A stretch of 64,000 bases of DNA, taken from the NCBI GenBank assembly GCA_026195895.1, contig JAPHRO010000027.1, forward strand, positions 1-64,000. Direction: 5' to 3'. The DNA is from Gammaproteobacteria bacterium. Lineage in GTDB: Bacteria; Pseudomonadota; Gammaproteobacteria; SZUA-229. Numbering within the stretch: position 1 is the stretch's first letter; the number at the start of each line of letters is the position of its first letter. The notes under the pieces were generated by a model, which saw only the letters and a list, made by a program, of their open reading frames with translations, was not told the origin of the DNA and ran no database searches. The translations under genes were made by a program, and so were the position numbers. Positions 1 through 64,000 of the stretch are shown here, piece after piece.

Positions 1-1
1 G

Positions 2-1297
2 GGGAAAAAAGAAGTATCTGTAAGACTAGGAGTTGACCACAAAACTGTTGGCAACTGGCTTTTGCTGGTAAATGGACCTAGATTAGACAGCGCACAAATA
101 CAGATCCTTAACGATCTTTTACCAACCAAGCCTAAAAAAACCAACCGACAATCATTTAAGTTTATTGATTTATTTGCAGGTATCGGCGGCATTAGGAAAG
201 GTTTTGAATCGATAGGTGGTGAATGCGTATTTACCAGCGAAAGAGATAAGTATGCTATCCAGACATATAAAGCCAATTATTATTGCGACCCTAACACTCA
301 TATCTTTAATGAAGACATAAGGGATGTAACTCTAACTTCAGATCTTTCTGTCTCAGAAAAGCAAGCTTACAAGCATATTGATCTGACCATTCCTGATCAT
401 GATGTGTTGCTAGCTGGCTTCCCCTGCCAGCCATTCTCTTTAGCTGGAGTTTCTAAAAAGAATGCTCTTGGTCGAGCGCATGGTTTCGAATGTAAAACAC
501 AAGGTACACTATTCTTTGATGTGGCACGTATTCTTGCAGCAAAAAAACCTGCAGCATTTTTATTAGAAAATGTTAAAAATCTAAAAAGCCACGACAATGG
601 TAAAACATTCAAAGTAATAATTGAAACTCTTCATGAGCTCGGATACTCAATTTCTGATGTAAATATCTCAGGATCCAAAGATCCAAAAGTAATTGATGGA
701 CAGAATTTTCTTCCACAGCACAGAGAAAGAATAGTACTAGTAGGTTTTAGAAAAGAACTGAACATACACGATAATTTTACTTTAAAAAATATAAGTAAAT
801 TCTACCCTAAAAATCGAGTCAAATTCTCAGAAATACTAGAACCTGAAGTCGATGACAAATATATACTAACACCTCGATTATGGGAATATCTATATGATTA
901 TGCTAAGAAACATAAAGCCAAAGGCAATGGATTCGGATATGGTTTAGTTAACCCAGACAACAAGCATGCAGTTGCAAGAACATTATCTGCACGATATCAC
1001 AAAGACGGATCAGAAATATTAATTGATAGAGGATGGAACATTAGCCTTGGAGAAAAAAACTTCTGGAGCAAGACAAACCAAAACAGAAGACCACGAAGGT
1101 TAACACCAAGAGAGTGCGCAAGGTTAATGGGATTTGATAAAATAACAGAAAGCACATTCAAAATTCCTGTTTCAGATACACAAGCATATAGACAATTTGG
1201 AAATTCAGTGGTTGTACCAGTATTCGAAGCTGTTGCTAAATTAATGAAAGAAAGGATTTATATAGCAAAGAAAAGCTCTAAAGCTAAAGCAGCATAG
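2..1297 (+). CDS. dcm: Dcm-like DNA (cytosine-5)-methyltransferase, 5' end cut by window edge
   Basis: Transfers a methyl group from SAM to C5 of cytosine. All C5-MTase motifs are visible: DLFAGIGG (SAM site), the catalytic PCQ loop in [38 protein letters not shown] and FGNSV near the C-terminus. Long stretches, including the target-recognition region after QHRER, closely resemble E. coli Dcm as I remember it, so CCWGG specificity is likely. The frame is open from base 2, and the codons before the TTG at 62 encode a helix-turn-helix-like segment ([14 protein letters not shown]). The true start is therefore upstream of the window and the TTG is not a convincing start. It converges on the minus-strand restriction operon with about 20 bp between the stop codons. 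No vsr gene follows. AT-rich composition matches the island. Confidence 0.93.
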
Positions 1298-1317
1298 TAA
1301 TATCATATTCAAAAAAA

Positions 1318-2097
1318 CTATTCATAAGCAGAGCCTTCAAATAGCTTAACATGATCTTCATCTAATAATTTATCTACTGGTAAATTATCTAGCAGATGAA
1401 ACTCCTCAACAAGCGGCTTGAATTTATTCACTCCGTTTGGAGATATACAATTATAAAACAACAATAAAATTTCATAATCAGATAACTGCGCTCTAACTAT
1501 ATTTGTATAAAGTTGTTTGCGCTCGATACCTGACTCATTTATGAATCTAAATATATTATATAAATATCTGAAATAATGCCCCAAATCCTGCTGATGTTCT
1601 TTAAAAAACGCCACATATATACTAGAAACATAAGACTCGCTTTCACTCATTTGTTGAATATTTTTATCATACGTCTCTTTCAATCTTTTATAAAACATTG
1701 AAAAACAATCACGACCAGAGGCAACGAGCATATTACTATTGCCATCCATTTTATCTTCCTTATTCACTTTCTTTCTTAAATCGAGATCAGAGACAATCGA
1801 ATTATGAATTTCAATCATTTTAAAAAGAACATTTTCAAAATGTTGGACCTTTATTTCACTACGCGTAAGATCGAGATCCATTTTTTGTTGCCATATGGTA
1901 ACTATTAAGCCTGCGAAAGCTAATCCAGAAAATAACGATGTAAGAACGCCGAAGCTATCCCCAAATACTCCAGCTTGTCCAATTGTAGTACTATCGATAG
2001 GCCAAATATTTACGAGAATCACAATTCCATATAAAAGAAATATAGAAATGACAACAATAAAAGGGGCCATAATTCCTTTTTGTTTAATAAATTTCAT
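1318..2097 (-). CDS. Putative phage abortive infection membrane protein (putAbiC-like)
   Basis: A 259-residue protein with two N-terminal membrane segments (about residues 10-30 and 45-65) separated by a short linker containing GDSFGVLTSLFSGLAFAG, then a soluble, mostly helical domain. The pattern GDSFG..N/SLFSGLAFAGLI, a basic/helical linker, a GHYFRYLYNIFRFI-type segment and RAQLSDYEILLLFYN is what I know from the putative AbiC phage-exclusion family (Pfam putAbiC). It is the last gene of the minus-strand restriction operon, 15 bp after the HNH gene, so it is probably co-transcribed. Its mechanism is not known to me; a membrane-acting abortive effector is an inference from the family name and topology. 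The start at 2097 is the longest form; an ATG at 2070 would remove part of the first helix. Confidence 0.75.
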   Translation of the reverse strand: MKFIKQKGIMAPFIVVISIFLLYGIVILVNIWPIDSTTIGQAGVFGDSFGVLTSLFSGLAFAGLIVTIWQQKMDLDLTRSEIKVQHFENVLFKMIEIHNSIVSDLDLRKKVNKEDKMDGNSNMLVASGRDCFSMFYKRLKETYDKNIQQMSESESYVSSIYVAFFKEHQQDLGHYFRYLYNIFRFINESGIERKQLYTNIVRAQLSDYEILLLFYNCISPNGVNKFKPLVEEFHLLDNLPVDKLLDEDHVKLFEGSAYE

Positions 2098-2112
2098 AAT
2101 TTATCCATTATT

Positions 2113-3012
2113 TTACTCATAGGGAACATCTGCTATTTTAATTAAGCTTACACAACCATCTATACTCATACTTGGATTTTTTATAAGCTCTTTTAGGACT
2201 TCAATAGCTAACGGTGGATCTCTTCTATGTATCATAGAATGACAGTTACTACACAAGGGAACCAAGTCATTTATTGGATCAATAATATAATCTGACCCGA
2301 TTCTAGAAACAGGTGTAATATGATGTACTTCTATATATTCATCACCAATTTCTCCATATATTTCAGCAAAGACAAAACCACAAGCATGGCATTTAGCACC
2401 ATAGTGACTAATGCATGTTGCCCTATTTATGGGATTTCTCTCGTATTTATTTACTTCAACTCTGACTTTGGCACCTTCAGGTAATCCCCGCTCATATATT
2501 GGCAACTCATCACTAATATCTTCTAACTCTAACAAACAAAGTATTATCCCTAATAAATCTATTACAAATGCGCTCGATATTTTATTAAGAGCATCTTGAC
2601 TATCTTTAGCTTCTCTCGCCAACCTCCTGTCACAGATAAACTCTAGACTATTCCATTTATCTGCAAAATAAGCCTCTGATATCTTGTCAACACTATCTCC
2701 ATTAATACTTAATTCAATATTACAGTTAACACTTAAGCTATCTAAAGCCTTACAAAACACCTGAACTTTAGTGGAGTCAGCATCTCCCATACTTCTAAGT
2801 AAGCCACCCGAAAAATTATCCGCTCTAAAACTAGCTTCCATGACTCGTGTTGTTTTAGCTATTGCAATCGCAAACCCATTTGGCTTATTCAAATCGACCG
2901 GGCGGACAACAGAAAATATTTCACCATCGTATTCATCCTTAGCACCCTCAAACGAAATTCCATATTTTTTGGTGGCTTGAGAAGCAATATACTCTTCATC
3001 TAGAACGGACAT
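2113..3012 (-). CDS. HNH endonuclease, likely cleavage subunit of the restriction system
   Basis: About 299 residues. The C-terminal third is a zinc-type HNH (McrA-like) nuclease: CHAC at about residues 208-211, EVHHITPV with the paired histidines near 230, then the Asn of NDLVPLCSNCHSMIH near 248 and a second CxxC followed by the last His. All metal and zinc positions are intact. The N-terminal two thirds show no domain I recognise and may dock to partners or DNA. The ATG at 3012 has AAGGTGA upstream and follows the GHKL stop by one base; a GTG at 3021 would overlap that stop instead. Either way, translation is coupled to the ATPase. In this operon it is the only recognisable nuclease, so it is the natural cutter. 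Confidence 0.88.
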   Translation of the reverse strand: MSVLDEEYIASQATKKYGISFEGAKDEYDGEIFSVVRPVDLNKPNGFAIAIAKTTRVMEASFRADNFSGGLLRSMGDADSTKVQVFCKALDSLSVNCNIELSINGDSVDKISEAYFADKWNSLEFICDRRLAREAKDSQDALNKISSAFVIDLLGIILCLLELEDISDELPIYERGLPEGAKVRVEVNKYERNPINRATCISHYGAKCHACGFVFAEIYGEIGDEYIEVHHITPVSRIGSDYIIDPINDLVPLCSNCHSMIHRRDPPLAIEVLKELIKNPSMSIDGCVSLIKIADVPYE

Positions 3013-3013
3013 T

Positions 3014-4618
3014 CTAGTCACCTTCGTTTATAGGGTCTGGCAAATCTGCAACTAGTTTTTTTAGATTTCTAGATACCTCAATTCTAAACTCCTCAAATGC
3101 ATCGCGGTTTTCATCATTTACATTATTAAATTCTGCTTGAGCAAGTGACCACAATAAAAAATCTAATGCTTGAATGACAACACTATTTTCTTTATTTGGA
3201 AGATAGGCTTTTGGATAATATGGATGACCTGTATTTAAAAGCACTCCAGAATTACCATTAATCAAAGCAGCCTCCCACAATACACCATTATCCAATGTAG
3301 ATGCTGTTGAAATATGCATTTCACCAGGAATTTCAGAAGTTATAATGCGTAGCTTTGCAACAGTTTCTCCGCTATTGTTTTGCACTGTTACTTCATCATT
3401 GTCAGCATTGACCGCAGTCACTTTTGCTGTTTTCATTACAGCAGATTTTTGATGAATTGCATTCCCTGAATTAGAATGAAGTAATACAGCAGCTCCCTTA
3501 GCTGTAGCTGCCGCACCTTTTCTATATCGACTTTCAGCCTCTCTCCGAGGAGCTGCCAATAGTTTATCTCTTAACCATTCGTAAAGATGTTCATTAAGTA
3601 AGATTCTTGATTTTTTGATATCCACCTGAAACGCATCATCAAGTTGATGATTAAATGAAAGCTCAACTCTTAATAAAGAAAAATGAGGCTCCTGTTTATA
3701 CATTCCAAGCCAGTCTGGCCCATGAATTAAGCGATTTTCACGATAGACATAAACCCCTTGTCTTTCGTTTGAGACTTTCGCTGCTACTCTATTTTCATCT
3801 GAACTAAACTCCTCTTTTCGAGGAAGAATATAAGCTCGCACTAAAAATGACGTTTTTATTCCACTTGGAAGTTGCACTGGGACATCTTGTTCTAAAACAG
3901 GCAATTGTGTTTCAATCAAACAAAATGGATCCCATGACGGCACACTCTCACCATTTAATTCAATTTCAAGTGTTCTGGTACGATCATCAGTTGGATCTAA
4001 AAATCGTTGATATACCATTGATATATGATTTTTTAGAGAGTTTAATAATCGCTTTGTTGCTCTTTTTAAAGGTTGTCCATCTGATTTTTTATAATCAGGT
4101 AATAAACGATCAACTTTTTCCCAAAGAACAAGGGTACCTGACTTACCATCTGCCACCTCATTTAATAAATCTATCTCATGTATTTCTGGGGATGCAATTT
4201 CCAGACCCCAGCTATTCGACTGCCCCATGAAGTCAAGATCCCATGTAGCACGAATCGGATCAGAACTTCCATCTGCTCTCGATATCAACGATAGTCTTTT
4301 ACAGAATGCTGTAGACGCTGTCTTCAATCCAAGACCAAACTTACCAAGACTCGCGGGATCATCTCTTCTTTTTGAACCATATTTCATAGCATTGATAAGC
4401 CCATCCCTATCCATACCACAACCGTTGTCTCCAATTGATATAGCTATATTACCCATATAATCTATACCTACACGAACATCGACTAATGTCGACCCAGCGG
4501 CAATAGAGTTATCAATAATATCCGCAATAGCAGTATTAAACTCATACCCCGTATCACGAAGCCCCTCGCTAACACGCGCAACATCTGGTGGTACATCTAT
4601 CGTTTCCAGATCAGTCAT
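3014..4618 (-). CDS. MORC/MutL-type GHKL ATPase of the restriction operon
   Basis: A 534-residue protein with an N-terminal GHKL (Hsp90/MutL/histidine kinase) ATP-binding fold. Motif N is AIADIIDNSI, with Asn37 for metal binding and Asp33 where MutL has its catalytic Glu. The G1 box is IGDNGCGM at 62-69 and the G2 lid KFGLGLKTAS at 93-102. A basic VDIKKSRI near the middle fits the S5-like transducer domain with its ATP-sensing Lys. The C-terminal 170 residues are unassigned. ATP-driven dimer clamping on DNA is the known behaviour of the family; a role as a clamp linking recognition to cleavage is inference. A good AGAGGT ribosome site precedes the ATG at 4618. It sits between the EcoRII-N-like gene (17 bp gap) and the HNH gene. 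Confidence 0.9.
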   Translation of the reverse strand: MTDLETIDVPPDVARVSEGLRDTGYEFNTAIADIIDNSIAAGSTLVDVRVGIDYMGNIAISIGDNGCGMDRDGLINAMKYGSKRRDDPASLGKFGLGLKTASTAFCKRLSLISRADGSSDPIRATWDLDFMGQSNSWGLEIASPEIHEIDLLNEVADGKSGTLVLWEKVDRLLPDYKKSDGQPLKRATKRLLNSLKNHISMVYQRFLDPTDDRTRTLEIELNGESVPSWDPFCLIETQLPVLEQDVPVQLPSGIKTSFLVRAYILPRKEEFSSDENRVAAKVSNERQGVYVYRENRLIHGPDWLGMYKQEPHFSLLRVELSFNHQLDDAFQVDIKKSRILLNEHLYEWLRDKLLAAPRREAESRYRKGAAATAKGAAVLLHSNSGNAIHQKSAVMKTAKVTAVNADNDEVTVQNNSGETVAKLRIITSEIPGEMHISTASTLDNGVLWEAALINGNSGVLLNTGHPYYPKAYLPNKENSVVIQALDFLLWSLAQAEFNNVNDENRDAFEEFRIEVSRNLKKLVADLPDPINEGD

Positions 4619-4635
4619 CTTAATACCTCTATAAT

Positions 4636-5061
4636 TTATGAATTAATTACTTTCCAACCGCCACCAAGAACAAGAACACCATCGTCATTCATACCCGGTC
4701 CTAAAATATTATTTCTATTGCAATGAACATAAATAGAACCATTTTCATCCATCTGGAAAACAAGTTCATCATCAACCTTTGCATCAACTGCCCTTAAATA
4801 TTTCGTCATACAAGTAAGTCTGAATTCGTTTCGAGTACCATCAAAAAACTTATTATTATAGTAAATAAAATTAAATTCCCATCTTGTATTATCATCCAGC
4901 TCTCTAACAATTAACTTAATCCTAGGATTCTTTGTTTTAGAATCAAGACTAGGGAAAAATCCCAGAACAGCTGGTTCTTTAGGAACAAGGATTCCTGCCT
5001 GATGTCCACCCGTGAGCCCTATATCATTCGCACTTAATTGTTTAGAAATTCGCTTTAACAT
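4636..5061 (-). CDS. Stand-alone EcoRII N-terminal-type (B3-like) DNA-recognition protein
   Basis: This 141-residue protein matches only the N-terminal effector domain of restriction enzyme EcoRII. Shared blocks are LSANDxGxTGGHQxG (residues 9-23), the FPS after it, YYN, and TRNExRLT in the middle. In EcoRII this B3-like pseudobarrel binds CCWGG allosterically, while a separate C-terminal PD-(D/E)XK domain cuts; that catalytic half (about 260 residues) is absent here. The protein is therefore probably a free CCWGG reader that hands the site to the ATPases and HNH nuclease. The ribosome site AAAGGAG is strong and the start lies 2 bp after the SNF2 stop. The resemblance is from memory of the EcoRII sequence; a profile search against the EcoRII-N family would settle it. 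Confidence 0.82.
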   Translation of the reverse strand: MLKRISKQLSANDIGLTGGHQAGILVPKEPAVLGFFPSLDSKTKNPRIKLIVRELDDNTRWEFNFIYYNNKFFDGTRNEFRLTCMTKYLRAVDAKVDDELVFQMDENGSIYVHCNRNNILGPGMNDDGVLVLGGGWKVINS

Positions 5062-5063
5062 AT

Positions 5064-6986
5064 TTACTCCTTTAAAATTGACTTTATAGGTGAAATTTCA
5101 AGGGCTTCAGCAATCACTGATGTTGATACTTTACCATCATGACCTGTAACTGCATTTGCAGCTAATTGTCGTTTATACTGAGCCCTCTCCATAATTACTT
5201 CCTCCAACGTATCCACAAAAAATAAATGGTGAATAGTGACAGGTTTATTCTGTTTTCTTCTATATGATCTACGAGATGCTTGCTCGGTTAATGCTGGATT
5301 CCACTCAGGATTGTAGTGAATAACATGATTTGCTGCGGTTATATTAAGCCCTGCACCAGCAGCTTTCGGATTCAAAAAAAGAACTCCAGCTCCATTATGA
5401 TTAAAAAAATCGTCAACAATTGGCTGCCTTTTTTCTACTGATACTCTACCGTCGATAAAATTAATATATACATCACTCCATCTCTTGGGCATATCCTGCA
5501 TAAATAGATCAACCATCCCCTGATATGTAGTGAATAGCAAAACTTTTTCTTTCTTAGTAAATATTTCTTCAAATATCTCTAATGTACGTTGGTACTTCGC
5601 CATTTCATAACATGGGTCAGAACTCCAATCAATCGACAGTCTCGGATGCGCGCATAACACACGAAGCTTCGTTGTAGCGACCAAACTTGCTGCACGGCCA
5701 TATTCCTCTAATGTTTCTTTACGAAGTGCTTCATACGCTTCAGCAAGCACTTTACTCATAATTATTGGTTGTGGAATCTCAATTTTATCAGGTAAATCTT
5801 TGGCCACATCATCTACATGTCTACGTAATATAACTGGTGCAATTATTGGAGCTAACCTTCCTGCATCCTCATTTACATTTTCATATTCTTTCTGAAATCC
5901 TCCTAAATCACCAAGAAGACCAGGTAAAGCAAAATCTGCCAATGACCATAGATCCTCTAATTTATTTTCCATTGGAGTGCCAGTTACAGCCACAGAGACT
6001 CTTCTAGGTAGTTTTTTGACGACAATTGTTCTTTGTGCTTCAGGGTTTTTGATATTTTGAGCTTCATCTAATACTAAAATATTCCATTCAATAGATGCCA
6101 ATAAAGGCTCATCTCTAATCGCAGTTTCATAGGACACCAATACAACATCATAACCTTTTAATTTATCGACTATTCCAGGCCTACTCATTCCTGCATGGAC
6201 AAATACGCTTATATCTGGTGAAAAATGCAATAATTCCCTACGCCAGTTCTCTAATAGAGTCGCCGGCATCACAATCAAAGACTGACTTCTTCCTTCGAGA
6301 TACTCCAATTGCAACAACGCAATCACCTGCAATGTTTTTCCTAAACCCATTTCATCTGCAAGAATACAACCAATGCTTTCATCAGCTATTAACTTTAAAA
6401 ATGAAGCACCATCTTTTTGATATGGATATAATTCGGCATTTAATCCTGGTATTTCACTACAAGCCTTAACCGGTTTATTTTTTGGATCATCAAAACTGAT
6501 AAACGGATCTTCTATCAACCCAATTTCATTAGCAATCCTTCTTAACTTTATAAGCTGACCTAGAGTAATTGGGGAATTTATTGGAATTAAATTTTTTGAT
6601 AACAGATCAGTAATTTCATCAAATGCTTCCTTATCTATTGGAAACCATTTTTCACCTACGATTAACTGGTCAATACCGGGAAGGATAGGCATGCTTTTAT
6701 TTTCAGCATCTATTATTATGGAAACATTAATATTAGAGCCTTTATCTAAATTAACTGATATACATGGAGTGGCAGGATACCTTGAAAATGTGAGTTGTGG
6801 TAATTGCTCACGAATATCTGGTGCGGCTTCGCTAGCATAAGTAATTGGCTGCGCGGAAAATATACTTAAATAAATACTTTTTGCATCAATTGGTACAATG
6901 GAATTCTCCATTGTAGATAATACAATCGCGTTATTCCTTATTAACCACCTCATTTCCATAAAATTGAACCAATACATTGAGCGCAT
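5064..6986 (-). CDS. SNF2-family DNA translocase/helicase, first gene of restriction operon
   Basis: A 640-residue SWI2/SNF2 ATPase. Motif I DEMGLGKT is at residues 211-218, motif II DEAQ at 307-310, motif III is VTGTPMENKLEDLW, and the C-terminal RecA lobe ends with QASRRSYRRKQ (motif VI arginines). The first 180 residues have no recognised domain. Family members move along double-stranded DNA using ATP without classic strand separation. In restriction-type operons such a motor would carry or remodel the complex on DNA (inference). It leads a five-gene minus-strand operon with gaps of 2, 17, 1 and 15 bp. No clear ribosome site precedes the ATG at 6986, and an internal start (ATG at the second or third Met) is possible. 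Confidence 0.92.
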   Translation of the reverse strand: MRSMYWFNFMEMRWLIRNNAIVLSTMENSIVPIDAKSIYLSIFSAQPITYASEAAPDIREQLPQLTFSRYPATPCISVNLDKGSNINVSIIIDAENKSMPILPGIDQLIVGEKWFPIDKEAFDEITDLLSKNLIPINSPITLGQLIKLRRIANEIGLIEDPFISFDDPKNKPVKACSEIPGLNAELYPYQKDGASFLKLIADESIGCILADEMGLGKTLQVIALLQLEYLEGRSQSLIVMPATLLENWRRELLHFSPDISVFVHAGMSRPGIVDKLKGYDVVLVSYETAIRDEPLLASIEWNILVLDEAQNIKNPEAQRTIVVKKLPRRVSVAVTGTPMENKLEDLWSLADFALPGLLGDLGGFQKEYENVNEDAGRLAPIIAPVILRRHVDDVAKDLPDKIEIPQPIIMSKVLAEAYEALRKETLEEYGRAASLVATTKLRVLCAHPRLSIDWSSDPCYEMAKYQRTLEIFEEIFTKKEKVLLFTTYQGMVDLFMQDMPKRWSDVYINFIDGRVSVEKRQPIVDDFFNHNGAGVLFLNPKAAGAGLNITAANHVIHYNPEWNPALTEQASRRSYRRKQNKPVTIHHLFFVDTLEEVIMERAQYKRQLAANAVTGHDGKVSTSVIAEALEISPIKSILKE

Positions 6987-7000
6987 ATATATACAAATTT

Positions 7001-7015
7001 ACTTTTCTGAAAAGT
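7001..7015. promoter_or_regulatory. Palindrome upstream of the restriction operon
   Basis: ACTTTTCTGAAAAGT is a perfect 15-bp dyad around a central T. It lies 15 bp before the first candidate start of the SNF2 gene, inside the AT-rich leader where the operon promoter must be. It may be an operator, or simply a hairpin in the mRNA leader. The rest of the 309-bp gap to the repressor gene at 7296 holds AT-rich DNA and no credible gene. Confidence 0.35.
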
Positions 7016-7295
7016 GATAAATTTAATAAAGTAATTTGCATCGATTCCATCAAAATACTTAAAAGTTTTATCTTGGCATGTCATTTATAATCCCTAAAAT
7101 GATATTTCATTTATTTTTTATAATACTTAGGTTTGGTCTTTCTTATTTGTCTGCCAATTTCCTATAATGCTTTAGCTGTTTTTCAGCACCAGTGTATCTC
7201 AACTATCTTCTTTTCAGACGAATCAGTACATAGCTCATTGGGATTTGAGAGTTCATTGCCTTCTCAGTCATAGAATTTTCCATCCTTGTATAACA

Positions 7296-7508
7296 TTACT
7301 TATTATCTTCCTCTACCCGCTCGAACAATTCACCTACTGAGCAATTTAGAAACTCGCATAATTCATCTACTGCGCTCAGCTCAATTCGCTGTGCAGTTTC
7401 TCTGTACAAGGCAGTAAGAGTATTACGATGCAAAGACGTCCCATTAGCTATATCAGCAATTTTCAGCTTTTTTTCACCTAGTATTCTGGACAAATTACAG
7501 CGAATCAT
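7296..7508 (-). CDS. Small Cro/C1-type (XRE family) repressor
   Basis: A 70-residue single-domain helix-turn-helix protein: KKLKIADIANGTSLHRNTLTAL forms helices 1-3 and ELCEFLNCSVGELFE the closing helices, as in the short HTH_26/Cro group. It has a strong GGAGAGGG ribosome site. It is transcribed away from the excisionase-integrase module, across an intergenic region carrying repeated TGCCCTRCAGYAGGGCA boxes, so it is the likely repressor of integrase expression and possibly of itself. It also lies directly upstream of the restriction operon, which it could influence. No partner activator is visible. Confidence 0.82.
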   Translation of the reverse strand: MIRCNLSRILGEKKLKIADIANGTSLHRNTLTALYRETAQRIELSAVDELCEFLNCSVGELFERVEEDNK

Positions 7509-7550
7509 TTTTACCCTCTCCTCTTATCCATGACGCAGCTTACCACATAT

Positions 7551-7621
7551 ATGCCCTACAGCAGGATATTTTTCTTGACTAGATGCCCTGCAGTAGGGCA
7601 TAATATAAATCAGCAGGGCAT
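7551..7621. promoter_or_regulatory. Operator cluster between repressor and excisionase genes
   Basis: Three related boxes. ATGCCCTACAGCAGG (7551-7565) is a left half plus a decayed right half. ATGCCCTGCAGTAGGGCAT (7583-7601) is a nearly perfect 19-bp dyad. AGCAGGGCAT (7612-7621) is a right half only. The full dyad lies within the spacer of a sigma70-like promoter facing the excisionase gene, so occupancy should shut that promoter. The neighbouring XRE protein is the obvious ligand (inference). Confidence 0.65.
7575..7604 (+). promoter_or_regulatory. Putative sigma70 promoter for the excisionase-integrase module
   Basis: TTGACT (7575-7580) and CATAAT (7599-7604) are separated by 18 bp and lie 56 bp before the excisionase ATG. 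The strongest operator dyad fills the spacer, which supports a repressed-promoter arrangement. Confidence 0.5.
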
Positions 7622-7659
7622 TCCTGCAAATATTTACCATAATTTTTAGGAGGAAACAT

Positions 7660-7896
7660 ATGAACCTTACATACCTAACAACGCAGGAACTAGCTGAGCG
7701 AATTAAATATAACGCTCGCACCATTCGTACTCGCTTAAAAGACAGCGTGCTGTTTGAAGGACGTCATTACATCAAACCCTTCGGTGGCCGTAAGACCTTG
7801 TACATTTGGGAGAATATTGAAAAGGATATGGCGATGCCTAGCACTTCTAATGACTTTGCCATCCCTATGGCTGGAGGAGGTGTGTGCCATGGCTAA
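7660..7896 (+). CDS. Excisionase-like winged-helix protein
   Basis: A 78-residue protein starting at an ATG with an AGGAGG ribosome site. The N-terminal YLTTQELAERIKYNARTIRT is a MerR/excisionase-type helix-turn-helix, followed by a wing-like GRHYIKPFGGRKTLYIW. Small proteins of this shape commonly sit immediately before DUF3596-type integrases. The stop overlaps the integrase start by 8 bp, giving coupled translation. Excisionases bend the attachment DNA and set the direction of recombination; that role here is inferred from position and fold. Confidence 0.75.
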   Translation: MNLTYLTTQELAERIKYNARTIRTRLKDSVLFEGRHYIKPFGGRKTLYIWENIEKDMAMPSTSNDFAIPMAGGGVCHG

Positions 7897-9070
7897 AGTG
7901 AGAGCCCGTAAAGAAACCGGCAAATTGTTCTTTGATTTCAAATTCCAAGGAATTCGCTGCCGAGAACAGACAGCTCTGGAAGATACCAAAGAGAACCGAG
8001 CTAAACTGGAAGTGATAGCTAAGAAGATTGATGCAGCGATTACGCTCGATCAGTTTAATTACGCTGATTTCTTCCCAAACAGCTCTATGGCCCAGAAGTT
8101 TAACCACAGAGCTCAGCATATTGCTGCTCTCCAGCACATTAACGGCTTACCCACCATTAAGGTGTTTCAAGAACAATGGATGGATGAAATGCAGCCTACC
8201 TGGCGTGCCAGCTATATAAATAGTGTGAAATCCATTATGAATGGCCACGTACTGCCAGAATTTGGTGAGAAAGTGGTCAGCAGCATCACCAAAGCAGATA
8301 TTTTACAGTTTCGGGCCACACTCGCCAAAGCCTGCCCCAAAACTGGAAAAGCAAGACGCGCCACCACAGTCAACAAAACCTTAAAGATTTTCAGACTGAT
8401 GATGTGTGAAGCCGCCGACCGATTTAATTTTACCAATCCTTTCGTAGGAGTGAAATTACTAAAAGAAAGGAAGACTGACATCCATCCACTTTCGCTGGAT
8501 GAGGTTAATCTTTTTCTCGAGCATGTGCGTCCTGATTTCCATAACTACTTCAAAGTACGTTTCTTCTCAGGCATGCGATCAGGTGAAGTAACAGGTCTTC
8601 GATGGGAGCATGTGGATTTCGAGCGCAGGCAGATCCTTGTCAGGGAAGCCATTGTTCAAGGTCAGGTGGAATACACCAAAAATGATGGTTCGTATCGTGT
8701 CATTGATATGACTGCTCCACTTTATGAAGCACTTAAAGCTCAATACGAAGCCACGAAGAAACATGACTATGTGTTCTGCAATCGCCTAGGTAAAGCGCTG
8801 GATAACCGCAATGTCTGCAATCGAGTCTGGTACCCCATGCTGGATTTGCTCGGACTTAAGCGTAGAAGACTGTATGAAACACGCCACACCGCAGCCACCT
8901 TGTGGATAGCCGCTGGCGAGAATCCTGAATGGATTGCCAGGCAGCTAGGTCACGTTGATACACAAATGCTATTCAAAGTGTATAGCCGCTTTGTTCCTAA
9001 CCTGACTCGTCGTGATGGTTCTGCATTCGAAAATCTTGTTGGCGTAAATGGAGGTGATAATTATGAGTAA
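7889..9070 (+). CDS. Tyrosine integrase of the island
   Basis: A 393-residue site-specific recombinase. The real start is ATG 7889, eight bases after GGAGGAGG; the longer open frame upstream is the excisionase gene read in another frame. The N-terminal 60 residues match the DUF3596 arm-type DNA-binding domain (KLFFDFKFQGIRCREQT). A core-binding domain follows, then the catalytic domain with Arg230 (SGMRSGEVTGLRW), Lys in TKNDGSYR, Arg332 (YETRHTAAT, with Tyr replacing the first box-II His as in many relatives), His355 (LGHVD) and the nucleophile Tyr365 (VYSRF). All catalytic positions are present, so it is probably active. It likely integrates the island at the tRNA-Met gene near 14.7 kb, although it sits far from that end. 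Confidence 0.93.
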   Translation: MAKVRARKETGKLFFDFKFQGIRCREQTALEDTKENRAKLEVIAKKIDAAITLDQFNYADFFPNSSMAQKFNHRAQHIAALQHINGLPTIKVFQEQWMDEMQPTWRASYINSVKSIMNGHVLPEFGEKVVSSITKADILQFRATLAKACPKTGKARRATTVNKTLKIFRLMMCEAADRFNFTNPFVGVKLLKERKTDIHPLSLDEVNLFLEHVRPDFHNYFKVRFFSGMRSGEVTGLRWEHVDFERRQILVREAIVQGQVEYTKNDGSYRVIDMTAPLYEALKAQYEATKKHDYVFCNRLGKALDNRNVCNRVWYPMLDLLGLKRRRLYETRHTAATLWIAAGENPEWIARQLGHVDTQMLFKVYSRFVPNLTRRDGSAFENLVGVNGGDNYE

Positions 9071-9368
9071 GAATGTCATCCATTTTCCTAAAGCCAAATC
9101 AGAAACGTTTGTAGCAAGACCCAAAACAGGCACTGCGCTAATGAATCTGGCTACTGGCTTGATGGTAAAACTCCAAATCAATCCAGATACCTCACTTGTT
9201 AGCCTGCTTGGCAAAGGTAACGAGCTTTCAAACCACGAAGCCATTATTACCTGGATGTTAACAAGCTATACCCGAGATGAAATCGACTCAATGGAATCCC
9301 CACTTGAGTCATTAGCAAAAGCCTTACACAACCATCTTTTAGACAACATGGAGGACGCATCATGTTAA
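9063..9368 (+). CDS. Small integrase-linked protein, unknown function
   Basis: A 101-residue protein beginning MSKNVIHFPKAKSE. The ATG at 9063 overlaps the integrase stop by 8 bp and has GGAGGTGA five bases upstream, so it is translated with the integrase. No domain is recognised; the middle is amphipathic and helical. Three such small overlapping ORFs trail the integrase as one transcription unit, suggesting cargo of the mobile element rather than host genes. Confidence 0.7.
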   Translation: MSKNVIHFPKAKSETFVARPKTGTALMNLATGLMVKLQINPDTSLVSLLGKGNELSNHEAIITWMLTSYTRDEIDSMESPLESLAKALHNHLLDNMEDASC

Positions 9369-9730
9369 ATATCTTCAAACCACACACATTTGTTCGTTTT
9401 TCTGCTGACGTATACCAATGCCAGCAATGCTTTACTGGAAACGGAGTAAGTTACTGGAATCTTCGCCTGGTCACACAGGGAAAACTGATTGATGCTTTTC
9501 ACTGGGATGATGCTGAGTACCCCATGCTCCATTACAAGGAGCGAGATGGCATCATGATACTAGGTCGCTGGACTAATAAACGTAAAGAGCGTCTTCAGGT
9601 TTTGCAATCTCGTATCATCACGTCATTCGCCGCAAACGACGAAGTCTATGATCCTAACGCACCTGTTCAGCTAGAACTGGATTTTGGTGATGAGTTCACG
9701 GCCTGCAAAGGAGTGAAAAATGCCGGTTAG
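9362..9730 (+). CDS. Small integrase-linked protein, unknown function
   Basis: A 122-residue acidic protein. The N-terminal half has paired cysteines (CQQC) and several aromatic residues; the C-terminus is acidic (VQLELDFGDEF). It overlaps the previous stop by 7 bp and the next start by 11 bp. I do not recognise a family. The LELDFG tail resembles a clamp- or partner-binding peptide, but that is speculation. Confidence 0.65.
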   Translation: MLNIFKPHTFVRFSADVYQCQQCFTGNGVSYWNLRLVTQGKLIDAFHWDDAEYPMLHYKERDGIMILGRWTNKRKERLQVLQSRIITSFAANDEVYDPNAPVQLELDFGDEFTACKGVKNAG

Positions 9731-9977
9731 TATTGATGACACATTTAAGGAAGCTTATGAGAAGGGAGAATGGCGCAAGGCTTTCGTTTGCACGGAGCTG
9801 TTAATGGTGGAGGAGACGGGCTTAGTTATTTGCCCGCCTCCTCAGGCTAACCATCAGTATGAATCCATGAAATACAACCTATATGTTTTATTGAGATATC
9901 CAAACAATGATCCGCTGTATTTGATGGTAGTTGATGCTCTTAAGCTATATATAGATAATTGGGAACGTCATATATAA
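9720..9977 (+). CDS. Small integrase-linked protein, unknown function
   Basis: An 85-residue protein, third of the overlapping small genes behind the integrase. The ATG at 9720 has AAAGGAGTGA upstream. Mostly helical, with no motif I can name. It ends 85 bp before the convergent helicase gene; the intervening AT-rich DNA contains no clear terminator. Confidence 0.6.
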   Translation: MPVSIDDTFKEAYEKGEWRKAFVCTELLMVEETGLVICPPPQANHQYESMKYNLYVLLRYPNNDPLYLMVVDALKLYIDNWERHI

Positions 9978-10062
9978 AATACTTAAGCTTGTTATGTATA
10001 TGTATAGTTAAGACTTGCGCTGAACTTTTACAATTTAGATTAACACACACAGTGACTTTAAT

Positions 10063-12138
10063 TTATATGAGTGTTTCAATCTGCCATCCTTTTACCTGTA
10101 AACTTTGCTTGTCTTCTTCAGATATGCGCTCTGTATGTAATGCAAGACACAATAAATGCTTTGGCCTACTCATAGCAACATAGAGTTGTTTCATAAATGT
10201 CTTGTTAGGCTTAAAATTCCTTCGAGAGTTAGGCTTATCTGGAAGTTGTTGGTTTTGATGATCGTCGCTTGGTAATTCTCCTGTCAAATATGGCAACATA
10301 GTTTCAAGGTCAAAAGTGTGATTCTTTGTTTCGACTATTAGTGTTGCATCATGAGTCTCACCCTTTACACCATGGATTGTTGATAGCTCAAGCTGAAAAC
10401 CATCTGAGTGCTTTACTTTGTTACCAGGCATTGAAATCACAGCATCATCTTCGTGACCACCTTCTTCAATTTCTACATCTAATGAAGCAGCATCTTCAAT
10501 AAATCTCATATATTCAGATGCCTCATCTGGAATATCATCAAGTTTAAGAATGATTACCAGAAGTCTAGATATATCATTCCAAAACTGTTGATCTATTTTG
10601 TTATCATCATTAAGCATTAGGAAAATAGTTTCACGATAATTTTTCCATTCTCCACTTTCCTTAAGCTCGTTCTTTAGTGTCGAGGATGAAAAATATCGCC
10701 CATTAGCATCGGTCATTCCTGATATCCTCATCAAAAATAGTATACAGTTAACCAAATAGCTGTATTTTTCCGATAAGTCGATTGATGAGATTTGTCGACA
10801 ATAACGAACAGCCTCGATAAGTGAGGAAGCCTTAAAGTTACTCTTTATTTTATTTTTATCATAGTCTGACCAATAGTGGCCGATCTTCAATTGATTAGCA
10901 TTTGGATCAATATCATTCCCTACAGCTCCTACAACCTTTACCAACAATTCATTCGAACTTTTACGATGCCCTGCAAATTGCGTAGAAACAATCTCAGAAT
11001 ATTTCTTGATCACATTGCTCCGAGTAGCATCATCGAAAACAATAATTGTATGTTCAAAAGATACTCCTTCTGCATGAGACATAGCTCTATCAGCAAGACA
11101 TTCTTCCGTTAATTCAGACTCTAAAGGTACTTCTTTGAGACTAAGATATTTGATTTTATCAGCCAACAAACCATCAAATCGGTGAGATTTATTGATAACA
11201 AAATCCATATCATCTCGACTCTTCCCATTGAAACTTTCGTTTGCTTCCTCATTTCCAATATTATGAAAAATTGCCTGATCAGGATCACCAAAACGTTGGA
11301 CAATTTGCAAAGGAGTATTACAAGAAAAAATATCGCTCAGAAGTTCATCTTGAAATTTTTGTGTATCCTGCATTTCATCTAGAAACACATATGGAAACCT
11401 TTTTGAAAGTGACTTTCGCAACTCTGCATTCTGAGAGCACAACTTTTGAGCATATGTATACATATCTCGGTAAAGATAATAACCTTTTCCCTCTAAACAA
11501 TTCTTAAGTGCTTGAATATCACGTACCGCACGCTGTAGGTTAGCATCTTGACGCCAAGCTCTTGGTTTTTTATCGATATTTATTTCTTCTACACCCTGAG
11601 AAACAGTTCGATACGTAGCTCTCAAAAATGCTGCCTGTGCATTATGATCCCCTAAACCATTGAGAGTACCTCTTAGCCAAGCAAACCGTCCTAGATTAAG
11701 TATATTTTCCGCTACTTTGGTGTACTCATCATTATCTACTGTTATATCACTTATACCATTAGAACGAATATATGGGAGTGCTAAAAACCTGTTAACAAAC
11801 TCCTGAATTGTCCCAATAAAATGCGGATATGAAAGCAAGCGTTGAGCTTCAGTTGTTTTTGAATTTTTTAAACGAGATATAATTTCATCTTTAGCAACAT
11901 TTGTATGGGAAAGCACACACACGCCCTGATGCTGCAATGGCCATTTTATTGATAGAAGAATAAGCTTTGTTGCGATTAGAGTTGTCTTACCACTACCAGG
12001 ACATGCTTGAATATCAATCGACCGCATTGTTTCAAGAACAGAAATACGATCATTATCATCGAGAATTAGCCCCTCATTTTCCGCAACATTAGCAATATCA
12101 TCTCTAGTAATTAGATCTTTAAGTGGATTCGACATCAT
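10063..12138 (-). CDS. gajB: GajB-like UvrD/Rep-type helicase (Gabija)
   Basis: A superfamily 1 helicase of about 691 residues. Walker A is ACPGSGKTTLIA near the N-terminus, motif II FLDEMQDTQ, motif III FGDPDQAIF, motif V STIHGVKGETHD and motif VI LYVAMSRPKH. In Gabija the GajB partner senses or unwinds DNA and activates the GajA nuclease. Known GajB proteins are shorter (about 490 residues), so this one carries an insertion between the helicase lobes (residues about 330-560). Two tandem ATGs (12138 and 12135) follow a GGGGAG site; a TTG at 12150 is less likely. The start lies inside the end of gajA, with about 20 bp overlap, so the two are translationally coupled. Confidence 0.85.
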   Translation of the reverse strand: MMSNPLKDLITRDDIANVAENEGLILDDNDRISVLETMRSIDIQACPGSGKTTLIATKLILLSIKWPLQHQGVCVLSHTNVAKDEIISRLKNSKTTEAQRLLSYPHFIGTIQEFVNRFLALPYIRSNGISDITVDNDEYTKVAENILNLGRFAWLRGTLNGLGDHNAQAAFLRATYRTVSQGVEEINIDKKPRAWRQDANLQRAVRDIQALKNCLEGKGYYLYRDMYTYAQKLCSQNAELRKSLSKRFPYVFLDEMQDTQKFQDELLSDIFSCNTPLQIVQRFGDPDQAIFHNIGNEEANESFNGKSRDDMDFVINKSHRFDGLLADKIKYLSLKEVPLESELTEECLADRAMSHAEGVSFEHTIIVFDDATRSNVIKKYSEIVSTQFAGHRKSSNELLVKVVGAVGNDIDPNANQLKIGHYWSDYDKNKIKSNFKASSLIEAVRYCRQISSIDLSEKYSYLVNCILFLMRISGMTDANGRYFSSSTLKNELKESGEWKNYRETIFLMLNDDNKIDQQFWNDISRLLVIILKLDDIPDEASEYMRFIEDAASLDVEIEEGGHEDDAVISMPGNKVKHSDGFQLELSTIHGVKGETHDATLIVETKNHTFDLETMLPYLTGELPSDDHQNQQLPDKPNSRRNFKPNKTFMKQLYVAMSRPKHLLCLALHTERISEEDKQSLQVKGWQIETLI

Positions 12139-14104
12139 CCTGCTCCCCAACAGGCTCTGCTTCGCTCTTTTGTGTTACGTATTCAATAGCGCTAACAATA
12201 TAGGGAGGTAATTTCGCTTTGAGCTCTATAGAAAACTCTGCCCTAGCCTGTCTTACTGCCTCTCTACATGCATTATCATTACCCCTTTCATCTTCACCTA
12301 GAACAGCAATTGCATCCTTAATCTTTTTATCTAGTTGTCTCTGTAAAATTTCAGCTAAATCATATGCAAAATCGGTTTTCGATACCTTACTAAGAATATA
12401 TGTTGCCTTTTCATCATCGGTTCCAGTTATATCCTCTTTTCCATCAAGCGAGCCATTGATTGCTTCGTAACATTCATCAAATAAACCATATTTAGCCAAG
12501 CAATATTCAAGCGTCCAATCATCCGATATCTCTATACATACATTTTGTCGGTTTAACCCCGAGATGTGCTCATCTTTTCTTTCTTGTTCATTTGCCCAAT
12601 TATTACGCCAATATCTAAGATTTCCATTACTTCGTTTCTTAAAACCATATGGATTACTATCATCCTCTTTCTCTTCTGCGCAATCAGGCCAAAGATCAAG
12701 ATCTCGAAGAACACATACTTTTGATGGATGCCAAGCATCACTGTTTTCATCACAACCTACACGTAGAAATAACTTTACGAATCTCTTCCATGAACCACTG
12801 TTGTCATATTTGACGATTGAAACGCCATAGTTTTCAAGCGGCAGTCCTAAAAGCTTCGCTATTTCAGGTAACAGAATATTTTCTCCATCACCTTCTACGA
12901 AGATCACACCCTTTGCGAAGAAAACATTAGCCTTCGTTGCATCTAGAAATTTTCTTAGATACTTATAATCGCCCTTACTAAGTTCAGTCTCATCAGCCCT
13001 TAAAGACCAGGCGCCACCATTTGTTAGCATTATAATCTCAGATGGATCAGCCTTGGATGAGATATTCGGGCTGTGAGTTGTTAAAAAGCATTGCACTCCA
13101 TTAGGATTTTTATCAGTTTTAGATTTTGCATTGATAAATTGAAGAAGCTTCATTTGCAACTGTGGATGAAGGTGTGCTTCAGGTTCTTCGATTAAGAGTA
13201 GAGGCGATTCATTATCAGCCTCTTGTTCAAGCAGCAATAACTCCGCCCCCATAAAAAGCAAATTATGATAACCAAGGCCATGAGCCCTACGATCATTCGT
13301 AAGAGCCAAACTTAAGCCTTCGAGAATTGAACGAAGGTGTCGCTTTTTCTCGTGATCGGGTAATACTGCCAGGCCATCCTTTTTCACGCCTGCTATATCA
13401 ATAAATGCCCCGAGTTTAGATTTATCACTTTCAAAAATAAGCTGATGTAAGTATTGTGCCTGGATATTTTCAGTAGATTTTTTCAATGCTGCATCATCAG
13501 AAAGGAGCTCTTCATTTGCATCGGCGACTATTGAAAGAATTTCCTCCATACCATCTCGAATATCTTTTGATGAGCTTAGTATCTGGGATAATCTAGAAGC
13601 TCTGCCTGATGATAATTCAGCTTGAGCATCTCTTAGAGGCTTAAGATATGTAGTTGCAAGGAAATCTCTTACTTCAGCTTCAATAGCTAATCCATTTCCT
13701 TCAATACCAGAACGTACTTCTGTTTTTATATAAGGATAACCCCTTCTTTCCATATCAGTTTTTTGAGCAGATAGTTGCACATACAGAACAGAACGACTCT
13801 TTTTATTACCCTCTTCATCTTCGTACTCTTCATGAGATAGATATTCCACAAATCGATGCGCATGTTCATCTACCTCTATAAACTTAAGCTGTATTAGAAG
13901 TTCATTAGTATTTTCATAGAAGTCATTTTCAATAATATATGCACGATCATTTGAATTAGTTCCAAGCGTATATCTGATTGCATCGATTAGAGCAGTCTTT
14001 CCCGAGTCGTTTTCTCCAATTAAAATATTAAGGCCCTGATTAAGCTTTAAACTTAAGTTTTCAAACAATCTAAAGTTTTTAATTATTATATGTGACAAAT
14101 ACAC
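12119..14104 (-). CDS. gajA: GajA-like OLD-family ATPase-TOPRIM nuclease (Gabija)
   Basis: A 661-residue OLD nuclease. The N-terminal ABC-type ATPase has Walker A IGENDSGKTALIDA, Walker B LLLIEEPEAHLHPQ and the switch His in LTTHSPNIS. The C-terminal TOPRIM domain shows VIFVEGDGENILLPEI (catalytic Glu) and RDLDLW (Asp pair). Paired with a UvrD-like helicase immediately downstream, this is the class 2 OLD arrangement, known as Gabija, which cuts invading DNA when nucleotide levels fall. It is longer than the best-known GajA (about 580 residues), with extra sequence after the TOPRIM core. It is the first gene of the pair. The 500 bp between its start and the terminator at 14616 are AT-rich and non-coding. 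Confidence 0.87.
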   Translation of the reverse strand: MYLSHIIIKNFRLFENLSLKLNQGLNILIGENDSGKTALIDAIRYTLGTNSNDRAYIIENDFYENTNELLIQLKFIEVDEHAHRFVEYLSHEEYEDEEGNKKSRSVLYVQLSAQKTDMERRGYPYIKTEVRSGIEGNGLAIEAEVRDFLATTYLKPLRDAQAELSSGRASRLSQILSSSKDIRDGMEEILSIVADANEELLSDDAALKKSTENIQAQYLHQLIFESDKSKLGAFIDIAGVKKDGLAVLPDHEKKRHLRSILEGLSLALTNDRRAHGLGYHNLLFMGAELLLLEQEADNESPLLLIEEPEAHLHPQLQMKLLQFINAKSKTDKNPNGVQCFLTTHSPNISSKADPSEIIMLTNGGAWSLRADETELSKGDYKYLRKFLDATKANVFFAKGVIFVEGDGENILLPEIAKLLGLPLENYGVSIVKYDNSGSWKRFVKLFLRVGCDENSDAWHPSKVCVLRDLDLWPDCAEEKEDDSNPYGFKKRSNGNLRYWRNNWANEQERKDEHISGLNRQNVCIEISDDWTLEYCLAKYGLFDECYEAINGSLDGKEDITGTDDEKATYILSKVSKTDFAYDLAEILQRQLDKKIKDAIAVLGEDERGNDNACREAVRQARAEFSIELKAKLPPYIVSAIEYVTQKSEAEPVGEQDDVEST

Positions 14105-14396
14105 GACATTTTCCCTAACTCAATCGATTGACTTAATAAAGATATTCTCTTGCTAAAACTTTTATTACTAATTAATTATTTAATAGCATATTTACCCGAT
14201 ACAAAAATATTAACTTTATAAATTACTTAAATTTCCACATTGAATTCTCTGACTTTATTACAGAACCAATGTAAAAGCAGTACCTGCTCATTGAATGTGC
14301 ATTTACTCTTAACATATCACATGTTTTTATATTTAAGTGATTTAGTCAAAATCATGAAAGCATATCCATACAATGAAACATTGAGAATTCCATTTT

Positions 14397-14424
14397 GGCA
14401 CAGCTAGGGCACAATCAGGGCACA
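14397..14424. repeat. Three GGCACA repeats phased at 11 bp near the island end
   Basis: GGCACA occurs at 14397, 14408 and 14419, each copy one helical turn from the next; the last two are preceded by AG. The cluster is about 235 bp inside the island from the tRNA-Met gene. Short phased repeats next to a tRNA target are what arm-type integrase sites look like (inference). No gene is credible in 14105-14615. Confidence 0.5.
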
Positions 14425-14615
14425 GAGTACTTTTTACGTATTTTCTCTTTGCCAAATTTGGCGGCATTTTCTTATATTTCGCAGATCTCAATTTCCATAA
14501 AATTGACTACATCACTCAGAAATATGCTCTTAGAAAAATGCTTAATGCATGTATTAAAAGACGACCCAATCATTTCTGTGCCATCGTGACTTGAGGGTAT
14601 TTTAGGACTGAAAAC

Positions 14616-14645
14616 AAAACAGCCGCTTATGTAAGCGGCTGTTTT
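14616..14645 (-). terminator. Intrinsic terminator after tRNA-Met
   Basis: AAAACAGCCGCTTA and its exact reverse complement TAAGCGGCTGTTTT enclose a 2-base loop, with A and T runs on both sides. It can work in both directions: ending the tRNA transcript on the minus strand and shielding the tRNA from the island. Confidence 0.85.
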
Positions 14646-14656
14646 ATATGGGAATA

Positions 14657-14733
14657 TGGTGGCAACACCGGGATTCGAACCTGGGACCCCATCATTATGA
14701 GTGATGTGCTCTAACCAACTGAGCTATGTTGCC
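14657..14733 (-). tRNA. tRNA-Met (CAT), elongator type
   Basis: A complete 77-base cloverleaf including an encoded CCA. The acceptor GGCAACA pairs with TGTTGCC, the D arm is GCTCAGTTGGTTAGAGC, the anticodon loop CTCATAA lies in an ATCA/TGAT stem, and the T arm reads CCAGGTTCGAATCCCGG. It closely resembles E. coli metT/metU elongator tRNA. Its low-coordinate side is the mobile island, making its 3' half the probable attachment site. Confidence 0.95.
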
Positions 14734-14846
14734 TTTGTTTCATTTTATTGTTGAGTGATGTAGTCAAAGTTTAACCAACTTTGAAACCCTGAAGAAGACT
14801 CACTCAACCACCTTGATCTTCCTCATTTCTGGCCATGACCCATACC

Positions 14847-14885
14847 TTATGAGTGATGTGCTCTAACCAGCTGAGCTATGTAGCC
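14847..14885 (-). pseudogene. Truncated tRNA-Met: 5' half only
   Basis: Thirty-nine bases match the intact tRNA-Met from the first base through the anticodon loop with two differences (GGCTACA acceptor instead of GGCAACA, and one D-loop change). After CTCATAA the similarity breaks down and no T arm or acceptor 3' strand follows. It lies 113 bp upstream of the intact gene on the same strand. Between them, GAGTGATGT (14753-14761) and TAACCAACT (14772-14780) resemble a still more decayed copy. Remnants like these mark past integration or deletion at a tRNA target. Confidence 0.8.
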
Positions 14886-14964
14886 AAAGGTGTGGAGGGC
14901 GCGAATTTTGCGGGTTTTTGGGTGTTTTGTCAAGTTACGCTAACCACCCCCAAACGCCCCTCTA

Positions 14965-16056
14965 CTATACGTTGAAGCGGAAATGCAGCACGTCGCCATC
15001 TTTCACAATGTAGTCTTTGCCTTCTACCCGGAGCTTGCCGGCTTCTTTGGCCCCCTGTTCGCCTTTGTACTCGACAAAATCGTCATAGGCCATGGTTTCG
15101 GCGCGGATAAAGCCTTTTTCGAAATCGGTATGAATGACACCGGCGGCCTGTGGGGCTGTGGCACCGATTTTGACCGTCCAGGCGCGCACTTCTTTGACAC
15201 CGGCAGTGAAGTAGGTTTGCAGGCCGAGCAGTGAGTAACCGGCTCGAATCACACGATTTAAACCGGGTTCATCCTGCCCCATTTCTTCCAGGAAGTCGGC
15301 TTTTTCATCGTCATCCAGTTCGACCAGCTCGGCTTCGATGGCCGCACATACCGGCACCACGACTGCGCCTTCTTTTTCAGCCGCCTGCTGCACCTGATCC
15401 AGATAGGGATTATTTTCAAAGCCGTCTTCATTGACGTTGGCAATGTACATGGTGGGCTTGATGGTGAGCAGGAACAGGTCGCGGATGATCGCTTTGTCGT
15501 CATCGCTCAGGTCCATGCTGCGAACCATGTGACCTTCATCCAGATGGGCTTTGACTTTTTCCAGTATGGCGACCCGGATTTTGGCATCTTTGTCTCCGGA
15601 CTTGGCCACTTTGCTGGATTTGAGCAAAGCTTTTTCCACCGACTCCATATCCGCCAGCGCCAGTTCGGTATTGATGACATCGATATCGTTTAACGGATCG
15701 ACCTTACCGGCAACGTGCACAATATCGTCGTTATCAAAACAACGTACTACCTGGGCGATGGCATCGGTTTCGCGAATGTTGGCGAGGAACTGGTTACCCA
15801 GACCTTCACCTTTGGAGGCTCCTGCCACCAGGCCGGCAATATCGACGAACTCCATGGTGGTCGGAATGACTTTCTGCGGATTAACGATTTCCGCCAGTTT
15901 GTCGAGGCGGGGATCGGGCATGGGCACTATGCCGACATTGGGTTCGATGGTACAGAAGGGATAATTTTCCGCCTGTATTTCCGCTCGCGTCAGCGCATTA
16001 AACAGGGTGGATTTACCCACGTTCGGCAAGCCAACAATTCCGCATTTAAAACCCAT
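14965..16056 (-). CDS. ychF: Ribosome-binding ATPase YchF
   Basis: A 363-residue Obg-family P-loop protein. G1 is [14 protein letters not shown] at the N-terminus, G3 is [16 protein letters not shown], and the C-terminal TGS-like domain ends in [18 protein letters not shown]. YchF prefers ATP over GTP, binds ribosomes and modulates the oxidative-stress response in E. coli. Length and both ends match the family exactly. It follows pth on the minus strand, 22 bp downstream, as in most gammaproteobacteria. Confidence 0.97.
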
Positions 16057-16078
16057 GGTGTATACCCTTAAACTATAG

Positions 16079-16666
16079 CTATTTACTGTGTAAACGATGG
16101 ACAGCTTTTTCCCAGCTACCCTCGATTAATAACGCCATGACTCGACTGGCATCATCCAGCGATTCATCAATGGCCGCCTGATCTTCACGCGATGCTCGGT
16201 GCAACACATAGTCAACGACCTTGTCTCGATGGCCGGGATGCCCGATGCCAATCCGCAGACGGTGAAATTCCTTGCTGCCCATCTGGGCAATAATATCCCG
16301 CAGCCCATTATGACCACCATGGCCACCGCCGGTTTTAAGCCGCGCAGTACCCGGGTCCAGGTCCAGCTCATCATGAGCGACCAGAATATTTTCTACGGGA
16401 ATTTTATAAAAACTGGCCAGCTTGCGAACTGCCTGACCGCTTCTATTCATGAAAGTATCCGGTTTGAGCAACCAGATATCACGTCCATCAAAATTGATTT
16501 TGCAGACATTACCTGAAAATTTGTTTTCAGGACGAAATTGCGCGCCCTTTAGACGCGCAATTTCTTCAACGAACCAGAAACCGGCATTATGCCGGGTCTG
16601 TTCATACTGAGCCCCAGGATTACCCAGACCTACAATCAGGTCTATGTCTACGGTTTTAGCCGACAT
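16079..16666 (-). CDS. pth: Peptidyl-tRNA hydrolase
   Basis: A 195-residue enzyme that frees tRNA from peptides dropped by stalled ribosomes. Conserved elements: [20 protein letters not shown] with the catalytic His, [18 protein letters not shown] with the catalytic Asp partner, and [13 protein letters not shown]. Typical length. It lies between rplY (31 bp upstream) and ychF in the standard translation cluster. Confidence 0.97.
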
Positions 16667-16697
16667 CTAGCAGATCCCTGGGTTTACTACCTCAGTA

Positions 16698-17336
16698 TTA
16701 TTCTTCGCCTGCCGCTTCTTCAGCTTCGCCAGCTTCTGTGTCATCTACAGCAGCACTAACCTTCGGCGCATGAATAGAAGCAATTGCAGTATCATGACCT
16801 TCACCCTGCTTAAGCGCCATCAATTCAACGCCTTTAGGCATAACAAGATCAGACATATGCAGGATGTCACCGGTGTTCATTGCAGACATATCCACTTCAA
16901 TGAAATCAGGAATATCTTTCGGCAGACATTCAACTTCAACTTCAACCGCCATGTGACTTACCAGGCCGCCCTGTGTTTTAACACCCGGCGCTATATCTTC
17001 ACCAATGAAATGCAATGGTACGTGAATGTGCATTTTTTCCTTCGCACTGATGCGCTGAAAATCGATATGCATAAGATCCACTTTATAGGGATGGTGCTGC
17101 ATATCACGCACAATGACTTTCTCAGCTTTTGCGCCGTCAACTTTCAGATCCAGAATGGATGTGTAGAATTGCTCGTCATCGATATAAGGACGAAGATCTT
17201 TTTGTTCCAGTGTCAGGGTAACGGGGTCTTTGCCCGCTCCGTACAGAATGGCAGGTAGTTTTTCCGCGTGACGCAGGCGGCGGCTCGCACCTTTCCCCTG
17301 GTCTGTACGCGATTCAGCGTTTATTTCAATACTCAT
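16698..17336 (-). CDS. rplY: 50S ribosomal protein L25, long Ctc/TL5 type
   Basis: A 212-residue protein that binds 5S rRNA. The N-terminal L25 domain (RRLRHAEKLPAILYG) is followed by a TL5-type C-terminal beta domain, giving the long form found in Pseudomonas rather than the 94-residue E. coli form. It ends in an acidic Ala/Glu tail. The start MSIEIN at 17336 is preferred because GGAGAA lies seven bases before it; the ATG at 17348 would place that ribosome site inside the gene. Confidence 0.96.
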   Translation of the reverse strand: MSIEINAESRTDQGKGASRRLRHAEKLPAILYGAGKDPVTLTLEQKDLRPYIDDEQFYTSILDLKVDGAKAEKVIVRDMQHHPYKVDLMHIDFQRISAKEKMHIHVPLHFIGEDIAPGVKTQGGLVSHMAVEVEVECLPKDIPDFIEVDMSAMNTGDILHMSDLVMPKGVELMALKQGEGHDTAIASIHAPKVSAAVDDTEAGEAEEAAGEE

Positions 17337-17453
17337 GTTGTTCTCCATTAGAACGTGATAAGCCCCGCGCGACCACAGGACTTACAGAAAAAGAGGCGGG
17401 ATTATACACGAATGCGGGCAGCGTGGAAATGCCGCCCGACTGGGAATTAACGA

Positions 17454-18413
17454 TTAATCCATATACATGGAACTGACCGATTCGTCGTTATGAATACGAC
17501 GAATAGTTTCGGCCAGCATGGTAGCAATGGAAAGCTGGCGAATTTTACCACAGGCGGCAGCTTCTTCACTCAGGGGGATGGTATCGGTGACCACTAACTC
17601 ATCCAGTTCTGAATTGCTAATATTTTCGATGGCCTTACCCGACAGGACCGCATGGGTACAGTAGGCAGACACACTCACTGCGCCGTGTTCCTTGAGTGCG
17701 GCCGCAGCTTTACACAGGGTGCCGGCAGTATCCACCAGGTCATCCACCAGCACACAGTTTTTGCCTTCTACATCACCGATGATGTTCATCACCTGGGCCA
17801 CGTTGGCTTTCGGGCGACGTTTATCAATGATCGCCAGATCGGCATCACCCAGTCGTTTTGCCAGGGCTCGCGCACGTACCACACCGCCAACATCCGGTGA
17901 TACCACCAGCAAGTTCTCATGACGCTGACGCCAGACATCCCCTAACAAAATAGGTGATGCATATACATTATCGACTGGAATATTGAAAAAGCCCTGAATC
18001 TGATCGGCGTGTAAATCAACCGTCAGTACGCGGTCAGTGCCGACACTGTGCAGCATATCGGCAACGACTTTGGCTGTAATGGGTACACGTGCTGAACGAG
18101 GACGACGATCCTGGCGGGAATACCCAAAGTAAGGAATGACTGCAATGACGCGCTCCGCCGATGCTCGACGTAAGGCATCGACCATAACCATCAGCTCCAT
18201 AATGTTGTCATTGGTGGGCTGACAGGTGGGCTGAATGATATAAACATCGCGGCCCCGCACCGTTTCTTCAATTTCAACGCTGACTTCGCCGTCGCTGAAT
18301 TTGACGACACTGGCTTTACCCAGCGAAATATTCAGGTGATTCGCAATGCGTTTGGCCAGGTTCGGGTTGGCGTTACCCGAAAATATCATCAACTCAGAAT
18401 TAGCTTCATTCAC
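17454..18413 (-). CDS. prs: Ribose-phosphate pyrophosphokinase
   Basis: A 319-residue enzyme making PRPP from ribose 5-phosphate and ATP, feeding nucleotide, histidine and tryptophan synthesis. Visible are [10 protein letters not shown], the ATP site region [16 protein letters not shown], the flap [11 protein letters not shown] and the PRPP loop [10 protein letters not shown]. Length is typical. It sits between tRNA-Gln and rplY, the conserved gammaproteobacterial order. Confidence 0.98.
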
Positions 18414-18479
18414 AGCTTGCTTCGCTACCTGGTGTAGTGATTGAAGGAATGTTCTTGTTATAGAGCATTCACAGAAATA

Positions 18480-18554
18480 TGGCTGGGCCGGGAGGATTCG
18501 AACCTCCGCATGACGGGATCAAAACCCGTTGCCTTACCGCTTGGCGACGGCCCA
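18480..18554 (-). tRNA. tRNA-Gln (TTG)
   Basis: A complete 75-base tRNA with encoded CCA. The acceptor TGGGCCG pairs with CGGCCCA, the anticodon arm is ACGGG-TTTTGAT-CCCGT with anticodon TTG, and the T arm is GGAGGTTCGAATCCTCC. It lies between ispE and prs, as in Pseudomonas. Confidence 0.96.
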
Positions 18555-18598
18555 ATTTTTTACTCTGCATCCCCATGCTTCATTCGACGATGTTGCAT

Positions 18599-18613
18599 CG
18601 GGTTTTGATCCCG
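18599..18613. repeat. Inverted copy of the tRNA-Gln anticodon arm
   Basis: CGGGTTTTGATCCCG repeats exactly, in opposite orientation, the anticodon arm at 18514-18528. It is upstream of the tRNA in its transcription direction and downstream of the ispE stop. See findings. Confidence 0.6.
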
Positions 18614-18690
18614 GTAAAAACAGTACGGGATCGATTGTTCATAACTGGCCGTTGCTGTGCTGCTTGCGATGGTCCAATAAACTTTTTAAA

Positions 18691-19542
18691 TCACTCCGCT
18701 AAATGTAAATGCAGCGGTGATTTATTCATGCCTTTTGCAACGAATCCGGGCCATTGTTCGGGCAGTTCACTCAGTGCCTTATCTGCATCGTTTTCATTCT
18801 TGAACGAAACAAAAACACAGGCGCCGGTACCGGTCATTCGTGCTTTACCGTATTGCGCCAGATGATCGATGACAGCCTGGATTTGCGGGTAATGCCGGGT
18901 AGCCACTGGCTCACAGACATTACTTAAGTCATCAATACCAACAGCGCCGGTTTGAAGGTCGCATATTTTGATGGCTGGGCTGTTTCGTGTCAATTGCGGA
19001 TCGGCAAATATTTCGGCTGTTGCTACATGTACTGGCGGTTTTACCACTAAAAACCAGGGTTCCGGTAAATTTATTGACTGTAACTGCTCACCGACACCTT
19101 CAGCGAAGGCCGCTTCTCCTTTTATAAAAACCGGTACATCGGCACCCAGCGCCAGTCCAATTTCCGCCAGTTGCTCCAGACTCAGCCCTGCCTGCCACAA
19201 ATGATTTAACGCGATCAGGGTGGTTGCCGCATCGGAGCTGCCACCGCCAACACCCCCACCCATGGGTAATTTTTTGTGCAAATAAATATCCACACCCTGC
19301 CTGATGCTCGCCGTTGCCTGCAATGCTCTGGCGGCCCTTACCGTAAGATCATCCGCTGCTTGCACGTCTGCGTTTTCAGTTGCTCGACAAATTTTGCCAT
19401 CGTCACGCAAATGAAATTCAAGTTCATCGGAGAAGTCCAGGAATTGAAACACCGACTGCAACAGATGATAACCATCCGATCGACGACCGGTGATATGCAA
19501 AAATAGATTTAACTTGGCTGGTGCTGGCCACCGGCGGGTCAT
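18691..19542 (-). CDS. ispE: 4-diphosphocytidyl-2-C-methyl-D-erythritol kinase
   Basis: A 283-residue GHMP kinase, fourth enzyme of the MEP isoprenoid pathway. WPAPAKLNLFLHITGRR at the N-terminus, the ATP loop PMGGGVGGGSSDAATTL and the C-terminal MTGTGACVF are diagnostic. The start at 19542 is chosen because its ATGA overlaps the lolB stop and the protein then begins as IspE normally does; the ATG at 19557 lacks a ribosome site. Confidence 0.97.
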   Translation of the reverse strand: MTRRWPAPAKLNLFLHITGRRSDGYHLLQSVFQFLDFSDELEFHLRDDGKICRATENADVQAADDLTVRAARALQATASIRQGVDIYLHKKLPMGGGVGGGSSDAATTLIALNHLWQAGLSLEQLAEIGLALGADVPVFIKGEAAFAEGVGEQLQSINLPEPWFLVVKPPVHVATAEIFADPQLTRNSPAIKICDLQTGAVGIDDLSNVCEPVATRHYPQIQAVIDHLAQYGKARMTGTGACVFVSFKNENDADKALSELPEQWPGFVAKGMNKSPLHLHLAE

Positions 19543-20150
19543 ATTTCGAGATTCCATTGACGAATAATCATGCGCACATCCAGTTCTTCATCATCAGGGC
19601 GCGTGATGAAAATTTTCTTTGGCAGATGGTATTGGCCTACCTGCTGGTAACTGCGCAATTCGACATGCCAGCCATCCTGCTCCAGCAAACTCAACTGCCC
19701 GTCATCCGACCATTCCAGCAACTGAAAATCGCTATTCGGCGAAGGTACACCCAGCATCCAGTAACGCAGACCACTCACCGGAAAATTCCATCCCTGCACC
19801 TGTCGAAACAGCGCATCGGCATTCTTATCAACCACCTGCTCACCGCTGGTCGTGGTGAATCTCACGCCCTGTGGCCTGCTCTGCAGGTAACTGGTGCCCG
19901 CGCCAAAAGGTGCAACCAGTTTGATATCGTAATGGCGTTTATTCTGTTGCTGCCAGAAAATATCGGCCTGGCCACCATCATTTTCGGTTCTGACCGATAC
20001 ACGGCCACGCAAATCCCATTGCTGAATATGCTTTACCTGTTGTTGATGCTGCACCCACAGAGGGCGTTCATCGGGTGAGATTTTTTTCTGCGGCACAGCA
20101 CATGCCGTTAGCAGCGTAACTGCAACAGCCAGTAAAATTTTATACATCAT
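19539..20150 (-). CDS. lolB: Outer-membrane lipoprotein receptor LolB
   Basis: A 203-residue lipoprotein that takes lipoproteins from LolA and inserts them in the outer membrane. The signal peptide ends in the lipobox LTAC (Cys about residue 17). The body has the LolB pattern WDLRGRVSVR and a beta-barrel-half fold with a C-terminal LDVRMIIRQW. It overlaps ispE by 4 bp and follows the TPR lipoprotein gene by 3 bp, so the three form one operon. Confidence 0.93.
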   Translation of the reverse strand: MMYKILLAVAVTLLTACAVPQKKISPDERPLWVQHQQQVKHIQQWDLRGRVSVRTENDGGQADIFWQQQNKRHYDIKLVAPFGAGTSYLQSRPQGVRFTTTSGEQVVDKNADALFRQVQGWNFPVSGLRYWMLGVPSPNSDFQLLEWSDDGQLSLLEQDGWHVELRSYQQVGQYHLPKKIFITRPDDEELDVRMIIRQWNLEI

Positions 20151-20153
20151 GGA

Positions 20154-21869
20154 TTATTGTTTATGTCGTTTAATGGTATTCAGTAAAATCGAATGATCCG
20201 CTTTTATTTCCAGCCCACGTTGCCAGATTTTTCTGGCATCTTCAAGCTGACCATTTTTCCACAGGGCCTCACCTAAATGTGCTGCAATTTCAGCATCCTG
20301 CAACCTGGCGAACGCCTTTCGCAACCATTCAATCGATTTTTCATATTGGCCCAGTCGAAAATAAACCCAGCCCAGACTGTCCAGAATCGCGGGATCATCG
20401 GGCAACAGCCTGGCCGCTTTCTGGATATATTCTTTTGCTTCCTGAAAACGTTCGGTACGGTCCGCTAAAGTATAACCCAGTGCATTCAGCGCATTGGCGT
20501 TTTCTGGTTCATGGGTCAGCACCATGCGCAGATCCGATTCGGTCATTTCCAGCATGTTCAGTTTTTCTGCTGTCAGCGCCCTGGCATATAGCAGATCGGT
20601 ATTTTCCGGCGCATGAGCCAGCGCCTCAGTGTACAGATTCAGCGCTTCACGATTACGTTGCACACTGCGCAGCACTTCGCCCTGCGCCAGATATATTCGG
20701 ATCTGATTATTATTATTTTGTTCCGGATTAATGAGTAATTTTAATTTCTCCAGTGCATCATCAACTTTACCCATCTGGGCCAGCAAGCCGGCTGTCCTGA
20801 TACGCGCATCCAGCAGAAACTCACCTTCACTCACCCGCTCATAATTCGCAATAGCTGGCATAAGCTCGCCATGGCTTTGCTGGATACGCGCCAGATAATA
20901 ATGTGCCTGCGAATTGTGATAACCCTTGTCGATCAACTCCTGCAGGAACTGCTTGGCCTGATCGGTTTTATTAATTTCGATGGACAATAAACCGAGACTG
21001 AGCAACACATTCTCATCATCGGGCATGGCCTTTTTGAGCTGCATGAAATGTGTCCAGGCACGATCATAGTCTTTCATTTGCACCAGCATGCGCGCGTACT
21101 GTAAGCGCAGCCTGTTATCCTGCGGACGTTTCTCCACTGCCATCGCCACCGCAGCGACCGCTGCTTTCTGTTTATTCTGTGCCGCAAGCACCTGAGCTTT
21201 AATCAGGTAGGCATCGGATATTTCAGGATCAAGCGCAATCACCTGCTCGACTAGCTGTAATGATTTATCTAAATGTTTCGCCTTGGCCTCAAGCCGTCCC
21301 TGTAATAGCAACAATCGCACTTGCTGTGGATGACGCTGATTCAGGGCCGCCAGTACAGCCAGCGCTGTTTCTGGCACGGCTTCCTGCTGCAGGATATGCC
21401 CCAATGACCCCACTGCCCTGTCATTCACTTTTCCGTCAACCAGCAAGAGCTGTTCGATGGCCAGGATAGCGTTCTCTACCTGCTGCAAATGCAAATAAAC
21501 CAGTATCTGCAGGCGCGCAATCGCAATATCTTCATCTTTGGCCAGTGCCTGCCAACGTTTGGACGCGGTTAAAGCATCGTTGTAACGTCCTGCATACAGG
21601 GCAATATGTGCGGCTCGCGAGGCGACTGCGGCATCATCCGTGGCCTCAATCGCCTCGAGATAGTAGTCGACCGATCGACTAAGCTCACCGCGAACACCAG
21701 CAAACTCACCGGCCAGCAACTGGAATAACAGATCACCATCAAGTTGAGAGCGGGCAACATCATCGCCGCTAACTGTTTCATTTTTTGAAACCGTGGTGCA
21801 GGCGGCCAGGCCCATAATCAGGATAGCGAGAAGAAATAATCGTATAAACATATTTACCAGCCGTGTCAT
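20154..21869 (-). CDS. TPR-repeat lipoprotein, LbcA-like
   Basis: About 571 residues: a lipoprotein signal (LIMGLAAC) followed by roughly eleven tetratricopeptide repeats covering the whole protein (for example NALNALGYTLADR and AILDSLGWVYFRLGQY). Position between hemA and lolB, length and repeat number match the Pseudomonas protein LbcA (PA4667), which anchors the C-terminal protease CtpA at the outer membrane. Function here is inferred from that synteny. The ATG at 21869 is preferred over a GTG at 21878; an ATG at 21851 is also possible. The 290-bp gap to hemA holds the divergent promoters but no obvious motif. Confidence 0.85.
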   Translation of the reverse strand: MTRLVNMFIRLFLLAILIMGLAACTTVSKNETVSGDDVARSQLDGDLLFQLLAGEFAGVRGELSRSVDYYLEAIEATDDAAVASRAAHIALYAGRYNDALTASKRWQALAKDEDIAIARLQILVYLHLQQVENAILAIEQLLLVDGKVNDRAVGSLGHILQQEAVPETALAVLAALNQRHPQQVRLLLLQGRLEAKAKHLDKSLQLVEQVIALDPEISDAYLIKAQVLAAQNKQKAAVAAVAMAVEKRPQDNRLRLQYARMLVQMKDYDRAWTHFMQLKKAMPDDENVLLSLGLLSIEINKTDQAKQFLQELIDKGYHNSQAHYYLARIQQSHGELMPAIANYERVSEGEFLLDARIRTAGLLAQMGKVDDALEKLKLLINPEQNNNNQIRIYLAQGEVLRSVQRNREALNLYTEALAHAPENTDLLYARALTAEKLNMLEMTESDLRMVLTHEPENANALNALGYTLADRTERFQEAKEYIQKAARLLPDDPAILDSLGWVYFRLGQYEKSIEWLRKAFARLQDAEIAAHLGEALWKNGQLEDARKIWQRGLEIKADHSILLNTIKRHKQ

Positions 21870-22168
21870 AAAAAACACAACCCCTTAATTGAACGGCTCA
21901 TTATTTAAATATAACCCATGATTCAGTCATTTACTCTGTATGTGGCTGCATTGTTAAAAATATCAAGTTTGTGAAACCCGACTTAACATCAAGGGATGAC
22001 TTGTATTAAAGCAGCCAATACCTCAAAATTTGCGGTTTACTTACAGACTCCCAGGACAGCGTCGTTGTTGCGGGTGAAGATGGCTGGCTATTATGCGCTA
22101 CTCAGGGTACACAGGCGCGCAGCAAAGCACTACATTTCCCGCATAAGCACAGGCAGTAAAAACTCTAC

Positions 22169-23461
22169 ATGTCACTGATAACACTAGGCTTGAACCACAA
22201 AACAACATCGGTCAAAATGCGTGAGCGCCTCGCGTTCACGCCAGAAAACCTGCCTGAAGCCGTGAAATCGCTGGCTGAGCTAAATTGCATTTCTGAAGCC
22301 GCTATTCTATCCACCTGCAACCGCACCGAACTTTATTGCACCATCAATTCCGACGAGAACAGGGAGAATGACCGTCAGCTCATTGAATGGTTCTGCAACT
22401 TCCACAAAATAAGTGCCAGCGAACTGAATGACCATTTGTACCTGCATGACCATGAAAACACCATTCGTCACGCATTGAAAGTTGCCTCAGGACTGGATTC
22501 CATGGTACTCGGTGAACCGCAGATTCTGGGTCAGATGAAACAGGCCTACGCCCAGTCAAACACCCAGGGCACCATGGGTACGCTGCTTGGAAAACTGTTC
22601 CAGCATGCTTTTTCCGTGGCCAAACAGGTTCGCACGGATACTGAAATCGGCTCCAGCCCGGTGTCAGTGGCATTTGCCGCTGTCAGTCTGTCCAAACAGA
22701 TTTTTGGTGATCTGGATCAGCTCACCGCACTGATGATCGGCGCCGGTGAAACCATTGAGCTGGCCGCCCGCCATCTCGATGCAAACAAGATCAAACACAT
22801 TATTATTGCCAACCGCAGCGTTGAAAAAGCCGAACATCTGGCTGAGCAATTTAACGGTGAAGCCATTTCGCTGCCGCAAATCTCAGATTACCTGGCGCGG
22901 GCGGATATTGTCATATCATCTACCGCCAGCCCACTGCCCATCCTCGGCAAGGGCGCGGTGGAAAAAGCCCTGAAGAAGCGCAAGCACAAACCCATTTTCA
23001 TGTGCGATATTGCGGTGCCACGCGATGTGGAACAGGAAGTGGGCGAACTGGATGATATCTACCTGTACACCGTCGATGATTTGCAGGAAATCATTCAGGA
23101 AAACCTGGAATCTCGCCAGCAGGCGGCTGAACAGGCGGCAGATATCATTGAAGTCCAGGTGGAAAACTTCCTTAACTGGCAGCGTACGCTGGAATCCGTG
23201 GATGTGATTCGCGATATTCGCGATAACGCCGAACATATCAGCCAGGACGTACTGGAAAAAGCCAGAAAACAAATTGCTCAGGGCAAATCCCCGGAAGAAG
23301 CCCTGCAGTTTCTGGCTCGCACCCTGACCAACAAACTATTGCATCAGCCCAGCACCCAACTACGCCAGGCTGGACAGGAAAGCCGCCACGACCTGCTGGA
23401 ATATGGCCGCAGCCTGTTCCTCGGCAACGACACCACCGGCACCAGGCCCACCAAAAAATGA
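22169..23461 (+). CDS. hemA: Glutamyl-tRNA reductase
   Basis: A 430-residue NADPH enzyme that reduces glutamyl-tRNA to glutamate semialdehyde, the first step of C5 tetrapyrrole synthesis. [17 protein letters not shown] opens the catalytic domain; the nucleophilic Cys is in [25 protein letters not shown] and the NADPH motif [13 protein letters not shown] follow; the C-terminal dimerisation helix is intact. First gene of the hemA-prfA-prmC unit, divergent from the TPR lipoprotein. Confidence 0.98.
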
Positions 23462-23468
23462 CCCCCCT

Positions 23469-24551
23469 ATGAAAGATTCCATTCGTTTAAAACTTGAAAA
23501 CCTGAGTGAACGCTACGAAGAAGTCGGCATGCTGCTTGGCGACCCCGAAGTCCTCGCCAACCAGAATAAATTCCGCGAGCTATCTCAGGAATACGCTCAA
23601 CTGGAGCCGGTATCCAAAACTTTTAGCGACTATCAGACCGCCCAGAGCGACCTTGATGCAGCCGCAGAAATGCTCAGGGAAGACGATGCCGACATGAAAG
23701 AAATGGCCGCAGAAGAACAGAAAGATGCCGAGCAACGCATCGAAACACTGGAACTGGATTTACAGAAACTGTTGCTGCCGAAAGATCCCCACGACAACAG
23801 CAATATTTATCTGGAAATCCGCGCCGGTACCGGCGGTGATGAAGCGGCCATTTTTGCCGGTGACTTATTCCGCATGTACAGCCGCTATGCGGAAACCCAG
23901 CGCTGGCAGGTTGAAGTCATGAGCGAAAATGCCGGCGAACATGGCGGCTATAAGGAAATCATTGCCCGCATCGTCGGCACCGGCGCCTACTCGCGGCTAA
24001 AATTCGAGTCCGGCGCCCATCGCGTACAACGCGTACCAGAAACAGAATCCCAGGGCCGCGTACACACCTCAGCGGCCACCGTGGCGATTATTCCAGAACC
24101 CGATGAAATGGAAGCCATCACCATCAACACCAACGACTTGCGTATTGATACCTACCGCGCTTCCGGCGCCGGTGGTCAACATGTAAACAAAACCGATTCT
24201 GCGGTACGCCTGACCCATATTCCAACCGGCACGGTGGTGGAATGTCAGGATGAACGCTCGCAGCATAAAAACAAGGCACGCGCCCTGTCGCTATTACAGG
24301 CGCGAATTTTTGACGCCGAGCAGGAAAAACAACGGGCAGAACAGGCGCAGACCCGCAAATCACTGGTGGGCAGCGGCGATCGGTCCGAGCGCATTCGCAC
24401 CTATAATTTTCCCCAGGGCCGTGTGACCGACCACCGCATTAACCTGACGCTGTATAAGCTGGACGATTTTATGCAGGGCGACTTGAATCAGGTCATCGAC
24501 CCGCTAATTAACGAATACCAGGCAGAACAACTGGCCGCGCTGGCAGAGTAG
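23469..24551 (+). CDS. prfA: Peptide chain release factor 1
   Basis: A 360-residue class I release factor reading UAA and UAG. The GGQ loop ([14 protein letters not shown]) that triggers hydrolysis is present, and the Gln is the substrate of PrmC encoded next. The start at 23469 gives the exact E. coli length, 7 bp after the hemA stop; the open frame upstream is hemA in another frame. Confidence 0.98.
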
Positions 24552-24561
24552 TTGCCCAGGA

Positions 24562-25398
24562 ATGGTCATTTCCGAGCTTATTAGCATAGCCACGCAACGG
24601 CTTGCAAACGTTTCTGATTCACCCAGGCTGGATGCTGAAATATTGCTCTGCCACGTACTGGATAAATCGCGCAGCTATTTATTGACCTGGCCAGACAAAG
24701 TTCTCGCTGCCCCGGAACTGGCAAAATTTAATGCCCTGCTGGAGCAGCGGGAAAAAGGCCGTCCCATAGCCCATATCACAGGACAGCGGGAGTTCTGGTC
24801 ACTGGATTTACAGGTATCCAGTGCTACGCTCATTCCCCGCCCGGAAACTGAATTACTGGTCGAACAGATCCTTAACGATTATCCCGACTCAGCAGCTATT
24901 ACAGTCGCTGATCTTGGTACCGGCACCGGCGCAATCGCGCTGGCACTGGCATCAGAACGGCCCCGCTGGAAAATTATTGCAACTGACAGGTCTGCCGAGG
25001 CACTCGATATCGCCAGAAACAATGCCAAAAAACTAAATCTGTACAATATTGAATTTCGTTGCGGCAGCTGGTTTGAACCGCTCGACCAGGATCAGTTTGA
25101 TATTATCGTCAGCAACCCACCCTATATTCCTGATGCAGACCCCCATTTATCGACGGGCGACGTGCGCTTTGAACCGCACTCGGCGCTGGCATCGGGCCAT
25201 GATGGGCTGGACGATATTCGAATCATTGCCAAACAGGCCAGTCAACACCTGAAAATCGGTGGCTTACTCATTCTTGAACATGGCTACGACCAGCAAGCCA
25301 GCGTTCACGAAATATTTACTACAACGGGCTACAGAAAGATCCTGCAAAGCCAGGATTTAGCAAATTTACCGCGCATAACATCTGGCATTAAAGCCTGA
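24562..25398 (+). CDS. prmC: Release factor glutamine methyltransferase
   Basis: A 278-residue SAM enzyme that N5-methylates the GGQ glutamine of RF1 and RF2. It has an N-terminal helical domain, the SAM motif VADLGTGTGAIALALA and the catalytic NPPY (IIVSNPPYIPDADPHL). It starts 10 bp after prfA, so enzyme and substrate are co-expressed. Confidence 0.97.
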   Translation: MVISELISIATQRLANVSDSPRLDAEILLCHVLDKSRSYLLTWPDKVLAAPELAKFNALLEQREKGRPIAHITGQREFWSLDLQVSSATLIPRPETELLVEQILNDYPDSAAITVADLGTGTGAIALALASERPRWKIIATDRSAEALDIARNNAKKLNLYNIEFRCGSWFEPLDQDQFDIIVSNPPYIPDADPHLSTGDVRFEPHSALASGHDGLDDIRIIAKQASQHLKIGGLLILEHGYDQQASVHEIFTTTGYRKILQSQDLANLPRITSGIKA

Positions 25399-25441
25399 AT
25401 TATCAAGTAGTTATAAACCCCGCTCATTATTTTCATATAAA

Positions 25442-25463
25442 TTAATTAGAAAAATCTAATTAA
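25442..25463. repeat. AT-rich perfect hairpin after prmC
   Basis: TTAATTAGA and TCTAATTAA surround an AAAA loop, 44 bp after the prmC stop. It lacks a T tail, so terminator activity is doubtful. TTATCCACA, a consensus DnaA box, overlaps the next start codon (25502-25510) but is isolated. Confidence 0.45.
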
Positions 25464-25509
25464 CCACAAAATACTTGATATATTTTTTGAATTCCCCTAA
25501 GTTATCCAC

Positions 25510-25917
25510 ATGACTGCTTCAAATGAACTTATCAAACATAGAGAGATTCGCTTCTGTCATCTACACCCGGATCCAGACCAGGCGAGAAGCGCACTCCTGT
25601 TATTGAGTGATGCCGAAGGCATTGTTGATATCAAGTTTGGTAACGAACTGTGTCTTTTCATCAGTTACGATGTCCGCCACCTCACTATGCAGGCTATTGA
25701 AAATGTATTGATCCGCCTGGGCTATCATCTGGACAATCGCTTGTTAACCCGTATGAAGCGTGCCCTATATACATATTCAGAAGAAACCCAGCGTGCCAAT
25801 ATAGGCTGTTTAGATGACAAAACGGATAACACCACCATGGTGTTCGTGAAACGCTACAGTAATAACTACCACGGCTGTCGTGACAAACGCCCGGAACACT
25901 GGCGCAAATATCTGTAA
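25510..25917 (+). CDS. Conserved small protein, unknown function
   Basis: A 135-residue soluble protein. Residues 1-90 alternate strands and helices like a ferredoxin-like alpha/beta fold (ARSALLLLSDAEGIVDIKFG, then VLIRLGYHL), resembling heavy-metal-associated or ACT-like small domains but without CxxC. The C-terminus is basic (YHGCRDKRPEHWRKYL). It lies between prmC and the moeB/JAMM pair, same strand, 57 bp before moeB. I do not recognise the family by name. Confidence 0.7.
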   Translation: MTASNELIKHREIRFCHLHPDPDQARSALLLLSDAEGIVDIKFGNELCLFISYDVRHLTMQAIENVLIRLGYHLDNRLLTRMKRALYTYSEETQRANIGCLDDKTDNTTMVFVKRYSNNYHGCRDKRPEHWRKYL

Positions 25918-25974
25918 GCTCCCCCTTTCTCTCCCTGGTTTCAAAGCAAAACAAAACTGTTACCATTCGTCACC

Positions 25975-26724
25975 ATGAATGATGAACAGCTACTAAGATA
26001 CAGTCGACAAATACTGTTGCCGCAATTTGGCGTCGAAGGCCAGCAAAAATTACTGCATGCTCACGTCTTAATTATTGGCCTGGGCGGTCTGGGATCTCCT
26101 GTTGCTATGTATCTGGCCGCTGCCGGTGTTGGCACATTAACGCTGGTCGATCACGACATTGTAGAAATTTCAAATTTACAACGACAGATTATTCATCGCA
26201 CAGAAAATATCAATCAGACAAAAGTTGCTTCCGCACAGCAAAACCTGCTGGCCTTAAATCCTGAAATCACAATTCATTGCATCAATCACAAACTGGATAC
26301 CGATGAGCTGAACCAGTTAACCCAGCAAGTTGATGTGGTTGTCGATGCTACCGATAACTTTTCCAGCCGCTTTGCGATCAACAAAGCCTGTGTACAAAAT
26401 AAAAAACCACTCGTGTCGGGTGCTGCCATTCGAATGGAAGGTCAGGTGAGTGTTTTTGATATGCGTCAGACGAATAGCCCCTGCTATCGCTGCCTGTATG
26501 ATGATGAAGATGGCAGCATCGAGGAAACCTGCAGTGAAAATGGCGTCATGGCACCCATGGTCGGTATTATTGGTAGCATCCAGGCCATGGAAACGCTTAA
26601 ACTTATTTCCGGTATTGGCGAATCACTTACCGGGAAATTACTCATCACTGATAGCCTGTACCAGGAATGGCGCAGCATGAAACTAAAAAAAGACTCCAAC
26701 TGTCCTGTTTGTGGACACAGCTAA
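25975..26724 (+). CDS. moeB: MoeB/ThiF-family sulfur-carrier adenylyltransferase
   Basis: A 249-residue E1-like enzyme that adenylates the C-terminal glycine of MoaD or ThiS. LIIGLGGLGSPVAMYLAAAG is the ATP loop, DATDNFSSR the nucleotide contact, CYRC and CPVC the zinc ligands, and ETCSENGV the conserved Cys region. MoeB and ThiF cannot be separated confidently from sequence alone, hence moderate certainty on the symbol. It stands 12 bp before a JAMM peptidase that may process the carrier. Confidence 0.93.
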   Translation: MNDEQLLRYSRQILLPQFGVEGQQKLLHAHVLIIGLGGLGSPVAMYLAAAGVGTLTLVDHDIVEISNLQRQIIHRTENINQTKVASAQQNLLALNPEITIHCINHKLDTDELNQLTQQVDVVVDATDNFSSRFAINKACVQNKKPLVSGAAIRMEGQVSVFDMRQTNSPCYRCLYDDEDGSIEETCSENGVMAPMVGIIGSIQAMETLKLISGIGESLTGKLLITDSLYQEWRSMKLKKDSNCPVCGHS

Positions 26725-26736
26725 AATTTTTTCACC

Positions 26737-27141
26737 ATGAAAACCATAAATATCCCGCGCACAATTGCTAACAAATTACTCACTCTTGCCCAAATTGATT
26801 CAGAAAATGAAATCTGTGGCTTAATTGGCGCCAAAGACGGACGTCCGGTTCATGTATACCCGGTTGAAAACATCGCCCTGGAAAAACAGCATTTTTTTGA
26901 AATGAATCCCGCCAAACAAATAGCCGCAATAAAATCCATGCGGGAACGGGGCGAAGAGCTTTTTGCCATCTTCCACTCTCACCCGGATGCTCCGGCAAAA
27001 CCATCAACAGCAGATATGGAGCAGGCCGCTTATCCGGAAGCACTTTATTTAATCATTTCTTTGAATACAAAAGGCGTACTGGATATGCGGGGATTTTATC
27101 TTGGCAAGAATAGTGTTGAAGATGTGGAATTGATTATTTAG
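26737..27141 (+). CDS. JAMM/MPN metallopeptidase (M67)
   Basis: A 134-residue Mov34/MPN-domain protein. The zinc signature HSHPDAPAKPSTAD (HxHPx7SxxD) is complete and the upstream Glu is in NEICGLIGA. Bacterial members trim the C-terminus of ubiquitin-like sulfur carriers or release cysteine-carrier conjugates. Its position directly behind moeB supports a role in sulfur transfer. Confidence 0.88.
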   Translation: MKTINIPRTIANKLLTLAQIDSENEICGLIGAKDGRPVHVYPVENIALEKQHFFEMNPAKQIAAIKSMRERGEELFAIFHSHPDAPAKPSTADMEQAAYPEALYLIISLNTKGVLDMRGFYLGKNSVEDVELII

Positions 27142-27177
27142 GGCAACCCTGATTAAGTAATCCGTAAAAATCAAAAA

Positions 27178-27204
27178 AAAAGCGAAACCAGTGGTTTCGC
27201 TTTT
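27178..27204. terminator. Bidirectional terminator
   Basis: AAAAGCGAAACCA, one G, then TGGTTTCGCTTTT: a perfect stem with A and T runs on both sides, between the convergent JAMM and outer-membrane protein genes. Confidence 0.9.
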
Positions 27205-27225
27205 CAGGAATATAATAAATCCTTA

Positions 27226-27702
27226 TTACAGATGGTATTTAAAGTTAAGCTGAATCGAATCAATATTATCACGCACCACATATTCACCGCGGATACTCAT
27301 CTTATCGTTCAGATCATAATCAACGCCGCCGCCAAACATCACGCCATCGTCATCGCCCAGATCAAGCCCCAGACGAGCCAGCCATCCCCAGGGGCCAGTA
27401 ATTGCATTATCAATAACATAGTTTACCCATAAACCACCTGAGTTGCCGCTGGAAAAACCATAATCCATATAGCCAAATTCAACAGACGAGTTTACATGCT
27501 CCATCAAATTGACCTTATCCAGATCATAAGCAGCAAAAAACTGATAACCAATTTCATCATCAACTGGACCACTTACCGAGTTACTGGAAATACCTGCACC
27601 TACAGAAAATTTAGTTTTGTCTAGCAGCGGCTGGTTTTCGTCAGCAAAAAGCGGCGTCGATACCAGGCTTAGCGTCAGTAAAGCGGGTAGAGTGTTTTTC
27701 AT
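27226..27702 (-). CDS. Small outer-membrane beta-barrel protein, YfaZ-like
   Basis: A 158-residue protein with a signal peptide (cleavage after LFA). The mature part alternates hydrophobic and polar residues in about eight strands and ends in LNFKYHL, an aromatic-rich outer-membrane C-terminus. It resembles YfaZ or opacity-type barrels; function is unknown. Monocistronic: a terminator follows and the FHA gene ends 16 bp upstream. Confidence 0.65.
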   Translation of the reverse strand: MKNTLPALLTLSLVSTPLFADENQPLLDKTKFSVGAGISSNSVSGPVDDEIGYQFFAAYDLDKVNLMEHVNSSVEFGYMDYGFSSGNSGGLWVNYVIDNAITGPWGWLARLGLDLGDDDGVMFGGGVDYDLNDKMSIRGEYVVRDNIDSIQLNFKYHL

Positions 27703-27718
27703 ATCCTGTCACCTTCAT

Positions 27719-28666
27719 TTATTTATTCGTAAATTTACGATCTGTCTCGATTAAAAATTCATCTAATGTCTGTGTCGCAGCCAGACGACCAAAGGGTGGT
27801 TTTATTTCAGCCGGGTATTCTGGATCCTGCCTGAACTCTGGCTGGTTTGCATAAACCACAAACCCGATCACCACTACCACCCCCCACGAAAATACATTTG
27901 CCAGCAATAAATTTTTCTTTTTTGAAACCATCAAGCACTTGCGCATGCTTGCATAAAACAGACCCGCTAACAATACACCCGCTGTGATATAGCTCAAAAC
28001 TTCGGCAACCAGAATACTGTTGGCATTAAAGGCGACATAATCAATAACATTACTCAGCAGGGTATCAAACAACACATAAACAATACTAACCGCCAGCAAG
28101 TAATGGAAATTGAGTTTGCGCTGTACAATAAACGCCAGCAACGCCCATAAAGAAGACCAGATTAAAACACCCCCAACCACTGCCAGTGAATCGGCTATCA
28201 ATTTCTCTATATGCACCTCTACACTCGAGGCCAGATACTCATTCATGGCATAACCTGAAACCAGCAGTGTAAGCAGGCTCCAGACAATCGCCAGGGATCG
28301 CAAGGCGGCTATGAAACTGGCTTTACCATGCAATACTTTTGCTGGTTCAATGGGGTGCTCAGGAGAGACAAAACGCAAGCGGGTTTTACCGACGACAAGA
28401 TAGTCTCCTGAGGCCAGATGTATTGGGTCCTGATTCGTCTGTTGTTCTGCATGGCGCTGTATGCCATTCATGCTTTCCAGATCTTTTACCAGCCAGCCGC
28501 CATTTTCATTTTTACTAACGATCAAATGCTCGGCACAAACATGAGGATCTGACAAAATAATATTATTGCCATAGCCCCGGCCAATCGTGACCGGAAAGTC
28601 AGCCACCGGATAATATGTCCTGTGCCCCCGGCTATGATCCTGCACTTCGATAATTAGTTGCGCCAC
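27719..28666 (-). CDS. FHA-domain membrane protein
   Basis: A 315-residue protein. An N-terminal forkhead-associated domain (residues 10-95; VTIGRGYGNNIILSD, the Arg/Ser/His phosphothreonine pocket, and SMNGIQ) faces the cytoplasm, followed by four or five membrane helices (about 125-265). FHA domains read phosphothreonine. The start overlaps the end of the protease gene by 13 bp, so the pair is co-translated and presumably works together across the inner membrane (inference). Confidence 0.85.
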   Translation of the reverse strand: MAQLIIEVQDHSRGHRTYYPVADFPVTIGRGYGNNIILSDPHVCAEHLIVSKNENGGWLVKDLESMNGIQRHAEQQTNQDPIHLASGDYLVVGKTRLRFVSPEHPIEPAKVLHGKASFIAALRSLAIVWSLLTLLVSGYAMNEYLASSVEVHIEKLIADSLAVVGGVLIWSSLWALLAFIVQRKLNFHYLLAVSIVYVLFDTLLSNVIDYVAFNANSILVAEVLSYITAGVLLAGLFYASMRKCLMVSKKKNLLLANVFSWGVVVVIGFVVYANQPEFRQDPEYPAEIKPPFGRLAATQTLDEFLIETDRKFTNK

Positions 28667-29925
28667 TCTATGGACTCCATATAACGTCGCGCGAACTTAA
28701 ATGCCATTTCTCGACTAACGCCGGTGGCGTTCATATTAACCAGCAAGCCTTTGCTGTTTTCGGAAACCTGCGCCATGGTCAAAGACAAATCGACCAGAGC
28801 ATCTAATTTCTTATAGCTCCGCAAACACATAGCAATCTTCCAGTCGTGACTGGCCAGCGTTACAAAGCGGGTATTACACTGATAATTATTTACATCTTCT
28901 TTAGATGCCTGATTGGTGCTGGAGCTGGCAGAAAATTTATTACTGTATAAAGTATAAAACTGGAATCGATTCAATTGCTGCGCATCATACCAGTCATAAC
29001 GAAAATCGATGGTGCCAGTATCAAAATCCGGGGAAACATAAATTTCGTCAGGACTGGTACAGGCAGTATAGGTATGCTCATAACGACGATCTTCCCTGTC
29101 ATCACTTTTGCCCCAGCATTTAAAATATGCAACCAGTTCTGCCGGCACCCTGAAATCACCCAGCCGCGTTTGTTGCCATTCTGCTGACAGGATGTCCTGC
29201 ATATATTGCTGTTGATTGTGAAATATTTGCCGGTGAATTTCACCGATATAATCGTGATTTACATTAGCTATCAATGCTCGCTCGAGTAGCATCTGGAGAT
29301 AAGATGCCGGTACTAGAAAACTCAAATCATTGCCTGCGGTAGACACATTCACGCCCACCACATGCCCCCGATCATTCAATGCCGGCCCACCGCTCATACC
29401 GGGATTCAATGAGCCTGAAAATAATATTTTTTCATAGAGGGATTTTTCCAGCAGGCCATTGTAGCTGCCATCAATAATACTCATGCCCAGGTCATGTGGA
29501 TTCCCCATGGCATAAAGCGGCGCTCCCTTGGACAATTTTTCAGACGACAACTGCAGAAAACCCTGTTCGCCAACATTGGCTGCAACAATTGCCAGGTCGT
29601 GAATCACATCCAGCGCCTTTATTTCCAGCTCACCTTTGCTGCCATCATGGGATAGATACTCAATACGGTAGCGTTTTGGATTTTGCACATACTCCGATAT
29701 CACATGGTAATTAGTCGCGATAAGCCCCTGTGCCGATACCTGAAAACCAGAACCGATAGAAGATTTTTTGTCTGATGCGACATCAATCACGCGGATCTGG
29801 TAGATTCGACTGAACATTGACCGATACATGCTCTCAGCCGTTAACGATTCAGCCGATAACGGAAAAATCACTGTCACTAAAACAAGGAATAATGCCAGGC
29901 CTGGCCGAAATTGCTGTAAGCGCAT
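28654..29925 (-). CDS. Exported trypsin-like serine protease
   Basis: A 423-residue protein with a signal peptide ending LSAES. The chymotrypsin-fold protease domain (about 30-210) has the triad His in ATNYHVISE, Asp in IHDLAIVA and Ser in GMSGGPALND. No PDZ domain follows; the C-terminal 200 residues are an unassigned beta-rich domain with cysteines. It is therefore not a standard DegP. The ATG at 29925 is chosen; the longer frame would need a TTG. It precedes the FHA gene in a two-gene operon. Confidence 0.87.
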   Translation of the reverse strand: MRLQQFRPGLALFLVLVTVIFPLSAESLTAESMYRSMFSRIYQIRVIDVASDKKSSIGSGFQVSAQGLIATNYHVISEYVQNPKRYRIEYLSHDGSKGELEIKALDVIHDLAIVAANVGEQGFLQLSSEKLSKGAPLYAMGNPHDLGMSIIDGSYNGLLEKSLYEKILFSGSLNPGMSGGPALNDRGHVVGVNVSTAGNDLSFLVPASYLQMLLERALIANVNHDYIGEIHRQIFHNQQQYMQDILSAEWQQTRLGDFRVPAELVAYFKCWGKSDDREDRRYEHTYTACTSPDEIYVSPDFDTGTIDFRYDWYDAQQLNRFQFYTLYSNKFSASSSTNQASKEDVNNYQCNTRFVTLASHDWKIAMCLRSYKKLDALVDLSLTMAQVSENSKGLLVNMNATGVSREMAFKFARRYMESIEWRN

Positions 29926-30084
29926 AATGATAAACAAACAGGCTCAAAACTGATGGTGAGTCTATAGTAACAAAGGCCTCCGGCTGTTCCCATGATTAAG
30001 GAACCTGTTCAACCGCCAGGCACTCTGTATAAGGCGTCTTCAATATTAACTAGATGATTATGAGGACAAAATCACTTTAAATTC

Positions 30085-30164
30085 ACCCCAGTTGACTCCA
30101 TATACAGTTAAACTAGCTATTATAAAGTTACTCCTGGTATAAACTGTATGACATATACTGGGGT
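30085..30164. repeat. Imperfect long inverted repeat upstream of prc
   Basis: ACCCCAGT-N9-ATACAGTT (30085-30109) is mirrored by AACTGTAT-N7-ACTGGGGT (30142-30164) around a 32-bp AT-rich centre. A second small dyad GGGTCA-N7-TGACCC follows (30161-30179). It could be a REP/MITE-like remnant or an mRNA structure in the prc leader. The 280-bp gap holds no gene. Confidence 0.55.
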
Positions 30165-30215
30165 CATATAAGCTGACCCTATATTGATGGACACCCACAT
30201 ATTTAACACAAGTCA

Positions 30216-32303
30216 TTGAATTTTATGAATTTATTTAGATTTTCCCTGATTATTCTAACAAGCCTGACCGTATCACTACATAGCTATGCGGCAATAAGCA
30301 CGTCTGCCCAGCTAACACCAAAAGCCGAACATGCGAAAACAACGGCCGAAATTGTCAGCCGCTTACGCCATCAACATTACCAACGCACCAAGGTGTTCCT
30401 TGATGACGGACTGTCCTCTACCGTGCTCGACCGTTATCTGGAAGACCTGGATCAGGATCATAACTATTTTCTGGCATCGGATATTGAGGAATTTGAAAAA
30501 TACCGATTCCTGCTGGACGACGCGTTTAAAACCGGCAATCTCAATCCTGCCTTCGTGATTTTTAATCGTTATCATCAACGCATTTCCGAACGCCTTAGCC
30601 ATCTAATGGCAACACTGGACAAAGGCATAGATAAGCTGAAATTCAGTGAAAACGACACTATTCAGGTAGAAAGAGATACCGCGCCCTGGGCAAAAACCAC
30701 CGATGAACTCGATCAGCTCTGGAAAAAACGCCTGAAAAATGATGTTCTCAATCTAAAACTTTCTGGCAAAGACATCGAAAAAATAGAAGAACTGTTGCGC
30801 AAACGCTATAACAATCAGTTAAAACGTATTGAGCAAACCAATGCAGAAGACGCATATCGTGTGTATATGAATGCACTCACCCTGAGCTATGATCCGCACA
30901 CCCAGTATTTTTCTCCACGGGCAACGGAGAATTTCAACATTCGCATGAAGCTGTCCCTTGAGGGTATAGGCGCCATGCTGCAATCTGAAGAGGATTACAC
31001 CAAAGTCACCCGCGTCATTGCAGCCGGCCCAGCCGACAAAGCTGGCGAGCTTAAAGCGAATGATAAAATTATCGGCGTTGGCCAGGGAGAAACAGGTGAA
31101 ATTGTTGATGTTATCGGCTGGCGGCTGGATGACGTTGTCGACCTGATTCGAGGCCCCAAAGACACGGTAGTTCGACTGGCGATCCTGCAGGGCAATGCAG
31201 CCAATAACCAGCAGAGCAAAACCATTGCCATTACCCGCGATACCGTAAAACTGGAAGAACAGGCCGCGAGCAAAAAGATTATTGATTTATCCAGTTATGG
31301 CCGAAAATATAAACTGGGCGTCATAGACATTCCTAAATTCTATATTGACTTTGATGCGGCCAGTGCGGGGGATCCAAATTATAAAAGCACTACCCGTGAC
31401 GTCAAAAAATTACTACAGGAATTGAAAGCAGAAAAAGTTGATGGCGTAGTGATTGATTTACGCGACAACGGCGGCGGCTCCCTGAAAGAGGTTAATGAGC
31501 TCACCGGCCTGTTTATTAAAAATGGCCCTACCGTTCAGGTGCGCGGAATTTCTGGTCGCATTTATATCAATGAAGATGAAGACAATGAAATCACTTATTC
31601 CGGTCCCCTGGCGGTGCTCGTCAATCGGCTCAGCGCTTCCGCATCAGAAATTTTTGCTGGCGCGATCCAGGATTACCGCAGAGGTATAGTTGTCGGTACA
31701 CAAACCTATGGCAAGGGCACCGTACAGGCGATGATGCCACTGCACCATGGACAGATAACCCTGACTCAGCAAAAGTTCTATCGCATTTCAGGTAACAGCA
31801 CGCAAAATCGTGGCGTGATTCCTGACATTAGCCTGCCATCACTTTATGATATTAATGAAATCGGTGAAAGCGCACTGGATGGTGCCTTGCCCTGGGATAC
31901 AATCCGCCCGGCAAAATACGCAAGCTACCCTGATTTTTCACAACTCATTCCACGGCTGGAATCTTTACATAAAAAACGCATTGAAAAAGATCCGGATTTT
32001 AACTATCTGATAGCAACCAATGAACTTATCGATCAACGTCGACAGTTAAAAGAAATATCGCTCAACGAAGATATTCGCCGTGCCGAGAAAAAAACACTGG
32101 AAGAAACTCAGTTGGCTTTGGAAAACAAACGTCGTCTGGAAAAAGGACTGAAACCCGTTGCCAGCCTGGACGATTTAGATAAAAAAGAAGACAAAACAGA
32201 AAACAAAAACAGCGATGATGAACCTGCCCCGCTGTTGACAGAAACAGCCCACATACTGGTTGATTTAATAAACCTTAATCAACCACAGTTCGCCAGGCAA
32301 TAA
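30216..32303 (+). CDS. prc: Tail-specific periplasmic protease Prc/Tsp
   Basis: A 695-residue S41A protease with a signal peptide (cleavage after SYA). Order: N-terminal helical DUF3340 region, PDZ domain (about 245-330; LSLEGIGAMLQSEEDY), and catalytic core with the Ser-Lys dyad in SASASEIF (about Ser475) and TYGKGTVQ (Lys500), then a C-terminal helical extension rich in charge. It degrades periplasmic proteins by their C-termini, including peptidoglycan hydrolases in E. coli and Pseudomonas. Size is that of Prc, not of the shorter CtpA. Confidence 0.95.
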   Translation: MNFMNLFRFSLIILTSLTVSLHSYAAISTSAQLTPKAEHAKTTAEIVSRLRHQHYQRTKVFLDDGLSSTVLDRYLEDLDQDHNYFLASDIEEFEKYRFLLDDAFKTGNLNPAFVIFNRYHQRISERLSHLMATLDKGIDKLKFSENDTIQVERDTAPWAKTTDELDQLWKKRLKNDVLNLKLSGKDIEKIEELLRKRYNNQLKRIEQTNAEDAYRVYMNALTLSYDPHTQYFSPRATENFNIRMKLSLEGIGAMLQSEEDYTKVTRVIAAGPADKAGELKANDKIIGVGQGETGEIVDVIGWRLDDVVDLIRGPKDTVVRLAILQGNAANNQQSKTIAITRDTVKLEEQAASKKIIDLSSYGRKYKLGVIDIPKFYIDFDAASAGDPNYKSTTRDVKKLLQELKAEKVDGVVIDLRDNGGGSLKEVNELTGLFIKNGPTVQVRGISGRIYINEDEDNEITYSGPLAVLVNRLSASASEIFAGAIQDYRRGIVVGTQTYGKGTVQAMMPLHHGQITLTQQKFYRISGNSTQNRGVIPDISLPSLYDINEIGESALDGALPWDTIRPAKYASYPDFSQLIPRLESLHKKRIEKDPDFNYLIATNELIDQRRQLKEISLNEDIRRAEKKTLEETQLALENKRRLEKGLKPVASLDDLDKKEDKTENKNSDDEPAPLLTETAHILVDLINLNQPQFARQ

Positions 32304-32355
32304 AGTATTGTCAATTGCAAGGTTAGGATATCTATATATTTTTAGCCTTGCGATC

Positions 32356-33111
32356 TCAATGCAAACTATCTTCGTCACCCCATAATTTACTGTATTTTTC
32401 CATGACGTCTCGAACATGGTCTGGATAACCAATAATATCCATTTGCTGCATACCTTCCTGGAAAAACTGACGCGCATCCGCCGGAATATTTTTTACCAGT
32501 TGTTCAAACACCTGCTCCATAACCTCAGCACTATGACTGCGTGTTGCCACTATACCCCAGTTCAAATTTAAAATACGCCACGGACGCATGGGATTGGTTG
32601 CCTCAATATCCTGACGTATATCATCAGACACGCTCGATATAATTCTGTTGATTGCATCGCATAAAATTATGAGCTCATCAGACTGTTTCAACTCATTGGC
32701 ATAACTGGCAACCGCATTGACTACAATATCCAGCTTATTAATTTTTCCACCATGGCTCGCCAGCCATAATGCAACAGGTAAAGACAGGCGATGCAGCATC
32801 AGCATTTCAGACTGTAAGCCCTTATTTGCCGCAATTATTGAAATTTCATCCAGTAAATTTAGTGCATAGTCTCCAATTTGAGACACGTCAGCTTCTGTTA
32901 AAGGCGCGATAGAACTGCTGCTCTTATCGGCATCAGCTCGCTGCATGATTTCGATAGTGCTTTCCATCGCCGCTATCATCTGTCGGGCAGATGCTGAGCT
33001 ATTGTCATTAACTGACTGCAAACTTAATAGAATAGTTTTAACGGTATCAGCAAAAATAGATTTATACTGAGCGGGATTAAAATCCAGAAAATTCATATAA
33101 TATTTACTCAT
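32356..33111 (-). CDS. Conserved hypothetical helical protein
   Basis: A 251-residue protein, almost entirely helical, without signal peptide or membrane segment. The N-terminal half is rich in Ser/Ala and the C-terminal half contains NWGIVATRSHSAEVM and an FFQEGMQQMD segment. I do not recognise it. It is divergent from the cardiolipin-synthase-like gene across 32 bp, so the two share a promoter region. The start may be the second Met (MNFLDF). Confidence 0.75.
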   Translation of the reverse strand: MSKYYMNFLDFNPAQYKSIFADTVKTILLSLQSVNDNSSASARQMIAAMESTIEIMQRADADKSSSSIAPLTEADVSQIGDYALNLLDEISIIAANKGLQSEMLMLHRLSLPVALWLASHGGKINKLDIVVNAVASYANELKQSDELIILCDAINRIISSVSDDIRQDIEATNPMRPWRILNLNWGIVATRSHSAEVMEQVFEQLVKNIPADARQFFQEGMQQMDIIGYPDHVRDVMEKYSKLWGDEDSLH

Positions 33112-33143
33112 TATGGTTATTAATTAATACTTTAAGCAAAACT

Positions 33144-34343
33144 TTGAAAAAACCGCACAACAAATACCGTTTTCCCTGGCAGACTGACAACCATTTTGAA
33201 TTATTGATTGATGGCCCGGTATTTTTCCCCACCATGTTAGATGCAATCAGCCAGGCCGAACATTATATCCTGCTCGAAATGTACCTGGTAAGCCCCGGCA
33301 CAGTTAGCCAACGTTTTATTACAGCCCTTTGCGAAGCGGCTAATCGCGGTGTTTCGGTCTATATTTTACTGGATGCTTATGGATCACGTAGCCTGAATAC
33401 CTTCATTTTAAATAAGATCACCAATTGCGGCATCAATTTATGTTTTTACAATCCTCTGCAACTAAATAATCACCAACTCATGCTATTTAGAGATCATCGA
33501 AAATTACTGGTTATCGACGGCCAGACAGCGTTCGTTGGTGGTGCCGGTCTGATAGATGAGTTTGATTCCGCCAAAAGCCCGCAACTTAACTGGCGCGAGA
33601 ATATGGTTAAGATTCAGGGCAGCAATGTATTACAATGGCAGTTGCTATTTACAGACAACTGGGGTCACTGGTCAACGGAATCGATTAGCCTCAAACAGAC
33701 AGCCCCTGACTCAACTGATTATGACCAATACGGCCGGGTTACCATGACCTCCGGCCCCAGATTACTGGAAATAAAGCGCTCATTTATCAATCATGTGCGC
33801 AATGCCAAACAACATGTGTGGATGTCTACCGCCTATTTTACGCCTTCAGGAAAATTACGCCGCTCCTTATGTCGCTCCGCAAGAAACGGCATTGATGTTC
33901 GATTGCTTATTCCAGGCCCTATAACCGATCACCCAATGGCACGGTATCTGGCGCAAAGCCACTACTCCAGATTACTAAGGCATGGGGTGCGTATATTCGA
34001 GTATCAACCACGTTTTATGCACGCCAAACTGGTATTATGCGACAACTGGGTATCTCTGGGATCCTGCAATATTGATCGCTGGAATTTACGCTGGAATCTG
34101 GATGCCAATCAGGAAATTAATGATGCCACGTTTACGGCGTCGGTTATCCAGATGTTTGAAAATGATTTTTCTCAGAGTATTGAGATAATACTGGATGACT
34201 GGAAAAAAAGATCCTGGAAAAATAAAATACGCATCTTTTTCTGGGCAAAAATTCTGCGACTTACAGATATTATCCTGACTCGACTGAAAATTATTCGGCA
34301 ATGGGAAAAACTACAGTACCGCAAATCAAAGGCTAAAAAATGA
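33144..34343 (+). CDS. Phospholipase D-family cardiolipin synthase (ClsB-like)
   Basis: A 399-residue enzyme with two HKD motifs: DHRKLLVIDGQTAFVGG in the first half and MHAKLVLCDNWVSLGSCNID in the second. It lacks N-terminal membrane helices, as ClsB does, and ends in a basic amphipathic tail. Expected reaction: condensing phosphatidylglycerol with another phospholipid to cardiolipin. The start codon is TTG (33144); no in-frame ATG precedes the conserved FFPTML. Overlaps gloA by 4 bp. Confidence 0.87.
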   Translation: MKKPHNKYRFPWQTDNHFELLIDGPVFFPTMLDAISQAEHYILLEMYLVSPGTVSQRFITALCEAANRGVSVYILLDAYGSRSLNTFILNKITNCGINLCFYNPLQLNNHQLMLFRDHRKLLVIDGQTAFVGGAGLIDEFDSAKSPQLNWRENMVKIQGSNVLQWQLLFTDNWGHWSTESISLKQTAPDSTDYDQYGRVTMTSGPRLLEIKRSFINHVRNAKQHVWMSTAYFTPSGKLRRSLCRSARNGIDVRLLIPGPITDHPMARYLAQSHYSRLLRHGVRIFEYQPRFMHAKLVLCDNWVSLGSCNIDRWNLRWNLDANQEINDATFTASVIQMFENDFSQSIEIILDDWKKRSWKNKIRIFFWAKILRLTDIILTRLKIIRQWEKLQYRKSKAKK

Positions 34344-34726
34344 GACTTCTACATACCATGCTGCGTGTTGGCAATCTTGATAAATCAATACAGTTTTATA
34401 CCGAAGTACTGAACATGAAACTGCTGCGCCAAAAAGATTATCCCGATGGAAAATTTACCTTGGCATTCATCGGCTATGGTGACGAAGCAGACAACACGGT
34501 TATTGAACTCACCCACAACTGGGACACAGAGCAATATGATTTAGGCAATGGCTTTGGCCATCTGGCAATAGAAGTCGATGACGTTTACCAGTCCACCAGG
34601 CTTATCAAACAGCGTGGCGGAAAGATAATTCGTGATGCTGGCCCGATGAATGCAGGCACCACCATCATTGCCTTCGTTGAGGATCCGGATGGTTATCAGA
34701 TTGAGTTACTAGGATCGAAGTCCTAG
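34340..34726 (+). CDS. gloA: Lactoylglutathione lyase (glyoxalase I)
   Basis: A 128-residue metalloenzyme converting the methylglyoxal-glutathione adduct to S-lactoylglutathione. RLLHTMLRVGNLDKSIQFY with the first His, ELTHNW with Glu, GFGHLAIEVDD and the final Glu near YQIELLG give the metal set. Length and ends match E. coli GloA. The ATGA start overlaps the stop of the cls-like gene. Confidence 0.96.
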   Translation: MRLLHTMLRVGNLDKSIQFYTEVLNMKLLRQKDYPDGKFTLAFIGYGDEADNTVIELTHNWDTEQYDLGNGFGHLAIEVDDVYQSTRLIKQRGGKIIRDAGPMNAGTTIIAFVEDPDGYQIELLGSKS

Positions 34727-34757
34727 CAATATAAACAGCAGGTACAGGACCTGACCA

Positions 34758-35942
34758 CTATTCGACTTTTACCAAATTAACGTCAGTCACCCGGTTACGT
34801 CCTGCTCGCTTGCTTTCATATAAACATTTGTCCGCAGCACTAACCAGCACACTACTAAGCTGGCCAAATTCAGCAATCGTAGTTGCTACGCCAATGCTGA
34901 TTGTGATCCAGGGGCTCACATCTTCCCGGCCGGCCTGAATGCGTGCTTCTTCTACTGCTCGGCGTAAACGCTCGGCCATTAAGCGCGCATTTTCGGCATT
35001 GGTATTAGGCAACACCATGACAAATTCTTCCCCGCCATAGCGTGCTGTAAAATCACTGGCTCGTTTAAGCTGACCACCTAAAATTTGGGCAATTGAATAT
35101 AAACAGATATCGCCCATCTGATGCCCGTATTTATCGTTGTAGGCTTTAAAGAAATCAATATCGAGCATCAATAAACTGATCGGCGTATAGTCGCGCATAC
35201 TGCGTTTCCATTCTTCTTCCATGATCATGTCAAAATAACGCCGGTTATATAATCCTGTCAATCCATCGATAATTGATAACCGGGAAACATATTTATATCG
35301 CTGACTGGATAACCGAATAACAAACAAGGCAACAATAATACTAATTACAAAAAATATAGCGGTTATTATTAATATTTTTTTTCGTGATTGCTTGTAAGCA
35401 CTCACTTCCTTCTGGTATTGATTTCGTTGCAAACCCACCATTTTATCAAGAATGGCGATGACTTTAGCAATAGCCTTTCGGCCATCTTCATGAATTGCAT
35501 CGATATCACCTGGGGGAAGATTGCCCTGCAATAAAGCATTCACCAGATTATTATTGTAGGGTTCAGCATAGTTAACCGCTTCATCAAGCAATTTAAATTC
35601 TAGCTGCATTTCAGTAGACATATCCATTTGCATAATCTGTTCACGCGCGCTGGCATAGCGTCCTGCCATATTAAAAAACTTCAGCGACTCATTCTCGCGT
35701 TCGAACACATCATCCATATTCAGCATGCGTTGTACAATCAGCTCACGCCCACGAATAGCATCGCGCATAATATGGGTGAGTTCAGACTGCTCGGCGCCTT
35801 GCTCAACCAGTTTGAAAGCCGATTGATTCCAGTCGTCCAGTTGCCACAGCACTAACAAAACAATGGTAAAGCTAATGAGTAAGACCGCACCAAAACCGTA
35901 GGAGGTCAACGATGTTATCTGATTTTTAAACAGTCGAAACAT
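34758..35942 (-). CDS. Membrane diguanylate cyclase (GGDEF)
   Basis: A 394-residue enzyme making c-di-GMP. The N-terminal membrane helix (about 12-32), periplasmic helical sensor region and second helix (190-210) are followed by a GGDEF domain with active site GGEEF and an inhibitory RxxD I-site (RASD) exactly five residues before it. Both are intact, so it should be active and product-inhibited. No EAL domain. Stands alone between gloA and rnd. Confidence 0.94.
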   Translation of the reverse strand: MFRLFKNQITSLTSYGFGAVLLISFTIVLLVLWQLDDWNQSAFKLVEQGAEQSELTHIMRDAIRGRELIVQRMLNMDDVFERENESLKFFNMAGRYASAREQIMQMDMSTEMQLEFKLLDEAVNYAEPYNNNLVNALLQGNLPPGDIDAIHEDGRKAIAKVIAILDKMVGLQRNQYQKEVSAYKQSRKKILIITAIFFVISIIVALFVIRLSSQRYKYVSRLSIIDGLTGLYNRRYFDMIMEEEWKRSMRDYTPISLLMLDIDFFKAYNDKYGHQMGDICLYSIAQILGGQLKRASDFTARYGGEEFVMVLPNTNAENARLMAERLRRAVEEARIQAGREDVSPWITISIGVATTIAEFGQLSSVLVSAADKCLYESKRAGRNRVTDVNLVKVE

Positions 35943-36013
35943 TTAATAAATTTTTCCCCCAATTATCTGTACAATATAGCCTGTTTTCTTAAGTAGTGTG
36001 GACTTCTGTCGCA

Positions 36014-37165
36014 ATGGATATATTGTTTATTGATAACAGTGAAACGCTGGCACTGGCCTGTGACCAGTTCAGGCTAAGCCCATTCCTTTGCGTAGATACC
36101 GAATTTCATCGCGAAACCACTTACTACCCGGAGCTGGCACTAATTCAGATTTCAAATGGCCAGCAAACCATTTGCGTCGACCCGCTTGCTCTGCACAACC
36201 TGAAACCATTACTGGCCTTACTGGGCAATCCTGAAATCATGAAAGTTTTTCATGCCTCACAACAGGATATCGAAATATTTCATCACCAGTTCGGCATCCT
36301 GCCCGCGCCCTTGTTCGATACCCAGATTGCCGCCGGTTTACTTGGCTATGGTGAGCAAATTGGTTATGCCCCGTTGATGAAAAATCTGCTCAATGTCGAC
36401 ATCGATAAATCACTGACGCGAACAGACTGGATGAAAAGACCGCTCAACAACAAACAAATTCAGTATGCCGCCAGCGATGTTTATTACCTGGCCAAAGCTT
36501 ATCCAGTGATTGAAAAAAGACTGAAAGAACTGAACCGACTGGACTGGCTGAAAGGTGATTTTTCAAAACTTTGCACACCGGCCAACTATAAGACCGATAC
36601 GCACAATATCTGGAAGAAAACCAAAGGCAATCAAAGCCTGCGCGGCCAGCAGCTTGCGGTGTTACAGGCGGTGGCGGCCTGTCGTGAAGAAATGGCGCAA
36701 CAGAAAAACAGACCCCGGCGCCGGGTATTGCCGGATGACGCACTCATTGATATCGCCAAACAAAAACCTGACACCGTCGAGAAAATTCTGGCGCTGCGGA
36801 CATTAAAAAATAGTCGCCTGTCCAAATCTGATGCCGAACAATTCCTGCTCAGGATCCAGCAGGGTTTGCGCCTGGCCAAAGACCACTGGCCACATCATCC
36901 AGTTAAGACAAAACTCACCCTGCCGGAAGATGCGCTGGTCGACAGCTTAATGGGGTTATTAAAATTAATGGCCCATAAACACCACATATCACCTGCCATT
37001 CTGGCCACGCGCAAAGAGCTGGAAGCCCTGATGCGGGGTGAAGACAAGCTGCCTTTATTGACCGGCTGGCGCTATGCCCATGCAGGCCAGGAGCTGGTTA
37101 AATACCTGGATGGCCATCTTTGTCTGAGCGCACAATCCGATAAATTAATCAGCGAGGAAAAATGA
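36014..37165 (+). CDS. rnd: Ribonuclease D
   Basis: A 383-residue 3'-5' exoribonuclease for tRNA 3' maturation. DEDDy motifs: CVDTEFHRETTYYPEL, FHASQQDIEIF and YAASDVYYLAK with the catalytic Tyr. An HRDC domain follows (VLPDDALIDIAKQKP). The ATG at 36014 begins MDILFID, the usual start; the open frame extends further upstream only in non-coding leader. Overlaps the next gene by 4 bp. Confidence 0.96.
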   Translation: MDILFIDNSETLALACDQFRLSPFLCVDTEFHRETTYYPELALIQISNGQQTICVDPLALHNLKPLLALLGNPEIMKVFHASQQDIEIFHHQFGILPAPLFDTQIAAGLLGYGEQIGYAPLMKNLLNVDIDKSLTRTDWMKRPLNNKQIQYAASDVYYLAKAYPVIEKRLKELNRLDWLKGDFSKLCTPANYKTDTHNIWKKTKGNQSLRGQQLAVLQAVAACREEMAQQKNRPRRRVLPDDALIDIAKQKPDTVEKILALRTLKNSRLSKSDAEQFLLRIQQGLRLAKDHWPHHPVKTKLTLPEDALVDSLMGLLKLMAHKHHISPAILATRKELEALMRGEDKLPLLTGWRYAHAGQELVKYLDGHLCLSAQSDKLISEEK

Positions 37166-38187
37166 GCAGCATCTCAGGCATCACTGACTTTCTTGACCAG
37201 GCCGGCACCCAGTTTAAAGTTTTTGACATGGGCCGACGCATTCAGGAGCTGGACAAAGACAGCTTCCTCGCATTTGAACAGGGTGAACAGGCTTATCCCT
37301 GGCCACTACAGCAACAGGCATGGCTGGGCATGATGGTCTGGAACGAATCTGGTAGCGCCGACGAGCTGGTCATCTGGTTCCTGCGTTTTCCACTCGACGC
37401 TACGGGCAAGCTGACCGCTGGTATCCGTGACGATTTTGTCCTGCGCCTGCTGGATAAAGACAGGCCGGATAGCAACGAAGAATCCAATCCGTACGGCTTT
37501 AAACCCAGGCAGGAACACATGGCTGTCTTCCATGCCCGGGCCGCTAAAATACTCGGCCAGCCGGCTTCCCGCTTTTATCAACATGCCCAGGATTACTTTT
37601 CCGGCCAGCCCGGTTTCGACCAATGGGCATTTGTCGGCTTCCAGGGCATTGCCGATGTCAGTGCTCGACTGGATGAAGACAACAATCTGCAACATCTGCT
37701 GCAGGCCCTTCCGCAACTGCCTGCACAACCCCTGGAAGCCGTGTGCCAATGTCTGGAACACGAAATTCTGCCGCAACAGTTGAGCGAAATTATCGCCCAA
37801 CGCCTGAACCAGGAACTGGCCGCGGAAGCCCCCGATGCCAATATTGTTTCGCTTTGCATCCGCGCCCTGTCTGGCTCCGACAACCCGGCAATTTGCGAAC
37901 AACAGATTTCCAGAGTGCTCAGCACACCGGAAGCGCAGCACCCCGAGGTACTGGCATCCATTTCCGGCCGCTGCTGGAAGACCCTGAATCACCCTGAACG
38001 TATCATGGCATTCCTTGAAAATCTGGCCCAGTGCCCGGAAGGACAGGAGTTTTTTAATCTGGTCATCGTTGATTTAATTAATATACCCGGTATGCAACAG
38101 CCACTGATGGATGCCGTCAAATCGCCAGACCGCTCGGCAGCCCTGAGCAAAGCCATTGGTGAGCTGTTCCAGCAATTCACTCAATAG
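37162..38187 (+). CDS. DUF3549-family protein
   Basis: A 341-residue soluble protein recognised by its start (SGITDFLDQAGTQFKVFDMGRRI) and the PWPLQQQAWLGMMVWN segment as the uncharacterised DUF3549 family, common in gammaproteobacteria. Mostly helical C-terminal half, possibly repeat-like. Translation is coupled to rnd by an ATGA overlap. Function unknown. Confidence 0.85.
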   Translation: MSSISGITDFLDQAGTQFKVFDMGRRIQELDKDSFLAFEQGEQAYPWPLQQQAWLGMMVWNESGSADELVIWFLRFPLDATGKLTAGIRDDFVLRLLDKDRPDSNEESNPYGFKPRQEHMAVFHARAAKILGQPASRFYQHAQDYFSGQPGFDQWAFVGFQGIADVSARLDEDNNLQHLLQALPQLPAQPLEAVCQCLEHEILPQQLSEIIAQRLNQELAAEAPDANIVSLCIRALSGSDNPAICEQQISRVLSTPEAQHPEVLASISGRCWKTLNHPERIMAFLENLAQCPEGQEFFNLVIVDLINIPGMQQPLMDAVKSPDRSAALSKAIGELFQQFTQ

Positions 38188-38324
38188 CACCCAGAGCTGA
38201 TATTTTATTGATCCACTGTATTAAAAAGACTTCATAAGTACTTATTTTTATTAGATATAGAGCTTGATATATTGTGTGTTTATTTCTACTATTAACGTAA
38301 CTATTAGAAAATGTAGACATAAAT

Positions 38325-38789
38325 ATGAATAAGGTCAGTATGCTCATTCCAAAACACCAGCACCCAACCTGGGTCGCAGATCTCGATGCTTTACACAGTG
38401 ATCCGATCGATATGGTTGAAATCCCCCTGCTGGGCACCATCACTGCAGGCAATCCGATCGAACGGATCGAGCACAGGGAGCTCGTCCAGGTTCCTGCCAA
38501 TATGGTGCGACGCAATACCTATGCACTGAGAGTATCAGGCCACTCCATGATTGATGACAACATTCAGGATGGTGACATCATTATTGTGGAGAAACGGGAA
38601 ACTGCGGAAAATGGGCAGTCGGTTGTGGCACTGATCAATGGCGAACAGGTCACCTTGAAAAAATTCTATATTGAAGCGGATGGCATCCGACTACAACCGG
38701 CCAATCCGGATATGGAACCAATCATGCTGAAAAATGAACAGGTCCAGGTACTGGGTGTGGTCGCCGGCGTGATTCGAGATTTCAGTTAA
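38325..38789 (+). CDS. LexA-like S24 autopeptidase lacking an HTH domain
   Basis: A 154-residue protein with a full LexA/UmuD-type peptidase domain: cleavage bond Ala41-Gly42 in TITAGNPIE, nucleophile Ser74 in RVSGHSMID, and base Lys112 in QVTLKKFY. The DNA-binding domain of LexA is missing; the first 30 residues show no HTH and the DNA upstream contains no in-frame remnant. No umuC/dinB polymerase follows, and no LexA-type box (CTG-N10-CAG) is seen upstream. It may be a UmuD-like partner or a self-cleaving regulator. A strong terminator follows. Confidence 0.88.
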   Translation: MNKVSMLIPKHQHPTWVADLDALHSDPIDMVEIPLLGTITAGNPIERIEHRELVQVPANMVRRNTYALRVSGHSMIDDNIQDGDIIIVEKRETAENGQSVVALINGEQVTLKKFYIEADGIRLQPANPDMEPIMLKNEQVQVLGVVAGVIRDFS

Positions 38790-38802
38790 GGTCACATTTA
38801 CA

Positions 38803-38843
38803 AATAAACGCAAATAGAATATTCAAATCTATTTGCGTTTATT
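38803..38843. terminator. Bidirectional terminator
   Basis: AATAAACGCAAATAGA and TCTATTTGCGTTTATT form a perfect 16-bp stem around a 9-base loop, between the convergent S24 peptidase and HDOD genes. Confidence 0.88.
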
Positions 38844-38849
38844 CTTCTG

Positions 38850-40076
38850 TCACAAACTCAGTAACCGCTTAACTTCTGCCACTTCCTGTTTCGCCTGCTC
38901 AATAACGTCCATGGCAAATTTCGGATCATGTTGTTCAGGAAACAGTTTTTTAAATGCCGGTATCTTGTGAATATCCGGTAATTGCGCAAGCTGTTTGTGT
39001 TGCAATAAATTATAGACTTGCGCCACGATAACAATATCCGCCATATCCAGCGGCCGGCCTGAATCACGATACCAGTTCTCCGCATTATCCACTACCGCGA
39101 TCATCTCCACCGGAAACTCCCAGTTCTTCACTACCATATTACCCACCGCGGAACGCAGCACCGCAACGATATCATCAACTTCTTTTTCGTTTTCAATTTC
39201 GAGACCGGTATTTTCAATATAGGCCAGCACCGGTATCACACCGATATCATGTATCAAGCCCGCCAGTAATAACTCATCTGCATCGAATTTTTTTATTCGC
39301 GTCGCCAATGCATAACTAATGGCGGCTATTTCAATACTATGCGCATAAAGTTTTTTCATTCGCTGCTTGAGCAAACTATGTCGTGTTTTAAATAACTGTT
39401 TTATAGCCAGGGTGGTAACCAGATTGCGAGTCATTTTCATACCCAGGCGCACAATAACGTCACGAATGCTATTGATGGGATCCACGCCGCGCGTCATCGG
39501 GCTGTTCGCTACCTGAATCAGTCGCGCCGCCATAGCCGGGTCGAATTCAACGATACGCACAACATCGTCAATATCAACATCGGTATCAATGGCTTTTTTA
39601 ACTCTTAGCGCAATCTCCGGCAAACTGGGTAATTGCAGAGTGCCGGTTTCTACTGCCTTTACTATTTCGTTATAGATACTGCTTTCAACATGACCAATAG
39701 GCGCCCGTGATTTATTATCTTCAACAATAATTTCTTTTTCGATTAATAAATTAAATAAATCACGTTCAACACGCAGCAGCTTGCAATCAGTGATTGCAAC
39801 GACATGCGTATCCTGATCTTCTGATTCTGAAAACAGGGGATAGTGAGCGCGCTCATCGGAGGATTTCAGTATGACTGGTTGCAGATATTGTTCACAAAAA
39901 TCCAGCTTACCCTCGAGCAAATACAATATATATTGCTCAGTGTCTTTAGCGTACAAATGGTTGTCCATTGCCAATTGAATGTATTCAATCCTGGCGGCAA
40001 GCTTTAATCGGTCGCCTATGGGTAACTTATCGAATGGAACCAGATACTTCAATAATTCAGGATCGCATTGGGCCAT
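38850..40076 (-). CDS. HDOD-domain signalling protein, copy 1
   Basis: A 408-residue protein. The N-terminal 130 residues look like a cyclic-nucleotide-binding-type sensor fold (HYPLFSESEDQDTHVVAITDCKLLRV), followed by an HDOD domain (LPSLPEIALRVKKAI ... AGLIHDIGVIPVLAYIE). HDOD domains are degenerate HD phosphohydrolases used in signalling. It is the downstream member of a tandem pair; the upstream gene at 40144 shares the whole architecture. Confidence 0.88.
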   Translation of the reverse strand: MAQCDPELLKYLVPFDKLPIGDRLKLAARIEYIQLAMDNHLYAKDTEQYILYLLEGKLDFCEQYLQPVILKSSDERAHYPLFSESEDQDTHVVAITDCKLLRVERDLFNLLIEKEIIVEDNKSRAPIGHVESSIYNEIVKAVETGTLQLPSLPEIALRVKKAIDTDVDIDDVVRIVEFDPAMAARLIQVANSPMTRGVDPINSIRDVIVRLGMKMTRNLVTTLAIKQLFKTRHSLLKQRMKKLYAHSIEIAAISYALATRIKKFDADELLLAGLIHDIGVIPVLAYIENTGLEIENEKEVDDIVAVLRSAVGNMVVKNWEFPVEMIAVVDNAENWYRDSGRPLDMADIVIVAQVYNLLQHKQLAQLPDIHKIPAFKKLFPEQHDPKFAMDVIEQAKQEVAEVKRLLSL

Positions 40077-40143
40077 TTTGTATCTTTCTAGTTAGTTTTC
40101 AAAAACAGTATCTAATGATTTTTTATAACAACAACTACGCTGA

Positions 40144-41418
40144 TTAAAGTTTTAATAGCTGCATAACCTGCACAATTTCTTCGTGCGCCTGTTCCAGCAC
40201 CTGACTGGCGAATTCCGGTGCAGGTTTTCCTGAAAACAGTTTATTAAACGCTGGCACTGCATCCATTGGTGGCAATCCCTTTACTTTATGATGTTTTAAC
40301 ATGCTATAAATTTGAGCCACAATAATCAGATCACAAACATCCAGTTCACCTCTGGAATCACGATGCCAGTTTTCTGCATCTTCGACAACGGTCACCAGAT
40401 CATTCGACAGTTCCCAGTGCCTGATCACCAGACTGCCCACAATACTTCGTAACTTTTCAATAATGTCATCCAGCTCTGCTGCGTTATTTATTTCAAGACC
40501 GGTTTCTTCGATGTAGGTCAGCACCGGTATCACACCAATATCATGCACCAGGCCCGCCAGTAACAGATGGTCTGGATCGAATTTTTTTGCCTGCTTTGAC
40601 AGGGCAAAACTAATAGCCGCTATTTCAATGCTGTGATCATATAAATCATGCATGCGCGCATTTAATAATGGGGATTTGCTTTTAAATAACTGTTTAACCG
40701 AAAGACCAATAACCAGATTCCGAGTCGCGGCAAGACCCAGACGCACTATCGCATCCTTAATACTGCGAACAATTTCGTAGCCACGCGTAAGCGGACTATT
40801 CGCCACCTGAATCAGTCGAGCCGCCAGAGCAGGATCTGCTTCCACAATTCGAGCCACATCATCGACATCGACATTAGGGTTACTGACAGCCATTTTAACT
40901 TTTACTGCAATCTCGGGCAGGCTGGGTAATTTCAGTCGCCCCATATTGAAAGCATGCATAATTTCGTTAAATATATTGCCTTCTATCTCACCGATTTCTA
41001 TCGTCTGTAATTCTTCACCTGAAATTAATTCGTGTTCCAGCAAAGTAGTGAATAACTGTTTATCGAAACGGATGACATTGCATCTGGTTTGCGCAACCAT
41101 TCGAGCCTGATACTGATTTTCTGGAAACAATGGATGATGTGACCGAACATCGCCTGCATGTATCAACTGCGGCGACTGACCCGGTTCAAGTAAATCGACT
41201 TTTCCTTCCAGCAAATAGAGTAACCAGCGATGTTCTTCATTGGCCGTTAATTCATCCCCCGCCCACAGGTCAATAATATGGGATTTAACCGCCATTTGAC
41301 GGCGGTCATCTGGCTGCAAATCCCTGATGGGTATTAGTCGCTTTAATAGAGATAACTCAACGGGAATATCGATTATATTGACGTCCGAAGGGGGCATGTT
41401 GTGCACTGCAATTTCCAC
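40144..41418 (-). CDS. HDOD-domain signalling protein, copy 2
   Basis: A 424-residue paralogue of the next gene, alignable over its full length: sensor-like N-terminus (HHPLFPENQYQARMVAQTRCNVIRF), then HDOD (LPSLPEIAVKVKMAV ... AGLVHDIGVIPVLTYIE). A 67-bp gap separates the two. Clear tandem duplication followed by divergence. Confidence 0.88.
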   Translation of the reverse strand: MEIAVHNMPPSDVNIIDIPVELSLLKRLIPIRDLQPDDRRQMAVKSHIIDLWAGDELTANEEHRWLLYLLEGKVDLLEPGQSPQLIHAGDVRSHHPLFPENQYQARMVAQTRCNVIRFDKQLFTTLLEHELISGEELQTIEIGEIEGNIFNEIMHAFNMGRLKLPSLPEIAVKVKMAVSNPNVDVDDVARIVEADPALAARLIQVANSPLTRGYEIVRSIKDAIVRLGLAATRNLVIGLSVKQLFKSKSPLLNARMHDLYDHSIEIAAISFALSKQAKKFDPDHLLLAGLVHDIGVIPVLTYIEETGLEINNAAELDDIIEKLRSIVGSLVIRHWELSNDLVTVVEDAENWHRDSRGELDVCDLIIVAQIYSMLKHHKVKGLPPMDAVPAFNKLFSGKPAPEFASQVLEQAHEEIVQVMQLLKL

Positions 41419-41545
41419 ATTTTATTTTAAAAAGATTAGCATACCTGTAGATCATCGATAAAAATCAATTTTCAAACAGAGCGATTAATTCTGAACTATA
41501 GTTATTATCATAAATGAAAAACACACCACTTGAGAGAGAGTGACT

Positions 41546-41995
41546 ATGAATAAAATAAAACCATTCTTTAGCGGTATCCTTTTAATCATCTTAAGCTTGT
41601 ATTCATTTGGCTCTTTTGCTGAAAATTCGAAGAATTTCGGGGATTATGTAGTACATTTCAATGCATTTAGGAGCGACACCTTAACGCCGGAAATCGCCAA
41701 AGCCTATGCCCTTACCCGCAGAAACAATCGCATGGTGGTGAATATCACTGTCCAGAAACGCGACGGTGATGCCAGCAGACCGGTAAAAGCAAAAGTGACG
41801 GGGTTTGCCAGCAACCTGACAGGCCAGGTAAAGAACCTGGAATTTCGTGAAATCCATGATGGCGATGCGATTTACTACCTGGCACAGTCACAGATTAGCA
41901 ATCGCGAAACCCTGAAATTTGATATCAAAGCGACCCCTGCCGGTGAAACCCTCGTTGGCCAGGTCAAATTCAAGCAACAGTTTTTTACTGACTAA
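41546..41995 (+). CDS. DUF4426 exported protein
   Basis: A 149-residue protein with a signal peptide (cleavage after SFA). The mature part is a beta-sandwich-like DUF4426 domain (FGDYVVHFNAFRSDTLTPEIAKAYAL). Function unknown, widespread in gammaproteobacteria. GAGAGAG stands seven bases before the ATG at 41546, which is preferred over the GTG six bases upstream. Confidence 0.85.
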   Translation: MNKIKPFFSGILLIILSLYSFGSFAENSKNFGDYVVHFNAFRSDTLTPEIAKAYALTRRNNRMVVNITVQKRDGDASRPVKAKVTGFASNLTGQVKNLEFREIHDGDAIYYLAQSQISNRETLKFDIKATPAGETLVGQVKFKQQFFTD

Positions 41996-42046
41996 TACCC
42001 CCATCGGGTTCTACAGCCTTAAGACTGTGGACGAAAACACCCCATG

Positions 42047-42074
42047 AAAAGCCTGCGCCCCCGCAGGCTTTTTT
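42047..42074 (+). terminator. Intrinsic terminator
   Basis: AAAAGCCTGCG, a CCCC loop and CGCAGGCTTTTTT: an 11-bp stem with a T tail, about 50 bp after the DUF4426 gene. Confidence 0.92.
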
Positions 42075-42211
42075 AGCCGGTGATATTGTTGATTGCTTGG
42101 CCCATATCAACAAACATTAATGGCTGACCTCAGGGTATTACCATCTGGCTCGTATTTCCGCTACAATGCCCTCCCCAACGAATAGCCAATTTTTAAAGGT
42201 ACTCCCAGCCC

Positions 42212-42727
42212 ATGACAAAACAGAACTCATTCGACCGCGACGAACTACTTAAATGTGGCCATGGTGAGCTATTTGGACCGGGTAACGCTCAACTACCTGT
42301 ACCCAATATGTTAATGATGGACCGGATTAGTCTGATCACTGATGAGGGCGGCGCCCATGGCAAGGGCGAAATAAAAGCCGAGCTGGATATAGACCCCAAA
42401 TTATGGTTTTTCGAATGCCATTTCCCCGGTGACCCGGTCATGCCTGGCTGCCTGGGGCTGGATGCCATGTGGCAACTTGTGGGATTTTTCCTCGGCTGGT
42501 CGGGACATCCGGGCAAAGGGCGCGCACTGGGCGTGGGTGAGGTAAAATTCACCGGCCAGGTACTTCCCACAGCAACGAAAGTAACTTACCAGATAGACAT
42601 CAAAAGAGTCATTGCGCGCGGCCTGGTCATGGGCATCGCCGATGGCACCGTCTCTGTTGATGATCGAGAAATCTATACAGCGAAAGGACTGCGGGTTGGG
42701 CTTTTCTCTAAAACTGACGATTTTTGA
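42212..42727 (+). CDS. fabA: 3-hydroxydecanoyl-ACP dehydratase/isomerase
   Basis: A 171-residue enzyme that introduces the cis double bond in anaerobic unsaturated fatty acid synthesis. [20 protein letters not shown] carries the catalytic His and Asp; [15 protein letters not shown] is typical. Length equals E. coli FabA. Followed after 18 bp by fabB, the standard operon. Confidence 0.98.
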
Positions 42728-42745
42728 TTTTTAGGCACCAGATAA

Positions 42746-43963
42746 ATGAAACGAGTAGTAATCACAGGCTTTGGCATTGTTTCCTGTCTTGGCAACGATA
42801 AACAGGCCGTCACCGAATCGCTACGTGAAGGCAAATCCGGCATCAGTTTTCAGGAAGAATACAAAGAAATGGGCATGCGTAGTCATGTTGCCGGCCACGT
42901 AAATATTGATCTTGATGAACACATCGACCGCAAGGTAAAACGCTTTATGGGCGATGCCGCAGCATTTGCCTATATCTCCATGCAACAGGCCATTGAAGAT
43001 TCAGGACTGACCGAAGACATGGTGTCCAATCCCAGAACCGGCATTATCATGGGATCCGGCGGTGGTTCCACTTCCAATCAAATCGAAGCGGCCGACATAC
43101 TGCGTAATAAAGGCATCCGTCGCGTCGGGCCTTATATGGTGCCGCGCACCATGTCCAGCACCGTTTCTGCCTGTCTGGCGACGCCTTTCAAAATCAAGGG
43201 TGTGAACTACTCTATAAGCTCGGCCTGTGCCACAGGCACCCATTGCATCGGTAATGGCGTAGAACAGATCCAGCTTGGTAAACAGGACATTATTTTTGCA
43301 GGCGGCGGTGAAGAAGAACACTGGTCGATGAGCATGTTATTCGATGCCATGGGCGCGCTGTCCACTAAATACAATGAAACGCCGGATAAAGCTTCACGCA
43401 CCTATGATGCCGATCGTGACGGCTTCGTCATTGCCGGCGGCGGTGGCGTGGTGGTTCTGGAAGAACTGGAACATGCCCGTGCCCGTGGCGCAAAAATTTA
43501 TGCTGAAGTCACCGGTTATGGCGCCACATCTGACGGCCATGATATGGTGGCGCCCTCCGGTGAAGGCGCAGTGCGCTGCATGCAGCAGGCCCTCTCCACC
43601 ATTGATACATCGGTCGATTACATCAATACCCACGGCACCAGCACCCCGGTCGGCGACGTCAAGGAAATTGATGCTATCCGCGAAGTCTTCGCTGACAAGA
43701 TACCGCCACTGAGTTCGAGCAAATCACTTTGTGGCCATTCACTCGGCGCTGCCGGTGTTCAGGAAGCCATCTATTGTTTGCTGATGATGGAAAATAATTT
43801 CATTCAGGCCTCAGCCAATATCGAAAAACTGGACGAAGCCATGGCGGGAGCACCGATTGTGACTCAACGTCAGGACAATGTAGAACTGAATACGGTATTA
43901 ACCAACAACTTTGGTTTTGGTGGCACCAATGCCTGTCTGGTGCTGCAGAAGCTAACAGACTAA
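42746..43963 (+). CDS. fabB: 3-oxoacyl-ACP synthase I
   Basis: A 405-residue condensing enzyme that elongates the cis-3-decenoyl-ACP made by FabA. The catalytic triad is visible: Cys in [15 protein letters not shown], His in [13 protein letters not shown] and His in [12 protein letters not shown]. Its stop overlaps the convergent HD-GYP gene by 4 bp. Confidence 0.98.
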
Positions 43964-45096
43964 CCGTAGGGGTTCTCCCGGAATTGCTGCTGAATCTGTT
44001 CGACTTCGTCACGAAACTCGATCAGAATTTCAACACAACGGGCATCCAGTCTGGTATTTTCCATGTCACGCATAGCAGCAAAGGCCTGGTCATTTGACCA
44101 GGCTTCCTTATAGGGTCTTTTACTGGTCAGGGCATCAAATACATCGGCGACAGCGACAATACGCGCCTCTATGGGGATATTGTCTGCCACCAGGCCATCG
44201 GGATAACCTGAGCCATCAAAGGCTTCATGATGATGCATGGCGATATTGCGCAACATATCCACATAGCCAACACCATCCAGACCATAATTTTTTAATAATG
44301 AGTCAATCATTTCACGCCCTTTAACGGCATGGGTTTTCATTAATTCAAACTCATCCTCATCAAGCTTGCCCTGCTTCAGCAATACACGATCAGGGATACC
44401 CAGTTTACCCAGATCGTGCAATGGGGAAAACAGAAACACATGCTCAACAAACTGATCATCGAAGCCATGCTCGTCCGCCAGTTCACGGGCAATCAGCCTG
44501 GAATAGCGTGACATACGATCAATATGCTGTGCCGTTTCAGGGTCGCGCTGGTGCGTGAAATGCATGGCGGTATGCACGGAAGCGCGCAAGGTCTCTAATA
44601 CGGTACGCTGGTTACTCACCAGCAAACTGATCATATGCCCCACGACATCCAGATCATTTAACAGCGACTCTTTTAATGCCCCTTTTTGAAAGGAATTGAA
44701 GAAGATAAACCCCAGAAACTCACCATCCTGATAAAGAGGCATGGTGTAACTGGAGCCAAATCCAGACTTGTTAAGAATTTGAGTATGGGGATTACTTCCC
44801 TGAGTAAAAATATCCATATCATTCACCACTCGGGGCTGGCCTCTCTCGAGTATTTCTAACAGTGAAGGTGAATCCGCTAACTTCGCCTGATAATGCCGCA
44901 ACGGACTCTGCTGATCACTGCTCCAGGCAAAGGTTTTCAACATGTCCTGTCTGGCATCATAGAGCGCAATGGCGATCCGATCGATGCAATCATGCTGCTG
45001 CCGAACCATGTCATGCAATAAGCGGAGTTTTTTGGAGAGCGGCGCACTGGATTCAAGCTGCTTAAAACTATCCTGATGACCGTACAGGTCAGACAT
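43960..45096 (-). CDS. GAF/HD-GYP-type c-di-GMP phosphodiesterase
   Basis: A 378-residue protein. Residues 1-160 resemble a GAF sensor; 190-370 are an HD-GYP domain with [33 protein letters not shown] and the [16 protein letters not shown] helix, all metal ligands and the GYP triad present. Expected to hydrolyse c-di-GMP to GMP. Together with the GGDEF enzyme at 34.8 kb it gives the window both arms of that signal. Confidence 0.92.
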
Positions 45097-45202
45097 ATCT
45101 ATTCCTGAATAGTGAATGAAAGCGTTCTCTGATTATAGTTAATCCCCCTGATTTTTTTTGATACTAAAGCTTTAATATGATTATCTACGCAGAACAGATA
45201 AC

Positions 45203-46207
45203 ATGCCGGTCATGGAACAGGACAAACAGATGAGTGTGCCCGACTTTGCCGGTTTACAACCCGATACGATTATCGATGCGGTGGAACAACGGGGCCTGGA
45301 TTGTGACGCGCGTGTTTTTCCGCTCAATAGTTTCGAAAATCGCGTCTATCAAATTGGTATTGAAAACGCTGCACCGATAATTGGTAAATTTTATCGTCCC
45401 CACCGCTGGAGCAACCAGCAGATTCTGGAAGAACATCAGTTCACCCTGGATCTGGCCCAGCTCGAAATCCCGGTGGTCGCTCCACTCATCTATGGCAACA
45501 CCAGCCTGTTTAGCTATCAGGACTATCGCTATGCGCTTTATCCACGGCGTGGCGGCCGCACACCCGAACTGGACAACCCGGATCACCTGCAATGGCTGGG
45601 GCGTTTTATTGGCCGCATCCATGCTGTGGGCGCGACAAAAAAGTTCGACTACCGCCCGGATATCAGCCTGCAAAGTTTTGCCATTGATGCCAGTGAATTC
45701 ATCATCCAGCACAAATTCATTCCGGAATATTTAAATGCGGCTTACCAGAGTTTGATCGACGATATCATCAAGCTATTAAAACAACGTTTTGATCATACAG
45801 ACTACACATCGCTTCGCCTGCATGGCGACTGTCACCGAGGCAACATTTTGTGGACTGACCATGGGCCACATTTTGTTGATTTTGACGATAGCCGTAACGG
45901 ACCGGCGGTGCAGGATTTATGGATGCTATTATCGGGTGACACCGAAGAACAGCGGATTCAGCTCGACCATGTGCTGGACGGTTATTTTGAATTCCACGAC
46001 TTTAATCCAGCAGAAATCAGGTTGATTGAGCCTCTACGTACCCTGCGTATTATTCATTACGCTAGCTGGCTGGCACGCCGCTGGGATGATCCGAGCTTTC
46101 CATTAAATTTCCCCTGGTTCAATACACCCAATTACTGGGAACAGCATATTCTGGAATTACGCGAACAATTTGCCCTGCTACAGGAAAACGAACAGTTCGC
46201 TATCTAG
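45203..46207 (+). CDS. srkA: Stress response kinase A (YihE)
   Basis: A 334-residue Ser/Thr kinase of the aminoglycoside phosphotransferase fold. PLNSFENRVYQ, KFYRPHRWSNQQILEEH with the ATP-binding Lys, LHGDCHRGNILW (catalytic Asp) and DFDDSRNGPAVQDLWM match E. coli SrkA closely. SrkA counters MazF-mediated death and reactive oxygen. Three in-frame ATGs lie within the first 30 bases; 45203 is the first. Confidence 0.95.
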   Translation: MPVMEQDKQMSVPDFAGLQPDTIIDAVEQRGLDCDARVFPLNSFENRVYQIGIENAAPIIGKFYRPHRWSNQQILEEHQFTLDLAQLEIPVVAPLIYGNTSLFSYQDYRYALYPRRGGRTPELDNPDHLQWLGRFIGRIHAVGATKKFDYRPDISLQSFAIDASEFIIQHKFIPEYLNAAYQSLIDDIIKLLKQRFDHTDYTSLRLHGDCHRGNILWTDHGPHFVDFDDSRNGPAVQDLWMLLSGDTEEQRIQLDHVLDGYFEFHDFNPAEIRLIEPLRTLRIIHYASWLARRWDDPSFPLNFPWFNTPNYWEQHILELREQFALLQENEQFAI

Positions 46208-46290
46208 ATTAGAACAATCACATAAATGACTGTATTTTTTACCAAAAACCGCTAGAATCAGTAAAAACGGAACCCAAACGGCTCATTCTT

Positions 46291-46761
46291 ATGAAGACAA
46301 AATCACACTCCAGCCTGCTTGCAATGTTCACCCTGATGTTTGGTATGTTGCTCAGTTTGCCATTATTAGCGGAAAGACCTTATGCCGAACAATCACCATG
46401 GGCGACGCCGGAACAGGTTACTGAAGGGGAAGATAGTCGACCCGCAGCCGCCGATGAAGCACCCGCAGCGGAAGCAGAAACCATCAGCGAATCTGCAACC
46501 CAAATTTCAGGCGATGTGCTCAATATGCCCACAACTGAGCCAGCGCCTGCTGCCGCGCCAACCGTCGAAGCCACGGCACAGACTGTGCGCACGCTGGACT
46601 TCCCACGCCGCGGTATGACCCAGGACAAAGTACAGAATGAACTGGGCCGTCCCGCAGAAATCGTTCCTGCGGTGGGCACTCCCCCCATTACCCGCTGGGT
46701 ATATGATGACAGAGTCGTATATTTCGAATACGCATCCGTTATTCATGTTGTTGCCAAATAA
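46291..46761 (+). CDS. Exported protein with BamE/SmpA-like C-terminus
   Basis: A 156-residue protein with a signal peptide (LPLLA). The middle 70 residues are low-complexity Ala/Glu/Pro/Thr, probably a flexible linker. The C-terminal 50 residues (RRGMTQDKVQNELGRP ... ITRWVYDDRVVYFEY) have the SmpA/BamE-like pattern. No lipobox Cys. Role unknown; perhaps envelope anchoring. Confidence 0.75.
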   Translation: MKTKSHSSLLAMFTLMFGMLLSLPLLAERPYAEQSPWATPEQVTEGEDSRPAAADEAPAAEAETISESATQISGDVLNMPTTEPAPAAAPTVEATAQTVRTLDFPRRGMTQDKVQNELGRPAEIVPAVGTPPITRWVYDDRVVYFEYASVIHVVAK

Positions 46762-46773
46762 AACACGACCATG

Positions 46774-46806
46774 CCATGCATGACAGCGATAGCCTGTCAT
46801 GCATGG
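46774..46806. promoter_or_regulatory. Perfect hairpin covering the start of the next gene
   Basis: CCATGCATGACAG (46774-46786) and CTGTCATGCATGG (46794-46806) form an exact 13-bp stem with a 7-base loop. The two candidate start codons of the downstream gene (46776 and 46803) lie in opposite arms of the stem. A weak terminator of the upstream gene is an alternative; the following T-rich stretch is interrupted. Confidence 0.7.
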
Positions 46807-47705
46807 ACAGCTCTTTTCTTAATCTGCCTTCACCTGTCACTCAGCTCCACCACCCCTTACTCGAAGCAAAAAAGCTCCAGTTATTTATCAAACGCGATGA
46901 ACTGATTCATCCGCATCTGCAGGGTAACAAATGGCGTAAATTGAAATACAACCTGCTGCAAGCCAGACGAAATGGGCACAGCACATTACTCACTTTTGGC
47001 GGCGCTTATTCCAATCACATACATGCAACAGCGGCCGCTGGGCACTACTTTAATTTCAGGACCATTGGCATTATTCGAGGTGAACAACACCTGCCGCTGA
47101 ATCCTACCCTGCAGGATGCAAAAGACTGGGGCATGGCATTACATTATGTTTCGCGCGCCGAATATAGAGAAAAAACCAGTCCCGCATTCATCGAAAAACT
47201 AATAACACAATTTTCCGATTTCTACCTTATCCCGGAAGGTGGTAATAATGAATTCGCGACCAGGGGCTGTGTAGAAATTATTGATGAACTCGAAGATAAA
47301 TATGATGCCATCTGTGTCGACTGCGGCACTGGTGCCACCATGACCGGTATTATTGCCGGACTGGAAAATAAATCCCGGGTACTGGGTTTTGCGGTACTTA
47401 AAGGCGCTGATTTTTTACAGCATGATGTTACCCGGCAACTACAGCAATATACCCATAGAACCTTCAATAACTGGGCGTTAATTCCTGATTATCATTTTGG
47501 CGGCTTTGCCAGAACAAAACCCGAACTGATCGAATTTATAAAAGAATTTAAACAGCAATTTGATATCCAGCTTGAACCTGTCTATTCAGGCAAAATGCTG
47601 TTTGGAATTTTTGATTTGATTAAGCAGGATTATTTTCCAGACAATACACGAATACTGGCAATACATGGTGGCGGGCTGCAGGGTTTACGCGGTTTTGCTC
47701 TTTAA
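46803..47705 (+). CDS. PLP enzyme, D-cysteine desulfhydrase/ACC deaminase family
   Basis: About 300 residues of fold-type II PLP enzyme: RDELIHPHLQGNKWRKLKYN with the Schiff-base Lys, TFGGAYSNHIHATAA, IPEGGNNEFA and CGTGATMTGIIAG (phosphate loop). Family members deaminate D-cysteine, other D-amino acids or ACC; which one applies cannot be read from sequence. Neither ATG (46776, 46803) has a ribosome site, and both are inside the hairpin. Confidence 0.88.
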   Translation: MDSSFLNLPSPVTQLHHPLLEAKKLQLFIKRDELIHPHLQGNKWRKLKYNLLQARRNGHSTLLTFGGAYSNHIHATAAAGHYFNFRTIGIIRGEQHLPLNPTLQDAKDWGMALHYVSRAEYREKTSPAFIEKLITQFSDFYLIPEGGNNEFATRGCVEIIDELEDKYDAICVDCGTGATMTGIIAGLENKSRVLGFAVLKGADFLQHDVTRQLQQYTHRTFNNWALIPDYHFGGFARTKPELIEFIKEFKQQFDIQLEPVYSGKMLFGIFDLIKQDYFPDNTRILAIHGGGLQGLRGFAL

Positions 47706-47723
47706 CACCAGTATCTAAATAAA

Positions 47724-47762
47724 AAAGGGCGCAAAGAAAATATTTTGATCTTTGCGCCCTTT
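47724..47762. terminator. Bidirectional terminator
   Basis: AAAGGGCGCAAAGA and TCTTTGCGCCCTTT form a perfect 14-bp stem around 11 bases, between the convergent PLP enzyme and FecR genes. Confidence 0.92.
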
Positions 47763-47799
47763 ATATTTGGCATCAATTTTAATTTTGGCAGAAAATTAA

Positions 47800-48588
47800 T
47801 TAGTAACTTTCATTCTCCATGCTATCAAGCTCTTTATAGGCATCGATATAGTCTTTAGAGAAATTTTTAAAATCATCAAATTCCATTTTAAAGTCATCTG
47901 ATAACTCTTTTTCACTGACACGATTATCATCAAAACTAACTACCCGGTTGGCTTCCAGATCAAAGCTTTTCTTATACTCTACAAATTCCCTGTTCAGATT
48001 ACTCTTGTAATCACTGTACTCCTGATCCAGTGCCTCTGCTCGCTCCTGCGCCTGCTGTTTGAAGGCTTCAAAATCATCCGTCTGCTGTTGCCTGCGAATT
48101 TCATAGTCTTTGCCGGGTGACTCGATATTCAGCTTACCTTCCTGTAACGCAACACCTTTGTTGTCACCCTCTTCATAAACAATAAATGTCGTGCCACGAA
48201 TACCAATAGTGGCAAATTTGGTTTTCACTTTTCTGGGTTTCTTTTTACCAAAAACTTTTCGGAACACATAATAAACCTTACCACCCAACTGCGATAACCA
48301 GCCGGTTTGCTCTACCCGCAGACTGCTTTTTTCATCCAGTACCGACATCGCCCCATCATCAAATTGAACAACCGCTTTACTACCTTCTTTGGTAACCACG
48401 GTTTCCATTTTATTCACCAGATTCTGCGACTTCTCAGGCTTCCGTTGCTCACCCTTACTGTTGATGATGTAGACTTCGCCCTGCACCTTTACGATACGTG
48501 CACGAAAATCATCTGCCTGAGCTGACAGCCAACTGATGCTCAGTACCATCAATAGCGCCAGTTGTTTTATCAGTAATAAATTCTTCAT
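47800..48588 (-). CDS. FecR-domain exported protein
   Basis: A 262-residue protein with a signal peptide (AQA) and a FecR domain at about 25-150 (VQGEVYIINSKGEQ ... FATIGIRGTTFIVYE). The remaining half is acidic and coiled-coil. FecR proteins sense periplasmic signals for sigma factors, or act as surface proteins. The start at 48588 is chosen for its GGGGA site; the upstream extension lacks one. It lies 99 bp behind the anti-sigma gene. Confidence 0.87.
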   Translation of the reverse strand: MKNLLLIKQLALLMVLSISWLSAQADDFRARIVKVQGEVYIINSKGEQRKPEKSQNLVNKMETVVTKEGSKAVVQFDDGAMSVLDEKSSLRVEQTGWLSQLGGKVYYVFRKVFGKKKPRKVKTKFATIGIRGTTFIVYEEGDNKGVALQEGKLNIESPGKDYEIRRQQQTDDFEAFKQQAQERAEALDQEYSDYKSNLNREFVEYKKSFDLEANRVVSFDDNRVSEKELSDDFKMEFDDFKNFSKDYIDAYKELDSMENESY

Positions 48589-48687
48589 GTAATTCCCCGT
48601 CCTGAGTAGCTTAAGCTGAGATAATAGCCGACATTGCGCCATAAGATAAGAGGCTTTATGTGAAGCCCGGTGAGTCTGTGACCTGAA

Positions 48688-49461
48688 TCAATCGCCCGCT
48701 GCAGATGCCGCCTGTTTTTCCCAGGCAGACAATTCCTCTGGCAGTACATAATCTGGATAGATTTGTCGGAATTGTCTGAGCTTACTGTGCAACTGGTCAT
48801 ACTGGCTATCTGCCAGCAATCGCTTCATCTCGTCCAGCCGCGCGTCGCGGGATATTTCTTTCGCAGCGTCCAGGGTCATATCCTGTGCTGCCCTGTTTCC
48901 AGCAGCCGATTGTAACTGCATTTTTTCACTGGAATCAGACTCGGCGGGTGATGCTCGTCGGAGCATTTCGGGTCGGCTATAAGGCTGTTTTGCTGCCGGT
49001 TTCGATGCTTTAGCCCGCGCTTCAACAGCCTGCATTTTGGCCGTTTTTTTAACACTCTCCGGTGGGGCCAGCTGCGCTTCCATAGCAGTCGTCGCCATTG
49101 GTGCTGCTGGCGCCATTATCGCTGCCGGCTCTTTATCATTATCCCTGCCTGCCTGCGGGGCGCTTCTCTCAAGCTCGGGCACCACCTCTCGATCCAGTAC
49201 TTCCGGTTCCAGCAATAGCCTGAGCACTACGCTTAAACTGATCACGATAACAGCAGCATAGGACACCGGCACATACCAGGCCCTGCGATTGGGTTTCATG
49301 GGTAACACTTTAGCCGTTGAGGCAGCCGTACTTGCTACTGCTTTATGCGCCGCAGCGAGGATGCGCTGATCAAGCTCAGAACTCGGCTGCTCCTGTTCCA
49401 GCGACTGATAAAGCTGGTGAATTTCCTGCTGTTCAGTTTGAGTGGTAGATTTTTCGCTCAT
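48688..49461 (-). CDS. Probable anti-sigma factor, single TM
   Basis: A 257-residue protein with a cytoplasmic N-terminus (residues 1-60, beginning with a Gln/Glu-rich helix), one membrane helix (VSYAAVIVISLSVVLRLLL) and an Ala/Pro-rich periplasmic part. No zinc-binding HxxxCxxC. Its ATGA overlaps the end of the ECF sigma gene, the classic sigma/anti-sigma arrangement, which is the main reason for the assignment. Confidence 0.75.
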   Translation of the reverse strand: MSEKSTTQTEQQEIHQLYQSLEQEQPSSELDQRILAAAHKAVASTAASTAKVLPMKPNRRAWYVPVSYAAVIVISLSVVLRLLLEPEVLDREVVPELERSAPQAGRDNDKEPAAIMAPAAPMATTAMEAQLAPPESVKKTAKMQAVEARAKASKPAAKQPYSRPEMLRRASPAESDSSEKMQLQSAAGNRAAQDMTLDAAKEISRDARLDEMKRLLADSQYDQLHSKLRQFRQIYPDYVLPEELSAWEKQAASAAGD

Positions 49462-50027
49462 CGTATGGACACCAGCGATAGACGCAAACGTTTTACCGCA
49501 TAACGCAATCGACTCTTGACGGTTTCTCGATTCACTCCAGTGACTTCCGCTATTTGTTCGAGGCTAAGCGCCGCCTCTTCTTTTAACAGAAAGGCATTGC
49601 GCTGCTCTTCAGGCAAGGCCTGTATCTGTTGTCTTAATTGCATACTCTGCTGCCCATGGTGAGCATGATCATCCGGACTTTTAGCCTCATCTATCATCGT
49701 CTCGCAATCCTGTTCTGCCGACTCAGGTTTACAGCTACGCCAGTGGTCGACCAGACGATTGTGTGCAATATGATAAAGGTAAGTGGTGAATTTGGCACTC
49801 GCCTGATAGCGATCCCTGGCATTTATTAAATTCATCCACACGTCCTGGAACAATTCGTTTGCCAGCTCAGACTGCAACCCCAGCTGGCGTAAAAAATAAC
49901 GATACAGGCCGCCTTTATGACGCGCATACAGCACATCAAAGGCGGCCGCATGTCCATTTCGATAGCTCAACATCAGTTGTTCATCAGTTAAACCATCCAG
50001 GCTTTGATCGGTTAGCTGTGCAGACAA
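49458..50027 (-). CDS. ECF sigma factor
   Basis: A 189-residue sigma70-family factor with regions 2 (ELFQDVWMNLINARDRYQ ... YLYHIAHNRLVDHW) and 4 (LSLEQIAEVTGVNRETVKS) only. It should direct RNA polymerase to an envelope-related regulon, held by the overlapping anti-sigma. It lies 11 bp behind the VWA lipoprotein gene, suggesting one operon. Confidence 0.94.
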   Translation of the reverse strand: MSAQLTDQSLDGLTDEQLMLSYRNGHAAAFDVLYARHKGGLYRYFLRQLGLQSELANELFQDVWMNLINARDRYQASAKFTTYLYHIAHNRLVDHWRSCKPESAEQDCETMIDEAKSPDDHAHHGQQSMQLRQQIQALPEEQRNAFLLKEEAALSLEQIAEVTGVNRETVKSRLRYAVKRLRLSLVSIR

Positions 50028-50038
50028 TGTTTATCCAG

Positions 50039-51781
50039 TTAGTTAAGGCTTTTTGCCAGTGCTACCAACTGGATAAATTCACCGCGGTAAGCAAAAGCGT
50101 CTTTACCCCGTGCGCCACGGGCCAGTTGCATAATATCATCATAATCGAAATCATTCAGATACTGACCACCGCGCAGTTGTTGACCAAAGGCAGCCACCGC
50201 AGCTGCAAAACGATAGTTATCGGAGCAATGCTTAACGCCAGTTTTTATTTCATTTAAACGCAATGGCTGCTCAATGAGCCGGCTGTTATTTTCACCGGGC
50301 TGTTTATAACGTAGTCGAATAAAGGCCAGTTCATCTGGTTTTGCGCTATTTTCTATCAGCCTGTTTCCACCATTAGCTGTTCCATATCGCAGTTCATCGA
50401 CTCGCAACGACTTACTGTCATGCAGACTAATTTCATACAGCGCAGTTACACTATGCCCGGCGCCTATTTCACCGGCATCAATCTTGTCATTATTAAAATC
50501 TTCACGTTTTAATGCTCGATTTTCATAACCGATCAAACGGTATTCAGCCACTACAGCAGGATTAAACTCAATCTGGATTTTCACATCTTTGGCAATGGTA
50601 TTTAATGTAGACCCCATCTGTTCGACCAGTACTTTACGCGCCTCATTTAAATTATCAATATAGCTGTAGTTGCCATTACCCGCATCGGCCAGTTGCTCCA
50701 TCAAATGGTCATTATAGTTACCACTACCAAAACCCAGCGTAGTGAGTGCAACGCCCTGTTTTCTTTCCTGTTCCACCAGTTGTTTCAGGGCATCAAAATT
50801 TGTCGTACCGACATTAAAGTCACCATCGGTAGCCAGTAAAATCCGATTAATGCCGTCTTTGATAAATGCCTGCTTTGCCATCTGATACGCCAGACGTATA
50901 CCCGCAGCACCGTTAGTAGAACCTCCCGCGGTCAGACCCTCTAAAGCTCTGGTGATTTTAATCTGCTGGTCACCGGCTGTTGGTTCCAGCACCACACCCG
51001 AGGCGCCGGCATACACCACCAGTGAAATGCGATCATTTTTGTCCATTTGTTTGACTAATAATTTCAGGCCTGACTTTAACAATCCCAGCTTGTCCTGACT
51101 TTGCATGGAGCCGGACACATCGACCAGAAATACCAGGTTTGCCGGCGGCAAATCAGCCGGTTGAATATCATAGCCCTGCAAACCGAGATGCAGTAAATAA
51201 CTGTCTTTATTCCAGGGTGCGGGCGCAATTTCAGACACCACATTAAATGGTCTTTGCTGATTATCAGGCCGTGGATAATCGTAACTAAAGTAGTTAATCA
51301 ATTCTTCAGTTCTAATAGCCTGCCTGTTGGGAATTCGCCCCTGATTAAGCACGCGACGCATATTTGAGTAGGCACCGGTATCGACATCAATACTGAAAGT
51401 GGATACTGGAGATTCCGCAACGCGCTTTACCGGGTTATCATCAAAGCTTTTATAATTCTCCCGATCCACGGGTTCACTGGCCATTCTGATCTGGTCCAGT
51501 ACCGGCGTATAAGTCATCGACTGTAGCGCTCCATAAGCTACGGACTGTTCCATATGCATTGCTGTTTTAGCCTTGTGCGGGGCCGGCTGATGTCGACTGA
51601 TTCGCTCCTGCTGTTTTTTTTCCGTAGCTGGCGATGGCTGCGCACGAGTATCCTCAACTTTATGATCCACGCCGGGTTGTTCATTATCGGATCCAGCATT
51701 TACAGCCACATCCTGGCCAGTCAGGGTGCAGGCCTGTAATAAAATAATCGTGGCGGCTAAATAGCCCATTGAATAGTTCAT
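50039..51781 (-). CDS. VWA-domain lipoprotein, YfbK-like
   Basis: A 580-residue protein with a lipobox (LLQAC). A YfbK-type N-terminal segment (STFSIDVDTGAYSNMRR, then EELINYFSYDYP) precedes a von Willebrand A domain whose metal site DVSGSMQSQ is intact (with TNGAAG and ATDGDFN), followed by a C-terminal DUF3520-like region. It probably binds protein partners at the envelope in a metal-dependent way. First gene of the sigma-factor cluster. Confidence 0.88.
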   Translation of the reverse strand: MNYSMGYLAATIILLQACTLTGQDVAVNAGSDNEQPGVDHKVEDTRAQPSPATEKKQQERISRHQPAPHKAKTAMHMEQSVAYGALQSMTYTPVLDQIRMASEPVDRENYKSFDDNPVKRVAESPVSTFSIDVDTGAYSNMRRVLNQGRIPNRQAIRTEELINYFSYDYPRPDNQQRPFNVVSEIAPAPWNKDSYLLHLGLQGYDIQPADLPPANLVFLVDVSGSMQSQDKLGLLKSGLKLLVKQMDKNDRISLVVYAGASGVVLEPTAGDQQIKITRALEGLTAGGSTNGAAGIRLAYQMAKQAFIKDGINRILLATDGDFNVGTTNFDALKQLVEQERKQGVALTTLGFGSGNYNDHLMEQLADAGNGNYSYIDNLNEARKVLVEQMGSTLNTIAKDVKIQIEFNPAVVAEYRLIGYENRALKREDFNNDKIDAGEIGAGHSVTALYEISLHDSKSLRVDELRYGTANGGNRLIENSAKPDELAFIRLRYKQPGENNSRLIEQPLRLNEIKTGVKHCSDNYRFAAAVAAFGQQLRGGQYLNDFDYDDIMQLARGARGKDAFAYRGEFIQLVALAKSLN

Positions 51782-51910
51782 GATATATCTCCTCGTTTAT
51801 TGTTATTTCTGTAAACGTTGGCGATATAAAAAAGGGGTTAACGGCGAGAAAAATTTTTCTGCCAGATAAACTGCACTGGTATGACTGGTTTAATATGGCA
51901 TGATCATAAA

Positions 51911-52330
51911 TCAGGAATTAACCAGAGATTCGAGTAACTCCCAGTGCTCATCCTGCTGTATTTCCGCGGCAAGATTATGGTAGACCCAGTCCCGATTTAT
52001 TTCTTTTACCATTTTTTCACAATATTCGGGTAGAAAAGTATACAGAATAAACATCCTGACACCGTCGGTTGTCACCACGGCCACAAACACCGACACGCTG
52101 CTGGTTTCCAGTCGGTCCTGCAACAAAGCCTCTAACTCCATTAATAGCCGATTTTCCTCCGCGTACGGATAGCCATCAATATCCATCGTAGACAGAGGAA
52201 CGGTTATGGTTAACTGGTAAATATATTTGGCATGACAGATATAAGCTTCGACGTTTTTATTTAATCGAAGACTCAGTGGATGTCCCTGATAATCCCTGAA
52301 GTAGACACTCCAGTCGTAATCTTTTTTCAT
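51911..52330 (-). CDS. Hypothetical cytoplasmic protein
   Basis: A 139-residue protein without signal or membrane segments, alternating strand and helix, with a conserved-looking start (MKKDYDWSVYFRDYQGHPLS). No recognised family. Codon use is like its neighbours. Good reading frame, but only moderate confidence that it belongs to a defined family. Confidence 0.65.
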   Translation of the reverse strand: MKKDYDWSVYFRDYQGHPLSLRLNKNVEAYICHAKYIYQLTITVPLSTMDIDGYPYAEENRLLMELEALLQDRLETSSVSVFVAVVTTDGVRMFILYTFLPEYCEKMVKEINRDWVYHNLAAEIQQDEHWELLESLVNS

Positions 52331-52408
52331 TTTGAATTTTGTTTATATTGGGTTTGCGGAACACCAGGTGCACTGACTGTTCCAGGTATAGCCTTACAGT
52401 AGAAACTG

Positions 52409-53179
52409 CTAGCGTCTTTTCCTGACCACAGCTAACAATCCAATCATTCCTGAAACAAACAACCAGGCAGCCGCAGGTACAGGAACTGGCGCCACATTAT
52501 TGATACGGGCATAGACTTCAGTAGACACCGACGAAGTTTCAGCCAGCGAAAGCGACGTCGCGTAACTGTTGCCGCCATCGATGCTCAAACCCACCACCTC
52601 AAGTTCATACTTGATGCCTTCAAATTTAAATATATAGGGCTCAAAAGCCTGCGCATCACTGAGACTGAGCAAGGAAATTTGATCATCCGGATCTTCCCCG
52701 TTATTCGGTGTATTGACAATGTCGAACATATATCCGAATTCGTAATTGACGCCATAGATGCTCAAACCCAGATTAAAATCCACCCCGTCGACATGGCGGG
52801 AGCGATAAGTAGGCATATTGCTATAGCTTAAACTGCCCAGTGAAAACAGCGTACCGACACTGGCTTCAAATCCTGTTTCACCGCTATCACTGCCAACCCC
52901 ATCAAATGCCAGGCTACTATGGCCACCACGCTGGCAATTCAATCGACTGCAACCCCAGTTAAACACGCTGGCAGCGTCTGTTGCGAAACCTGAATCCGCA
53001 TTCTTGATATCAACATAGTCCCAGCGACCGTGGTCCGGATTTGAAAACCCACCATAGGCCGAGCCCACAAACAGGGTATAGGAGATGCTACTGGCATGGG
53101 CCGATGAGAACAGCGCCAGCATGCACGACATGAATACTAATAGCTTGAGCGGTCTGAAGGGGCTAACAGAATTGTTCAT
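52409..53179 (-). CDS. PEP-CTERM-type exported protein
   Basis: A 256-residue protein with a signal peptide (SSAHA) and a C-terminal exosortase sorting signal: VPVPAAAWLF, a hydrophobic helix and RKRR at the very end. The mature part is a Gly/Ser/Asn-rich beta domain with one Cys pair. Such proteins are cut and anchored or released by EpsH-type exosortase, often with biofilm polysaccharide. No exosortase gene is in the window. Divergent from tetR. Confidence 0.88.
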   Translation of the reverse strand: MNNSVSPFRPLKLLVFMSCMLALFSSAHASSISYTLFVGSAYGGFSNPDHGRWDYVDIKNADSGFATDAASVFNWGCSRLNCQRGGHSSLAFDGVGSDSGETGFEASVGTLFSLGSLSYSNMPTYRSRHVDGVDFNLGLSIYGVNYEFGYMFDIVNTPNNGEDPDDQISLLSLSDAQAFEPYIFKFEGIKYELEVVGLSIDGGNSYATSLSLAETSSVSTEVYARINNVAPVPVPAAAWLFVSGMIGLLAVVRKRR

Positions 53180-53528
53180 ATCCAGTCCTTAATTAAAATT
53201 TGCATCATTACTTACACTGTATAAATATTTTTATGTGTTTTTGTTTTTTTAATTTCTGACATTCAATAAAGGCAAAATGCAGGCCAAATGACAATTCCTT
53301 CTTTTAAAACATGTATTTACCAAAAACGGCATGAATAAAACACACTGCTTTTACAAAAAACGTAATGTTTACCGACATTTTTCTATTTTGAGCAAATAAA
53401 TCAATAACTTAAATTTACATTATTGATTAACACCAGTCATTACCGTAAATTATTTCGACAAATTCCTTATGCATTCCAGCTCAGGCCTGCCCAGTTTCAC
53501 CTAAAAAAAGCACTCTAACTCCTACCCA

Positions 53529-53569
53529 ATGTTAACGACGTTTACATATAATGTAATCGCTGTTAACAT
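53529..53569. promoter_or_regulatory. 41-bp perfect compound dyad upstream of tetR
   Basis: ATGTTAAC-N5-TTACAT-ATA-ATGTAA-N5-GTTAACAT: two nested inverted repeats sharing one centre (53549), ending 43 bp before the TetR start. TATAAT lies across the centre. Probable operator for two TetR dimers. Upstream DNA (53354-53450) has partial matches such as TTTACATTATTGATTAAC. The remainder of 53180-53528 is AT-rich without a gene. Confidence 0.75.
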
Positions 53570-53612
53570 CGGATATAAGCGGACTCAACAACAAAGCACG
53601 AGCAATAAAAAC

Positions 53613-54233
53613 ATGGCCAGAAATAATAATTATCACCATGGCGATCTGCGCAATACTCTGATCAGCACAGCCATCACAATGCTCAAAGAAAACGACTCCT
53701 TTGAGATAAGCTTACGACAATTGGCAAAAAGAGCGGGGGTTAGCTATGGCGCACCCTATCGACATTTCAGAGACAAAAACGAGTTACTCGGCGCTATTGT
53801 TGCGGACGCCCACCAACATCTGGCCCAGCGCCTCGAGCGGCTGAAACAGCAGCATCTCAATGAACCATTGAAGCAGCTCACCGAGACCGCAGTTGCTTAT
53901 GTAAGCCTAGCAGTGGAATCCCCCCAGATTACCCGGCTGATGTTCGCCGGGACATTACAGCCCGGCCACAGCCCGTCATCCGAAAACCACAGCTCCGAGA
54001 GCAGCTTCAGGGTATTTCTGGATATTGTTGAAAACGGGGTAAAGCACGGACTATACAAAGATTCCGATACCCAGATGACGGCACTGGCCATCTGGTCGAT
54101 CATTCATGGATTGGTCATGCTGATTTTAGGCAGGCAATTAAATCTGGATATCTCATCCAGCATGAAAATCCAGATTATCAGCCGCATGCTGATTGATATG
54201 CTGGAAAAAGGCATTATTGTTCAGCATAACTAG
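53613..54233 (+). CDS. TetR-family regulator
   Basis: A 206-residue regulator. HTH at residues 12-60 (ISLRQLAKRAGVSYGAPYRHFRDKNELL), then a TetR_C-type helical ligand domain. Start at MARNNNYHHGDLRN (53613), the normal beginning of this subgroup; the open frame upstream covers the operator. Likely autoregulated through the dyad, and may control the divergent PEP-CTERM gene. Confidence 0.93.
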   Translation: MARNNNYHHGDLRNTLISTAITMLKENDSFEISLRQLAKRAGVSYGAPYRHFRDKNELLGAIVADAHQHLAQRLERLKQQHLNEPLKQLTETAVAYVSLAVESPQITRLMFAGTLQPGHSPSSENHSSESSFRVFLDIVENGVKHGLYKDSDTQMTALAIWSIIHGLVMLILGRQLNLDISSSMKIQIISRMLIDMLEKGIIVQHN

Positions 54234-54263
54234 CCTCTCTGCCAGCACTATAGTCTCTGGAGA

Positions 54264-54929
54264 TTATTCAAGCAGGGTATTTAGCCGGTCAAGATCATTC
54301 ATCACCCGCCACTGGCCCCCACCGTCCTGCACCCGTTTTGACCAGGCTTCAACACGCTTCATATATTCTCTGGGGTCTACATTGTCGGAGCGCAGCTTGG
54401 TGACATTGAGCGCTGTTACTTTAATACCATCGAAAGTAATAGGGAAATCTCGAATCTGGCCTTTCTTGATTTCTTCTTTCATATCGGAAAACACCAGAAT
54501 ATATTTTTCACCGGCCCCTGTTTCATTCAGATATTCAATAGCCTGCAACATGCCACCGGTAATATCTGTATAAGAACTGCCTTTGACCTGGCTGGAGAAC
54601 TGATCCACGGCCTCCAGAAATGCGCGTTTTTGCGAATTGGCTTTGGAGGGACGCAAATCAAACGTGATTTTGGCAATGATATCTTTTTCACTAAAACTGC
54701 CACTATCAATTCGCGCCAGCGCCAGCGAATCCCCAGGACTCAATATACCGAGTAGATATTTTACAATACCCTTGGCTTTATCGATTTGCTGGGTATAAGT
54801 GCCCGAGGTGTCTAACAGCATATAAACCGCACGATTATGAGAAACAGGTTCAGAGCAGGAAGTTAACAATAAATAACTGCAAAATAAAAATAAAAGCCCT
54901 GCTGTTTTTCTCATTTTCCTACTCCTCAT
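54264..54929 (-). CDS. VWA-like lipoprotein
   Basis: A 221-residue protein with a lipobox (LLTSC). The body is a von Willebrand A-type fold: MLLDTSGTYTQQ stands where the MIDAS DxSxS would be (Asp, Thr-Ser-Gly-Thr), with SYTDITGGM and LVFSDMKEE. It overlaps the preceding membrane protein gene by 11 bp. The two form a unit; function unknown. Confidence 0.8.
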   Translation of the reverse strand: MRSRKMRKTAGLLFLFCSYLLLTSCSEPVSHNRAVYMLLDTSGTYTQQIDKAKGIVKYLLGILSPGDSLALARIDSGSFSEKDIIAKITFDLRPSKANSQKRAFLEAVDQFSSQVKGSSYTDITGGMLQAIEYLNETGAGEKYILVFSDMKEEIKKGQIRDFPITFDGIKVTALNVTKLRSDNVDPREYMKRVEAWSKRVQDGGGQWRVMNDLDRLNTLLE

Positions 54930-56355
54930 CTTCAGTAATCAGCTCGGTAGACGGCCTGTTTTTAGCTGGCCGATTTTTGCTAAATATTTGCTCGATACGT
55001 AATGGCAAAAATATGATCAAATCATACAGACTAACCAGTAGCTGACCTAAAGCTCGCATCAGATTGGCCAGTAGACGAATTAGAAAAGCCAGCATGTGTA
55101 ACAGCCAGACCAGTACCAGGCCGATAACGGTTCGCGATGAATGAACAAAAGACTCCAGCGGAATGGCAGCAAAGGTCAGCGCAAATGGCAGGATGAAACC
55201 CATGACCATCTGGCCAACAGAGGGTATCCAGCTCAACTGGGGCTCGGTGACTTCAACGCCGGATAACATCTGATCCAGCGCCGCATTGTCAGAGGCCAGC
55301 ATATCGCGCAGATAGGCCAACGAAGACTCGATTGCGGCAAACACAAAAAGAAAAATGAAGGTAGTGACCGCAATCACTCGACGCTTGTTGTCATCCAGCA
55401 TACTAATAATGGGGAACAGACGCGTAACACCGACAGACTCCATTAAAAAAAGACCAAGAATGACTTCAATGGCAATAATAAACAATGCGGCCACATCGGA
55501 CGCCCTGATCGGCCCCAGATAACTACTGGCGCCCACCATTTCAGACATGGGTAAAGCCACCAACTGGAAATTTACATAACCACCCACTGTCGCAAAAAAT
55601 AACACCACACCAGAAACAAAAAACTGGGTTAATGATGACGAAGAGAGCATACGTTCCGCATAGTCGGTCTTGCTTAAAATTTGCTCATAACGCTCCATCT
55701 GTTCATCAATAATATTGGAGCGATGTTCAAGACCGGTAATTTTTTTCTCCACGCAGCCGAGGATTTTTGTCAGTGAGCGCCAATATGGCATCATTTTCTT
55801 TAACAGCGCATGCCGTTGTTTATTAGCCGCACGATAGGCATTCAGGTCTTTATTGAGTGAATTTTTCAGCGTGGTGTGAATATCACTCAGAATTTTGGCC
55901 ACCACCGGTGATCCACTCGACTGAATTTCAGCCACGGCTTCCACCGCTTTAAGCCATTCCGGCGGCTGCGGCGGCACTTCTCCGGATTGCACATAATCTT
56001 CATCGATGCGGGTAATCTGTTCTTTTAAGTCCCGTTGCAAGGAGGGGTAGCCGCTCAAATCTCGACTGACCAGCGCCTCAACTCGCTGAAATTCCCGTTC
56101 TATATAGCGCTCGGACGCTTCACGCCCATGCGCCAGCAACACTTCACTATTACGACGCTTCAGCCGTGACTCGGCCACCATCACCGAACGCGCCATGATG
56201 CGTAGCGCATTACGCAAACCTTTACTGACGGCCAATATGGCCTGATGCGCAGGCGTCCGTGCGACATAAAGAACTGCAACCAATAACAGCACCCAGATAA
56301 GCACGGACAAAGCCGGCTGGGCTGGCACCCAGAAATTCCACAAATCGGACGTCAT
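54919..56355 (-). CDS. Coiled-coil polytopic membrane protein, unknown
   Basis: A 478-residue protein. One N-terminal membrane helix (about 12-32), a 170-residue coiled-coil region (50-235), then about five more helices (245-450) and a charged tail. No enzymatic motif seen. Layout recalls scaffold proteins that couple envelope complexes. Co-translated with the VWA-like lipoprotein. Confidence 0.8.
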   Translation of the reverse strand: MTSDLWNFWVPAQPALSVLIWVLLLVAVLYVARTPAHQAILAVSKGLRNALRIMARSVMVAESRLKRRNSEVLLAHGREASERYIEREFQRVEALVSRDLSGYPSLQRDLKEQITRIDEDYVQSGEVPPQPPEWLKAVEAVAEIQSSGSPVVAKILSDIHTTLKNSLNKDLNAYRAANKQRHALLKKMMPYWRSLTKILGCVEKKITGLEHRSNIIDEQMERYEQILSKTDYAERMLSSSSLTQFFVSGVVLFFATVGGYVNFQLVALPMSEMVGASSYLGPIRASDVAALFIIAIEVILGLFLMESVGVTRLFPIISMLDDNKRRVIAVTTFIFLFVFAAIESSLAYLRDMLASDNAALDQMLSGVEVTEPQLSWIPSVGQMVMGFILPFALTFAAIPLESFVHSSRTVIGLVLVWLLHMLAFLIRLLANLMRALGQLLVSLYDLIIFLPLRIEQIFSKNRPAKNRPSTELITEDEE

Positions 56356-56638
56356 GAAACGCCTCCAAATTAGCTAGTGACTCTATAATTTTTATTAACA
56401 ACGAACCCCAAGTTTAGCTTAAGGCATCAATTTTTTTTATTTTCCGAGGCAGTCTACTCCATCCTGTGGCAGAACTGTGATCACATCCTCGTTTTGAAGC
56501 ATACAAAATCATACTCCAGCCCCTATCGGCCGGGGAATGTTTAGCAATTCATAGACTTATGGGCTAGTATTTATATAAGAGAACTCTAAACAATAATTTG
56601 GCCATAATAAAACCCTAACCATGCAGACATAAAATAAT

Positions 56639-58747
56639 ATGACCACCAGTAACGACCAGAAACAGAAAATGCAGGAAATCGACCTGAAATTACCTGAGTA
56701 CTTCATTAACCGCCAGCTCAGCCTGCTTGAGTTTAACTGGCGTGTTTTACAGCAGGCCCGCGATGCAGACCTGCCGTTGCTGGAACGACTCATGTTCCTC
56801 TGTATTTTCAGCACTAACATGGACGAATTCTTTGAAATTCGCGTTGCCGGCCTGAAACAGAAAGTGGAGCTGGGCGCCATTCATAATGAGCCAGATAATA
56901 AATCGGCCCAGGAAGTCTTGAATGAAATTGCCAAACGCGCGCATGAAATCGTCGATGAACAATACCAGTTACTGAACAGCATGCTCGACCAGGATCTGGC
57001 CAATGAGGAAATTCGCTTCATACGTCGCACCGAATGGAATGAATGCATGGATAGCTGGTTGAGGGATTATTTCCAGAACGAACTATTGCCCATTATCAGC
57101 CCACTGGCGCTTGACCCCGCCCACCCGTTTCCACGCATCCTCAACAAGAGTCTGCATTTTATTGTTTCCTTACATGGCAAAGATGCATTTGGTCGCAACA
57201 GTGGCATGGCGATCATCCAGGTACCTCGCGCCCTGCCGCGCATCATTCAACTACCCGCCGATCAATGCAATTGTGGCCCCAATGATTTTGTATTTCTATC
57301 GTCGGTTATTCATGCCTATCTGGAAGATTTATTTCCCGGCATGAAAGTACAGGGCTGCTATCAGTTCCGCGTAACTCGGAATAGCGACCTGTATGTGGAT
57401 GAAGAAGAAATTGACGACCTGCTACGCGCCGTCGAAGGTGAATTAGGCTCGCGCCGTTATGGTGATGCAGTACGACTGGAAGTTGCACACGATTGCACTG
57501 AAGACGTTGTGCGCTATTTAATGGATAAATTTGAACTGGAACAAAATGATGTCTATCAGGTAGAAGGACCGGTGAACGTCAATCGCCTGAGCGCAGTTTA
57601 CGATTTGATTGATCGACCGGATTTAAAATTCAAGCCCTTTGTACCTTCACTACCCAGCCAGCTGACTTCACACGCCAACATCTTTGCAGCAATCCGTAAA
57701 CAGGATATTTTACTGCACCATCCGTATGAATCATTCGCGCCGGTGGTTGATTTCGTGCGGCATGCGGCAACCGACTCAAATGTACTGGCAATAAAACAGA
57801 CCCTGTACCGAACCGGGCCGCGATCCGCTATTGTCGATGCACTGGTCGCTGCCGCCAAAGCCAGTAAAGAAGTGACCGTGGTCATTGAATTGCGTGCACG
57901 TTTTGATGAGGAAGCCAACATCTCACTTGCTGCTCGCTTGCAGGAAGCCGGAGCACATGTTGTATACGGTGTCGTGGGTTATAAAACCCATGCCAAAATG
58001 TCACTAATTATTCGTCGCGAATCACAGAAACTGCGCCAGTATGTCCACGTTGGTACCGGCAACTATCATTCCCGCACCGCACGTTTGTATACTGACTACG
58101 GCCTGTTTACGGCCAATAAACATATCTGCGAAGACATTAACCGAGTCTTCCAGCAGCTAACCAGTATGGGTCGAACCAGGAATCACAACAAAATTCTGCA
58201 ATCGCCTTTTACCTTGCAGGAAAGTTTACAGGCGAAAATAGAACGCGAAATCAGTCACGTTAATAACGGCAAATCCAGCCGGATCATTATAAAATTAAAT
58301 TCACTGGTCGACTCCACCATGATTCAGGCTTTGTACAACGCCTCTATTGCCGGTGTCCAGATCGAGCTAATTATTCGTGGCATGTGCTGTTTACGTCCCG
58401 GCATAAAAGATGTATCCGACAACATTCGAGTGCGCTCCATCGTTGGCCGTTTTCTGGAACATGATCGGGTAATTTATTTCGAGAATGATGGCGACCCTGA
58501 AGTATTCATTTCCAGTGCTGACTGGATGGAAAGAAATCTATATCGCCGCGTCGAAATTTGCTCACCGATAGAATCCAGGTCTTTGCAAAAACGCATCATC
58601 AATGAACTGGAATATTACCTGCTTGATAACAGCCAGGCCTGGATTATGAACAGCGACGGCAGCTACTACCGGGTTAAACCTAAAAAGAATCAGGAACCAT
58701 TTATTGCCCAGCAAAAACTCCTTGAAGATCTGGCAGAAAGCTATTAA
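56639..58747 (+). CDS. ppk1: Polyphosphate kinase 1
   Basis: A 702-residue enzyme polymerising the gamma-phosphate of ATP into polyphosphate. N-terminal PPK_N domain (YFINRQLSLLEFNWRVLQQA), then the two PLD-like halves with the phosphorylated His in YKTHAKMSLI and the second His in LEHDRVIYF. Length typical. Converges on ppx with a 4-bp stop overlap, so synthesis and breakdown genes face each other. Confidence 0.97.
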   Translation: MTTSNDQKQKMQEIDLKLPEYFINRQLSLLEFNWRVLQQARDADLPLLERLMFLCIFSTNMDEFFEIRVAGLKQKVELGAIHNEPDNKSAQEVLNEIAKRAHEIVDEQYQLLNSMLDQDLANEEIRFIRRTEWNECMDSWLRDYFQNELLPIISPLALDPAHPFPRILNKSLHFIVSLHGKDAFGRNSGMAIIQVPRALPRIIQLPADQCNCGPNDFVFLSSVIHAYLEDLFPGMKVQGCYQFRVTRNSDLYVDEEEIDDLLRAVEGELGSRRYGDAVRLEVAHDCTEDVVRYLMDKFELEQNDVYQVEGPVNVNRLSAVYDLIDRPDLKFKPFVPSLPSQLTSHANIFAAIRKQDILLHHPYESFAPVVDFVRHAATDSNVLAIKQTLYRTGPRSAIVDALVAAAKASKEVTVVIELRARFDEEANISLAARLQEAGAHVVYGVVGYKTHAKMSLIIRRESQKLRQYVHVGTGNYHSRTARLYTDYGLFTANKHICEDINRVFQQLTSMGRTRNHNKILQSPFTLQESLQAKIEREISHVNNGKSSRIIIKLNSLVDSTMIQALYNASIAGVQIELIIRGMCCLRPGIKDVSDNIRVRSIVGRFLEHDRVIYFENDGDPEVFISSADWMERNLYRRVEICSPIESRSLQKRIINELEYYLLDNSQAWIMNSDGSYYRVKPKKNQEPFIAQQKLLEDLAESY

Positions 58748-60270
58748 CCACCGGCAAGTGATTGAATTGACAACTCGAGTTGAACATCAATTAACTTAAG
58801 GTATTCGGCTTCCTGTTCCAGATCATTTAACGTCAGTGGATGCTGATCCAGCCACTCTTTGGGCAACTCGATTACTAATGCATTTCCCCTGGCCTGCAAT
58901 TGTATTGCGGGCAAAGCGGTACTACTACGACTGCGATGAAAAATAACCGCCAGCCGTAATAATACTGCCAGCTTCATCACTGTTATCTGACAGGATTTAT
59001 TGAGCACTTCATAAAACTTATCCATCAATTTACCACGGTGCGCCCGCACCAGAGTTCCTAAACGTGCCTGCTGCTGACGGGAAAAACCGGCCAGATCCGC
59101 ATTTTCAACAATATAGGCACTGTGCTTATGATAAGCAGAATGGGATATATCCCGACCAATCTCATGAATTTTACATGCCCATGAAAGCAGGGTCTGCGCA
59201 GACTGATAGTCCAACGACCAATCGGCAAATACCTGCTGTAAAAAATCACTGGCGGTGTGCTCGACACGTTCCGCATGCTGGCTATCAACATGAAAGCGAC
59301 CCGCCAGACACTCGATACTGGTATTACGAATATCTTTATTTTGACGACGTCCCAGCATGTCATACAACAGGCCCTCGCGCACCGCGCCATCAGAGACCTG
59401 CATCTGGTCAATTTCCAGCGCTTCAAACACGCCCGACAAAACGATTACACCACCCAGGAATACCGGAACGCGCCGCTCACTCAATCCCGCCAACTGAACA
59501 TCATCGACCAGTTTAAACTGGGCTAATTTTTTAACTAATTTTTTCAGTGCATTGAAAGTAATACCTTCACGATCCGACAAACCCAATTCATGAATAACGC
59601 TGAGCGCTGACCGTATAGTGCCGGACGCGCCGATTACCACATCCCAGCCCTGCTGCCGAAAAACATGGCGAACCTCTTTCATTTTTTGTAATACGTCGAT
59701 ACGTGCCCGGGCAATCCGTTTGGCTGTAATTTTACCATCTGGAAAAAACTGTCTGGTCATGGTGACGCAGCCCATCTCCAGGCTTTCCATCATTTTGGTC
59801 TGGAAATCTTCCCCAATAATCAATTCGGTGCTGCCACCACCAATATCAATAACCAGTTTATCTTTATGGTCGGGCTCTAAACTGTGGGCAACGCCCTGAT
59901 AGATCAGACGCGCTTCTTCAATACCTGAAATAATTTCTATGGGATGCCCGAGTTTTTCTTCTGCCTGTTGCAAAAACTCTTCGGAATTAGAAATACGCCG
60001 CAGGGTATTGGTACCAACCGCGCTGACATTGCTTGACGGCAGATCACGTAAGCGCTGACCGAATCGCTCTAAACACTCAAGTGCCACTGCCGCCACCTCA
60101 GGCGATAACATATCGCTGTTATCCACACCGGAAGCAAGGCGTACCATCTCCCGAAGACGATCAAGAACAAGCAGTTCATCCTGTCGCTCTTCAGCCACAA
60201 CCATATGAAAGCTGTTTGACCCCAGGTCAATTGCGGCAATTGTTTCATTGGCTTTATCGTTAGTATTAAT
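58744..60270 (-). CDS. ppx: Exopolyphosphatase, apparently with an ATT start
   Basis: A Ppx/GppA phosphatase that removes terminal phosphate from polyphosphate. The essential first phosphate loop AAIDLGSNSFHM is encoded upstream of the first ATG (60204), in frame. Between an in-frame TGA and that motif there is no ATG, GTG or TTG, but an ATT at 60270 follows GAGAAGG. Starting there gives 508 residues, near the E. coli length of 513. The second loop VIDIGGGSTELIIGE, GASGTI and a C-terminal HD-like domain are intact. An ATG-led 10-codon ORF (60298 to 60266) ends overlapping the ATT. A missing base in the sequence is the alternative. Confidence 0.85.
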   Translation of the reverse strand: MNTNDKANETIAAIDLGSNSFHMVVAEERQDELLVLDRLREMVRLASGVDNSDMLSPEVAAVALECLERFGQRLRDLPSSNVSAVGTNTLRRISNSEEFLQQAEEKLGHPIEIISGIEEARLIYQGVAHSLEPDHKDKLVIDIGGGSTELIIGEDFQTKMMESLEMGCVTMTRQFFPDGKITAKRIARARIDVLQKMKEVRHVFRQQGWDVVIGASGTIRSALSVIHELGLSDREGITFNALKKLVKKLAQFKLVDDVQLAGLSERRVPVFLGGVIVLSGVFEALEIDQMQVSDGAVREGLLYDMLGRRQNKDIRNTSIECLAGRFHVDSQHAERVEHTASDFLQQVFADWSLDYQSAQTLLSWACKIHEIGRDISHSAYHKHSAYIVENADLAGFSRQQQARLGTLVRAHRGKLMDKFYEVLNKSCQITVMKLAVLLRLAVIFHRSRSSTALPAIQLQARGNALVIELPKEWLDQHPLTLNDLEQEAEYLKLIDVQLELSIQSLAGG

Positions 60271-61083
60271 AGCCTTCTCTCAGTGGAATTTTATTCATAG
60301 AAAGTATACAGGAATATATTACCTATATCGTAAATCAATCCTGGTCATGGAGTTAGAAGAAGTTTGTTTCTGGCCCTTTGGGAACAATCTGTGCCGGATT
60401 GATACTGGCGTGACTATAATACATAGTGTCATTTAATATAAACAAAATGAACAGTATTTACGATACTCGGCTGCTGATAAAGTTTTTTTAAGATAATGAA
60501 AAGCCGAATTAAACATACGAATAACTTCAGCAGATTCATCACAGGCTAACTCAGCATCTTTGATTTCTTTTTCTAGCCAGTCGTTACAGCTTTTCACCAG
60601 GTCTCGGCATGCTTTCAAGGCGCAGCCTTGATTGCGAACACGCCTGTAAGCCAGAGATATACATAATTAATCAGGTTTGCCTTAGTATATTAGTAACAAC
60701 TAAAAACATGATAACTACACACTAACAATATCTAATTATAATAATTTTCTGCCAGCTATAAATATCACTAATGGCATTCATTTTTTTATGACCACTATTT
60801 CGACTAACGGCAAATATATGCCATCTGTTTTCTGTTAAATTAATTTCTTATCCATAATTTTTTTAAAAACGCTCACTGATACCCAATATTACACCTTTTA
60901 ACTGTTTTTTTTCATAACTTAATCTATTGGCTTATTTATTGCCTACACTAATTAATAAGCAAACTGGATATTATTTTTTATTCTAAAACATTATTTAACG
61001 GAGCGTTTTTTATACTGCGTGGTCTATAGTTTTATGTATGCCATCTTTTACACCTTTTGCAAAACACAGCGGGGAAAAAGGAC

Positions 61084-63006
61084 ATGAGTATTTTTGATCA
61101 CTACACATCACGATTCGAAGAATCCAGGGAAGAAGAACTTAGCATTCAGGAATATCTGGAACTATGCAAAAAAGATCCGCTAACCTATGCCAGCCCAGCA
61201 GAACGTATGTTGGCCGCCATTGGCGAACCGGAATTAATTGATACCCATAACGACCCCCGCCTGAGTCGTATATTTTCCAATAAAGTTATAAAAATTTACC
61301 CTGCGTTTAAAGAGTTTTATGGCATGGAAGATGTCATCGAACAAATCGTATCTTTCTTTAAACACTCGGCACAGGGTCTGGAAGAGAAGAAACAGATTCT
61401 TTATTTATTGGGTCCAGTCGGCGGTGGCAAATCTTCACTTGCCGAACGCCTGAAAGCCCTTATGGAAAAAGTGCCTTTTTATGCCCTCAAGGGATCACCG
61501 GTGTTTGAAAATCCCCTGTCGTTATTTAATCCTGATGAAGACGCCGATATTTTAGAAAAAGAATACGGCATACCCAAACGATATATCACCAGCATTATGT
61601 CGCCCTGGGCCACAAAACGTTTACATGAATACAACGGAGATATCAGTCAGTTTAAAGTTGTCCGACTACGTCCATCCATATTACGCCAGATCGCAGTCAC
61701 CAAAACTGAACCCGGCGATGAAAACAATCAGGACATTTCATCACTGGTAGGTAAAGTGGACATTCGTAAACTGGAGCAGTATTCGCAGGATGATCCTGAC
61801 GCATATAGTTATTCCGGTGGCCTGTGCCGAGCCAACCAGGGCATGCTGGAATTTGTCGAAATGTTCAAGGCTCCCATAAAGGTATTGCATCCGTTGTTGA
61901 CCGCCACCCAGGAAGGCAATTACAAAGGCACTGAAGGTTTCCCTGCCATACCCTTTGATGGAATTATTCTAGCTCACTCCAATGAATCGGAGTGGCAGGC
62001 ATTTCGCAACAACAAGAACAATGAAGCTTTCCTCGATCGTATTTATATAGTTAAAGTTCCTTATTGCCTGCGCGTATCGGAAGAACTCAAAATCTACGAC
62101 AAACTGCTGGCAAACAGTTCACTGCATAGCGCACCCTGCGCACCCGGCACACTCAAAATGATGGCACAGTTCGCGATATTATCGCGCCTCAAGGAACCCG
62201 AAAATTCAAACATATTTTCCAAGATGCGTATTTATAATGGCGAAAATTTGAAAGATACCGATCCACATGCAAAATCCTATCAGGAATACCGGGATTACGC
62301 CGGAGTCGATGAAGGCATGACGGGCTTATCTACCCGCTTTGCTTTCAAAATCATTTCAAAAGTATTTAATTTTGATAATACTGAAGTGGCCGCCAATCCA
62401 GTACATCTGCTATATGTAATCGAGCAGCAGATAGCACGTGAACAATTTCCAGCAGAGATAGAAGAAAAATATCTATCTTATCTTAAAGGTTATTTGACCC
62501 AGAAATATATCGAATTTATTGGTAAAGAAATTCAGACGGCGTATTTGCAGTCTTATTCCGAATATGGTCAAAATATTTTTGATCGTTACGTGACCTATGC
62601 CGATTACTGGATTCAGGATACTGACTATCGCGACCCGGAAACGGGAGAAATGTTTGACCGAAGTTCACTAAATGACGAACTGGAAAAAATTGAAAAACCG
62701 GCAGGCATTAGTAATCCCAAAGATTTTCGTAATGAAATTGTTAATTTTGTACTGCGTGCACGCGCTAGTAATGAAGGTAAAAACCCTGCCTGGACCAGTT
62801 ACGAAAAACTACGTACTGTCATCGAAAAGAAAATGTTCTCCAACACTGAGGATTTATTACCGGTGATTTCGTTTAATGCCAAAGCCTCACCTGATGACCA
62901 GAAAAAACACGAAGACTTTGTTGATCGCATGGTGGAAAAAGGCTATACCGAAAAACAGGTCAGGCTACTCAGCGAATGGTATCTCAGAGTACGTAAATCG
63001 TCTTAA
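61084..63006 (+). CDS. prkA: PrkA/YeaG serine protein kinase
   Basis: A 640-residue protein: an AAA+ domain with Walker A LLGPVGGGKSSLAERL, then the C-terminal PrkA kinase domain. Start MSIFDHYTSRFEE at 61084 follows GGGGAAAAAGG. In E. coli YeaG works with YeaH in starvation and stationary-phase stress. The gene is followed 15 bp later by yeaH. The 800 bp upstream to ppx are very AT-rich; only a doubtful 61-codon frame (60433-60618, minus) lies in them. Confidence 0.95.
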   Translation: MSIFDHYTSRFEESREEELSIQEYLELCKKDPLTYASPAERMLAAIGEPELIDTHNDPRLSRIFSNKVIKIYPAFKEFYGMEDVIEQIVSFFKHSAQGLEEKKQILYLLGPVGGGKSSLAERLKALMEKVPFYALKGSPVFENPLSLFNPDEDADILEKEYGIPKRYITSIMSPWATKRLHEYNGDISQFKVVRLRPSILRQIAVTKTEPGDENNQDISSLVGKVDIRKLEQYSQDDPDAYSYSGGLCRANQGMLEFVEMFKAPIKVLHPLLTATQEGNYKGTEGFPAIPFDGIILAHSNESEWQAFRNNKNNEAFLDRIYIVKVPYCLRVSEELKIYDKLLANSSLHSAPCAPGTLKMMAQFAILSRLKEPENSNIFSKMRIYNGENLKDTDPHAKSYQEYRDYAGVDEGMTGLSTRFAFKIISKVFNFDNTEVAANPVHLLYVIEQQIAREQFPAEIEEKYLSYLKGYLTQKYIEFIGKEIQTAYLQSYSEYGQNIFDRYVTYADYWIQDTDYRDPETGEMFDRSSLNDELEKIEKPAGISNPKDFRNEIVNFVLRARASNEGKNPAWTSYEKLRTVIEKKMFSNTEDLLPVISFNAKASPDDQKKHEDFVDRMVEKGYTEKQVRLLSEWYLRVRKSS

Positions 63007-63021
63007 CGTGGAGGTATTTAC

Positions 63022-64000
63022 GTGGCTCAAATTGTCGACAGACGCCTGAACGGAAAGAATAAAAGCGCCGTAAATCGGCAAAAATTTATTCGTCGTTTTC
63101 GCCAGCAAATCAAGAAGGCCGTTGCCGATGCCATAGCAGAACGCAGCGTAACGGATCTCGATAAAGGCGAAAAGATTTCTATTCCCAACAAAGACACCTC
63201 CGAGCCTTTTTTTCATCATGGACAGGGGGGGCATCGGGAGCGAATACATCCCGGTAATAAAGAATTTCACAAAGGAGATAAAATTCCTCGCCCCGATGGC
63301 GGTGCCGGCCAGGGCCAGGGCAATGAAGCTTCCGACAGCGGCGAAGGACTGGACGAGTTCATGTTCGAACTCACTCGAGAAGAATTTTTGCAGTTCTTTT
63401 TTGAAGACCTGGAACTGCCCAATCTTGTTAAAACCAAATTAGCCGCCATCAACGAAACCAGCAAAGTTCGTGCTGGCCATACCAGCGATGGCATCCCAAC
63501 CAATATCAATGTCATTCGTTCTCTGCGCGGCGCCATGGGCAGACGAATTGCTCTGCGTGCACCCTATAAAAACCGCATCAGGGAACTGGAAGCAGAACTG
63601 GAAGACTTACTTAAACGCCATAATGAGTCTGACGCAGTCATCATGGCGCTGCGAGAACAAATTGCACAACTGAATAAAAAAATTGAACGCATTCCTTTTA
63701 TCGATACTTTTGATTTACGCTATGACAATAAAATTGACCGGCCTAAGCCCACCACACAGGCGGTCATGTTCTGCATCATGGATGTGTCCGGCTCCATGGG
63801 GCGCGATGAAAAAGATATGGCGAAACGCTTTTTTATGCTGCTATATATGTTCCTTACCCGTACTTACGAAAAAATACAGGTCGTGTTTATTTCCCACCAC
63901 ACTTTAGCAACTGAAGTTGATGAAGAAACTTTTTTCTATTCTCGTGAAACCGGCGGCACGGTTGTTTCCAGCGCATTAAAACTAACTGCTGAAATCATCC
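63022..64000 (+). CDS. yeaH: YeaH/YhbH family VWA protein, cut by window edge
   Basis: First 326 residues of a DUF444 protein. GTG start at 63022 with GGAGGT six bases before. The opening VAQIVDRRLNGKNKSAVNRQ is diagnostic; a charged Gly-rich linker, a helical region and the VWA metal site MDVSGSMG follow before the window ends. Partner of PrkA; a spoVR-like gene is expected next. Confidence 0.93.
   Translation, partial: MAQIVDRRLNGKNKSAVNRQKFIRRFRQQIKKAVADAIAERSVTDLDKGEKISIPNKDTSEPFFHHGQGGHRERIHPGNKEFHKGDKIPRPDGGAGQGQGNEASDSGEGLDEFMFELTREEFLQFFFEDLELPNLVKTKLAAINETSKVRAGHTSDGIPTNINVIRSLRGAMGRRIALRAPYKNRIRELEAELEDLLKRHNESDAVIMALREQIAQLNKKIERIPFIDTFDLRYDNKIDRPKPTTQAVMFCIMDVSGSMGRDEKDMAKRFFMLLYMFLTRTYEKIQVVFISHHTLATEVDEETFFYSRETGGTVVSSALKLTAEII

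Follow-up and report, generated by a model that had tools for sequence, protein, structure and literature searches.

Two tandem 19-bp sites as a probable operator for negative autoregulation of a TetR-family gene divergent from a PEP-CTERM gene

Introduction

In the 64,000-nucleotide stretch of gammaproteobacterial DNA analysed here (the window), a tetR gene and a PEP-CTERM gene are transcribed divergently from a 433-bp gap that contains a markedly symmetrical 41-bp element (53529-53569; ATGTTAACGACGTTTACATATAATGTAATCGCTGTTAACAT). Which protein would bind this element, in what arrangement, and which of the two genes would be controlled? The original prediction described a nested double dyad of perfect symmetry, bound cooperatively by two TetR dimers over a TATAAT, with related sequence further upstream extending control to the exported protein.

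Results and Discussion

The TetR gene and its product

The tetR gene (53613-54233, + strand) encodes a 206-aa TetR-family repressor (MARNNNYHHGDLR...). Pfam matches to its protein were PF00440 (TetR_N; 34.1 bits, cut-off 24) and PF13305 (TetR_C_33; 44.1 bits, cut-off 26.8). A long form starting from the in-frame ATG at 53529 was ruled out; the start was placed at 53613 because homologues align from residues 2-6 of the short form. The downstream gene is convergent, and tetR stands alone. The closest solved sequence relative is 3on2, a probable transcriptional regulator of the TetR family (E 2e-20, residues 5-176).

Symmetry of the 41-bp element

The predicted arms were all present: ATGTTAAC at 53529-53536, TTACAT-ATA-ATGTAA at 53542-53556 and GTTAACAT at 53562-53569, with a shared centre at 53549, spacers of 5 bp on both sides between outer and inner arms, and TATAAT at 53547-53552. 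The symmetry proved less than perfect, at 16 of 20 pairs with only two of five positions paired in the spacers; weaker pairing continued to about 30 bp on either side of the centre. When 300 intergenic regions of matching composition were simulated, one reached this level. The full dyad pattern, with up to three mismatches, occurred once in the window (0 in 100 shuffles) and just once across the 3.33-Mb genome. Because GTTAAC, present in both outer arms, is a palindrome in its own right, these arms can be read equally well as a direct or an inverted repeat.

Symmetry by itself was less telling, because four centres in the window reached at least 16 of 20 pairs. The strongest 41-bp symmetry of the window, 17 of 20 pairs, lies at 38823 and has an odd centre. 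That three other centres equal or exceed the element would suit a reading in which the dyad is a chance palindrome or the site of another DNA-binding protein, and TetR controls genes elsewhere. We consider this highly improbable, because a 19-bp unit of the element recurs in front of tetR homologues from several genera and because nothing else in the window matches this unit as well as the two copies described below.

Two tandem 19-bp sites

The element contains four 8-bp half-sites that start at 53529, 53540, 53551 and 53562, with an exact 11-bp period, alternating strands and 3 bp between neighbours. Their sequences in order are ATGTTAAC (+), ATGTAAAC (-), ATGTAATC (+) and ATGTTAAC (-), and ATGTWAWC fits all four. 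Half-sites 1 and 2, and likewise 3 and 4, form tandem 19-bp sites of the form ATGTnnnC-N3-GnnnACAT, which fill the 41 bp without overlap. Site 1 (ATGTTAAC-GAC-GTTTACAT; 53529-53547, + strand, centre 53538) matched the homologue-derived consensus ATGTTNACNNNGTNAACAT at 13 of 14 positions, the best match in the window. Site 2 (ATGTAATC-GCT-GTTAACAT; 53551-53569, + strand, centre 53560) matched at 12 of 14, its left arm ATGTAATC deviating from the consensus, and was second only to site 1. The two centres are separated by 22 bp, or about two turns of the helix.

Two tandem 19-bp sites are a better parse of the 41 bp than a nested dyad, the pairing being settled by the homologues described below. 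The dyad about 53549 follows from this arrangement, because two like adjacent palindromes yield a palindrome about their midpoint. The nested pairing was rejected because homologues keep the outside-in arrangement; in that arrangement, the arms of the outer dyad belong to separate sites, and the inner dyad consists of the back halves of neighbours.

The 19-bp unit upstream of homologous tetR genes

A total of 22 tetR homologues were compared: 10 from other genomes in the family-level search (of 53), three full-length homologues from named genomes, six from the class and three from the phylum. The order-level search covered the same 54 genomes as the family-level search, the class homologues counted were those of six genomes absent from the earlier sets, and two weak partial matches (L018 and L019) were excluded from all counts. 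Identity to the window TetR was 29-40%. Several homologues came from one genus, of which L006-L009 and L011 are species, and the homologues are accordingly not independent.

The consensus ATGTTnAC-N3-GTnAACAT was written after the homologue upstream regions had been viewed, so the scores in those regions are descriptive. The window was also in view; the consensus follows the homologues, and sites 1 and 2 miss one and two of its 14 positions, respectively. With the window excluded, a similar site scored at least 11/14 in 18 of the 22 upstream regions and at least 12/14 in 12; L015, L016, L017 and L035 had no upstream site reaching 11/14. Among 293 other 250-bp windows taken as a control from the first 20 loci, four reached 11/14 and none 12/14. 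The upstream region of a distant TetR paralogue from the same genome (L002), also used as a control, gave 9/14.

The orientation and spacing of the unit were compared in the first 19 upstream regions. The outside-in unit (ATGT outside, AC inside) with a 3-bp spacer scored at least 12/14 in 10 of them, versus no more than two regions for each of the other spacers tried (0-15). When inverted repeats were scored by pairing alone, whatever their sequence, the 8-3-8 arrangement gave seven or more pairs in 14 of 19 regions, the top count among spacers 0-15; the 12 of 19 obtained with spacer 1 were nested within the same palindromes.

These counts also bear on the nested model, in which one dimer would occupy the central TTACAT-ATA-ATGTAA (53542-53556) and a second, centred on the same point, the outer arms. 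All 6 bp of the inner dyad's arms pair, and its half-site and 3-bp spacer are those of the 19-bp unit, turned inside out; the inside-out unit at this spacer scored at least 12/14 in 3 of 19 regions (L005, L013 and L032), there by means of a third half-site beside a full site. The outside-in unit at the same spacer reached this score in the 10 regions given above, and another perfect TTACAT-N3-ATGTAA in the same genome (C79:5324) is without outer arms. We regard the nested model as decidedly unlikely.

A related reading is an array without fixed register, in which the same protein would bind either outside-in (centres 53538 and 53560) or inside-out (one dimer, centre 53549). We hold this to be rather doubtful; if true, one element of 41 bp would give autoregulation of a graded or switch-like kind, and the third half-sites found at an 11-bp step in some homologues, above all L005, would be its traces.

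Two or three sites of at least 11/14 were present in the upstream regions of 8 of the 22 homologues. Their centres were separated by 21 bp in L033 and L036, 32 in L013, 36 in L031, 18 and 41 in L034, 36 and 18 in L077, 27 and 33 in L078, and 39 in L079; several of these distances, not all, are close to whole helical turns. An exact repeat of ATGTnnnC-N3-GnnnACAT after 1-4 bp was found in one of 369 sampled class genomes, the window's own, and in no other. The 21-bp pairs of L033 and L036 come near to it, yet are at least one base off the exact tandem pattern. No genome with a close tetR orthologue was found in the family, named-genome, class or phylum searches. The original prediction would have been refuted by a dyad not conserved beside orthologues; this comparison went in its favour for the 19-bp unit (18 of 22 regions versus 4 of 293 other windows at 11/14 or better), whereas the exact 41-bp architecture did not recur.

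The sites vary together with the stretch of the TetR homologues of type GVSHxAPY, which we take to be the recognition helix. Proteins with GVGHNAPYRHF (L006-L012) had arms ATGTGGAC or ATGTGGGC, i.e. ATGTGG, and most proteins with GVSHxAPY(R/K)HF had ATGTT arms. The window TetR has GVSYGAPYRHF, paired with ATGTTAAC/ATGTAAAC half-sites. This co-variation is consistent with each TetR binding the site beside its own gene; L006-L012 are one related group, and it may count as a single change.

A candidate promoter beneath the two sites

A sigma-70 promoter for tetR is proposed at 53541-53569 (+ strand), with -35 TTTACA (53541-53546) within site 1, a 17-bp spacer, and -10 TAACAT (53564-53569), preceded by TG, within site 2. 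It is the best sigma-70 pair there, and homologue L033 shows the same layout: of its TTGACA-17-TACAAT, the first operator contains the -35 and the second the -10. Support for the promoter rests on L033, because the consensus match alone did not exceed shuffled sequences (one sigma-70 pair in the region versus 2.3 expected). The TATAAT at 53547-53552 was rejected as the -10: it has no good -35 at 16-18 bp, the best listed being TACCCA at 18 bp, and TTTACA-17-TAACAT is the better pair.

The homologues were scanned for promoters with loose thresholds. A -35 at operator position 4 was listed for L005, L031, L032, L034, L035 and L036; in these six, unlike in the window, the left arm of the operator holds the -35, and the -10 follows downstream of that operator. 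In L006-L009 and L011 the -35 was at operator positions 11-13, and no listed -35 overlapped an operator in L010, L012-L014 or L015-L017.

Predicted autoregulation of tetR

These features indicate that the 41-bp element is probably a tandem operator for negative autoregulation of tetR. The TetR protein (53613-54233) would bind as a dimer to each 19-bp site, at centres 53538 and 53560, and the 22-bp distance would put both dimers on roughly one face of the helix, where they might bind cooperatively. Site 1 covers the candidate -35 TTTACA and site 2 the candidate -10 TAACAT, so that bound repressor would block RNA polymerase; a small ligand would release it. We infer that no other genes are controlled by this TetR. 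Of the predicted pair of TetR dimers, the adjacent TetR as binder and the room for two dimers are in keeping with the homologue regions (18 of 22 at 11/14 or better); the nested pairing is not.

Operators placed over the gene's own promoter are a well-known principle, of which the regular array of four half-sites is an uncommon instance. QacR, CgmR, Ms6564 and CprB are reported to bind as pairs of dimers to operators of 28, 32, 31 and 22 bp (PMC4150764). The window element resembles these in being a long operator with room for two dimers. It differs in that two dimers of the QacR type share 22-32 bp, whereas here two separate 19-bp sites, which two dimers would occupy, span 41 bp with centres 22 bp apart. 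The TtgR and PmeR operators (TTACA ... TGTAA; oligonucleotides in PMC4538802) have half-sites that resemble the inner dyad; however, these half-sites are much further apart than 3 bp, and the operator is a different one. Among the papers listed in literature searches by operator letters, or by TetR with the WHG domain, there was none on the 19-bp operator of this TetR.

The divergent PEP-CTERM gene has its own candidate signals

The PEP-CTERM gene (52409-53179, - strand) encodes a protein with a choice-of-anchor K domain (NCBIfam NF038131; TIGR02595 match). A DUF695 protein is encoded next to it (51911-52330, - strand). Regulators of the TetR family frequently control the neighbouring gene transcribed divergently from their own, and here the two genes are divergent and share the 433-bp gap; homologue L033, too, faces genes for an outer-membrane efflux protein and an AcrB-type protein. 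TetR might then also repress the PEP-CTERM gene, from the 41-bp element or from weak upstream sites. However, no operator-like site above 9/14 was found elsewhere in the gap, the operators are about 350 bp from the PEP-CTERM start codon, and the gene is preceded by a sigma-54-like box and a pair of PrsR-type motifs of its own, in a genome that encodes PrsR. It is unlikely that this TetR controls the PEP-CTERM gene, which is probably not part of the TetR unit.

The sigma-54 -24/-12-like box TGGCCTGCATTTTGC (53272-53286, - strand) has 9 of 11 consensus bases and is one of six such boxes in the window. A PrsR-type enhancer motif, TGTCGGTAAACATTACG (53361-53377, - strand), ends 74 nt upstream of the box and matches at 12 of 17 positions TGTCGGGAAGATTTACA, which lies upstream of another PEP-CTERM gene of the genome (L083). 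A second such motif, TGTCGAAATAATTTACG (53444-53460, - strand), also matches the L083 sequence at 12 of 17. Both window copies end in TTACG, without the terminal TTTACA, and the match is moderate. An earlier scan for the PrsR motif used wildcards picked with the window copy in view, and the repeat scan used the unmodified L083 sequence. With both strands of the 64 kb counted, unmodified TGTCGGGAAGATTTACA had 15 matches of 12/17 or better, and two of these fall in the 433-bp gap, on the right strand. Two in this one gap is more than expected, but each match is moderate. The "related sequence further upstream" of the original prediction is probably the ATGTTTAC-like sequence at 53361-53377, a motif of PrsR type, and the extension of TetR control to the exported protein through it is not supported, since outside the 41-bp element no site in the gap scores above 9/14 as an operator. 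An inverted repeat, AATCAATAA-N12-TTATTGATT, is located at 53399-53428, between the two PrsR-type motifs.

PrsR itself is encoded in the same genome (G000:C28:69877-71208; 712.5 bits, cut-off 502.6), which has 13 places matching TIGR02595. A sigma-54-like box (at least 8/11) with TTTACA 71-93 nt upstream was present at four other PEP-CTERM genes (L082, L083, L086 and L087); L088 had the box without TTTACA, and seven other PEP-CTERM genes had no box at 8/11. L083, on G000:C28, has a perfect 11/11 sigma-54 box (TGGCACGGGCGTTGC) with TGTCGGGAAGATTTACA upstream.

According to Haft et al. (2006, PMC1569441), proteobacterial PEP-CTERM genes carry an upstream 17-nt motif 1 ending in TTTACA, followed by a sigma-54 motif 2, with a spacer that averages 62.8 nt (range 32-92). 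RpoN dependence is described in PMC9850573 for one such gene. Upstream of the window gene, candidates for both motifs are arranged in the order that Haft et al. give, at a distance within their range; they differ in that the window copies end in TTACG rather than TTTACA, and they are separate from the TetR operator. Two signals of one gap that look overlapping can be told apart: those for tetR are TetR operators, whereas those for the exported protein are PrsR/sigma-54-like.

Search for other targets of TetR

A search of the genome with ATGTWNACNNNGTNWACAT, allowing up to two mismatches, gave 46 places versus 25 for the reversed control. Only three had no or one mismatch: site 1, the sole place without a mismatch, site 2 with one, and C84:64055, which sits inside a predicted ORF. 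Of the 44 places within two mismatches other than sites 1 and 2, seven were inspected; six were inside predicted ORFs and one, C1:2940 (two mismatches), was intergenic. No credible second target of TetR was found in this search of the genome, with the seven inspected places included. The 19-bp consensus ATGTTnAC-N3-GTnAACAT, which occurs beside a group of TetR_C_33 repressors in several proteobacterial lineages, is usable for target finding.

The neighbours of homologous tetR genes vary. The efflux and AcrB-type genes facing L033 were seen in a wider stretch of that locus (L061), and some members of this TetR group may control efflux. Within the window's own family, homologous tetR genes of four loci (L053-L056) face a conserved divergent gene (INRICNAHGG... 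type), possibly a shared target of that subgroup. In L053-L055, TRAP-transporter-like genes, recognized by eye, lie behind this conserved gene.
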